Below, one piece after another: positions 1-40,993 of a stretch of DNA of 40,993 nucleotides (positions are counted from its first letter, which is position 1; the number at the start of each line of letters is the position of its first letter). A program made the position numbers and the translations under genes. Below the pieces are notes generated by a model, which worked only from the letters and a program-made list of their open reading frames with translations, was not told where the DNA came from and did no database searches. The DNA comes from an uncultured Candidatus Saccharibacteria bacterium (GTDB lineage Bacteria; Patescibacteriota; Saccharimonadia; Saccharimonadales; Saccharimonadaceae), in assembly GCA_947305705.1 (NCBI GenBank), contig CAMZEB010000007.1:1-40993 (forward strand), read 5' to 3'.

Positions 1-80
1 TTTGGTATTGGAAGAACTTGGTCGCCTTCTGTGAACTCCACACGGCTACCACTACTTACAGTGCTTGTAGACTTTGCCAC
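1..80 (-). CDS. rpoB: Probable RNA polymerase beta subunit, N-terminal 26 codons only (runs off the window)
   Basis: The reverse strand from 80 to 1 is an open frame starting with GTG. A GAGGA Shine-Dalgarno-like stretch sits at 82-88, unusually close to the start. The peptide begins M-A-K-S-T and continues RVEFTEGDQVLPIP, with the last partial codon AA- compatible with Asn. A charged segment followed by hydrophobic-P-x-P-N is how bacterial RpoB proteins begin, where it leads into the conserved PNLIE-type segment. That makes the core polymerase beta subunit the best guess. A promoter and a hairpin-rich leader lie directly upstream (81-227), as expected for a strongly expressed gene. Only 26 residues are visible, so the identification rests on the resemblance of a short segment and could be wrong. 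Confidence 0.5.
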   Translation of the reverse strand, partial: MAKSTSTVSSGSRVEFTEGDQVLPIP

Positions 81-129
81 ATTTCCTCGCTAGTTTTTTA
101 GTGTTGATATCTTTGGCCGGAAGATTACC

Positions 130-178
130 GCTTTGATTCAAATTCGCATTGCCGGAGCGAATTGCAAAAAATCAAAGC
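130..178 (-). promoter_or_regulatory. Two-step hairpin in the leader of the probable rpoB
   Basis: GCTTTGATT (178-170 on the minus strand) pairs perfectly with AATCAAAGC (138-130). Inside it AATTCGC (163-157) pairs with GCGAATT (147-141), giving a 16-bp interrupted stem around a 9-nt loop. No U-tract follows, so it is not an obvious terminator. It may be a leader regulatory structure. Confidence 0.5.
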
Positions 179-198
179 ACACTACTTCTTAAGATAAG

Positions 199-227
199 AT
201 TTTATCAGAATAAATCAACAATTACAA
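199..227 (-). promoter_or_regulatory. Promoter of the probable rpoB
   Basis: Read on the minus strand: TTGTAA (227-222), a 17-nt spacer, then TAAAAT (204-199) preceded by TGa (extended -10). Transcription should start near 192, leaving a leader of about 111 nt before the GTG at 80. Confidence 0.55.
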
Positions 228-265
228 TGGTTATTTTCGACTTTTTAAAACAAAAAACATAGCGC

Positions 266-294
266 TTGAGTTTTTCTGAAAAAATATATAAAAT
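266..294 (+). promoter_or_regulatory. Promoter of the 320-2383 membrane protein gene
   Basis: TTGAGT (266-271), a 17-nt spacer and TAAAAT (289-294); an alternative -10 TATAAA is at 287-292. A strong Shine-Dalgarno (AGAAGGAGGT, 303-312) precedes the ATG at 320, so this gene has a conventional leader. Confidence 0.5.
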
Positions 295-319
295 TAGCTC
301 ATAGAAGGAGGTCAAAAAA

Positions 320-2383
320 ATGTTCGGATTGGGTTCATTTTTATTTGCAGCAATGGCTTCGCTAATTGTCGCATGTATGCCCATAATTGTAATAGCACTA
401 ATTGTCGCTTTCATCGTTCGTCAAACGAGCGGTAAAAAGACAGAATATGGGTACGTCAAGCCAGGCGAAGTACTGATGGACGACGTTCCGCAGCAACATA
501 GCAATTCCACGGCAATGAATATCCTGCTTTATGCCGGCAGCTTCTTTATAATTGGATCCATATTCCTTATTATTAAGGATCAACCGTCATTAATGCCAGT
601 AATGACAATTCTAGTGACTCTCCTCGCTTACTCTGCTGGTCTATTATTATATAAATTCGTAGATTATCTCAGACCAGTCGCGATTGCCTTCACATACACC
701 GCAGCAGCAATCTTTCCGCTTTGGTTCTATGCTTTCACTGAGATAGGCTTACCTGGCGAAGCGGCAATGCTTCTTAGCACGACAATATCATTAGTATCAT
801 ATATTTTTGCATCGGTTATTCTCGAGAGTCGGATTCTTGGCTGGCTGAGCTATCTCTGGATGATTTTCTTCGGTTGGTCGATTGCAAATACGATCGATTC
901 TTCGATTCACGATAATAAAGTTCTTACTTATACATTCTTTATTTGGCCTTGTGTTATTGCATTATTCGCAAACGCGCTTTGGGCGAACCGCGTCAAATGG
1001 CTGCCAATTTCCTTCCGCAAAGCAACTCAGGTCTTAGCAGAAGGCTTAGCTCCTCTATTCCTTATCTTAGTCACTAGCACGCTATTTATTCCGAATATGG
1101 GCGAAAATTACCCATTGCTGCGCACGATCGTGGCACTCTTAGCAGCCTGCAATGCTTTACTCAGCTGGGGCAAAACGAAGAGCCGCGGGCACTTGGTTGC
1201 CCTGCGCATCTGCGTCCAAGCCTTCATTATCTTTATCTTCGCAGACGCTTCAAACTATTCGCTACTCGACAAGAATTCGAGTTCAACCGATTTGATGATG
1301 ACGCTCGCCTGGCTAATCAGCTTCCTAGCCCAAACGCTCATTTCTCTATTCGTAAAAGTCAGGAACGAATCAGAAGCAAGATCCGAACGCGCAATGCTCA
1401 TATTTTCACTAGCAGGCGTACTATCAACATCTCTGTTTTGTTTACACTTCGAACCTACAGAGCGTGCCATAACATTGATTTCTATCGCCTCAGTCGTAGC
1501 AGCTTTAGGTATCTTAATTGCTTGGCGCTTCAAGAATCTCAACTGGGGAATCGCTACAATTATCGGTATAGCAGCTATACCACTCATTCTTGGCTTAGAT
1601 ATCGCAAAACCGATATGGAGCGGCTGGGTATTCTTCTTTATCTACGCCATCTTAACACTTATCTATATCTGCATCTACGGTCTACTAAAGATGCTCGATA
1701 TTCAGCCAAAACAGAGCTTCAACCTCGCAATCGCAGCATTGGTCTGCGGCAACTATATTGCTATTACTGCAATTACTGGCGAAAATTGGGCTTCAGTAGG
1801 ACTATTAAATCTAGCACTTGATTTCGCACTTATTGCATTGATTGCGCGAAAATTCGCTCTGCTCGAAGCGTCAGTTTACTGTGCTGCCGTTGCGCTTGCT
1901 GAAATTATCAGAGAGGCTGTACCGGACGCAAATTATGGTCTAAAAATGTTAGAAGCTAACATCGTTTCACTACCAATACTCGGTTTTGGGTTCTACAAGG
2001 AACGCAAACAATCATCTGGCGCTCGCTTGATTATCGGCTACATACTTTTCGTCTTATTGATGCTCGCTGCTTCACCAGATTCATATAAAGATACCCAAGG
2101 AAAAAACATCTGGGCACTAGTCTTTATCCTTGAGAATGTTGCGCTAATATTCGCTGGCGCAATTACGAGAAGGAAGTGGCTTGCCGTAAGCTCCACTGTC
2201 GTCGCGGTGCTCGCAATCCTAGATCTAACTGACGGACTAAACGCAGTCTGGCTGCTCTTGATCGGCGTCGGTATGATAGCCTTCGTTGCTTGGCAGCTCG
2301 TCAAGAGTAACAGCAAGAAAGGTCCTGGTCCAGATGCTGGCATAACGCCAGAATCGATGCCGCCGCAGATCCCGCAACAATAA
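320..2383 (+). CDS. Large polytopic membrane protein, function unknown
   Basis: A 687-aa protein made almost entirely of hydrophobic helices, roughly 18-20 by eye, with short polar loops and a 20-residue hydrophilic Pro/Gln-rich tail (GPGPDAGITPESMPPQIPQQ). An N-terminal helix (about 10-35) is followed by a polar stretch (about 36-70), then an unbroken series of membrane segments. No catalytic motif, transporter signature or lipid-binding signature was recognised. The start is well supported by the Shine-Dalgarno at 303-312. It is transcribed divergently from the probable rpoB and converges on khpA, with a shared terminator at 2397-2427, so it is a single-gene unit. The overall look recalls the poorly characterised DUF2157/DUF2339-like multi-helix proteins, but that is only an impression. 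Confidence 0.85.
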   Translation: MFGLGSFLFAAMASLIVACMPIIVIALIVAFIVRQTSGKKTEYGYVKPGEVLMDDVPQQHSNSTAMNILLYAGSFFIIGSIFLIIKDQPSLMPVMTILVTLLAYSAGLLLYKFVDYLRPVAIAFTYTAAAIFPLWFYAFTEIGLPGEAAMLLSTTISLVSYIFASVILESRILGWLSYLWMIFFGWSIANTIDSSIHDNKVLTYTFFIWPCVIALFANALWANRVKWLPISFRKATQVLAEGLAPLFLILVTSTLFIPNMGENYPLLRTIVALLAACNALLSWGKTKSRGHLVALRICVQAFIIFIFADASNYSLLDKNSSSTDLMMTLAWLISFLAQTLISLFVKVRNESEARSERAMLIFSLAGVLSTSLFCLHFEPTERAITLISIASVVAALGILIAWRFKNLNWGIATIIGIAAIPLILGLDIAKPIWSGWVFFFIYAILTLIYICIYGLLKMLDIQPKQSFNLAIAALVCGNYIAITAITGENWASVGLLNLALDFALIALIARKFALLEASVYCAAVALAEIIREAVPDANYGLKMLEANIVSLPILGFGFYKERKQSSGARLIIGYILFVLLMLAASPDSYKDTQGKNIWALVFILENVALIFAGAITRRKWLAVSSTVVAVLAILDLTDGLNAVWLLLIGVGMIAFVAWQLVKSNSKKGPGPDAGITPESMPPQIPQQ

Positions 2384-2396
2384 TTCTAAGACAACC

Positions 2397-2427
2397 AAAA
2401 AACCACCTGTGCACAAGGTGGTTTTTT
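2397..2427. terminator. Bidirectional terminator between the membrane protein gene and khpA
   Basis: AAAAAACCACC and GGTGGTTTTTT form a perfect stem around a short loop, with A-tract and T-tract on both sides, so it can work for both converging transcripts. Confidence 0.85.
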
Positions 2428-2510
2428 AGCATATAAGCTCTCAACTTTTTTATGTGTCTAGCTGACTCGCAGTTAGCTAAATGCTCCATTCTTCAAAAGC
2501 ATTAACGCTA

Positions 2511-2930
2511 TTATATATCAAGGTCGTCTAAATCTGCAAGCTCTGCGCGGGTCTTTTTTGCAAGTTCGCTACCCTCTTCAACTGGAGCGCTTTCTTCTTC
2601 GGTATCAGCTTCCTCTACTGGAGCTTCAGAAGGTTCATCATCAGACTCTGCCGAATCTTTATCTTTTGCAGATGGTTCATAGCCGTCATTATTAACAATT
2701 TTTAGGTTATAGCGCGCATCATTCTTGGTGCCAAGGGCGCGAAGAAGGGTGCGGATGCTTTGTGCGGTTGCGCCACGGCGACCGATGATACGGCCAACAT
2801 CTTCTGGGTCAACTTCTAGGCTAAGAAGAACACCTTTTTCATCAATAGTGCGATCAATCTGAACTTTATCTGGATTGTTTACGAGAGTTTTTACGATATA
2901 TTCTACGAATTGTTGGTCAATAGTGGACAT
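2511..2930 (-). CDS. khpA: KhpA-type KH-domain RNA-binding protein with a long acidic tail
   Basis: 139 aa. Residues 1-80 are a single KH domain of the KhpA/YlqC family, with the GxxG RNA-binding loop as G50-R-R-G53 in VGRIIGRRGATAQSIRTLL. Family members are about 75-80 aa. Here about 55 extra residues follow, rich in Glu, Asp, Ser and Ala, which look disordered. KhpA binds RNA, often with KhpB, and influences cell-division and envelope gene expression in Gram-positives (family knowledge). The start has a GGAG Shine-Dalgarno 7 nt upstream. It follows rpsP, the classic bacterial rpsP-KH gene order, but a strong hairpin (2989-3019) lies between the two, so khpA may depend on read-through or on a weak promoter near 2950-2980. 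Confidence 0.9.
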   Translation of the reverse strand: MSTIDQQFVEYIVKTLVNNPDKVQIDRTIDEKGVLLSLEVDPEDVGRIIGRRGATAQSIRTLLRALGTKNDARYNLKIVNNDGYEPSAKDKDSAESDDEPSEAPVEEADTEEESAPVEEGSELAKKTRAELADLDDLDI

Positions 2931-2988
2931 GATTTCTCCATTTATTTAGTTATATTACTAGTATAAACGATTTTTAAAGAAAAACATA

Positions 2989-3019
2989 AAAATATACACC
3001 CGGTCTGGGTGTATATTTT
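2989..3019 (-). terminator. Terminator or attenuator between rpsP and khpA
   Basis: AAAATATACACCC and GGGTGTATATTTT are perfectly complementary around a short loop. It sits just after the rpsP stop at 3024 and would limit transcription into khpA. Confidence 0.75.
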
Positions 3020-3023
3020 GCTA

Positions 3024-3395
3024 TTAAGCCTCAGCTGGAGTTTCTTCAGCTGGAGCAGCTTCCTCTGCTGGAGCTTCTTCCTTTGGTTGGTTTTTGCGAA
3101 GCTTGTCTGCGTGTTTTGCAGAAGCTTTCTTTTCGAGTGGCGCTTTGACCCATTTTGGCATCTTAATACCTTCCTTGGTCAAGATGCGGATAACGCGGGT
3201 GCTTGGCTGTGCGCCATTCTTTAGATATTTTTCTACTTCAGCCTTATCTAAAGTGGTGGCTTTAGTATGTGGGTTGTAGCTGCCGACCTGAGCGACGATA
3301 CGACCCGAAAGAGGGTGACGTTGCGCTTCTTGGACGACTATCCGATAAAGCGGTAAAGCTTTACGGCCATTACGCTGTAAGCGAATCGCAAGCAT
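3024..3395 (-). CDS. rpsP: 30S ribosomal protein S16
   Basis: 123 aa; begins MLAIRLQRNGRK and contains the S16 core (YRIVVQEAQRHPLSGRIV, then VGSYNPHTK). S16 is an assembly protein of the 30S body. After residue 90 the protein continues for about 33 residues of Lys/Ala/Glu/Pro-rich low complexity (EEAPAEEAAPAEETPAEA), beyond the roughly 80-90 aa usual for S16. The start is supported by AAAGGAG at the right spacing. The gene has its own near-consensus promoter inside the 3' end of the upstream gene (3428-3456), so it can be transcribed independently of rnc. Confidence 0.97.
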   Translation of the reverse strand: MLAIRLQRNGRKALPLYRIVVQEAQRHPLSGRIVAQVGSYNPHTKATTLDKAEVEKYLKNGAQPSTRVIRILTKEGIKMPKWVKAPLEKKASAKHADKLRKNQPKEEAPAEEAAPAEETPAEA

Positions 3396-3427
3396 AATAC
3401 TCCTTTAAATTAATTTGACTAGAGGTT

Positions 3428-3456
3428 ATTATACCTTATTCTTCAATCTTTTGCAA
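3428..3456 (-). promoter_or_regulatory. rpsP promoter
   Basis: Minus strand: TTGCAA (3456-3451), 17-nt spacer, TATAAT (3433-3428). The -35 lies within the last codons of the preceding hypothetical gene. The predicted start, near 3421, leaves a leader of about 25 nt carrying the Shine-Dalgarno. Confidence 0.7.
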
Positions 3457-3870
3457 GATGAAAACGCCCGAATTCGCATCACCGGAAACAAATTTTATGT
3501 TATATCCAGAAAAATCTTCGCCTTTTCGGGCATCTAGAACCGAACCGAGTATGATTTCTTTGTTTTCTATTTTGAAGACGTAATTAATTTCGCCATCCCA
3601 GACGCAAACGGTACCTTTATCTGGATTACAACGATTATCATCAATGCGGCTCAGTTCAATTACTAGATTATCCGAACCATTTATAACGCGATGATCGCCT
3701 TGGCGCATCGAAAATTCTATCCCTGGCGTAATCGAATCTGGATAATAGTTATAGCAATAAGCGACAATTGCGCCAAAAATAACCATAGTCATTAATGTTA
3801 CTAATACGATAATTGCGTGTTTTGTGCGCTTACTTATCGTTGGCGGAGGTGCTATGTTTTGGGAATTCAT
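3436..3870 (-). CDS. Membrane-anchored extracytoplasmic small protein, unknown function
   Basis: 144 aa with a cytoplasmic Pro-rich start, one transmembrane segment (about 18-42) and an exported domain of about 100 residues. The exported part has the pattern D-x-R-C-(x)8-C-V-W-D-G-E (around residues 77-93), which recalls small secreted domains with a DSRCP...CVWAGE motif; the two cysteines probably form a disulfide. No function is known to me. It overlaps the 3' end of rnc by 41 nt in another frame, has an AAAGGA Shine-Dalgarno inside rnc, and its own 3' end contains the rpsP promoter. Confidence 0.8.
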   Translation of the reverse strand: MNSQNIAPPPTISKRTKHAIIVLVTLMTMVIFGAIVAYCYNYYPDSITPGIEFSMRQGDHRVINGSDNLVIELSRIDDNRCNPDKGTVCVWDGEINYVFKIENKEIILGSVLDARKGEDFSGYNIKFVSGDANSGVFILQKIEE

Positions 3871-4582
3871 TTGGTTTTTCCTTTTTATATTTTCTAATCG
3901 CTTCGCCAGCGGCCTTCACTTGAGCTTCTTGCTTACTGTGGCCAGTCGCCGTAGCTTTCAAGCGACCGTGTATATAGACGCCGAGCGTGAATTTTTTATC
4001 ATGGTCTGGGCCTTCTTCCTTCATAACGACATACTCAGGCGTTGTGCCCTCTAGATGCTGCACGAGCTCTTGAAGATAAGATTTCGAATCGCGCCAAGAT
4101 TCAGTCTCGAGAATCTCATCTAGTTTGCTTAGAGAATTCTTGTAAATAAATTCTTCGGCAGTCTTATAGCCCTGATCTAAGTAAATAGCGCCAATAATTG
4201 CCTCGTAGCAATCCGCCATAATCACGTGGCGAGCACGTTCGGAGCCGTTTTTTTCGCCCTTGCTGAGGCGAACGAGCGGACCATAACCAAGCGCCTCGCC
4301 GGCAGCGGCGTTCGCTTCAGTGTTAACAAGTGCAGCACGCCACGAAGTCATAATGCCTTCTGGCTGGTCGTAGCTCTTGTAGAGGAAATCAGAAGTCACG
4401 AGTTCTAGTACAGCATCACCTAGAAACTCTAGCCGCTCGTTGTGCTCGTTAACTGAGGTTTTATGCTCATTTACGTATGAACGATGCGTGAGAGCAGTAA
4501 TAAGTAAATCGATATTTTTGAAGGTAAAACCTAATTTTTCTTTGGCAAAATCGCGATAAGCATCTATTTGCTCTTTATTCAT
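3830..4582 (-). CDS. rnc: Ribonuclease III
   Basis: 250 aa. The RNase III signature ERLEFLGDAVLE is at 50-60, and the second metal-binding pair D124/E127 is in ADCYEAIIGAIYLDQGY. A double-stranded-RNA-binding domain covers about 165-235 (SYLQELVQHLEG... ATATGHSKQEAQVKAAGEAI). It processes rRNA precursors and other structured RNAs, usually as a homodimer. Its ATG overlaps the stop of the upstream NUDIX gene (TAATG), so translation is probably coupled. A branched RNA and a hairpin-containing pnp leader elsewhere in the window are conceivable substrates, by inference only. Confidence 0.97.
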   Translation of the reverse strand: MNKEQIDAYRDFAKEKLGFTFKNIDLLITALTHRSYVNEHKTSVNEHNERLEFLGDAVLELVTSDFLYKSYDQPEGIMTSWRAALVNTEANAAAGEALGYGPLVRLSKGEKNGSERARHVIMADCYEAIIGAIYLDQGYKTAEEFIYKNSLSKLDEILETESWRDSKSYLQELVQHLEGTTPEYVVMKEEGPDHDKKFTLGVYIHGRLKATATGHSKQEAQVKAAGEAIRKYKKEKPNEFPKHSTSANDK

Positions 4583-5232
4583 TAGAATTCTCCGCTACGG
4601 ATTTTTTTCTTTGCAATAAGCATTAATTTTTCAATATCGGCATATTCGATTGCGTCGAGTGCATCGGCAAAGCTAAACCAGCGAATGCCGTTCATCCACT
4701 TCTCTTTCGTTGGGCGCTCATTCTTGTCCATAGATTGAACGAGATAAACCTGAGTTGTCATAAGGACGAGTTTCTCGAGACGGCGATATTTGAAATGAAT
4801 CTTGCCCAACCAGGCAAGGACGTCGACATTCTTGAGGCCGGACTCTTCGCCGATTTCGCGAACCGCAGTCTGTTTGGCAGTTTCGCCCGGCTCAATATGA
4901 CCTTTTGGAATCGTCCAACGATTTTTACTATCTTGAATTAATAGGATCTCAATGTCGCGCTTGTCGGCCGTCATACGAAAAACAATACCGCCAGCGGTCG
5001 GCTCACGCACGATTTCTTTGATTTCAGGTTTTTTGCGTAAAACTACTTGGCGCAATTTCTCGTGAATCGGCTCTTTGTAGGTCTGCGTAGGCAACGCCTC
5101 TGGCACTTTATAGCCATTGCGTTGCTTTGGAGCGCGCGGGGCGTTACGCCTGCTCGCCCGACTGTTTGTCTTCTTCGGAAGATTTGGACGCTTTTTCGGT
5201 GCCGGCGTCTTTAGATTTTTCTTGTTCTGCAT
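4582..5232 (-). CDS. NUDIX hydrolase with basic N-terminal extension
   Basis: 216 aa from the chosen start. A complete NUDIX box lies at about 111-133: G-x5-E-x7-R-E-I-x-E-E-x-G-L ([14 protein letters not shown] followed by REIGEESGL). This motif binds the divalent metal for hydrolysis of nucleoside-diphosphate-linked substrates; the substrate cannot be told. The first 75 residues are Lys/Arg/Pro-rich and suggest nucleic-acid binding. A longer reading from 5286 exists, but the ATG at 5232 has GGAGAGG about 11 nt upstream and the earlier one has no ribosome binding site. The 5' part overlaps nusB by about 90 nt in another frame, a long overlap even for this compact operon. Confidence 0.88.
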
Positions 5233-5677
5233 GTTTTGGTTGTTCCTCTCCACCGATATTTCGGTAAGCAGTACCAAGAACGCCATTTATAAACTTGGAA
5301 GAATTCTCAGAACCAAAGGCTTTTGCTAGCTCAACTGCTTCGTTGATTGCTACCTTTGGAGGTACGGTATCTTTACGACGAGTAAGTTCAAATAAGCCAA
5401 TTCTCAAAACGTTGCGGTCAATTGAGGAAATGCTAGAAATTGGCCATTCTGGCGCCATCGGCTGCAACTCTTTGTCGAGTTGCTCCATTTCATCAAAAAC
5501 GCCATGCGCTAGATCGTGAACAAAATTCACGTCTCCTAACGCTTTGGCGTAGGGTTCAATATTTTTTGCGACGATACTATCGATGTCGGCTGAGGTGTCG
5601 CCCGCCTTACTCCGGAATTCATACTCATACAAACTCTGAAGCGAGATTATTCTGCCGAGATGTCGATTGCTTGCCAC
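5144..5677 (-). CDS. nusB: Transcription antitermination factor NusB
   Basis: 177 aa, starting with GTG 7 nt after an AGGGAGG Shine-Dalgarno. The all-helical NusB fold is recognisable from [21 protein letters not shown] to the typical C-terminal [19 protein letters not shown]. NusB with S10 (NusE) binds boxA in rRNA leaders. After about residue 145 there is a charged, Lys/Glu/Ser-rich tail of some 30 residues that is not part of the usual fold. The tail is encoded where the reading frame overlaps the 5' end of the NUDIX gene. It lies directly behind rpmF in the same operon. Confidence 0.95.
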
Positions 5678-5691
5678 GTTTGCCTCCCTAG

Positions 5692-5901
5692 TTATTTTGT
5701 CTTTTTGTCAGTTTTTTTGCAGGCGCAAGGCTTGCTGCCACATTTCTTGCAAGCTTTGAGCTTGAGATTTGGGGTTTTCTTTGCGGTTTCGAACGCCTTT
5801 ACTGGCGAATGCTTGTTAACGCTACGAGCGAGCTTTAGGCGCAAATGACTGCGGCGAAGGCCGGTTTTGCGAGGGCTGCTCTGCTTTTTTGGTTCAGGCA
5901 T
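5692..5901 (-). CDS. rpmF: 50S ribosomal protein L32
   Basis: 69 aa. [19 protein letters not shown] is the characteristic L32 beginning. The zinc ribbon is divergent: [11 protein letters not shown], with the second pair only one residue apart and just four residues from the first, instead of two well-separated CxxC pairs. The protein ends in a basic tail. AAAGGAG lies upstream at good spacing. It is first in the operon and followed by nusB after 14 nt. Confidence 0.9.
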
Positions 5902-5941
5902 GTAAAAATGCTCCTTTAATTAATAATAGATACTTTGCTAT

Positions 5942-5970
5942 ATATTACTATATTTTTGGGGTTTTTACAA
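5942..5970 (-). promoter_or_regulatory. Promoter of the rpmF-nusB-NUDIX-rnc operon
   Basis: Minus strand: TTGTAA (5970-5965), 17-nt spacer, TAATAT (5947-5942). Moderate match, but it is the best candidate in the A/T-rich gap before rpmF. Confidence 0.4.
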
Positions 5971-6012
5971 GGAAGATTATCTTTTTAATACCAACAAGAT
6001 GATTAGTGATTA

Positions 6013-6021
6013 TGCTATAAT
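6013..6021 (+). promoter_or_regulatory. Extended -10 promoter giving a leaderless sortase mRNA
   Basis: TGCTATAAT ends 7 nt before the ATG at 6029. No Shine-Dalgarno precedes the ATG and no -35 is evident. Transcription would start at about the A of the ATG. Confidence 0.65.
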
Positions 6022-6028
6022 TATTGTC

Positions 6029-7084
6029 ATGAAGATTCGGAGAGGTAAGAGTCGTATACGCACGGCAGTGAGTTGCGTGGTTGCGTTAATTTGCGCGATT
6101 GGTATTTGCTACTCCGGATATAAAATCATCGAATGGAAGCTAGATTCTGATAAAACTTCAGCTCAGACAGATATTATAAACGAGGTCACTGACGTCAATG
6201 AGGTGGCTGATAGTGACGACACTGAGACAATAGATAACAACGAACCGCCAGAGTCAATATATTGGAAATATATCAAGATGAAGTTGCTCGATATTGATTT
6301 TACGGAGTTGCGCAAAATCAACAACGAGACTAGTGGCTGGATTCAGGTTAGCGGCACGAATATCAATTATCCGTTCGTCCGAACTAGCAATAATGATTTC
6401 TATTTAAACCACTCGTTCGACAAGACTTATAGTCGCGCTGGTTGGGTATTTGCGGATTTTCGAAACCGCGCCGATGGTACCGATCGGAACCTTATTCTCT
6501 ATGCGCACGGTCGTTATGATGCGACAATGTTTGGCACATTGCGCAATATTTTGACAAGCGGCTGGCTAAAAAATCCAGATAATTTTACCGTTCGCACCGT
6601 CAACGATGGCGAGAGCGCGCTATGGCAAGTGTTTAGCGTATACAAAATCCCAACGACGAGCGATTACATTCAGACGACATTCAGCAGCGACGCCGAATTC
6701 CAACGTTTTAGCGATTTATTACGCCAACGTAGCGCGCACGATTTTAATACAACCGTATCCGGCACCGATAATATTTTGACACTTTCCACTTGCTATAGCA
6801 GCACCGAGCGCGTGGTTTTACACGCAAAGCTAATCAAACGCCTCAAATATAACAATGACGAAGAAACCACGACTCGGACCGAAAGTAATGAGCCAGCTGT
6901 TACGCAAAACGCTAGCACCCCGGCGCAAGATACGAATGTTCAGCCAAGTGCACAAGCCAGTCAGCCGAAGGTAAATACTGCTCCGGCAGAAGAGCCGGCC
7001 GAAGAAAAACCATCTGAAACTCAAACCGAGACAGTAGACGAAACTCCTACTGAAACGACGACAGAAACAACTAGCGAAGAATAA
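6029..7084 (+). CDS. Class B type sortase with disordered Thr/Glu/Pro tail
   Basis: 351 aa from the ATG that the promoter predicts as the mRNA 5' end; an in-frame ATG at 5999 lies upstream of the -10 box and is unlikely to be used. One N-terminal transmembrane segment (about 12-31) is followed by a polar linker and the sortase barrel. The catalytic His is in YAHG (about 158), the Cys in TLSTC (about 253) and the Arg in STERVV (about 260). The spacing and the WIQVSGTNINYPFV segment resemble class B enzymes. The last ~80 residues are repetitive Thr, Glu, Pro and Gln, probably extending into the cell wall. Sortases attach surface proteins to peptidoglycan or build pili; no LPXTG-like substrate was seen in this window. 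Confidence 0.93.
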   Translation: MKIRRGKSRIRTAVSCVVALICAIGICYSGYKIIEWKLDSDKTSAQTDIINEVTDVNEVADSDDTETIDNNEPPESIYWKYIKMKLLDIDFTELRKINNETSGWIQVSGTNINYPFVRTSNNDFYLNHSFDKTYSRAGWVFADFRNRADGTDRNLILYAHGRYDATMFGTLRNILTSGWLKNPDNFTVRTVNDGESALWQVFSVYKIPTTSDYIQTTFSSDAEFQRFSDLLRQRSAHDFNTTVSGTDNILTLSTCYSSTERVVLHAKLIKRLKYNNDEETTTRTESNEPAVTQNASTPAQDTNVQPSAQASQPKVNTAPAEEPAEEKPSETQTETVDETPTETTTETTSEE

Positions 7085-7115
7085 AAAAACCACCCTTCAG
7101 TGAGGGTGATTTTTT
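7084..7115. terminator. Bidirectional terminator between sortase and leuS
   Basis: CACCCT pairs with AGGGTG around CAGTG-type loop sequence, flanked by A-tract and T-tract. Both converging genes end within a few bases. Confidence 0.8.
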
Positions 7116-7119
7116 GTGG

Positions 7120-9507
7120 TTAACCTTTAATGACAATGTTTACAAGTTTGCCTTGTGGTACGACGATTGTCTTGATGACTTCTTTTCCGCCAATGATGCT
7201 GGCGATTTTATCATCTGCAAGCGCGTAAGACTCAAGCTTTTCTTTGTCCGTCGCATCTGCGGCAGGAATCTGAATGCGTGAGCGGAGCTTGCCATTGACC
7301 TGAACAATCATCTCGACCGATTCTTCGACGAGCAAATCATTATCCCATTTCGGCCAAACATCGTCAGCGCCGAGCTTTTCGAGCATTTCGCAAGCGAGAT
7401 GCGGAGCGAACGGTTTGAGCATTTTTGCGAGCGCAATTACATCATCTTTTGCGGCGCCAGATTTATAGAGCTCATTGACGAATTCCATCATTGCAGCGAC
7501 GGCTGTATTGAAGTTAGCGCGAACAATATCTTCGGTAACTTTTTTGATGGTCTTGTGACGCAAGGCAACAGTTGCAGATTTTGATATCATTTCCTTTTCG
7601 AACGCAAGCGTCCAGCAACGATTCAAGAAGCGATAGACACCACCAATTGCTTCGGTACTCCAAGCAGCATCCATATTGTATGGACCAATAAATAATTCGT
7701 AAGTACGAAGCGTATCGGCGCCGTAGCCAGAATTAATAACGTCGAGCGGATCAATCACGTTACCTTTGGACTTTGACATTTTCTTGCCGTCAGGCGCATT
7801 GATATAACCGTTGTAGAGGAGCTTTTTGATTGGCTCGCGGAAATCCAAGTAGCCCTCATCGGCGAAGAACTTGCACCAGAAACGGACATAGAGCAAGTGT
7901 GCGACGGCGTGGTCACCACCACAGTAGATATCGGTCGGAGCCCAGTAGTTAACCTTTTCTTTGCTCCAGGCCTCTTTGTCGTTGTGCGGATCGGTATAAC
8001 GCCAGAGATACCAGCTGGAACAAGCATAGCCATCGAGCGTATCAGTCTCGCGGGTCATTTCTTCACCATCGATCGTGACTTTCATGAATTCTTCAGACTT
8101 TGCGAGCGCACTACGACCGGAAGAATCTGGCTTGTAATCATCAATCTTTGGAAGCAAGACTGGAAGTTGATCTTCCGGAATCGCATGAGCTTTGCCGTCC
8201 TTGTCATAAGCGATCGGAATTGGACAACCCCAATAACGCTGGCGAGAAATGAGCCAGTCACGCATACGATAAGTAACTTTCTTCTTGCCAATCTTTTGCG
8301 TTTCGAGCCACTCGACGATACCTTCACGCGCGTCGGCACTATCCATACCGTTAAATTTGTCAGAATTAACGAGCGTACCTTCGCCGTGATAGCACTTAGA
8401 ATTATCGTCGCTCTCTTCTGGCTTTTCAATTACCTTCACAATCGGCAAATCAAACTTCGATGCGAAATCATAATCGCGCTCGTCGTGAGCAGGAACTGCC
8501 ATAATTGCGCCAGTGCCATAGCCGCTCAAAACATAGTCAGCAACCCAAATTGGGATTTCCTTGCCAGTAGCTGGGTTGATTGCGTAGCTACCCGTAAAGA
8601 CGCCTGTTTTTTCTTTGTTCTCTTGGCGTTCAATTTCGGATTTCTTAATAGATGTCTTGCAATAATCGGTCATTTTTTTGCGAGCATCTTCGGATGTGAT
8701 TTTCGTGATTAGCGGATGCTCTGGAGCAAGCACGAGGAAAGTTGCGCCATAAAGCGTATCAGGGCGAGTCGTAAAGACGCGGACGGTTTCTTTGTGGTCC
8801 TTGATTTCAAAATCAATCTCAGCGCCCTCGCTACGACCAATCCAGTTCTTCTGCATAGTCTTAATCTTGTCTGGCCAATCGAGATTATCGATTTCGTCGA
8901 GCAATTCATCAGCATAGGCAGTAATCTTGAAGAACCACTGCTTCATCTTTTTCTTTTCGACTTCGTGGCCGCAGCGCCAGCAGCAGCCATTCTCAACCTG
9001 CTCATTCGCGAGCACGGTCTGATCTACTGGGCACCACCACTGGTAGTTTTCCGCCTGATAAGCGAGCCCCTTCTTGAAGAGCTGAAGGAAGCACCATTGA
9101 GTCCATTTATAATATGCTGGGTCGGAAGTATTGATTTCGCGCGACCAGTCGATAGCGTAGCCGAGGCGTTTCGCCTGCTTGCGGAAGTTGTCGATATTAG
9201 TTTTGGTCACATCCTGCGGAGCGATACCAGTCTTGATAGCATAGTTCTCTGCTGGAAGGCCAAAGGTATCGTAGCCGAATGGACGGAGGACGTTCATTTC
9301 TTGCTGTGTATAAAAACGAGCAAGACAGTCTACGATCGAGAAGTTGCGGACGTGGCCAACGTGAAGTCCGGCGCCAGATGGATATGGGAACATCTCGGCG
9401 ATGAACATTTTTGGCCGTTTATCGTTGTCTTTGGCGGCAAAAGGCTTCTCTTCTTCCCAGCGCTTCTGCCATTTTTCTTCGATTTTTAATGGATCATAAT
9501 GGCTCAT
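7120..9507 (-). CDS. leuS: Leucyl-tRNA synthetase
   Basis: 795 aa, bacterial-type LeuRS. The class I HIGH-type motif is in PYPSGAGLHVGHVRN (about 42-56) and KMSKS is in GKKMSKSKGNV (about 576). Between them lies the CP1 editing domain (TTRPDTLYGATFLVLAPEHPL). A Cys-rich zinc segment is present (WWCPVDQTVLANEQV, then CCWRCGHEV). The C-terminal domain ends with VVPQGKLVNIVIKG. It charges tRNA-Leu and removes mischarged amino acids. The predicted promoter gives a leaderless message. Large open frames on the opposite strand are only its antisense shadow. Confidence 0.98.
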   Translation of the reverse strand: MSHYDPLKIEEKWQKRWEEEKPFAAKDNDKRPKMFIAEMFPYPSGAGLHVGHVRNFSIVDCLARFYTQQEMNVLRPFGYDTFGLPAENYAIKTGIAPQDVTKTNIDNFRKQAKRLGYAIDWSREINTSDPAYYKWTQWCFLQLFKKGLAYQAENYQWWCPVDQTVLANEQVENGCCWRCGHEVEKKKMKQWFFKITAYADELLDEIDNLDWPDKIKTMQKNWIGRSEGAEIDFEIKDHKETVRVFTTRPDTLYGATFLVLAPEHPLITKITSEDARKKMTDYCKTSIKKSEIERQENKEKTGVFTGSYAINPATGKEIPIWVADYVLSGYGTGAIMAVPAHDERDYDFASKFDLPIVKVIEKPEESDDNSKCYHGEGTLVNSDKFNGMDSADAREGIVEWLETQKIGKKKVTYRMRDWLISRQRYWGCPIPIAYDKDGKAHAIPEDQLPVLLPKIDDYKPDSSGRSALAKSEEFMKVTIDGEEMTRETDTLDGYACSSWYLWRYTDPHNDKEAWSKEKVNYWAPTDIYCGGDHAVAHLLYVRFWCKFFADEGYLDFREPIKKLLYNGYINAPDGKKMSKSKGNVIDPLDVINSGYGADTLRTYELFIGPYNMDAAWSTEAIGGVYRFLNRCWTLAFEKEMISKSATVALRHKTIKKVTEDIVRANFNTAVAAMMEFVNELYKSGAAKDDVIALAKMLKPFAPHLACEMLEKLGADDVWPKWDNDLLVEESVEMIVQVNGKLRSRIQIPAADATDKEKLESYALADDKIASIIGGKEVIKTIVVPQGKLVNIVIKG

Positions 9508-9515
9508 AATCTATT

Positions 9516-9521
9516 ATTATA
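9516..9521 (-). promoter_or_regulatory. -10 box of leuS, leaderless
   Basis: TATAAT on the minus strand ends 8 nt before the ATG at 9507; there is no Shine-Dalgarno in the gap and no clear -35. Confidence 0.55.
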
Positions 9522-9598
9522 TACTTTTTTATCTGTTGGAGCAAGGTTTGAAATAGCCAAATAAAAGCATAATAATTATTATTTCTATTGCGATAGTG

Positions 9599-9604
9599 TA
9601 TAAT
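9599..9604 (+). promoter_or_regulatory. -10 box of the PBP gene, leaderless
   Basis: TATAAT followed by an 8-nt A/T-only gap and ATG at 9613. No Shine-Dalgarno. The 105-bp space to leuS thus holds two divergent leaderless promoters. Confidence 0.6.
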
Positions 9605-9612
9605 ATATTAAT

Positions 9613-12342
9613 ATGGCAATAAAGAAAACTGCGAGCAATATTAAGAAGGCCATCACGAAGAAAAAAACTGCGAAGCAGGCCGATAAGACCGAGCAAAAAC
9701 AGAAGACTCCTTCAACCAAAACAAAGATGAGCCTTTATTCTAACCTCGCCTACAAGCGACGCGTGAAGAAAGATCAGCGCGCCCGCAAAAAGGCTGAGGA
9801 ATTAGCAAAATTACCAAAAAATCCATTTTTGCGTTTTTTGGCGCGTTTGCGTCCAGACCGCTTCTTTAAGTGGTGGTTCTCAAAAGAGAATCAGCTACGC
9901 TTACTAAAGATTTTTGTCGTATTTGTTTTGCTCATCATCATCGCAGTTGGTGGTTTGTTCTTGTATTTCAAGAAAGATTTGGCAGAAATTGACCCAGAGG
10001 AGCTCGCGAACCGTGTTAAGGATACTGTAAACGTCTATCTCGACCGTAACGGCGAAGTGCTTTGGGAAGATAAAGGTAGCGGTGATTATCGCCTTGTCGT
10101 AGATGGTGGCGATATTTCGACGTATATGCGTCAAGCAACGGTTGCTGCTGAGGATCGCAACTTCTATAACCACATTGGCGTTGATTTTGGCGCTTTGATT
10201 CGTGCTGCATATATGACGCTTACAGGCAAACAAGTTCAGGGTGGTTCTACTCTAACCCAGCAGCTTATAAAGCAGGTCTATTTCTCTGAGGAAGCTCAAG
10301 ACCGTGGCCTATCCGGCCTTCCACGTAAGATAAAGGAAGCGATTCTTGCAATTGAAGTCGAAAAAATGTACGACAAGGAGCAGATTATTACACTTTATCT
10401 CAACGAGTCGCCTTATGGCGGTCGTCGTAACGGTGTAGAATCCGCTGCGCAAACATATTTTGGCAAGAGCGCAAAGGATCTCGACCTTGCCGAGTCATCA
10501 CTACTCGCAGCTATTCCAAATAACCCTGCTCGCTTCAATCCATATAACGCAACTTATCACGAAGATTTACTTGCTCGCCAAAAATATATCTTGGACGCAA
10601 TGAAAGATATGGGCTATATTACCGAAGAACAGGCGAACGAAGCAAAAGCCGTTGATATTCTTGCAAAAATTAGGCCAGAAGGTGACCAATATGAAGGTAT
10701 GAAAGCACCTTGGTTCGTCCTTGAAGTTAAAGCTCAGCTCGAAGCTAGATATGGTATGCGCACAATGCGCACTGGCGGCTTCACAATTAAGACTACGCTC
10801 GATTACCGTGCGCAACGCATTGCTGAGGAAGCAATTGCCTCTGGTGCGGCAATCTTCGGGCGCAACGGCTCCGATAACGCAACGCTCGTTTCCGTCGATG
10901 TCGAGACTAGCCAAGTTATCGCAATGGTCGGTAGCTACGACTGGAATCGTGCTGGTTACGGCCAGGTGAATGCAGCAACGTCATTGCTAGAACCAGCATC
11001 TTCAATAAAGCCGATTCTCGATTATGCGCCACTATTTATGCAACGTGATGGCATAAATTATGCCCCAGGCACCGTGCTACGCGATGAGAATATCGATAGA
11101 CTCTACTGTTCTGGTAACGTCGGTCGTTGTAAGCTTCGCAACGCTTCTGGCCAATTCTATGGCAATACTACAATTCGCCAAGCGCTCGCTGGCTCGCTAA
11201 ACATTCCTGCTGTGAAAGCACTATATATTAACGGCATCGATAATAGCCTCGATATTGCACATAAGCTCGGCGATATTTCATACTGTGCTAACGGCGAAAC
11301 GGCTGGTCTATCAATGGCAATCGGTGGCGGTTGCGGCGTCCGCCCTGTTGAACACGCAAATGCATACGCATCGATCGCTCGCGGTGGCGTCTATAAGGAA
11401 CTCTCCTATATTCTTGAAGTTAAAAATGCAACAGGTGATGTGATTGATTCTTGGACCGATTCTGAAGGTACGCGCGTCGTCGATGAACAGGTCGCATATA
11501 TGGTCACAGATATTCTATCTGATACTGGTTCCCGCCGCTTCACCTTTGGCAGCCTAGCAACACGCGCTGGCTTCTATAGCTCAAAGACTTGGTTTGCAGC
11601 AAAAACTGGTACTACCGATAACGGCGCAAGCAAGGCAAAGGATTCCTGGTTGCTTTCTTATTCCCCTGTCGTCGCAACGGCGATTTGGAACGGTAACCAC
11701 GACGGTCGCGCTTTGAGCAACGGCGGCCACGATGTCTGCTTCCAGATTAGCGCTGCTTATATTGATCGTATCCACGAGGAAGTCTATGGCGCCGACGGTA
11801 AATGGAAGTCTGGTGATAGAATTTGGGAGCCAGGCGGCATGCAGCATATGAGCGTCAATGGAAAGAACGATATTTGGCCAAGCTGGTACAGCAAGACGAA
11901 GTCTTCTGGTATTTCTGAAGAAACAATGACGTTTGACTCTATCTCGAAGAAAAAAGCAACTGATTGTACGCCAGCAGGCACGCGCGTCGACGTAACGGTT
12001 TCGAAGATTATCGATCCGATGACGAACGAAGAACATCTATCTGCTGATGGTTATGATACTGAAAACAGCGACGACGTCCACCAGTGTGACGACGCAAAAC
12101 CAGGTGCATCGGTGTCTGTCTCCGAAAATGGCGACGGAACCTGGACAGTCACTGCTAGCTTCTCGAATGGTCGCTATTACCTACAGAGTTACACAATTAA
12201 CGTCAATGACACGGTCGTAAAGAGTGGTGAAATTAGCAAGACTGGCACTATCACTTATGTAAGTACAACCGAGCCAACAAAGGCCTCCGTATCGGTCCGC
12301 GATACAGCCGGCTACACAGCAAGCAATAGCTGGAGCAAATAA
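9613..12342 (+). CDS. Class A penicillin-binding protein (transglycosylase plus transpeptidase)
   Basis: 909 aa. An unusually long basic cytoplasmic N-terminus (1-97, many Lys/Arg) precedes one transmembrane helix (about 100-119). The GT51 glycosyltransferase domain has the catalytic Glu in AAEDRNFYNH (about 179) and the GGSTLTQQL motif. The penicillin-binding transpeptidase domain has SxxK as SSIK in LEPASSIKPI (about 463), SxN as SLN (about 528) and KTG in FAAKTGTTDN (about 662). The last ~100 residues look like an Ig-like extracellular domain. It polymerises and cross-links peptidoglycan. It faces the sortase across leuS, giving a small envelope group. Confidence 0.96.
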   Translation: MAIKKTASNIKKAITKKKTAKQADKTEQKQKTPSTKTKMSLYSNLAYKRRVKKDQRARKKAEELAKLPKNPFLRFLARLRPDRFFKWWFSKENQLRLLKIFVVFVLLIIIAVGGLFLYFKKDLAEIDPEELANRVKDTVNVYLDRNGEVLWEDKGSGDYRLVVDGGDISTYMRQATVAAEDRNFYNHIGVDFGALIRAAYMTLTGKQVQGGSTLTQQLIKQVYFSEEAQDRGLSGLPRKIKEAILAIEVEKMYDKEQIITLYLNESPYGGRRNGVESAAQTYFGKSAKDLDLAESSLLAAIPNNPARFNPYNATYHEDLLARQKYILDAMKDMGYITEEQANEAKAVDILAKIRPEGDQYEGMKAPWFVLEVKAQLEARYGMRTMRTGGFTIKTTLDYRAQRIAEEAIASGAAIFGRNGSDNATLVSVDVETSQVIAMVGSYDWNRAGYGQVNAATSLLEPASSIKPILDYAPLFMQRDGINYAPGTVLRDENIDRLYCSGNVGRCKLRNASGQFYGNTTIRQALAGSLNIPAVKALYINGIDNSLDIAHKLGDISYCANGETAGLSMAIGGGCGVRPVEHANAYASIARGGVYKELSYILEVKNATGDVIDSWTDSEGTRVVDEQVAYMVTDILSDTGSRRFTFGSLATRAGFYSSKTWFAAKTGTTDNGASKAKDSWLLSYSPVVATAIWNGNHDGRALSNGGHDVCFQISAAYIDRIHEEVYGADGKWKSGDRIWEPGGMQHMSVNGKNDIWPSWYSKTKSSGISEETMTFDSISKKKATDCTPAGTRVDVTVSKIIDPMTNEEHLSADGYDTENSDDVHQCDDAKPGASVSVSENGDGTWTVTASFSNGRYYLQSYTINVNDTVVKSGEISKTGTITYVSTTEPTKASVSVRDTAGYTASNSWSK

Positions 12343-12371
12343 AAAATCCCCCTTATTTGGGGGATTTTTTT
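12341..12371. terminator. Bidirectional terminator between the PBP and PIN-TRAM genes
   Basis: AAAAAATCCCCC pairs with GGGGGATTTTTT. The stem begins at the PBP stop codon and its other arm overlaps the stop codon of the minus-strand gene. Confidence 0.85.
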
Positions 12372-13119
12372 AATGGCGTTTTTTGCTGTGATTTTTATTG
12401 GCGATTTTTGCCGCACGTTTTGGTTCTGCAAGTTTCGCGAACATCATTTTGCCGGCAGCTGTTTGTAAGTATCGGACAAACTCGATTTCGATTGTCTGAT
12501 TTTTGCCAGCATATCGATCGGCGCCATCAATTACAACCATCGTGCCATCTGGTAAATGAGCAACTCCTTGGTGCGGATTAGCGCCGACGGCAGTGACTTT
12601 TACATTCAAATGATCGCCAGGCAGATATTCACTGCGCAAGCCCTGCGCGAGCTCGTTGATATTAATTACGTCAATATGCTCCGTCGCGGCAACTTTAGAC
12701 AAATTATAATCGTTCGTTAAAATCATGCCGCGATATTCCTTCGCGAGAGCAATTAAGCGCTCGTCAACTTTAACACGGTCGCCCTCGTCTGGGTATATTT
12801 CAACGCTCGCAAGCTCGACGCGCTCTAACTCATTTGCGATATCTAGGCCAAAGCGAGCTCGTGCGCGTTTTTCGCTATCATTGCCGTCTGCGAGCAGCTG
12901 GAGTTCGCGGATCACCGAGCGCGGTATAAGCACTTCGTATCCCAGAAAACCCGCCTTCGCTACTGATAACACACGCCCATCCATCAATGTCGACGTATCG
13001 ACGAATAGTTTTTTCCGTGCGTTTTTTGCACGAGTTTGTTTTGTCGTGAACTCACGAACAGTGAGCGCACTCGTCTCGGCAAATATCGCCGAGAGAATAA
13101 TGATTAAAAATAATTCCAT
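12370..13119 (-). CDS. PIN-TRAM domain protein (YacL-like), putative membrane-attached RNase
   Basis: 249 aa. A hydrophobic start (1-17) is followed by a basic linker and a PIN domain (about 37-155). Acidic residues in FVDTSTLMDGR, KVDERLIALAKE and LTNDYNLSK fit the PIN metal site. A TRAM-like beta-barrel (about 165-235; LRSEYLPGDHLNVKVTAVG) follows, then a Lys/Arg tail. Bacterial YacL-type proteins have several transmembrane helices before the PIN domain; here only one short segment remains. PIN domains are usually metal-dependent RNases and TRAM binds RNA. The substrate is unknown. Confidence 0.9.
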   Translation of the reverse strand: MELFLIIILSAIFAETSALTVREFTTKQTRAKNARKKLFVDTSTLMDGRVLSVAKAGFLGYEVLIPRSVIRELQLLADGNDSEKRARARFGLDIANELERVELASVEIYPDEGDRVKVDERLIALAKEYRGMILTNDYNLSKVAATEHIDVININELAQGLRSEYLPGDHLNVKVTAVGANPHQGVAHLPDGTMVVIDGADRYAGKNQTIEIEFVRYLQTAAGKMMFAKLAEPKRAAKIANKNHSKKRH

Positions 13120-13125
13120 TTCTGT

Positions 13126-13154
13126 ATTTTATAATAATTTGCGACTTCTTGCAA
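13126..13154 (-). promoter_or_regulatory. Promoter of the PIN-TRAM gene, leaderless
   Basis: Minus strand: TTGCAA (13154-13149), 17-nt spacer, TAAAAT (13131-13126), then a 6-nt gap to the ATG at 13119. No Shine-Dalgarno. Confidence 0.6.
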
Positions 13155-13159
13155 AAACC

Positions 13160-13193
13160 AAAAAAGACCACCTCTGTTGGGCGGCCCTTTTTG
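13160..13193 (-). terminator. Terminator of ldh, functional only on the minus strand
   Basis: On the minus strand GGCCGCC pairs with GGTGGTC using two G-U pairs, followed by a T-tract. On the plus strand these positions become A-C mismatches, so the fold identifies the strand as that of ldh. Confidence 0.65.
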
Positions 13194-13245
13194 AAGTAAT
13201 GTATATGTTTTTATATTATCATACTTTTTATATTTTGTCAATATA

Positions 13246-14157
13246 TTACTCGGAGACCTCTTTTATTGCGTCCTGAAGCGCACGGATGCTGCCATTGAGG
13301 CGAATCTGCTCATCAGGGGAAATTTGCAAACCGAGGCGTCGGACAATACCATTGCGCCCGACAACGGCCGGATAGCCATTATATGTATCGCTAAGTTCAT
13401 CGTAGTTACTAACAGTGAGAACGCGGTTCTCGTCATCAAGAATACAGTTCGTAATCATTGCGAGACACGAACCGATACCATAGTAAGTCGCACCTTTTTT
13501 CTCAATAATCGTATAGGCTTCTTTTCGCGCGTAATCCTCTATCTCGAGGCGTTCAGCATTATCGACTAGGTCCATTATTGACTGGCCACCTGCAGTAGCG
13601 CAGCTCCAGAGTGCAAATTCCGTATCACCATGCTCACCAACTTGATAGGCGTGAATGTTTTTTGGATGAATATGGAGACGCTGCGACAAACGGAAGCGCA
13701 AACGAGCAGTATCAAGCACCGTGCCTGAACCAATTACCCTTTCTGGTGGCAAACCAGAATAGCGCCACGTGAGATAAGTAAGGACATCCATTGGATTGCT
13801 CACGACAAGGAAAATGCCATCGAAGCCAGACGCCATTATTTGGCCGATCATATCCTTGAAAATTGCAGCATTTTTCTTGAGCAAATCCATACGTGTTTCG
13901 CCAGGTTTCTGCGGTGCACCAGCCGTAATGACAACCAAATCACAGTCACTAGCGTCCTCATAGCTGCCAGCACGGATTTTCATAAAGCTCGGCGAGACCG
14001 CTAGACAGTCGCGAAGATCGATCGCTTCACCTTCCGCATCTTCCGTGTTGATATCAACGAGAACCAATTCATTTACGCTCGTGCGTTGGTGCATTAGCGA
14101 AAAACCATAACTCATGCCGACGTTCCCGGTGCCGACGATCATAACTTTGTTTGCCAT
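13246..14157 (-). CDS. ldh: L-lactate dehydrogenase
   Basis: 303 aa, LDH/MDH family. The NAD-binding glycines are in MIVGTGNVGMSYGF (6-19). The substrate loop reads GAPQKPGETRMDLL. Gln83 is at the position that selects pyruvate (Arg there gives malate dehydrogenase), R89 is the mobile-loop arginine, and H176 in GEHGDTE is the proton acceptor. It should reduce pyruvate to L-lactate and regenerate NAD+, as expected for a fermentative organism with few pathways. Two -10 boxes precede it: TGGTATAAT at 14186-14194, giving a ~22-nt leader with an AAGGG element, and CATAAT only 6 nt before the ATG, so the start mode is uncertain. Confidence 0.94.
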   Translation of the reverse strand: MANKVMIVGTGNVGMSYGFSLMHQRTSVNELVLVDINTEDAEGEAIDLRDCLAVSPSFMKIRAGSYEDASDCDLVVITAGAPQKPGETRMDLLKKNAAIFKDMIGQIMASGFDGIFLVVSNPMDVLTYLTWRYSGLPPERVIGSGTVLDTARLRFRLSQRLHIHPKNIHAYQVGEHGDTEFALWSCATAGGQSIMDLVDNAERLEIEDYARKEAYTIIEKKGATYYGIGSCLAMITNCILDDENRVLTVSNYDELSDTYNGYPAVVGRNGIVRRLGLQISPDEQIRLNGSIRALQDAIKEVSE

Positions 14158-14185
14158 GTTTGTATTATGCCCTTTTTACTCTATT

Positions 14186-14194
14186 ATTATACCA
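14186..14194 (-). promoter_or_regulatory. Extended -10 promoter of ldh
   Basis: TGGTATAAT on the minus strand, the same motif as upstream of lysS, ftsK and htpX but further from the ATG. A second candidate, CATAAT at 14164-14169, would give a leaderless message. Confidence 0.45.
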
Positions 14195-14200
14195 TAAGCA

Positions 14201-15067
14201 TTAACAAACTGTCCAGCCCGCGCCATCAGGAGCAACATAATCACCACATTCTAGAGCCGTAATCGCGCAATTAAACTCCGTCACAGAAATATCTAACTCC
14301 TCTATTATTGCATCTGCCTCGCAAGCCCCATTCGCGATTGCGTTATATACTTTCTTCATTAGCGGCGGAAGGCTTTTTATCTTATCGTGGTCTGACAATT
14401 CAGCGTGATAACCTAGCCTTAGCAAAATATCGGTAGGCTCAAGAAACAGAAACGCACCTTCGCGAAGCATTTCGTTCGTTCCCTCCGACATTGGACGCGA
14501 CAAATCGCCCGGAACGACAAAAATATCCTTGCCCTGCTTGACGGCGAATTCATAAGTACCGTGCGTGCCAGACTCCTTTGATGCTTCGACAATCAGAACC
14601 GCATCCGCTAGGCCAGAAACAATGCGATTGCGCACCTGAAAATTATATGCCGCCGTCACGGCACCCGGAGCATATTCGGAAATAATTGCGCCTTTCTTGA
14701 GTATTTCCTCGGCGAGACTAAGATTGCAGCGAGGGTATAATCGATCAATCGGCGTCCCAAGAACAGCAATCGTTATGCCGCCAGCATCAAGACAGCCACG
14801 ATGTGCACAGGCATCGATTCCGTAAGCCATCCCGCTCACGATAATAACGCCGTGTTTCGCCAACATATATGCAGCCCGATACGCTATCGCTTCGCCATAT
14901 TTCGTGGAATGGCGGGCGCCAACAATCGCCACAACTTTCGGGCGTTTACTCGGTATTTTTCCCTGGTAATACAACTTTTCGACCGGCTGCCGAACTTCGC
15001 TATTCTCGCCGCAGCATTCAAGTGTTTTTAAAAATGGATTATTAATTGTAGTTTCAGAATATGTCAT
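14201..15067 (-). CDS. dprA: DNA processing protein A (competence)
   Basis: 288 aa from the ATG immediately after its promoter; an upstream in-frame start at 15127 lies in the lysS terminator region and before the -10 box. The extended Rossmann fold shows VAIVGARHSTKYGE, VSGMAYGIDACAHRG, VLGTPIDRLYP and RNRIVSGLADAVLIVEA, all typical of DprA/Smf. A winged-helix domain follows (about 220-285). DprA loads RecA on incoming single-stranded DNA during transformation. Its presence fits reports that Saccharibacteria can be naturally competent. No terminator separates it from ldh downstream. Confidence 0.95.
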   Translation of the reverse strand: MTYSETTINNPFLKTLECCGENSEVRQPVEKLYYQGKIPSKRPKVVAIVGARHSTKYGEAIAYRAAYMLAKHGVIIVSGMAYGIDACAHRGCLDAGGITIAVLGTPIDRLYPRCNLSLAEEILKKGAIISEYAPGAVTAAYNFQVRNRIVSGLADAVLIVEASKESGTHGTYEFAVKQGKDIFVVPGDLSRPMSEGTNEMLREGAFLFLEPTDILLRLGYHAELSDHDKIKSLPPLMKKVYNAIANGACEADAIIEELDISVTEFNCAITALECGDYVAPDGAGWTVC

Positions 15068-15074
15068 GCGACTA

Positions 15075-15080
15075 AGTATA
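15075..15080 (-). promoter_or_regulatory. -10 box of dprA, leaderless
   Basis: TATACT on the minus strand ends 7 nt before the ATG at 15067. It lies about 10 nt after the U-tract of the lysS terminator. Confidence 0.55.
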
Positions 15081-15089
15081 ACGTCCAAC

Positions 15090-15132
15090 AAAAAAGTGCC
15101 AAAGCATGAGAATTTTATTTTTGGCACTTTTT
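15090..15132 (-). terminator. Terminator of lysS
   Basis: AAAAAGTGCCAAA pairs with TTTGGCACTTTTT over 13 bp around a 15-nt loop, followed on the minus strand by a T-tract. Confidence 0.8.
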
Positions 15133-15144
15133 CTAAAATATGTT

Positions 15145-16581
15145 CTAATTGTCGCTGTCGCGGCGCATTGGCGGGAATGGCACGCCTTCGCGAGCGGAAA
15201 CGCCCTCGAATAGCCAGAAGTTGCGTTCAGAATTGCCCCAACCACAAGTAGGAGGCATACCGTATTCGAGCATTTCGACGAAATCCATATCAAGCATCTG
15301 AGCTTCGGCGTCGCCAGCATCGCGCATAGCCTGCTGCTTCTCGAAGCGTTCGAGCTGGTCGAGCGGATCATTTAACTCGGAATAGCCGTTCCCCATCTCG
15401 GTGCCGAAGATAACTGGATGGAAGCGCTCAGTAACGCGCGGGTCAGCCTCGTGTTTCTTGGCAAGCGGAGAAAGCTCGACTGGTTCGTGAATGAGCCAGA
15501 ACGGGCCGGCGGATTCTTTGCGAATAATCTTCCACAGATAATCAAGCAAACGGCCAGCACCCATCGAATCGTCATATTTAACGCCGTTCTGCTTGAGAAT
15601 GCCTTTGATTTTATCGAGGTCAGGATTAAAGACATCAACGTCAAATTTCTCGCGAAGAATATCAGCATAGCTAATGCGTGGCCACTTGCAATCGAGATCG
15701 ACTTTCATGCCATCGTGCTCGAACTGGAGCGTGCCCCAAGTCTCTTTGCAGACATATTTAATCATTTCTTCGTAGAGATCCATACCTTCGTTGTAATCCT
15801 GGTAGGCTGCATAAGATTCCATCGCAATATGCTCTGGGAGATGTTCCTCATCCATACCTTCATTACGGAAGCGTGGGCCGATATCATAAACGCGCTCGTA
15901 GCCACCGCCAATTAGGCGCTTGAGTGGCAACTCGTGCGAAATACGAAGATAAAAGTCCTGATCAAGCGCATCCATGTGCGTGACAAACGGATTAGCATCA
16001 GCGCCACCAGTCGTAGTCTCAAGGACAGGAATATTTATTTCGACAAAACCGTGGTCATTCAAAAACTGGCGAGTTGCGGTCCAGAATTTCGCACGGCGCA
16101 CAAAGCGTTCGCGAACCTCTGGGTTAACCGCCATATCAACATAGCGACGGCGAAGACGCTCTTCCTTGTTCGTGAAGCCGTCGCGGCCAGGAAGTGGGCG
16201 TAAAGCCTTCGTCAGAATGCGTGGCATATCGCAAAAAATAGAAATCTCACCAGTCTTAGTCTGGCCAACTTTACCAGCAGCCTCAAGGAAGTCACCAGTA
16301 TCAAGTTTCTTCGTGAACTTCGCAGCATCGTCTTTTAAGAAAATCTGAATCTTGCCAGAATCATCCTCGACAACAACGAAGGCGAGCTTGCCGAAGCTGC
16401 GAATGCTAGCAATACGACCAGCAATACATACATCTTTGTCGGCATAAGAATCATAATGCTCTAAAATATCACCAATCTTGGTGTCGCGATTAGAGTGCGC
16501 AGGATACGGATCGATGCCTGCTTCTTTTAGTTCATTTAGTTTGCGAATTCTTTCATCGCGAAAATCTTTTAGAGTTGCCAT
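15145..16581 (-). CDS. lysS: Lysyl-tRNA synthetase, class II
   Basis: 478 aa. An N-terminal OB-fold anticodon-binding domain (about 50-150: VCIAGRIASIRSFGKLAFVVV) is followed by the class II core. Motif 2 lies around YDIGPRFRNEGMDEEHLPE, whose flexible loop and MESYAAYQDYNEGM follow the LysRS pattern. The last residues, VPFPPMRRDSDN, match the family ending. It charges tRNA-Lys. Its message is predicted leaderless, starting right after the terminator of the upstream ABC transporter gene. Confidence 0.97.
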   Translation of the reverse strand: MATLKDFRDERIRKLNELKEAGIDPYPAHSNRDTKIGDILEHYDSYADKDVCIAGRIASIRSFGKLAFVVVEDDSGKIQIFLKDDAAKFTKKLDTGDFLEAAGKVGQTKTGEISIFCDMPRILTKALRPLPGRDGFTNKEERLRRRYVDMAVNPEVRERFVRRAKFWTATRQFLNDHGFVEINIPVLETTTGGADANPFVTHMDALDQDFYLRISHELPLKRLIGGGYERVYDIGPRFRNEGMDEEHLPEHIAMESYAAYQDYNEGMDLYEEMIKYVCKETWGTLQFEHDGMKVDLDCKWPRISYADILREKFDVDVFNPDLDKIKGILKQNGVKYDDSMGAGRLLDYLWKIIRKESAGPFWLIHEPVELSPLAKKHEADPRVTERFHPVIFGTEMGNGYSELNDPLDQLERFEKQQAMRDAGDAEAQMLDMDFVEMLEYGMPPTCGWGNSERNFWLFEGVSAREGVPFPPMRRDSDN

Positions 16582-16588
16582 ATCTGTT

Positions 16589-16597
16589 ATTATACCA
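16589..16597 (-). promoter_or_regulatory. Extended -10 promoter of lysS, leaderless
   Basis: TGGTATAAT on the minus strand, 7 nt before the ATG at 16581, and only a few bases after the U-tract of the preceding terminator. Confidence 0.7.
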
Positions 16598-16598
16598 T

Positions 16599-16627
16599 AA
16601 AAACAGCGGACCGTTTAGTCCGCTGTT
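16599..16627 (-). terminator. Terminator of the ABC transporter gene
   Basis: Perfect 10-bp stem AACAGCGGAC/GTCCGCTGTT with a 6-nt loop, then a short T-tract on the minus strand that runs into the lysS promoter. Confidence 0.85.
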
Positions 16628-16632
16628 AAACC

Positions 16633-18429
16633 CTATTCGCCATCGAGGAAGGCTCCCGACTGGCGCGACCAGAGTTTTTCGTATTCGCCGCCTTTCTTTA
16701 GCAATTCAGCGTGCGAACCCTGCTCTACGATTTTGCCGTTATCGAGCACAATAATGCGATCAAGGCTAGCAATAGTAGAGAGACGGTGCGCAACAACAAT
16801 GCTAGTGCGACCTTTCATAAGCTTCGTGAGCGCATCCTGAATAAGAGATTCAGACTCAGAATCGAGCGCAGAAGTTGCCTCATCGAGCACGAGAATTGGC
16901 GCGTCTTTCAAAATTGCACGCGCAATTGCAATACGCTGGCGCTGACCACCAGAAAGTTTGATGCCACGTTCGCCCACGAGGGTTTCGTAGCCATCCGGTA
17001 AATCTTTGATAAAATCGTGCGCGTTCGCGAGTTTCGCAGCACGCTCAACTTCTTCGCGCGTTGCGTTTGGCTTTGCGTAAGCAATATTCTCTGCAATTGA
17101 GCGATGGAAGAGCGATGTCTCCTGTGGCACATATGCAATACTTTCTCTTAGCGATACTTGCTGAACGTTCTTGACGTTCTGACCATCAATAGTGATTTGT
17201 CCATTATCTACGTCAGCAAAGCGAAGTAACAGTTTCGTAAGAGTAGTTTTGCCCGAGCCGGAGATACCGACCAAGCCAATACGTTCGCCAGATTTAATGT
17301 CTAAATTGAAATCTGTGAAGATTGCTTCTTTGGCATCGTGATGCTTAAACTCGACATTTTCGTAGCGAATTGCACCACGTTTAACGACGAGTGGCTTAGC
17401 ACCTGGAAGATCCACGACATCATCAACCATATCCAAAATCTCAGTCATTTCATAAGCGTCGCCGAATACACGGTTAATGCCCTTGAAAATATTATTCACA
17501 TTCCAAAGCTCACCCATAATCTGCATCGAGTAGTTAACAATGAGAATGAGCGTGGAAATCGCGAGGCCGAAGACTGGCTGACCAATGATAAGGAAGACAG
17601 TAATAATCGCGATAATACCGGTGTTTACGATATTGAAACCCATATCGCGTTTCATCTGTCCACGCATCTGCGCAAAGCCTGCATTCATAGTTGCACGCGT
17701 AAAGTTTGCGTAGCGATGACGTTCATGCGCTTCGCGACCGTAAGATTTGACTGAAAGAATGTTAGAGATAGAATCGGCCAACTGACCGGTTTGCTTGTTG
17801 TCTGCCTCCGCCCATTCGCGGCTAAGATGCGAAATCTTCTTGAAAGTAAGAGCCGCACAAAGCACGTAAAGAATAACGAAAGTTAGCAAGCCAATCGCGA
17901 AGAGCGGTGCACGTGCGAGAAGCACGCAAGTAGTCGAAATAATCATGATGAGCAGATATAGAATATCGAAAGTCAAAAGGTCAAAGAACCTTTCGAATGC
18001 CCCAATGAATTTGTTCGTTTGCGACACGAGCGAACCAGAGAAACGGTCGCTATGGAATTGCATTGACTGCGCGCTAATCGTATTGAAGCTTTTTGTCGCA
18101 AGTTCGTACATCACTTTTAATTCGAAGATCCAGAGCCAACGGATTCGATACCATCCAAGGATGATTGAGCCAATAATGTGGCAAACAATCAACATAATTG
18201 CGCTAGGTAAGAGTGTTGGAAGAATTTGATCGTTTGGAATTCCGCTAGAAATCTTGTCAATCATATTTGCGAAAATGAGCGGAATAAGCGCGGTACGAAC
18301 AACTACGACGATAGGCGTCGATATTAAAGTACCAAGCGCGAGAAATTTGTATTTCTTCGACGCTTCCCAGAAATAGTGGAGGGTGCGACGCGACACGCGT
18401 CTACGATCCTCTTTTGATTTAGTTGTCAT
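16633..18429 (-). CDS. ABC exporter, fused membrane and ATPase domains
   Basis: 598 aa half-transporter. Six transmembrane helices occupy about 25-330. The ATPase domain has Walker A GISGSGKTT (about 388), signature LSGGQRQR (about 493) and Walker B ILVLDEATSAL (about 517), followed by the H-loop AHRLST. It works as a dimer of two such chains; the single gene suggests a homodimer. The substrate (lipid, peptide or drug) cannot be told from sequence. A good Shine-Dalgarno (AAAGAGGTGG) precedes the ATG, so unlike its neighbours it has a leader. No clear promoter was seen, and a hairpin terminator lies between it and greA upstream. Confidence 0.94.
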   Translation of the reverse strand: MTTKSKEDRRRVSRRTLHYFWEASKKYKFLALGTLISTPIVVVVRTALIPLIFANMIDKISSGIPNDQILPTLLPSAIMLIVCHIIGSIILGWYRIRWLWIFELKVMYELATKSFNTISAQSMQFHSDRFSGSLVSQTNKFIGAFERFFDLLTFDILYLLIMIISTTCVLLARAPLFAIGLLTFVILYVLCAALTFKKISHLSREWAEADNKQTGQLADSISNILSVKSYGREAHERHRYANFTRATMNAGFAQMRGQMKRDMGFNIVNTGIIAIITVFLIIGQPVFGLAISTLILIVNYSMQIMGELWNVNNIFKGINRVFGDAYEMTEILDMVDDVVDLPGAKPLVVKRGAIRYENVEFKHHDAKEAIFTDFNLDIKSGERIGLVGISGSGKTTLTKLLLRFADVDNGQITIDGQNVKNVQQVSLRESIAYVPQETSLFHRSIAENIAYAKPNATREEVERAAKLANAHDFIKDLPDGYETLVGERGIKLSGGQRQRIAIARAILKDAPILVLDEATSALDSESESLIQDALTKLMKGRTSIVVAHRLSTIASLDRIIVLDNGKIVEQGSHAELLKKGGEYEKLWSRQSGAFLDGE

Positions 18430-18458
18430 AAAACCACCTCTTTCTTATTTTTTGACAC

Positions 18459-18489
18459 AAAAATACGCTAATTTTTTATTAGCGTATTT
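18459..18489 (-). terminator. Terminator of greA
   Basis: AAATACGCTAAT pairs with ATTAGCGTATTT over 12 bp with a 5-nt loop, followed on the minus strand by TTTTT. Confidence 0.8.
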
Positions 18490-18495
18490 CTGTTA

Positions 18496-18534
18496 ATTAA
18501 CTTCGGTGAGTTGCTTAATTAATTTCGGTGACTT
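18496..18534. repeat. Short direct duplication at the 3' end of greA
   Basis: On the minus strand TCACCGAAATTAATTAA, which holds the last codons and stop of greA, is followed after a few bases by a near copy, TCACCGAAGTTAATTAA. The second copy is outside the reading frame. Confidence 0.7.
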
Positions 18535-18961
18535 TAAATGTCTTTCCGTTTGGAAGCTTAACTTCCTCACCAACTTTTTTACCAAATATTGCCTTGCCAA
18601 TCGGCGATTCGTTACTAATCTTGCCTTCAAGTGGATTAGCTTCAACGGCGCCAACGAGCGTGTATGTATTTTTCTTGCCATCAGACTCAAGCGTAACGGT
18701 TGAGCCCATGGCGACTTTTTCCCTTTTGCCAGATTTAATAATCTTGGCATGGAGAAGAATATCTTCGATTTCGAGAATACGTCCCTCGATGACTTTTTGT
18801 TCGCCACGAGCGGCAGAATAATCTTCGTTTTCGCTAAGGTCACCATAAGAACGAGCGGTTGCAATTTTTTCTGCAATCTCAGGACGACGAGCTTTAAGCT
18901 CCTCTAATTCTTGCTCTAATTCTTTGCGACCAGCAGCGGTAATATTAACTGTCTTAGCCAT
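18515..18961 (-). CDS. greA: Transcription elongation factor GreA
   Basis: 148 aa, slightly shorter than the usual ~158. The N-terminal coiled coil (EELEELKARRPEIAEKIATARSYGDLSENEDY) carries the conserved acidic tip D-L-S-E-N-E-D-Y that enters the polymerase channel. The C-terminal FKBP-like domain has the typical SPIGKAIFGKKVGEEV. It rescues backtracked RNA polymerase by stimulating transcript cleavage. The Shine-Dalgarno GAGGAGGG is strong. The gap to proS upstream is 44 nt without a terminator, so the two are probably co-transcribed. Confidence 0.97.
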   Translation of the reverse strand: MAKTVNITAAGRKELEQELEELKARRPEIAEKIATARSYGDLSENEDYSAARGEQKVIEGRILEIEDILLHAKIIKSGKREKVAMGSTVTLESDGKKNTYTLVGAVEANPLEGKISNESPIGKAIFGKKVGEEVKLPNGKTFKVTEIN

Positions 18962-19005
18962 TAAAATATCCCTCCTCTACCCCAGAAAAATAGGAAAATT
19001 TACTG

Positions 19006-20247
19006 TTACTTCTGCCCTAGTTTAGCAACAAACTCGTCTAATGGCAAGAGTTTTGTTTCAGTTTCTGTGCGTTTCTTTAGTTCGACGCTTTTATCCGCAA
19101 GCGTTTTATCACTAATGACGATACGATACGGGATACCGAGCAAATCCGCATCTGCAAATTTTTCGCCATTACGCGCATTAGTGCGATCGTCAAAGATAAT
19201 TTGTTCAGGTGCTTTGTCGTGTAGCTCTGTTGCTACTTTCATTGCTTCGTCGCCAATGGCAACGACATAGTATTTGAATGGTGCGATCTCTTCTGGCCAG
19301 ACGAGACCTTTGTCGTCACTGAGCTTCTCTGCAATTACACCCATGACGCGGCTAGGACCGATGCCGTAGCTACCCATGAAGACTTTTTGGCGTTTGCCAT
19401 CTTCGTCGTTATATGTAAGGTCTATCGCATCAGAGAAGCGATAGCCGAGCGTAAAGATGTTGCCAACTTCGGCCGCCTTGCATTGTTCAAGCTTAGACTT
19501 ATCAAGGCCAAGATCAGCAAGGACTTCATCATTGTAGACTTCTTCATTAACGGCAATGCCTTTTTCGCGGTCGAGATAGATAATATCCTCGCCGACTTTA
19601 GTTAAAGTTTGGAATTCATCAGAATATTTACTAAAGGCGCCACCGCTCGCAAAAGTGCGGAAGGTATCATTACCGATACCGAGACGATTAAAGATCTTTT
19701 TATAGCTCTCGGCGCATTTTTCATAAAACTCGTCGTGCTCTTCGCGGTTTTTGCTAAAACTGTAAAGGTCCTTCATCATAAATTCGCGCGTACGCATAAT
19801 GCCAGATTTAGCGCGAAGCTCGTTACGAAATTTCGTCTGGAATTGGTAGGCGTAAACCGGGAGATCTTTGTAGCTAGAAATATAGCTCTTCATGAGACGA
19901 GTAAGTGGCTCTTCATGCGTGCAGCCGAGACCAAGCTCGCCGCCAGCATTAAGTTTTGTCTTAAACCAGACATCCATTACGTCGTCGCTCCAGCGGCCGC
20001 TAGCTTCCCAGGCATCGCGCGGTTGTAGGGCGGTCATCTTGAGTTCCTGGCCACCAATCGCATTCATTTCCTCGCGGATTACTTGCATGATTTTTTCGAG
20101 CGTAATCATGCCGAGCGGTAGATAGTCATAAACTCCTGCCATTTCTTTGTAGATATAACCGGCGCGGAGAAGTAGCTTCGCACTCTCACTCTGCTCATCG
20201 GCAGGTGCGGTTTTGGAAGTTTTCGTGAAGTTTTGACTAATTTTCAT
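19006..20247 (-). CDS. proS: Prolyl-tRNA synthetase lacking the INS editing domain
   Basis: 413 aa. The class II core has a TEHEP-like stretch (LGCTHEEPLTRLM), motif 2 in FRNELRAKSGIMRTREFMMKDLYSF, and motif 3 in GSYGIGPSRVMGVI; an anticodon-binding domain follows (about 320-413). Typical bacterial ProRS is near 570 aa and carries an INS domain between motifs 2 and 3 that hydrolyses Ala-tRNA-Pro. Here motif 2 and motif 3 are joined by only about 130 residues without an INS. The promoter gives a leaderless mRNA, and a structured RNA element lies just upstream. Confidence 0.96.
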   Translation of the reverse strand: MKISQNFTKTSKTAPADEQSESAKLLLRAGYIYKEMAGVYDYLPLGMITLEKIMQVIREEMNAIGGQELKMTALQPRDAWEASGRWSDDVMDVWFKTKLNAGGELGLGCTHEEPLTRLMKSYISSYKDLPVYAYQFQTKFRNELRAKSGIMRTREFMMKDLYSFSKNREEHDEFYEKCAESYKKIFNRLGIGNDTFRTFASGGAFSKYSDEFQTLTKVGEDIIYLDREKGIAVNEEVYNDEVLADLGLDKSKLEQCKAAEVGNIFTLGYRFSDAIDLTYNDEDGKRQKVFMGSYGIGPSRVMGVIAEKLSDDKGLVWPEEIAPFKYYVVAIGDEAMKVATELHDKAPEQIIFDDRTNARNGEKFADADLLGIPYRIVISDKTLADKSVELKKRTETETKLLPLDEFVAKLGQK

Positions 20248-20261
20248 ATTAATATTATAAC
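20233..20261 (+). promoter_or_regulatory. Plus-strand promoter-like sequence over the proS start
   Basis: TTGACT (20233-20238), 17-nt spacer, TATAAC (20256-20261). It overlaps the proS -10 on the other strand and would produce a transcript antisense to the structured RNA at 20270-20379. It could be chance in A/T-rich sequence. Confidence 0.35.
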
Positions 20262-20262
20262 A
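20254..20262 (-). promoter_or_regulatory. -10 box of proS, leaderless
   Basis: TATAAT (20259-20254) preceded by TGt, 6 nt before the ATG at 20247. No Shine-Dalgarno. Confidence 0.6.
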
Positions 20263-20269
20263 CAGGAGC

Positions 20270-20379
20270 GTTAGGTATGCGCTTCAGAAAACAGCGTTCA
20301 CTCAGCCCGTCGTTACGGGTGAGTGCCACTTCATGCTCGGCCGTAGCCTACGCAACGTTTCTTTAAGCGCATACCCAAC
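20270..20379 (-). ncRNA. Candidate structured RNA (about 110 nt), unknown family
   Basis: Closing stem P1 pairs 20365-20379 with 20270-20284 (15 bp). P2 pairs 354-362 with 286-290 plus 295-298 (offsets from 20000), with a 4-nt bulge. An 11-bp hairpin spans 20299-20325 with one bulged base, and a small hairpin spans 20339-20348. Two signs favour the minus strand: the one non-Watson-Crick pair in P1 is G-U there but A-C on the plus strand, and the small hairpin becomes a C(UACG)G tetraloop. TGATATGAT at 20396-20388 would start transcription at about 20380, the base of P1. There is no U-tract at the 3' end; it runs into the proS promoter. It does not look like SRP RNA, RNase P, tmRNA or a T-box. 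Confidence 0.55.
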
Positions 20380-20387
20380 ACTACTGC

Positions 20388-20396
20388 ATCATATCA
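20388..20396 (-). promoter_or_regulatory. Extended -10 promoter for the structured RNA
   Basis: TGATATGAT on the minus strand; the predicted start at about 20380 coincides with the first base pair of the RNA fold. No convincing -35. Confidence 0.45.
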
Positions 20397-20404
20397 ATAT
20401 GGAA

Positions 20405-20824
20405 TCATTCAACATCGAAATTTTCTGTTTTGAGGTCGCAATAGTAGCGGCCGCTTGTTGCAGTAAACTTTAAGACGCAATAGTCTGGATCGGTGACGCC
20501 TTTTTTATAAAACATCGTATCGCCACGTCGCCAAATCTCATTCTTTGTCTCTTGGTCGGTCAGAACTTCCATCTTACCTTTGAGCATAACGCCGACATAT
20601 TTAATCAGCCCTTTGCGATAAAAATATATGCTCGCCTTCGGGTTCTTCTTGTATTGCGCTACGCGCATCGACGAAGTGTTTGTTGAAAAGTAAAATTCTT
20701 TGAGACCTACCCGTTTTCGTGGCTTAAGCATCGCTTTTACGTTCGGGTATTTTTCGTCATCAACAGAGCAGACAAAACTAACTTTTTGTTTGTCGATAAA
20801 TTTTTCGATACTCGTCAGGTTCAT
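20405..20824 (-). CDS. Pyridoxamine 5'-phosphate oxidase-like flavin-binding protein
   Basis: 139 aa. The split-barrel pattern is clear: a start helix, KVSFVCSVDDEKYPNVKAM, a strand pair, STNTSSMRVAQYKKNPKASIYFYR, and the ending YCVLKFTATSGRYYCDLKT. This is the putative-PNPOx family, whose members bind FMN or another flavin and often act as small reductases; true PNPO function in vitamin B6 synthesis is unlikely at this length. Its ATG lies 1 nt after the ftsK stop, without a separate promoter, so it is translated from the ftsK message. Confidence 0.85.
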   Translation of the reverse strand: MNLTSIEKFIDKQKVSFVCSVDDEKYPNVKAMLKPRKRVGLKEFYFSTNTSSMRVAQYKKNPKASIYFYRKGLIKYVGVMLKGKMEVLTDQETKNEIWRRGDTMFYKKGVTDPDYCVLKFTATSGRYYCDLKTENFDVE

Positions 20825-20825
20825 A

Positions 20826-23045
20826 TTAACCTGGATATTCGTCCATTGACGTAATCAAAACGTCGCGTGGTTTATTGCCGCCCGTTGATGGGCCGACAAC
20901 ACCTTTTGCTTCGAGTTCGTCAATAATAGAAGCGGCACGGCCGTAGCCGATATGGAGCTGGCGCTGAAGAAGCGAAGTAGATAGCTTGCCGGCACGAATT
21001 GCGATTTCGGCAGCTTGGCGCTCGACGTCGCCACCACCACCCATATTCGAAGAAGCACCAGGCACACCAGGCATCGAAACTGACTGCGAAGTCACCTCGT
21101 CATTGTACTGAGGAGGGGCTTGTTGACGAAGGAAGTCTGCGATTTTGCCTATTTCTTTGTCACTCACAAATGCACCCTGGACACGACGCGGTTTGCCCAT
21201 CATCTCAGTGGTTAAGAATAGCATATCACCAGAACCGAGCAACTTCTCTGCGCCAACCGCATCAAGCATAACGCGCGAATCGACACCATTGTTTACCGCG
21301 AAGGCAATACGACCTGGGATATTTGCCTTAATAAGGCCCGTAACGACCTTGACCTCTGGACGTTGCGTTGCAAGTACTAGGTGAATACCAGCGGCACGGC
21401 CTTTCTGAGCAATGCGGACAATTAGCATTTCTAGCTCTTTGCCGGCCGTCATCATAAGATCTGCCATCTCATCAACAATTACGACGATATATGGCATCTT
21501 GCCATTGTTGTGCTCTTGAATATTGCCATCCTCGTCAGCGATTTCAACTTTTCCGCCCTGCTCGGACATCTTAGCATTGTAGTCCGTGATATTTTTGACG
21601 CGTTCTTTACTCATAAGAGTATAGCGTTTTTCCATCTCGCCGACTGCCCACTTCATCGCACTCAATGCCTTGTCGGTACTATTGATAACTGGCGCAAGCA
21701 AATGCGGGATGTCTTCATAGGCCGCCATCTCGACCTGCTTCGGGTCGACAATGATGAGCTTTAAATCGCTTGGCGAGTTGTGATATAGCAACGAGTTAAT
21801 TAGAACATTCGTCATCACAGATTTACCAGAACCAGTAGTACCAGCGATGAGAAGGTGAGGCATCTTTGCGAGATCGCCAACCACTACCTGGCCAGCAATA
21901 TCTTTACCAACCGTAAATGCGAGAGGTTTGTCCTGAATAATTTTGCGCCATTCAGCTGAACGTAGAAGCTCGTGAAGGCCAACACTTGCAGGCGTAATAT
22001 TTGGAACTTCGACACCGACCATATTCGTGCGCGGAATTGGCGCTTCGATACGAATCTTATCGGCAGCAAGTGCCATAGCAAGGTTTTTGTCATAGGCTAA
22101 TAGCTTGTTGACGCGAACGCCGGCAGGTGGACGAAGCGTATATTGCGTAATGCGTGGGCCGAGGTTTGCACCCTCAACAGTCACATCAATATCGAACTGA
22201 GCAAGCGTATCTTTGATAATGCGCGCATTCTCTTCCGTATTGCCAGGATCGGCAGGCGTAGTTTTGCGATTCAATAATTCTAGCGAAGGCATCTTCCAGT
22301 TCGGGTCAGATACTGCAACGAGCGCCATTGGCTCTTCGACGGTTTTGACCTCTTCCATTTCCTTCTTCTGGAAATGAGGCAAATCACGCTCTTTTTTATC
22401 ATTAACAGTCTCGACGTTGGCGACGACTTTGAAGTTGCCAAGGTCTTCTTTGTCGGACTTCTCTTTGTTCTTGCGCATAATACGTGCGTTTTCGGCATCT
22501 TCGTCGTTTTTGCTTGTCTTGAAAATCGAACCGATTTTGCGCATAAGTGCAAGCGGAGTTTCGGCATACATAAAGAGCGCGGTAATCAGTATCAATACAA
22601 TGTAGGCCATAATTGAAACGCCACTACCGAAGTTGCGAACAGCGAAGTTGTCCATGGTTTCGCCAATGATACCGCCAGTGCGGCTTGGCGTAGAATAGCT
22701 ACCAACACCAAATAGACCGCAGAACCAGATTATCATTAAGGCCGATGCGACCCAGACGCTCGCGTTGAGGCGATTGTTTGGAGCGCGGAATATCATAACG
22801 GCGATATAGACTAACACAAATGGGAATAAGTAAGTCGTGTAGCCGAATGCGTAATCGCAGAATGATTTGAATTCTTGCAAAAATACTGCGTTTTGACCTG
22901 CGCCAAACCACATCGCTACAAATGTAACTGCAAATAATAGGAAAATGATTGCTAACGCTTGGTGCCAAAAGCCGCCCGGTAATTCATGTTTCGGGATTTC
23001 TTCTTTGGCTGATTTGCGTTTTCTACCTCGCTTCTTCTGTGCCAT
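20826..23045 (-). CDS. ftsK: DNA translocase FtsK/SpoIIIE
   Basis: 739 aa. A basic N-terminus and four transmembrane helices (about 27-175) anchor it at the septum. A charged linker is followed by the motor with Walker A GTTGSGKS (about 405) and the Walker B segment PYIVVIVDEMADLM. The C-terminal winged-helix gamma domain (IRAGKLSTSLLQRQLHIGYGRAASIIDELE) normally reads polar sequences that direct chromosome pumping. It clears DNA from the closing septum. Leaderless promoter; the PNPOx-like gene follows in the same transcript. Confidence 0.97.
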   Translation of the reverse strand: MAQKKRGRKRKSAKEEIPKHELPGGFWHQALAIIFLLFAVTFVAMWFGAGQNAVFLQEFKSFCDYAFGYTTYLFPFVLVYIAVMIFRAPNNRLNASVWVASALMIIWFCGLFGVGSYSTPSRTGGIIGETMDNFAVRNFGSGVSIMAYIVLILITALFMYAETPLALMRKIGSIFKTSKNDEDAENARIMRKNKEKSDKEDLGNFKVVANVETVNDKKERDLPHFQKKEMEEVKTVEEPMALVAVSDPNWKMPSLELLNRKTTPADPGNTEENARIIKDTLAQFDIDVTVEGANLGPRITQYTLRPPAGVRVNKLLAYDKNLAMALAADKIRIEAPIPRTNMVGVEVPNITPASVGLHELLRSAEWRKIIQDKPLAFTVGKDIAGQVVVGDLAKMPHLLIAGTTGSGKSVMTNVLINSLLYHNSPSDLKLIIVDPKQVEMAAYEDIPHLLAPVINSTDKALSAMKWAVGEMEKRYTLMSKERVKNITDYNAKMSEQGGKVEIADEDGNIQEHNNGKMPYIVVIVDEMADLMMTAGKELEMLIVRIAQKGRAAGIHLVLATQRPEVKVVTGLIKANIPGRIAFAVNNGVDSRVMLDAVGAEKLLGSGDMLFLTTEMMGKPRRVQGAFVSDKEIGKIADFLRQQAPPQYNDEVTSQSVSMPGVPGASSNMGGGGDVERQAAEIAIRAGKLSTSLLQRQLHIGYGRAASIIDELEAKGVVGPSTGGNKPRDVLITSMDEYPG

Positions 23046-23053
23046 ATGGGTTA

Positions 23054-23062
23054 ATTATACCA
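23054..23062 (-). promoter_or_regulatory. Extended -10 promoter of ftsK, leaderless
   Basis: TGGTATAAT on the minus strand, 8 nt before the ATG at 23045, immediately after the U-tract of the preceding terminator. Confidence 0.7.
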
Positions 23063-23063
23063 T

Positions 23064-23094
23064 AAAAAAGAGAAGCATATGCGCTTCTCTTTTT
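23064..23094 (-). terminator. Terminator of the 23109-23816 membrane protein gene
   Basis: AAAAAGAGAAGC pairs with GCTTCTCTTTTT around a 6-nt loop, followed by a T-tract on the minus strand. Confidence 0.8.
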
Positions 23095-23108
23095 CTAATG
23101 GTCTTATA

Positions 23109-23816
23109 TTATTTGTAGGTATTGTATAGATCCATGAGGCTGTCTAGGCTATAGGAGCTGCTGGAGCTGGAGCTAGATGAAGATTTACCAGTGTTCTTGT
23201 TATAGAATCTAACAATCGTAGAAACGAATACGAGGATACAACCGACTGATGCAATACCAAGTGCAACAAAGCGCATAACGCTGAGGACGGAAGTTTTGCC
23301 TGCAGCGATAAAGTGTGCAATGAATGCGATACCGGTCGCAGCTAGAGCAGCGAGAGTATTTGATAGGAAATCGTTGAGCCAGAGGTAACCCTGCTGGACG
23401 CCAGATTTTTCGCCAATACCACAGAGAGAGTAGATAGCGATTGAGATCATTTTGATAACTTCAATTGCAGCAATAGCTACAAAGACGTTGCGAGTGCACT
23501 TCCAAGCGCTCTTCATAGCGTTGATGTCGGTGATTTTGCCGGCAGTGATAAGACCAAGAACTGCGAGCAAGACGCTTGCGATACCAGCGATGAAAGCGAC
23601 TGCTACGTTGCTAAGGTTCGTACCAAAGATTATGTTAAGAACTGGAATTTCAACGAACCATCCCTTTGTTGTGAAATGAGCGATACCAGCAAAGATTGCC
23701 ATAAAACCAGTGAAGGTAGCTAGCGAGAGGCTAGCAGCATTGATGCCGGCGATTAGTTTGTTGTCTGCCTTCATTTTAGGCATTTTTACTGGGTCAACTA
23801 CAGCTTGAGTTGCCAT
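23109..23816 (-). CDS. Small membrane protein with polyserine tail, unknown function
   Basis: 235 aa from the ATG at 23816, which has GGAGA about 13 nt upstream; an in-frame ATG six codons earlier (23834) is less likely. Five transmembrane helices by eye (about 20-45, 65-90, 108-132, 150-170, 175-200). The cytoplasmic start is Lys/Pro-rich. After the last helix comes a run of about ten serines and the end YSLDSLMDLYNTYK. No family recognised. It has its own extended -10 (TGATATTAT near 23855) and its own terminator, so it is monocistronic. Confidence 0.82.
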   Translation of the reverse strand: MATQAVVDPVKMPKMKADNKLIAGINAASLSLATFTGFMAIFAGIAHFTTKGWFVEIPVLNIIFGTNLSNVAVAFIAGIASVLLAVLGLITAGKITDINAMKSAWKCTRNVFVAIAAIEVIKMISIAIYSLCGIGEKSGVQQGYLWLNDFLSNTLAALAATGIAFIAHFIAAGKTSVLSVMRFVALGIASVGCILVFVSTIVRFYNKNTGKSSSSSSSSSSYSLDSLMDLYNTYK

Positions 23817-23864
23817 AATGTAACTATTCTCCATTTAAGTTATATTTAATGTAATAATATCACA

Positions 23865-23903
23865 AAAATATCTAGAACAATACAATATTATTCTAGATAT
23901 TTT
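23865..23903 (-). terminator. Terminator of pnp
   Basis: AAAATATCTAGAA pairs with TTCTAGATATTTT over 13 bp with a 13-nt loop; the minus strand continues TTTTTG. Confidence 0.8.
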
Positions 23904-23925
23904 AAATGTTTATGCTTTTTCTCTG

Positions 23926-26112
23926 TTAGTCTTTTTGGTCGACGTTTTTCATTGAGAGGCTGAGGCGGCCTTTGTCGTCGATAGCATCGAGGCGAACCTT
24001 GATTTCATCGCCAACTTGAAGCGCGTCAGTGACCTTTTCAAGACGCTTCTCGGAAATCTGAGAGATATGAAGCATACCGTCGATACCCGGGAGAATATTT
24101 ACAAATGCACCAAAGTCCTTGATAGACACGACCTTGCCCTTGTAGATTTTGCCTGGTTCTGGCTCCTCGACAAGCGACTTGATCCAGTCCATAGCTTTCT
24201 TGATCTTCTCGGCATCAGTTGCAGCAACCGTAACGAGGCCATTTTCCTCAATATTAACCTCTGCGCCTGTTTCGGAAGTGATTTTATTGATAGTCTCACC
24301 GCCTTTGCCAATAATTGTGCCGATTTTGTCTGGGTTAACCATAAGCTTCTCAATCTGAGGTGCGTATGGACTGAGATGATCACGAGGACCTTCTAGTACA
24401 CTAAGCATGTGCTTGAGAATAAACATACGACCTTCGTGTGCTTGAGCAATCGCCTTGCGGAGAACCTCGACTGGGAGACCGTGAACTTTCATATCCATCT
24501 GGAGTGCGGTAACACCCTCGGTAGTACCGGTAACCTTGAAATCCATATCACCAGCGAAATCTTCGGCATCCATAAGGTCAGTGAGAACATACGGCGTATC
24601 GCCATCCATCATGAGACCCATCGCAACACCGGAGACTGGGCGCTTAAGTGGAACACCAGCATCCATAAGGGCGAGACATGAGCTACAAGTTGCAGCCATC
24701 GAAGTCGAACCGTTTTGGGACATAATCTCGGTAACGCTACGAATTGCGTATGGGAACTCTTCCTCGCTTGGGAGAACCGGCATAAGAGCACGCTCCGCGA
24801 GATAGCCGTGACCAACTTCGCGACGTCCTGGGCTACCCATGCGAGAAATCTCACCAACTGTGTAGCCTGGAGCATTATAGTGATGCATATAGCGGCGAAT
24901 ACCATCGGTGACTTCCATCGTATCGACGAGCTGACCATAGCTAAGCGGCGCCAAAGTCACAATATTCATAGCCTGAGTGACGCCACGCGTGAAGAGGCTC
25001 GAACCATGAGTGCGTGGCAAAATGCCAACCTGCGAGCTGAGCGGGCGAACCTCATCTAGCTTGCGGCCGTCTGGGCGAATGCCATCTTCGATAATATGCT
25101 TGCGCACGTCATGCTTGACGGCAAGTTCGAATGCGTCATTATATTCGGCGCGGAAGTGCTCATCATAATAATGTGTACGAGCATTCGTCTTTTCCTCGTC
25201 AGTCATCTTATCGGTAATACCGGCTTCGTCGTCGGTAATTTCCTGCGAGAATTCATCGTGCATTGCCCAGCGAATTTCGTCGATAAGATTATTGCGCTCG
25301 ACAGTATTCTGAGTGCGGAGTTCTGGACCAAGCTTGCCTTCCATCCATTTATCAACCTTCGCCTGAGCTTCGTCTGATGGGAGAATAAGGGTATATTCCT
25401 TCTCTTCTACGCCGACTGCTTCGCGGAGTTTGTTCTGGAGCTCAATCGCAGGCTGAATCATCTTGAGGCCCCATTCGAGACCGCCAACGATGACATCTTC
25501 TGGAACTTCATTTGCGCCAGCTTCGACCATCGTAATGCCAGTGTCTTTGCCAGCAACGACGAGATCGAGATCAGATGCCTCGCGCTCCTCTGGGCTCAAG
25601 AATGCTTTGTACTCGCCATTGACGCGGCCAATACGGAGACCAGCAATAGGACCGTCGAATGGAACACCAGCGAGCATCAGTGCGCTGGAAGCTGCAATCA
25701 TCGCGATAACATCTGGGCGGAAGCTTGGATCCATTGAGAGCACGGTCGCAACAACCTGAATCTCTTGACGATAGCCCTTCGGGAAGAGTGGGCGAATTGG
25801 GCGGTCAATAAGGCGGCCAACGAGAACCGCATTATCGGAAGGTTTGCCTTCACGCTTGATAAATTTACTGCTGCTAATCTTGCCAGCGGCATAGTATTTT
25901 TCTTCATACTCAATGGAGAGTGGAAAGAAATCCTGCACGACTGGCTTAGTGCCGACGACGACAGAGCCGAGAACGACGGTGTCACCATAGGTAACTAATA
26001 CTGATGATGTGGTACGAAAACCGACACGGTTTACTTCGAGACCAAGTTTGCGACCGCAAAAATCCGTCTCAAGCTTGAAGGTTTTCTTACCGCTTGGGTT
26101 GATGATATCCAT
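23926..26112 (-). CDS. pnp: Polyribonucleotide nucleotidyltransferase (PNPase)
   Basis: 728 aa from the ATG at 26112; the TTG just before it is in frame but unlikely. Two RNase PH-like domains (about 10-220 and 315-540, the second with TRGVTQAMNIVTLAP and GHGYLAERAL) are joined by a helical linker. A KH domain with GTIIGKGGETINKI (about 575-630) and an S1 domain (GKVVSIKDFGAFVNILPGIDGMLHIS) follow. It degrades RNA 3' to 5' using phosphate. rpsO normally lies directly upstream; here a plus-strand gene separates them. A GAGGAAAGG Shine-Dalgarno and a ~94-nt leader with repeated elements precede it. Confidence 0.98.
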   Translation of the reverse strand: MDIINPSGKKTFKLETDFCGRKLGLEVNRVGFRTTSSVLVTYGDTVVLGSVVVGTKPVVQDFFPLSIEYEEKYYAAGKISSSKFIKREGKPSDNAVLVGRLIDRPIRPLFPKGYRQEIQVVATVLSMDPSFRPDVIAMIAASSALMLAGVPFDGPIAGLRIGRVNGEYKAFLSPEEREASDLDLVVAGKDTGITMVEAGANEVPEDVIVGGLEWGLKMIQPAIELQNKLREAVGVEEKEYTLILPSDEAQAKVDKWMEGKLGPELRTQNTVERNNLIDEIRWAMHDEFSQEITDDEAGITDKMTDEEKTNARTHYYDEHFRAEYNDAFELAVKHDVRKHIIEDGIRPDGRKLDEVRPLSSQVGILPRTHGSSLFTRGVTQAMNIVTLAPLSYGQLVDTMEVTDGIRRYMHHYNAPGYTVGEISRMGSPGRREVGHGYLAERALMPVLPSEEEFPYAIRSVTEIMSQNGSTSMAATCSSCLALMDAGVPLKRPVSGVAMGLMMDGDTPYVLTDLMDAEDFAGDMDFKVTGTTEGVTALQMDMKVHGLPVEVLRKAIAQAHEGRMFILKHMLSVLEGPRDHLSPYAPQIEKLMVNPDKIGTIIGKGGETINKITSETGAEVNIEENGLVTVAATDAEKIKKAMDWIKSLVEEPEPGKIYKGKVVSIKDFGAFVNILPGIDGMLHISQISEKRLEKVTDALQVGDEIKVRLDAIDDKGRLSLSMKNVDQKD

Positions 26113-26129
26113 CAAAAACTGCCTTTCCT

Positions 26130-26191
26130 CGAGAAAATAATAAGTATTCTATCGCAGTTAGTCTTGCGAGAAAATATCTATCATTTTCTCG
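26130..26191 (-). promoter_or_regulatory. pnp leader hairpin with a repeated arm next to the Shine-Dalgarno
   Basis: On the minus strand CGAGAAAAT (26191-26183) pairs with ATTTTCTCG (26175-26167) over 9 bp. An identical ATTTTCTCG occurs again at 26138-26130, where it runs straight into the Shine-Dalgarno AGGAAAGG. The first arm could therefore pair with either copy. Confidence 0.6.
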
Positions 26192-26212
26192 ATATTTTAT
26201 TTGCTGTCTTTT

Positions 26213-26221
26213 ATTATAACA
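26213..26221 (-). promoter_or_regulatory. Extended -10 promoter of pnp
   Basis: TGTTATAAT on the minus strand; predicted start about 26206, giving a ~94-nt leader. Confidence 0.55.
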
Positions 26222-26244
26222 CATCTTCCCCCTGTCTACCTCTG

Positions 26245-26273
26245 TTGACTTTTTAATCTGTTTGTGCTATAAT
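26245..26273 (+). promoter_or_regulatory. Strong promoter of the 26367 gene
   Basis: TTGACT (26245-26250), 17-nt spacer ending in TGC, TATAAT (26268-26273): the best consensus promoter in the window. Start predicted at about 26280. Confidence 0.75.
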
Positions 26274-26279
26274 AAGATA

Positions 26280-26366
26280 TGTGTTTGTTGCGCTAACGCA
26301 ACGCAAGTACGTGCTGCCACTGCACCGCACCCGGGGGTGCAATATCTTGTAGAGGAGGTAGGTTAA
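26280..26366 (+). promoter_or_regulatory. Structured 5' leader of the 26367 gene
   Basis: About 86 nt. GTTGCG-CTAA-CGCAAC is a perfect 6-bp hairpin, and GCACC-CGGG-GGTGC forms another near the end. GATAT at the start could pair with ATATC at 26342-26346 to enclose both. A strong Shine-Dalgarno (GAGGAGG) follows. It could be a regulatory leader; no known riboswitch was recognised. Confidence 0.45.
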
Positions 26367-26996
26367 ATGGCAGATGTTTTAAAGGCAACCAGGACGACAG
26401 TCCACGTATCAGGCATTCTCACGGAAAATGAGAAGGAGGTGATCAGGGAGATTTTCGAGGAGGAACGAGGTAATTGCACCGTTATGATGACAATCAGTTA
26501 TGATAACAGGGACGACATTACGACGATTCTGCTCTCCCCTTGCCAGTATCGCGAGGAAAAGTGTGACGACGGCCAAAAAAGTCACCTTATCCACAGAGTG
26601 GCATTTTGTTTTGAGGCAGACGCTCTTAGTAGTGTTCTGATTAAAGACAAGACCGAAGGACACAATATTTTCATCGAGAAAGTATGGGCGCCCTATCGGA
26701 AAGAGACACTCGAAAAGACGGTAGTATTACCGGCTTTTATCGTGAATAACGGGCACGTCACTTTCGACTTACTTTCCGTCGATACGTGCTGCGAAAAGGA
26801 TGACGGCAGACGCAAGCCAGCCAGAGTTAAACCCGTCGGTACTAGAAGACGGAATGACGACATCCGTAAAGCGGAAAAATTCTTGTTGAATTACTTCGCA
26901 GAATGTATCGAAAGCGACTCGCCTCGCACTAATCCCACAGCGCGACGGCTAGACGACATCTCGATGGCAATATCCGAGAAGGTCGCAGAGTTTTAA
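26367..26996 (+). CDS. Unknown soluble protein inserted between rpsO and pnp
   Basis: 209 aa with no signal peptide or transmembrane segment. The N-terminal ~150 residues look like an alpha/beta domain, with a cluster of cysteines (CTVMM, SPCQYREEKC, FCFEA, DTCCEKDD). A highly charged Arg/Lys/Asp segment (about 150-172) precedes a helical end. No motif was recognised, and no function is claimed. It is the only plus-strand gene between 12.4 and 41 kb. It has its own strong promoter, structured leader, GAGGAGG Shine-Dalgarno and GC-rich terminator, so it forms a self-contained unit placed where rpsO and pnp are usually adjacent. Confidence 0.85.
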   Translation: MADVLKATRTTVHVSGILTENEKEVIREIFEEERGNCTVMMTISYDNRDDITTILLSPCQYREEKCDDGQKSHLIHRVAFCFEADALSSVLIKDKTEGHNIFIEKVWAPYRKETLEKTVVLPAFIVNNGHVTFDLLSVDTCCEKDDGRRKPARVKPVGTRRRNDDIRKAEKFLLNYFAECIESDSPRTNPTARRLDDISMAISEKVAEF

Positions 26997-27017
26997 GATT
27001 CGTCTTTATGGCTGCTA

Positions 27018-27046
27018 GGCCCGCCAGTTATGGCGGGCCGTTTTTT
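27018..27046 (+). terminator. Terminator of the 26367 gene
   Basis: GGCCCGCCA and TGGCGGGCC form a perfect 9-bp stem with a GTTA loop, followed by G and six T. Confidence 0.9.
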
Positions 27047-27064
27047 ATTCACCGCCAGTGTAAC

Positions 27065-27094
27065 AAAAAACCAGCCTTCGAACGGGCTGGTTTT
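27065..27094 (-). terminator. Terminator of rpsO
   Basis: AACCAGCC pairs with GGCTGGTT around a short TTCGAAC-type loop; the minus strand continues with a T-tract. Confidence 0.8.
27075..27083 (-). promoter_or_regulatory. Extended -10 promoter of rpsO, nearly leaderless
   Basis: TGGTAAAAT on the minus strand, 10 nt before the ATG at 27364 (the box itself is at 27375-27383). No Shine-Dalgarno in between. Confidence 0.2.
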
Positions 27095-27097
27095 AAT

Positions 27098-27364
27098 TTA
27101 TTTGCGGAGACCGAGTTTAGCGACGGTTGCTTTATAGGACTCGAAATCGTTCTTTTCGAGATATTTAAGCAACTTTTTGCGCTGGCCAACCATCTGAAGA
27201 AGACCACGCTTTGCCATAAAATCGTGCTTGTTTGCTTTGACGTGCTCGGTAACTTCCTTGATACGCTCAGTCAAAATAGCAATCTGAACCTCTGGAGAAC
27301 CAACATCCTTGTCGCTGCGGGCAAGCTTCGCAATAACCTTGGCTTTATTATCTTTTGTAATCAT
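27098..27364 (-). CDS. rpsO: 30S ribosomal protein S15
   Basis: 88 aa from the ATG at 27364, the family length. The sequence has the S15 signature region GSPEVQIAILTERIKEVTEHVKANKHD and ends LLKYLEKNDFESYKATVAKLGLRK. S15 is a primary 16S rRNA-binding protein. A longer open frame upstream is not used: TGGTAAAAT (27075-27083) ends 10 nt before this ATG, so the mRNA would have only about three untranslated bases and no Shine-Dalgarno. The long-conserved neighbour pnp is displaced by an opposite-strand gene. Confidence 0.97.
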   Translation of the reverse strand: MITKDNKAKVIAKLARSDKDVGSPEVQIAILTERIKEVTEHVKANKHDFMAKRGLLQMVGQRKKLLKYLEKNDFESYKATVAKLGLRK

Positions 27365-27374
27365 ACTGAGAGGT

Positions 27375-27383
27375 ATTTTACCA
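27375..27383 (-). promoter_or_regulatory. Extended -10 promoter of rpsO, nearly leaderless (correct position)
   Basis: TGGTAAAAT on the minus strand ends 10 nt before the rpsO ATG at 27364, leaving a leader of about three bases. This entry replaces the 27075-27083 position given in the previous entry and in the rpsO text. Confidence 0.5.
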
Positions 27384-27410
27384 CAGATTAGCGCTAGATG
27401 CAAGGGATTA

Positions 27411-29813
27411 CTAATTCCCCAATACGCCCGGCCAGAGCGATTGTGTTTTTGCGTCTGCTGCATAAAGCGTTGCGGTTGTAGGTATACTAATAAAGATATC
27501 AGTCGTTGTCGTATTAGAGGTAATCATAAAATTATTCGGAAGAGTAAGTGAAGTAAGTTTTCGCATGCCAGAAAACATGGAATTCATGTTCGTTACACTT
27601 GAAGTATTAAAGCTAGTTGGAAGCGTAAGTGAAGTAAGCGCACGTATATCTCTAAACATTCCTTCCATATTTGTCACTTTCGAGGTATTAAAGTTAGCCG
27701 AGAATGAGAGTGAAGTAAGAGCATACATACCGTCAAACATTTTGCTCATATTTGTCACATTTGAGGTATTAAAACTATCCGGAAGGGTAAGCATAGTCAG
27801 AGCGTTCATGCCGCCAAACATATTACTCATATCTGTCACATTTGAGGTATCGAAGCTATTCGGAAGCGAAAGCGAAGTAAGCCAAGATATACCAAAGAAC
27901 ATATAGCTCATATCTGTCACATTTGAAGTGTTAAAGCTATTCGGAAGCGAAAGCGAAGTAAGAGAAAAAGACGTGTAAAACATATAGCTCATATTCGTTA
28001 CACTCGAAGTATTAAAGCTATCTGGAAGCGTGAGCGAAGTAAGCCTATACATAGCAGAGAACATACTTCTCATATTCGTCACGCTCGATGTATTAAAGCT
28101 ATTCGGAAGCGAAAGCGAAGTAAGCTTAGATATACTGGAGAACATATAGCTCATATCTGTCACATTTGAGGTATCGAAGCTATTCGAAAACGTGAGTGAG
28201 GTAAGAGCGGACATATTGTGAAACATATGGCTCATATTCGTTACACTCGAAGTATTAAAGCTATCTGGAAGCGTGAGCGAAGTTATAGTAATCATGCCAG
28301 CGAACATATAGCTCATATCTGTCACATTTGAGGTATCGAGGCTAGCCGGTAGCGTAAGTGAGGCAAGTGACTGTATCCCATAGAACATACGATCAGAATT
28401 TGTGTTCGCATAAATCCTGTTCGCCTCAGTATTGATATAGATTTTCTCCTCACTAGCAACCCAATATGCATAAACTGGGATCCCGCCATCAAGTGCTATA
28501 TTAGCTTTAGGCGTATTTTCGTCGACGGTATTTGGCAATGTATCGACAAATTCAAGATTCTTTATGATCTTATCTGTATTATTGTAATGAGCAGTGCTCC
28601 CCTTCGCTAATGTTTTTAGCGCCGAGTTAATATTCTGTCCGGTTTCAAGCGTTGCCGTCACCTCTTGCCACGCAGCGTATAGGTCGAGCACACCATTATT
28701 CTCCGATATTGCATTAGTAATATCAGCCTTATCGTCGTAGACTTTGGCGCCATCTGCGCTGGTAGCCCAACCGATAAACTCGTAATGCGGGCGCTCATAC
28801 GCGTTAGGGTTGAGGGTAGTTGTTTCGCCGTAAGTGACTACCTGATTAGCCATATCTTCCCCGCCGGTAGCACCATTGCGATTGAAGCGAACCGTAAATT
28901 TGTGAGCTTCATATTTCGGCACGATCACAATATCATCGGTAATTGGCGCAGTTACGTCAATGTCATTGCCGCCCTCATCCTGCCAGCCAACGAACGTATA
29001 GCCAGTTTCAGCTGGCGCAACAATACCACTAACATCCTCGAGCTTTTCACTGTAATCGACAACTATATCTTCGTCGCCTATTTTTATGATTAGCTTGTCG
29101 TAAAGGCCGTAGCTAGTAGTAAGATTAAAGCAATCGATTTTGATTGCGGCAGCTTGAACGCTAGAAACAGTAGCGACAGCCGCAAAGGCAAAAGTAATGA
29201 TGGCGACAATTCCGCGCATAGCCTTGCGATTCTTGACAAAAATGATTACACAGGCAATGAACCCCGCCGCAGATATCGCGAGAATCAAGAGACTTACGCC
29301 GAGATTATCATTAGTATCAGGCGTAATAATAATTTCCTCTGATTCGTCAGTATCGGCAAATTGAATGACAAATTTTACCTCGGCAGCCTGACTACGATTA
29401 TCGATACTCGCACCGGTAGCATATTTGGCAGTAAAGACAAAATCAAAGATTGAACCGGCAGCAACAGTCTCGTTTTCGTGCTTGTCATAGAGATAAGAGA
29501 TGTTGGAATTAGCATTATTGTCAGAAATAGTTTTAATAACATGATCTTCGCCGTCGGAGTTCTTGAGCGTTACCTTGTAAGTAGCAGAGTCGCCGATCTT
29601 ATGAAAGATAACATTACTCGTGATAGTAGAATCGCTATAGCCGCCAATGGCTCCACTCGCGCTGGCAGACATTTCTGTAATTTCGGCAGACTGAATCTCA
29701 AAAATCGCGCCTTCAGCAATAGCCTTGATCGATAGGAAAAGACTAAAAATCAAGCTGGTCGCAAAAACAATGGCAATAAAACCATTTATTCTTTTACGCC
29801 AATTACGCTGCAT
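27411..29813 (-). CDS. BspA-like surface protein with InlB-type repeats and two N-terminal membrane segments
   Basis: 800 aa. Order: signal-like segment (about 9-33); an exported beta-rich domain (about 34-165); a transmembrane helix (about 168-192); a short basic loop; and a second signal-like segment ending VSSVQA (about 197-221). Two InlB B-repeat-like units follow (YTFVGWQDEGGND..., YEFIGWATSADG..., about 265-390), then about ten repeats of 27 aa of the BspA/DUF285 kind (LTSLTLPxSFNTSxVTNMSxMF). Such proteins bind host or partner-cell surfaces. There is no LPXTG or other C-terminal anchor; the chain ends just after the repeats. It starts with a TAGGAGGAG Shine-Dalgarno behind a TGTTATACT promoter. 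Confidence 0.93.
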   Translation of the reverse strand: MQRNWRKRINGFIAIVFATSLIFSLFLSIKAIAEGAIFEIQSAEITEMSASASGAIGGYSDSTITSNVIFHKIGDSATYKVTLKNSDGEDHVIKTISDNNANSNISYLYDKHENETVAAGSIFDFVFTAKYATGASIDNRSQAAEVKFVIQFADTDESEEIIITPDTNDNLGVSLLILAISAAGFIACVIIFVKNRKAMRGIVAIITFAFAAVATVSSVQAAAIKIDCFNLTTSYGLYDKLIIKIGDEDIVVDYSEKLEDVSGIVAPAETGYTFVGWQDEGGNDIDVTAPITDDIVIVPKYEAHKFTVRFNRNGATGGEDMANQVVTYGETTTLNPNAYERPHYEFIGWATSADGAKVYDDKADITNAISENNGVLDLYAAWQEVTATLETGQNINSALKTLAKGSTAHYNNTDKIIKNLEFVDTLPNTVDENTPKANIALDGGIPVYAYWVASEEKIYINTEANRIYANTNSDRMFYGIQSLASLTLPASLDTSNVTDMSYMFAGMITITSLTLPDSFNTSSVTNMSHMFHNMSALTSLTFSNSFDTSNVTDMSYMFSSISKLTSLSLPNSFNTSSVTNMRSMFSAMYRLTSLTLPDSFNTSSVTNMSYMFYTSFSLTSLSLPNSFNTSNVTDMSYMFFGISWLTSLSLPNSFDTSNVTDMSNMFGGMNALTMLTLPDSFNTSNVTNMSKMFDGMYALTSLSFSANFNTSKVTNMEGMFRDIRALTSLTLPTSFNTSSVTNMNSMFSGMRKLTSLTLPNNFMITSNTTTTDIFISIPTTATLYAADAKTQSLWPGVLGN
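27540..28370 (-). repeat. About ten 81-bp tandem repeats encoding the BspA-type units
   Basis: Period of 27 codons with segments such as GTTACACTCGAAGTATTAAA recurring on the plus strand. Similarity is visible at DNA level, so copy number may vary by recombination or slippage. Confidence 0.8.
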
Positions 29814-29839
29814 TTACACTCCTCCTACTGCAACTAGTA

Positions 29840-29848
29840 TAACACGGT
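29840..29848 (-). promoter_or_regulatory. Extended -10 promoter of the BspA-like gene
   Basis: TGTTATACT on the minus strand (approximate position) about 25 nt upstream of the ATG, followed by a TAGGAGGAG Shine-Dalgarno; a conventional short leader. Confidence 0.5.
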
Positions 29849-29862
29849 TATGGCTATATGTG

Positions 29863-31224
29863 CTATTTGTTGTTCATATACTGAACTAATGCAGAGCGGA
29901 GGTCTTTGACTGGCAAGACAAATTTATCTTTGACAGTGGCGGGACCAATAGCATTTTTGAAGCCGAGCTTTTTTGCCTCGGCAATGCGGCGATCGGGCGC
30001 AATGACGGAGCGGATTTCGCCGCCGAGGCCAATCTCGCCAAAGACAACGATTTTGTCGTCAAGTTTGCGACCGGCTGCAGCAGATGCAATCGCCATGCAA
30101 ATCGCGAGGTCAGCCGCAGAATCATTGAGCTTGAGGCCACCAACAACGTTAATAAAAATATCTTTGTCCTGAAGTTTGAGCTTAGTGCGTTTCTCTAGAA
30201 CAGCGATAAGAAGATTGAGACGGTTTAGATCGAAGCCCGAGGCGGTACGTTTCGGATAGCCGAAGCTAGTCGGATTGACGAGCGCTTGGATTTCGACGAG
30301 GAGCGGGCGCGTGCCCTCAATCGTCGCCATAATGATACTGCCATCGGTATTTTGACGCTCAGAAAGTAGTGCCTCGGACGGATTTTTAACCTCAACTAAG
30401 CCCTCGGTTGCCATTTCAAAGATTGCGACTTCGGTCGTGGAGCCGAAACGGTTCTTGACAGCGCGAATCGTTTTGAAACCGCCGTAGCGATCGCCCTCAA
30501 AATTGAGAACGACATCAACGAGATGCTCGAGAACTTTTGGCCCCGCAAGCGTTCCTTCCTTTGTGACGTGACCAACAATTATAACCGCAGTTCCGCTTGA
30601 TTTGGCGGCACGAATAATAAGATTGCCACAGTTGCTAACTTGGCTGACTGTACCCGGCGCAGAGCTAATCTCTGCCATACTAAGTGTCTGAATCGAGTCG
30701 ACGATTACAAGATCATAACCGTCTTCTTCGATGGTCTTTGCGATGTCATTAGCAGATGATGAGCTAGCAAAATGCAGCTGGTCACTTGAGGCGCCGAGAC
30801 GAATCGCGCGCATTTTAACCTGCCCTGCCGATTCCTCGCCCGAAACATAGAGAACTTTACGACCGGCATTCGAGACATTAGCACAGACCTGCATTAAAAT
30901 CGTAGATTTGCCCATGCCCGGCTGACCTGCGAGTAGAGCAACGCCGCCGAGCAAAATCCCGCCGCCGAGAACATTATCTAACTCTGGGAACCCAGTTTTG
31001 AGACGGCTGCCCGCATCGCTCGGCTCAATCTCGTTTATCGAGACGGCGGCGAGTTTCTTGCCAGAAACTGCCCCGCGTGCGAGGGCGGATTTTGCCTCGG
31101 CTTCGGACGGCACTTCCTGTTCGAGCAAGGTATTCCATTCACCACAATTCTCACAACGACCAGCCCATTTTGCGTAGCTGGAGCCACAATTCTGACAGAC
31201 AAATTTTGCTCTTGTTTTAGTCAT
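29863..31224 (-). CDS. radA: DNA repair protein RadA
   Basis: 453 aa. An N-terminal zinc finger (C10, C13, C24, C27) is followed by the RecA-like ATPase with Walker A GQPGMGKS (100-107), the RadA-specific KNRFG motif (about 260), and the Lon-protease-like C-terminal domain (about 290-450). RadA helps process recombination intermediates by branch migration and, in naturally competent bacteria, extends D-loops; dprA in the same window fits that context. TGATAAACT (31231-31239) ends 6 nt before the ATG, suggesting a leaderless message. Confidence 0.97.
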   Translation of the reverse strand: MTKTRAKFVCQNCGSSYAKWAGRCENCGEWNTLLEQEVPSEAEAKSALARGAVSGKKLAAVSINEIEPSDAGSRLKTGFPELDNVLGGGILLGGVALLAGQPGMGKSTILMQVCANVSNAGRKVLYVSGEESAGQVKMRAIRLGASSDQLHFASSSSANDIAKTIEEDGYDLVIVDSIQTLSMAEISSAPGTVSQVSNCGNLIIRAAKSSGTAVIIVGHVTKEGTLAGPKVLEHLVDVVLNFEGDRYGGFKTIRAVKNRFGSTTEVAIFEMATEGLVEVKNPSEALLSERQNTDGSIIMATIEGTRPLLVEIQALVNPTSFGYPKRTASGFDLNRLNLLIAVLEKRTKLKLQDKDIFINVVGGLKLNDSAADLAICMAIASAAAGRKLDDKIVVFGEIGLGGEIRSVIAPDRRIAEAKKLGFKNAIGPATVKDKFVLPVKDLRSALVQYMNNK

Positions 31225-31230
31225 ATTTAT

Positions 31231-31239
31231 AGTTTATCA
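31231..31239 (-). promoter_or_regulatory. -10 box of radA, probably leaderless
   Basis: TGATAAACT, a weaker match, ends 6 nt before the ATG at 31224; no Shine-Dalgarno. Confidence 0.4.
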
Positions 31240-31257
31240 CGCTAGCTTTACGAGAAC

Positions 31258-31286
31258 AAAAAGCCCGAGTTTTCACTCGGGCTTTT
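31258..31286 (-). terminator. Terminator of clpP
   Basis: AAAAGCCCGAG pairs with CTCGGGCTTTT around a 6-nt loop; T-tract follows on the minus strand. Confidence 0.85.
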
Positions 31287-31289
31287 ATG

Positions 31290-31874
31290 CTATTTCTTTA
31301 TCACTTCGTCAATGATGCCGTATTCGACAGCTTCTTCGGCCGACATCCAGTTGTCGCGGTCCATATCTTTTTCGACTTGCGCGAGTGATTTGCCGGTATT
31401 TTTTGCCATCATTTCAGCAAGCACTTTTTTGAGATATACGCCTTCGCGAAGAGCGATTTCCTGGTCTGTAATCTTCCCTTCGGTGCCAGAGCTAGGCTGA
31501 TGGATCATAATGCGTGAATTCGGAAGAGCGAAACGCTTACCCTTGGCGCCGCTCGATAGAAGCATTGCGCCCATCGATGCCTGCAAGCCAATACCAATCG
31601 TCTGCACGTCTGGCTCGATATAATTCATCGTGTCGATAATTGCGAGACCATCGTAAACTGAGCCACCAGGCGAATTAATGTAGAGTTTTATATCTTTTTT
31701 CGGATCTTCATAGGCGAGATGAAGAAGCTGCGCAATGACAATATTTGCAGTCGCCGAATTTACTTCTTCGCCCATAAATATTACGCGCTCCTTAAGAAGG
31801 CGCGAGTAGATATCATAGGCACGTTCGCCACGGTTGTTTTCTTCAATAACTGTTGGAACTAAATAATTCTTCAT
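31290..31874 (-). CDS. clpP: ATP-dependent Clp protease proteolytic subunit
   Basis: 194 aa from the ATG at 31874; an in-frame start eight codons upstream lies before the transcription start. The catalytic triad is visible: S100 in [10 protein letters not shown]125 in [11 protein letters not shown]174 in [12 protein letters not shown]. ClpP forms the barrel that degrades proteins fed to it by ClpC, encoded two genes upstream. A perfect CIRCE operator covers its promoter, and the transcript is predicted leaderless. Confidence 0.98.
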
Positions 31875-31880
31875 ACTTTT

Positions 31881-31909
31881 AGTATAAGATATTAGCACTC
31901 ATAATTCAA
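31881..31909 (-). promoter_or_regulatory. clpP promoter, leaderless and under CIRCE control
   Basis: Minus strand: TTGAAT (31909-31904), 17-nt spacer, TATACT (31886-31881), 6-nt gap, ATG at 31874. The CIRCE element lies over the -35 and spacer. Confidence 0.7.
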
Positions 31910-31918
31910 GAGTGCTAA
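31892..31918. promoter_or_regulatory. CIRCE operator of clpP
   Basis: TTAGCACTC-N9-GAGTGCTAA, an exact match to the HrcA-binding consensus. It also contains the stop codon of the upstream gene (31915-31917). HrcA bound here would block RNA polymerase until heat or misfolded protein relieves it. Confidence 0.95.
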
Positions 31919-33024
31919 TTATTCTCTGTAGGTGCGGAAATATTACTATTAATGCTCTGCGCATACTGCTCCGTGCGAGCAACATTCGCATTATATTCCG
32001 CAATAATCTCGTTCGATTCGTTGGCATAGACCAACAACGCTTGGTAATCGGCGACGAGTTTGCGTTGGCGACTAATTAGCGCCTGATATTCCCGATCAAA
32101 TTCATCCTCGGTCTGGAAACCGCCAGTAGTTCTCGCACGAGCATTGAAATTATTTATGTCTGCCGTAAGTTGCGTGTTATTTCGGTCGTAATCCGCCAAC
32201 ATTTCACTATACTTCGCACGACGTTCATCAATAACATCTTTTAGTTCATTCACGCGCGCAATTGCCGCTTGATAAATACTCGAATAAGCCTCGTAATAGG
32301 CAGCAATTTTATCTAAATCTTTGAAATATTTCGCATAGTGATTGCGAAGCGCTTCCGGCATCTTGTCTGGGCGGACTTGCGAGCCAATAATTGAATGGAG
32401 CTCATTGTACAGGCTGCTTTCGTTATAGAGTTCGCTCTTGCTTTTTACCTCTTCGTTCTCATCCCGCACCTTCAGCAAATCCGCTTTGAGCGCATCACGG
32501 TCCGAATTGCTCATACGATGCCAAACGGCGTGCAATAACTCGTGCGCCAAAGTCGTCTGGCGAATACCATCCAAATCACTATTTTTAACATTGTAGGCAT
32601 AGATATGGTTATTTTTGTAACAGCCTAGCACTAGCGACTCAGAATCGTCAGAGTCACAGTTTGAGTTAAATGCTTCGCTTTCCTGCAACTCTGGGTGCGT
32701 TGCGTAGAAAATGCGACGACCATCTTCGGTTAGGTCCAATGCGTCAATGAGCTTTTGCATTTCCTCGGTGGCAACATAATTTGAGCCAGCGATATTGTCG
32801 ATAACTACCGTGTAATCAATCCTGGATGCGGCAAAAATTAAGCCAGCAAGAATTAGGAGAACGATTATGAGACTAACGAGTTTTTTGACGGATTTTTTCT
32901 TCGCCGGAGGCTGATCTGCTACCTGCTCAGGTACAACTTGAGGCTGAGTTTCTGGAATGTTATCATTAGCGACCAACGCACCGTCTTCGTTCGCAGTAAA
33001 AATAGGATTAGAATTGTTTTCCAT
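31915..33024 (-). CDS. Membrane-anchored HExxH protein with coiled coil, putative metallopeptidase
   Basis: 369 aa. A Pro/Gln-rich cytoplasmic start precedes one transmembrane helix (about 47-67). The exported part contains TLAHELLHAVWHRM, a zinc-protease HExxH at 161-165, with E208 in YNELHSIIGSQ as a possible third ligand. Two cysteines (123, 135) lie before it. Residues about 235-350 look like coiled coil. The family is not one I can name. It sits between clpC and clpP, with its own TGATAAAAT box 8 nt before the ATG, and its stop codon lies inside the clpP CIRCE. Confidence 0.82.
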   Translation of the reverse strand: MENNSNPIFTANEDGALVANDNIPETQPQVVPEQVADQPPAKKKSVKKLVSLIIVLLILAGLIFAASRIDYTVVIDNIAGSNYVATEEMQKLIDALDLTEDGRRIFYATHPELQESEAFNSNCDSDDSESLVLGCYKNNHIYAYNVKNSDLDGIRQTTLAHELLHAVWHRMSNSDRDALKADLLKVRDENEEVKSKSELYNESSLYNELHSIIGSQVRPDKMPEALRNHYAKYFKDLDKIAAYYEAYSSIYQAAIARVNELKDVIDERRAKYSEMLADYDRNNTQLTADINNFNARARTTGGFQTEDEFDREYQALISRQRKLVADYQALLVYANESNEIIAEYNANVARTEQYAQSINSNISAPTENN

Positions 33025-33032
33025 CTACACCC

Positions 33033-33041
33033 ATTTTATCA
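33033..33041 (-). promoter_or_regulatory. Extended -10 promoter of the HExxH gene, leaderless
   Basis: TGATAAAAT on the minus strand, ending 8 nt before the ATG at 33024; no Shine-Dalgarno. Confidence 0.55.
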
Positions 33042-33049
33042 TAAGCGAC

Positions 33050-35524
33050 TTACTCGCGAGCTTTTACGAGAACCAGTTCGCCTTTTTTGCACTCGATTTT
33101 TGCGATATCGCCTTTGTCGAGTTTGCCTGCCAAAATATTGTCCGCCAGTAGACTTTCAACTTCGTCTTCAATGGTGCGTCGGAGCGGACGAGCACCATTT
33201 TTGACGTCATAGCCTTTTTCAATCAAATGTTTTTTTGCGCTTGGCGTAATTTCAAGACCGATAGATTTCTTTGCAAGGCGCTTCTTGAGATCTTCAATCA
33301 TATTCATAAAGATTGCATCAACATTCTTCTCGCTAAGAGCATTAAATGTAACGATAGCGTCGAAACGGTTCACGAGTTCTGGGCGCATCAGTTTGCGAAG
33401 TGCTTTCATCGCGGCCGCTTCATTCGCAGCGTGCTCCGCTTCGAGTTCTTTCGCGTCGTGTTTGTCTTTTGCCGCAAAACCAAGTTCAGATTCACGATAC
33501 ATATCTTCTGCGCCGAGGTTGCTAGTTAGAATAATAATAGAATTATTGAACTTTACTTTTGTACCCTGGCCATCAGTCAAAGTGCCATCTTCAAGAATCT
33601 GAAGCAGAATATTAAACACTTCTGGGTGAGCTTTTTCAATCTCATCAAAGAGAACAACAGAATATGGGCGACGACGAATCTGCTCAGTGAGTTTACCGCC
33701 ATCATCATAGCCAACATAGCCAGCCGGAGCGCCGACGAGACGTGCAACATTGTGCTTTTCGCTAAACTCCGACATATCAATTTTGATTAGCGAATCGTCA
33801 CCGCCAAACACTTCGCGCGCAATTGTTTTTGCGAGTTCAGTTTTGCCAACGCCAGTTGGGCCGAGGAAGATGAAAGAGCCAATTGGACGATGAATATCGG
33901 CAATCCCGGAGCGGCCACGGCGAATAGCTTTTGAGACCGCCTTGATTGCAGCATCTTGTCCAATTATTTCTTTTTGGAGGTGCTTTTCGAGATTCATTAA
34001 TAATTCTTGTTCAGAACCACGGACGCGACTGACTAGAATACCCGTCTTGAGGCTAATGGCCGTTGCGAGATTTTCACTAGTAACCGCTGGAGCCTTATCA
34101 AGATTTTTGTTGGATTTTTGTAGTTTATCGATTTCTTTTTGGAGCTGAGCAGCACGAGTTTTATATTCGGCGGCTTTTTCGTAATCTTCTTTTTCGGCAG
34201 CTTGCTCAATTTTGTCCTGCAAATCCGCGAGTTCAATTTTGCTCTTTTTGTAAACACTTGCGCCGGCTTTGTCGAGCGAAACACGCGCAATTGCGCTTGC
34301 TTCGTCAATCACATCGATGACTTTGTCTGGCATAAAACGATCAGAAATATAGCGTTCAGAAAGATTAATTGCTTCTTCTAGAATCTCATCCGAAATTACA
34401 ACCTGATGATGCTCCTCATAATGCTTTTTGATACCTTTCAAAATACGGAGCGTAACAGTCGGCGACGGCTCATTGACCATAACGGTCTGGAAACGACGAG
34501 CGAGCGCTTTGTCTTTTTCGATATTTTTGCGATATTCATCAAGCGTTGTGGCGCCAATAAGTTTAAGCTGGTTGCGAGCAAGAGCTGGTTTCAAAATGTT
34601 TGCTGCATCCATACTGCCCTCAGCACTGCCAGCACCGGCAAGAAGATGAAGCTCATCGATAAACAGAATGACTGTATCGTCACCAACAGCCTCGTCAATA
34701 ATGCCTTTGATACGTTCCTCAAACTCGCCGCGGAATTTCGTGCCAGCAACGACGGAGCTCAAATCGACCTGAAAAATCCGTTTGCCAATAAGTGCGCCTG
34801 GAACGTCATTTTTTGCGATACGCATCGCTAAGCCTTCAACAATCGCAGTCTTACCAACACCAGCTTCACCGATGAGAACAGGGTTAGATTTTGTGCGGCG
34901 GCAAAGAACCGTGACGGCACGCTCGATTTCTTGATCACGACCGATTACGGTATCGAGTTTACCCTGCTTTGCCTGCTCGGTAAGATCAGAGCCGAATTTA
35001 TTGAGCCAACGAAAAGTTGGGCGTTTGCCAGCTTTGCGTTTTTGTTTTTCAAGCTTCGCCTCGTCGGCCTGCTTCTCGATAAGTTCCTCGATATTATTTG
35101 CCACTTTATCCAAATCAACATCGAGCTGGCTTAAAAGAACGCTTGCGCGAGAGTTCGGTTGGCGAAGGAGCGCATAGACGATATGCTCGGTGCCAACAAT
35201 ATCGAGACCATTCTCGCGGACAAAATTAAGGGACATACGGAGAGTCAGAACGGTTGCTTCAGAAAGCGACATCATCGCCATCGGCGCAGCCGGGACGTCA
35301 ACAGCGACCTTGCCCTGCGCACGTTCAATTTGATCGAGATCAACACCTTCGCTAGAGAGAATTTTTGCGCCAGTCGAAGTATCTTGCGCCATAATACCCA
35401 TCAAAAGGTGTTCGGTGCCCATATAGCCTTGGTTATAACGCTTGGAATAATAGTCAGCTTTCTGCAACGCAAAGCGAGCATTTTCGCTGAGATGATTCAT
35501 AATTTCACTGAATTCGTCTACCAT
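33050..35524 (-). CDS. clpC: ClpC-type AAA+ unfoldase
   Basis: 824 aa from the ATG at 35524 (an in-frame start six codons upstream precedes the transcription start). The Clp N-domain with two repeats (about 1-145: [22 protein letters not shown]) is followed by AAA+ 1 with Walker A GEAGVGKT, a middle domain with a UVR-like coiled coil ([21 protein letters not shown]), and AAA+ 2 with GPTGVGKT. It unfolds substrates for ClpP. A perfect CIRCE operator overlaps its promoter, which resembles the clpP promoter closely. Confidence 0.97.
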
Positions 35525-35531
35525 AAACTCT

Positions 35532-35560
35532 ATTATAGGCAATTAGCACTCGAAATGCAA
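35532..35560 (-). promoter_or_regulatory. clpC promoter, leaderless and under CIRCE control
   Basis: Minus strand: TTGCAT (35560-35555), 17-nt spacer, TATAAT (35537-35532), 7-nt gap, ATG at 35524. Confidence 0.75.
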
Positions 35561-35569
35561 GAGTGCTAA
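35543..35569. promoter_or_regulatory. CIRCE operator of clpC
   Basis: TTAGCACTC-N9-GAGTGCTAA, exact consensus, directly after the ligA stop codon. Same position relative to the promoter as at clpP. Confidence 0.95.
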
Positions 35570-38580
<3,011 letters not shown>

Positions 38581-38594
<14 letters not shown>

Positions 38595-39459
38595 TTTCGA
38601 GCCTTTCTATACGTGCTTCTAGCGGCGGATGAGTTGCAAACAACTTACTGATAACAGATTTTTTGAGTGGCCCAGCAATAAACAAGGCTTCGGCGGCAAC
38701 ATTCTGCTGACGCATCGGGCGATGATGAGTATCAAGCTTGCGTAAAGCATTAATCATATCGTCAGTATCTGTCATTGCCGCAGAAGAGGCGTCGGCGAGA
38801 TATTCGCGCTGGCGTGAAACGGCAAGTTTGATAAGAGTTGCAACAAAAGGCGCAAGAATAATAGTAATAAGTGCGAACAGGACGCCAATCGGCGAGTTGT
38901 TCTCCTCGTCGCGGTCGCTCCAAAACAGCATACGCAGGCCCATATCAGAGATAAGGCCAATGATAGCCGCAAGACCAAAGACGATCATACTGACACGAAT
39001 ATCGTAATTTTTAACGTGAGACATCTCGTGTCCCATTACAGCACGCAATTCTTTGTCGTCCATAATTTCGAGCAGGCCAGTCGTCGCGGCAACACAAGCG
39101 TGTTGCGGGTCGCGCCCCGTCGCAAAAGCATTCGGCGCCGGATCGTCGATAATATAAACTTTCGGCATCGGAAGGCGAGCATCTTCGGCAAGTTTCTCGA
39201 TAATTCGATAGTAGCGAGGATTTTCTGGCTTCTCAATTTGGCGAGCGCCAGTGCCGAGAATTGCTAGTTTATCAGCGAGAAAATATTGAATAAGCGCATA
39301 GGCCGCCGCAATAATTGCCGTCGTGATAAGGATAGAAATATTGCCGTATAGCCAGGCAAAAATACCGCCGACAAGCGAGATAAATGCCACAAAAACAAGG
39401 ATAGCCAAGAATGTATTGCGTCTGTTCTGCGCGATCTGTTTGCGCATAGTTGTTGCCAT
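38581..39459 (-). CDS. htpX: Membrane metalloprotease HtpX
   Basis: 292 aa, M48 family. Two N-terminal transmembrane helices (about 17-36 and 42-62), the zinc motif HEMSH (144-148), two further helices (about 160-215), and the third ligand in SRQREYLADASSA (about 218-230). It degrades damaged membrane proteins as part of envelope quality control. The leaderless promoter follows the terminator of the preceding gene. Unlike clpP and clpC, no CIRCE is present. Confidence 0.97.
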
Positions 39460-39466
39460 ATATCTT

Positions 39467-39475
39467 ATTATACCA
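39467..39475 (-). promoter_or_regulatory. Extended -10 promoter of the htpX operon, leaderless
   Basis: TGGTATAAT on the minus strand, 7 nt before the ATG at 39459, just after the upstream terminator's U-tract. Confidence 0.7.
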
Positions 39476-39477
39476 CG

Positions 39478-39508
39478 TAAAAATCCCCGAGCTTAGTGCT
39501 CGGGGATT
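39478..39508 (-). terminator. Terminator of the 39514-39975 gene
   Basis: ATCCCCGAG pairs with CTCGGGGAT around a 7-nt loop; the minus strand continues TTTTTA into the htpX promoter. Confidence 0.85.
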
Positions 39509-39513
39509 AACCA

Positions 39514-39975
39514 TTAGTAGAGGTGGCCGACAATTTTCGTGACAACCATTTCGCCTTGCAGAATCCCGTCGATATAATTGCGGATTTTTCGGCGAAGAGT
39601 TTCATCGGAGAAGCCGATATCGTCCTGCTCCAGCCTGCCATTCGCGGTGGCGGCAGATAGAATAATGGCCGCATTCATATCGTCATTATTCAGGAATACG
39701 ATAATCGACGGAATCTCCGAATCATAACTACCATCAAGTCTCAGAGACGACACTGCATCAAAGATTTGGTGCGATAAGCTCTCATGATACTTATCATCGT
39801 TAACTTCGGACAAGTAGTCGGAAGCTTTGGTGATAATAATCGGGTAGTTTGCGATACCGCCCGAAAACTCCGCCAAACCGATGCCGGCGATAGCGTAACT
39901 TGGGAAGTCCATCGTAAGATCGTCGAGGATACTTCCCTGATTCTCAGCAATAAAAGAAATTGGGTCAGATTTCAT
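39514..39975 (-). CDS. Small soluble acidic protein, unknown function
   Basis: 153 aa, no signal peptide or membrane helix. It begins MKSDPISFIAENQG and shows alternating strands and helices (YAIAGIGLAEFSGGI, YPIIITKASDYL, IPSIIVFLNNDD). No motif recognised. The start is secure: AAGGAGGA lies 6 nt upstream. It is monocistronic, with TGATATAAT (40026-40034) as promoter and a 44-nt leader that begins with a 6-bp hairpin (TTGTTT/AAACAA, 39998-40014). Confidence 0.82.
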   Translation of the reverse strand: MKSDPISFIAENQGSILDDLTMDFPSYAIAGIGLAEFSGGIANYPIIITKASDYLSEVNDDKYHESLSHQIFDAVSSLRLDGSYDSEIPSIIVFLNNDDMNAAIILSAATANGRLEQDDIGFSDETLRRKIRNYIDGILQGEMVVTKIVGHLY

Positions 39976-40025
39976 TCATTTCCTCCTTAAGGTACTTTTG
40001 TTTACGAGAAACAAGATATCTTTCT

Positions 40026-40034
40026 ATTATATCA
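40026..40034 (-). promoter_or_regulatory. Extended -10 promoter of the 39514-39975 gene
   Basis: TGATATAAT on the minus strand; start about 40019. A TTGTTT-N5-AAACAA hairpin lies five bases into the transcript and could act as a 5' stabiliser. Confidence 0.55.
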
Positions 40035-40078
40035 CACTTGGAAATAATAGTCAATGGCGCTTATGCTTTTTGGAGGGA

Positions 40079-40879
40079 TTATTTGAGCTCAATAGTTTTT
40101 ATTATTTCAAGCGCTTTTTCGTCTAGTTCGTCCATATCCATCTTTGTCGTGTTGGTCATGAAAGATATGCAGAGGTCCTTTGAATCCGACGCAACAATAA
40201 ACATAGAACCTCGCTTATTGCCATTAATTATGGCATCAAATTTTGCGTAATAAATATCATCCTTCAGAATTTGGAATTTTTGAGCATTAATGTTGTTTTT
40301 ATATCCATCACTATACGAGTTATAAAACAATTCGTATAGATATTTGCGGCCAATCTCAGACGAAAGGCCATAGCTCGTTATCTCGGATACCGTAGTCGTA
40401 TCGTTCACCACTAGATAACCTTTTCCGTCATCGTAAGACAGGGCTTTTTTGTCTGGGCCTTCGGTAGCTTTTACCGAAGTGGATGTCCAAGGGCTTTTAT
40501 AGGTCAGCTTGAAATGGCTTTCATCCAAGGTTTTTTCTTCCAAAAACATATTCAAAAAGTCCGGGTTCAATATAATTGCAGTGAAGCCAACCATACCAAC
40601 GACGAAAAATAGGCCAAAAATGACCGCGATAATCACAGCCACCATCCCGCCAGTCTTTTTCTGAGCCGGTGCTGGCTGAGGTTGAGACTGCTCGATTGAT
40701 TGAGGCTGCTCGATTGGTTGAGGCTGCTCGATTGGTTGAGGCTGAGACATTGGTTGAGGCTGCTCGATTGGTTGAGGCTGCTCGATTGGTTGAGGCTGAG
40801 ACATTGGTTGAGGCTGAGACGTTGGTTGAGGCTGCTCGATTGGTTGTTGTGGCTGTGGGTTATATTCGTTTGGATTCAT
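40079..40879 (-). CDS. Membrane-anchored protein with Pro/Gln repeats, unknown function
   Basis: 266 aa. Residues 1-70 are low complexity, built from six-residue units of the kind QPQPIE and QPQPMS. One transmembrane helix (about 78-104) follows, then an exported alpha/beta domain of ~155 residues (FKLTYKSPWTSTSVKATEGPDKK... ILKDDIYYAKFDAIINGNKRG... DLCISFMTNTTKMD). The ending resembles the PsbP/lipoprotein-like domains found after such stalks, but no firm family was recognised. TGCTATGAT ends 6 nt before the ATG, so the mRNA is predicted leaderless. Confidence 0.82.
   Translation of the reverse strand: MNPNEYNPQPQQPIEQPQPTSQPQPMSQPQPIEQPQPIEQPQPMSQPQPIEQPQPIEQPQSIEQSQPQPAPAQKKTGGMVAVIIAVIFGLFFVVGMVGFTAIILNPDFLNMFLEEKTLDESHFKLTYKSPWTSTSVKATEGPDKKALSYDDGKGYLVVNDTTTVSEITSYGLSSEIGRKYLYELFYNSYSDGYKNNINAQKFQILKDDIYYAKFDAIINGNKRGSMFIVASDSKDLCISFMTNTTKMDMDELDEKALEIIKTIELK
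40676..40850. repeat. 18-bp tandem repeats in the Pro/Gln-rich region
   Basis: About nine units of GGCTGCTCGATTGGTTGA or the variant with GAGACATT, in a mixed order. Near identity at DNA level indicates recent slippage, all in multiples of six codons. Confidence 0.85.
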
Positions 40880-40885
40880 ATTTAT

Positions 40886-40894
40886 ATCATAGCA
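40886..40894 (-). promoter_or_regulatory. Extended -10 promoter of the Pro/Gln-repeat gene, leaderless
   Basis: TGCTATGAT on the minus strand ends 6 nt before the ATG at 40879. Confidence 0.5.
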
Positions 40895-40908
40895 TAACCA
40901 TTTTTTAT

Positions 40909-40932
40909 AAAAAAACGCCCAATTCGGGCGGT
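40909..40932 (-). terminator. Terminator of the tRNA-Gly transcript
   Basis: CGCCC-GAATT-GGGCG followed by seven T on the minus strand, 17 nt after the tRNA end. Confidence 0.8.
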
Positions 40933-40948
40933 TCTAAAGCATAAAAAA

Positions 40949-40993
40949 TGGTGCGGGTTAAGAGACTCTAACTCTCGACCTCTTCCTTGGCAA
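40949..40993 (-). tRNA. tRNA-Gly(GCC), 3' half (runs off the window)
   Basis: On the minus strand the 45 nt align without gaps to the 3' half of bacterial tRNA-Gly(GCC): anticodon loop TTGCCAA (anticodon GCC), variable region, a T-stem GAGAG/CTCTT with one G-U pair, 3' acceptor strand AACCCGC, discriminator A and encoded CCA. Two positions are odd. The T-loop reads TTAGAGT instead of TTCGAGT, so position 56 is A rather than the near-universal C (40969). The discriminator is A73, while U73 is usual for E. coli-type tRNA-Gly. The D-arm lies outside the window. Confidence 0.88.

Follow-up and report, generated by a model that had tools for sequence, protein, structure and literature searches.

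A probable mobile palindromic DNA element of Saccharibacteria with a conserved core and arms particular to each locus

We analysed a 40,993-nucleotide stretch of Saccharibacteria DNA (contig CAMZEB010000007.1, hereafter the window, meaning the stretch at its full length). The feature that lies between its PNPOx-like gene and proS is, with a probability of about 0.72, a copy of a small mobile palindromic DNA element, non-autonomous and belonging to a single Saccharibacteria family, selfish in character, similar in kind to the Rickettsia palindromic element (RPE) and to MITEs, and with arms that are regenerated at each locus. This explanation is weakened by compensatory change in the arms, since selection for folding could produce it by itself. 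The element would have no evident host function in the Saccharibacteria, a group of reduced, host-dependent bacteria, and would behave as selfish DNA.

The minus strand of the feature (20379..20270) folded with a minimum free energy of -56.2 kcal/mol, compared with -31.2 +/- 3.1 kcal/mol for 200 shuffled sequences (z -8.06), none of which was as low, and the plus strand of 20270-20379 gave a weaker fold (-44.4 kcal/mol). The minus-strand structure consisted of a 15-bp closing stem, an inner stem, a 5+6-bp hairpin with a single bulged C and the cap CCCGUAACGACGGG, and a small hairpin, GGC(UACG)GCC. These are the stems that had been drawn in a preliminary description of this DNA. The coordinates given there, 20270-20379, hold for the visible stem but not for the full palindrome, which, judged by alignment and fold, extends outward on both sides of the 15-bp stem to about 20236..20404 (Table 1). 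The local score of the outer flanks alone was reached by 6 of 2000 shuffles. On the outer 5′ side, CATATTGATATGATGCAGTAGT repeats, imperfectly and in inverted orientation, what stands on the 3′ side, namely the proS promoter (TGTGTTATAATATTAATATG) together with the start codon of proS; the match has a gap of 3 nt. The extended -10 that had been used to set the 5′ end of a supposed transcript is there because this side mirrors the proS promoter.

Table 1. Positions of the element, its parts and the adjoining genes in the window
Feature	Coordinates	Strand	Details and basis
Whole palindromic element with arms	20236..20404	-	~35 imperfect pairs outside core; arm lengths 35/33; alignment + fold
Closing stem (15 bp), 5′ arm	20365..20379	-	Fold
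Closing stem (15 bp), 3′ arm	20270..20284	-	Fold
Family core	20281..20366	-	Covariance model R1 match, 81.3 bits, E 2.6e-23
Hairpin P2	20334..20354	-	UGC-GUA-GGC(UACG)GCC-GA-GCA, conserved internal loop GNA/GA; fold + alignment
Hairpin P3	20293..20330	-	Lower and middle stem variable, covarying; conserved cap CCCGUAACGACGGG and bulged C; fold + alignment
Outer 5′ arm	20380..20404	-	Inverted image of proS promoter and start codon; contains apparent extended -10; alignment
Outer 3′ arm	20245..20269	-	proS promoter (TG-T-TATAAT, 20262-20254) and ATG (20247-20245); sequence + alignment
PNPOx-like gene, upstream of element	20405..20824	-	PF01243; Pfam
proS, downstream of element	19006..20247	-	Own promoter

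A DNA search with the core found five more matches in the genome of the window and many in the genus. Further searches were made with a covariance model built from 24 copies, the E-values of which are rough, in a sample of one genome per species, many of them draft. The results showed 8 copies in the window's own genome, where the preliminary description had suggested looking for them, matches in 31 of the 45 genomes of the genus and, across the family, matches in 118 of 295 sampled genomes, with 13 of 61 genera represented; several genomes hold at least 15 copies, scoring being limited to 15 candidates. Over the whole phylum, just three weak single matches were found outside the family. The exact core pattern occurred, among named genomes, in Saccharibacteria alone; where titles state a source, it is mostly the gut or the rumen. 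It had no match in viral contigs, and a link to phages was rejected on this ground. What is conserved is a core of some 70-85 bp, which folds into a three-way junction and has two conserved hairpins. It is dispersed: single genomes hold as many as 14 copies or more, and near-identical cores occur at unrelated loci. The earlier suggestion of a MITE-like element with terminal inverted repeats came close, in that this is a multi-copy mobile palindromic element; the terminal repeats differ between copies, and so the element is not a classical MITE.

Some copies lie close to each other. At one locus of G000 (L070, C1 266604-266830), one element and its left arm form a tandem direct duplication with a period of 139 bp. 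Close pairs of elements, separated by 33-59 nt, were seen at seven loci (L072, L076, L078, L080, L092, L093 and L100) and are arranged head to head without exception; six of the seven join a copy capped by GTGAAGAC or GTAAAGAC with a copy of a different cap type.

The pairing is strongly supported by covariation, the check that had been proposed for the fold. Across 74 aligned copies, 93.8% of the cells were paired and changes on both sides were found in 28 of the 29 pairs; the cells with double changes numbered 662, compared with 196 in shuffled alignments and 77-122 when the partner was slid. Because this alignment had been fitted to the model, it is biased in the model's favour; an initial MAFFT alignment that made no use of structure showed the same (147 versus 53 shuffled). 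The internal loop GNA/GA of P2 and the cap CCCGUAACGACGGG and bulged C of P3 are conserved across copies; in the closing stem and the middle part of P3, the sequence changes freely but pairing is retained. With the inner 8 bp set aside, the arms contained 137 G.T pairs against 56 A.C pairs, with a G.T excess in 44 elements and a deficit in 12 under symmetric scoring. The G-U rather than A-C pair that had been taken as a strand cue in the window is thus part of a family-wide bias, which shows a preference for folding of the core's own strand, either as RNA or as single-stranded DNA.

A covariance search of the window element against the Rfam 15 models gave zero matches at the gathering threshold and at E 10. 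Sites resembling a -10 were no commoner 5′ of the family copies than in shuffled sequences, which takes away the promoter cue of the preliminary description, and its suggestion of a free small RNA has neither such promoter enrichment nor a terminator behind it. A proS leader, which had also been proposed, was rejected, as the element is placed upstream of the extended -10 of proS itself (TGTTATAAT, 20262-20254) and most relatives have no element at the ftsK-proS junction. A role as terminator only was rejected as well, other copies being found between divergent promoters. The copies occupy every intergenic class, in either orientation to the genes, and at one locus in two species (L051 against L108; G037 against G023) the core is inverted relative to its flanks. 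Taken together with the lack of -10 enrichment, these findings make a dedicated transcript from the elements unlikely.

The very strong covariation, the strand bias, which indicates that one-strand folding matters, and the presence of some slots common to several species would all suit a conserved structural RNA, or single-stranded DNA hairpin, that has a host function, has been duplicated and is kept by selection, its arms co-evolving by compensatory mutation. We consider this improbable, as such an RNA is hard to reconcile with the missing promoter enrichment, the free orientation and placement of the copies, the orientation flips, the mostly antisense position of the copies inside genes, and the many genomes of the genus that hold no copy at all.

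Almost all copies are flanked by inverted-repeat arms of 15-55 bp that match each other and no other copy, 2 or 3 of 73 copies having no detectable arms. The median complementarity score of the two arms within a copy was 18.5, compared with 1.0 (95% point 4.0) for arms taken from different copies. Five loci of G300 carry 69-nt cores that are 99-100% identical, and their arms are 28-59% alike position by position; similarly, two loci of G022 (L082 and L085) share the same core and have unrelated arms. In the related genome G032, of which about 723 kb is readable (the sequence was assembled from stretches, and 72 kb of one contig and one entire 3-kb contig are N), all inverted repeats of at least 16 bp contain a core, the others being ordinary terminators of 14-15 bp. 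The occurrence of identical cores with unrelated arms, together with the lack of long bare palindromes in G032, suggests that formation of the arms most probably coincided with, or followed, the arrival of the core.

Several loci look as if the core had instead entered existing hairpins or terminators, in which case the arms would be the old stem of the target: the slots of L074 and L092 contain ordinary terminators in G032, the arms of L095 and L011 resemble an A-tract/T-tract terminator, one copy in G022 may be nested within the stem of another copy, and at least one bare palindrome is present in a lepA linker (L293). This alternative is nevertheless doubtful, since the terminators of G032, at 14-15 bp, are well short of arms of 20-45 bp, and since the arms extend over parts of promoters, stop codons and coding sequence.

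The proS promoter forms the 3′ arm in the window and is found at the same position in element-free relatives; the 5′ arm is therefore probably the copy. In lepA, many copies have an upstream arm coding for a GPxP stretch, shared with element-free lepA, and a downstream arm that is the reverse complement of the upstream one. Co-evolution of the outer coding flanks of lepA, which are conserved, was only weak (16 of 601 permutations), and this counts against the explanation.

Locally made arms could be explained if fold-back (snap-back) synthesis or template switching were primed by a core once it has landed in DNA, the flank on one side being copied, inverted, onto the opposite side; for the window, this would make the side with the proS promoter the original and the PNPOx side its copy. 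We infer that this is the simplest mechanism for the arms, whose pairing might be maintained by repeated template switching, by selection for folding of one strand, or by both. As to how the element moves, we tentatively propose, as a possibility short of even odds, that the core of ~70 bp alone is mobile and that each copy builds its arms from the local flank by self-primed fold-back synthesis, so mirroring adjacent promoters, stop codons and coding sequence.

Two observations concern the later fate of individual copies. The inverted core of L051 relative to L108 fits what is expected from recombination between the arms. A comparison of G008 (L164 1560-1800) with G032 (C2 57165-57490) indicated that the core was lost in G008, where a bare 20-bp hairpin remains.

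In the genus of the window, the copies are intergenic and often fill the space from the end of a gene to the promoter that follows, and none was found inside conserved genes. Some of the shared slots are an empty junction or hold a plain terminator in G032, which is ~80% identical at most loci, so that junctions are placed approximately. No clean direct repeat indicative of a target-site duplication was seen at the element junctions in comparison with G032, the boundaries being blurred by the arms. At the ftsK-proS junction, most relatives have neither the element nor the PNPOx-like gene; G000 has the PNPOx gene and the element, G008 has a serine hydrolase gene and an element, and in G032 the junction is empty, the adjoining ftsK end being 95.6% identical to that of G008. 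This junction could suggest a gene-cassette recombination site, gene and element being inserted as a unit like an integron cassette with its attC. We find that highly unlikely: for most copies the accompanying gene is missing, the second candidate slot (murD-uvrB) has homologous genes and not different cassettes, the arms are not conserved boxes, and the copies are dispersed and form no arrays. The two genes inserted at ftsK-proS (window 20240-20830; L127 820-1500) are different, each is followed by an element, and both start at the same TTAATATG context.

A mobile element of this kind would be tolerated between genes and, in a sister genus, also in frame in the linkers of conserved proteins. 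There, 15 of the 20 copies fetched lie in frame within open conserved genes, namely mnmA, pheT, lepA, trmD, der, dnaX and polA, several of which were confirmed by Pfam and NCBIfam, and most of the proteins show an extra segment when aligned to those of G032. Of 30 lepA loci fetched, 15 had an element at one and the same linker, in either orientation. Every in-frame copy keeps the reading frame open, which argues that the inserts are probably translated and not spliced out or bypassed.

The same linker of lepA (EF4) is also the site of other changes. At four loci of the sister genus, L292, L298, L301 and L303, lepA exists as two separate genes, divided at the linker that bears the element in other genomes; the gene between the halves is histidine-phosphatase-like, or HD-domain-like in L301, and the second half has a new promoter. 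At L293, L283, L294, L295, L296 and L300, the linker holds other inserts without the core, at least two of which (L293 and L296) are palindromic, suggesting further element families or remnants.

Two enzymes were considered as drivers of the movement; that no transposase or other enzyme could be linked to the element weakens the favoured explanation. Reverse transcriptase is present in many genomes of the sister genus and was rejected, as it is missing from G000, G032, G043, G012 and G040, which hold 6-14 copies. A Pfam-detectable Y1/RAYT transposase was rejected also: Y1_Tnp was found in 4 of the 45 genomes of the genus (G005, G021, G031 and G042), all of them element-free, and in 0 of 16 element-rich relatives. 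This distribution means that a REP/REPIN element moved by such a transposase can hardly be the explanation, even though dispersed palindromes and head-to-head pairs 33-59 nt apart would suit it. The bearers of the Saccharibacteria element have no RAYT, and its three-way junction and locus-specific arms likewise set it apart from REP/REPIN-RAYT systems, with which it shares dispersed palindromes, sometimes in inverted pairs.

Integron attC sites are comparable in being structure-based hairpins that can lie on the 3′ side of a gene insertion; the Saccharibacteria element differs in having no cassette arrays or R-box conservation, and its base is variable and its tip conserved, the reverse of attC. 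Bacterial MITEs such as Correia/NEMIS, ERIC, RUP and BOX are likewise short, dispersed, non-autonomous, foldable and mostly intergenic. MITEs are bounded by conserved terminal inverted repeats and, as a rule, by target-site duplications, whereas the present element has no conserved terminal repeats and is a MITE in the loose sense only.

A literature search on Saccharibacteria palindromes and Patescibacteria MITEs found nothing relevant in searchable papers. The closest known kind appears to be the RPE, reportedly described by Ogata and co-workers in 2000 and 2002. Both elements measure about 105-150 bp, form a long stem-loop, occur in many copies, intergenic as well as in frame, have no known enzyme and live in a reduced-genome, host-dependent bacterium. 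Our data show dispersed palindromes of ~100-150 bp together with in-frame insertion, the latter in the sister genus (15/20) and not in the window's own genus. RPEs are long stem-loops of 105-146 bp in frame within protein genes, and descriptions of them treat the arms as the element's terminal inverted repeats, belonging to the conserved sequence (PMC2229807; PMC10969869). By comparison, every locus of the Saccharibacteria element has arms of its own, and the copies share only the core of about 70-85 bp; the core is a three-way junction of different sequence, and the phylum is different. In the mitochondria of Nematomorpha, coding palindromes have been proposed to be made and kept by template switching or repeat conversion (PMC6649704). 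These too are locus-specific inverted repeats in protein genes, but they have no shared mobile core, and their arms are perfect and up to 284 bp long.

The covariation of the family is as strong as in real RNA families, and copies of the element therefore risk being misread as structured RNA, which would mislead. The predicted extra peptides in LepA, TrmD, PheT, Der, MnmA and DNA polymerase I, lying in conserved proteins, would affect gene annotation and the view of protein evolution in the phylum. An element with a moving core and self-built arms would be, to our knowledge, the first of its kind to be described. Arms made at the site would offer a testable answer to how long palindromes in genes originate and persist, a question that has been open since the Rickettsia elements. 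If it holds true, a moving core with self-built arms could explain protein-coding palindromes in several reduced genomes.
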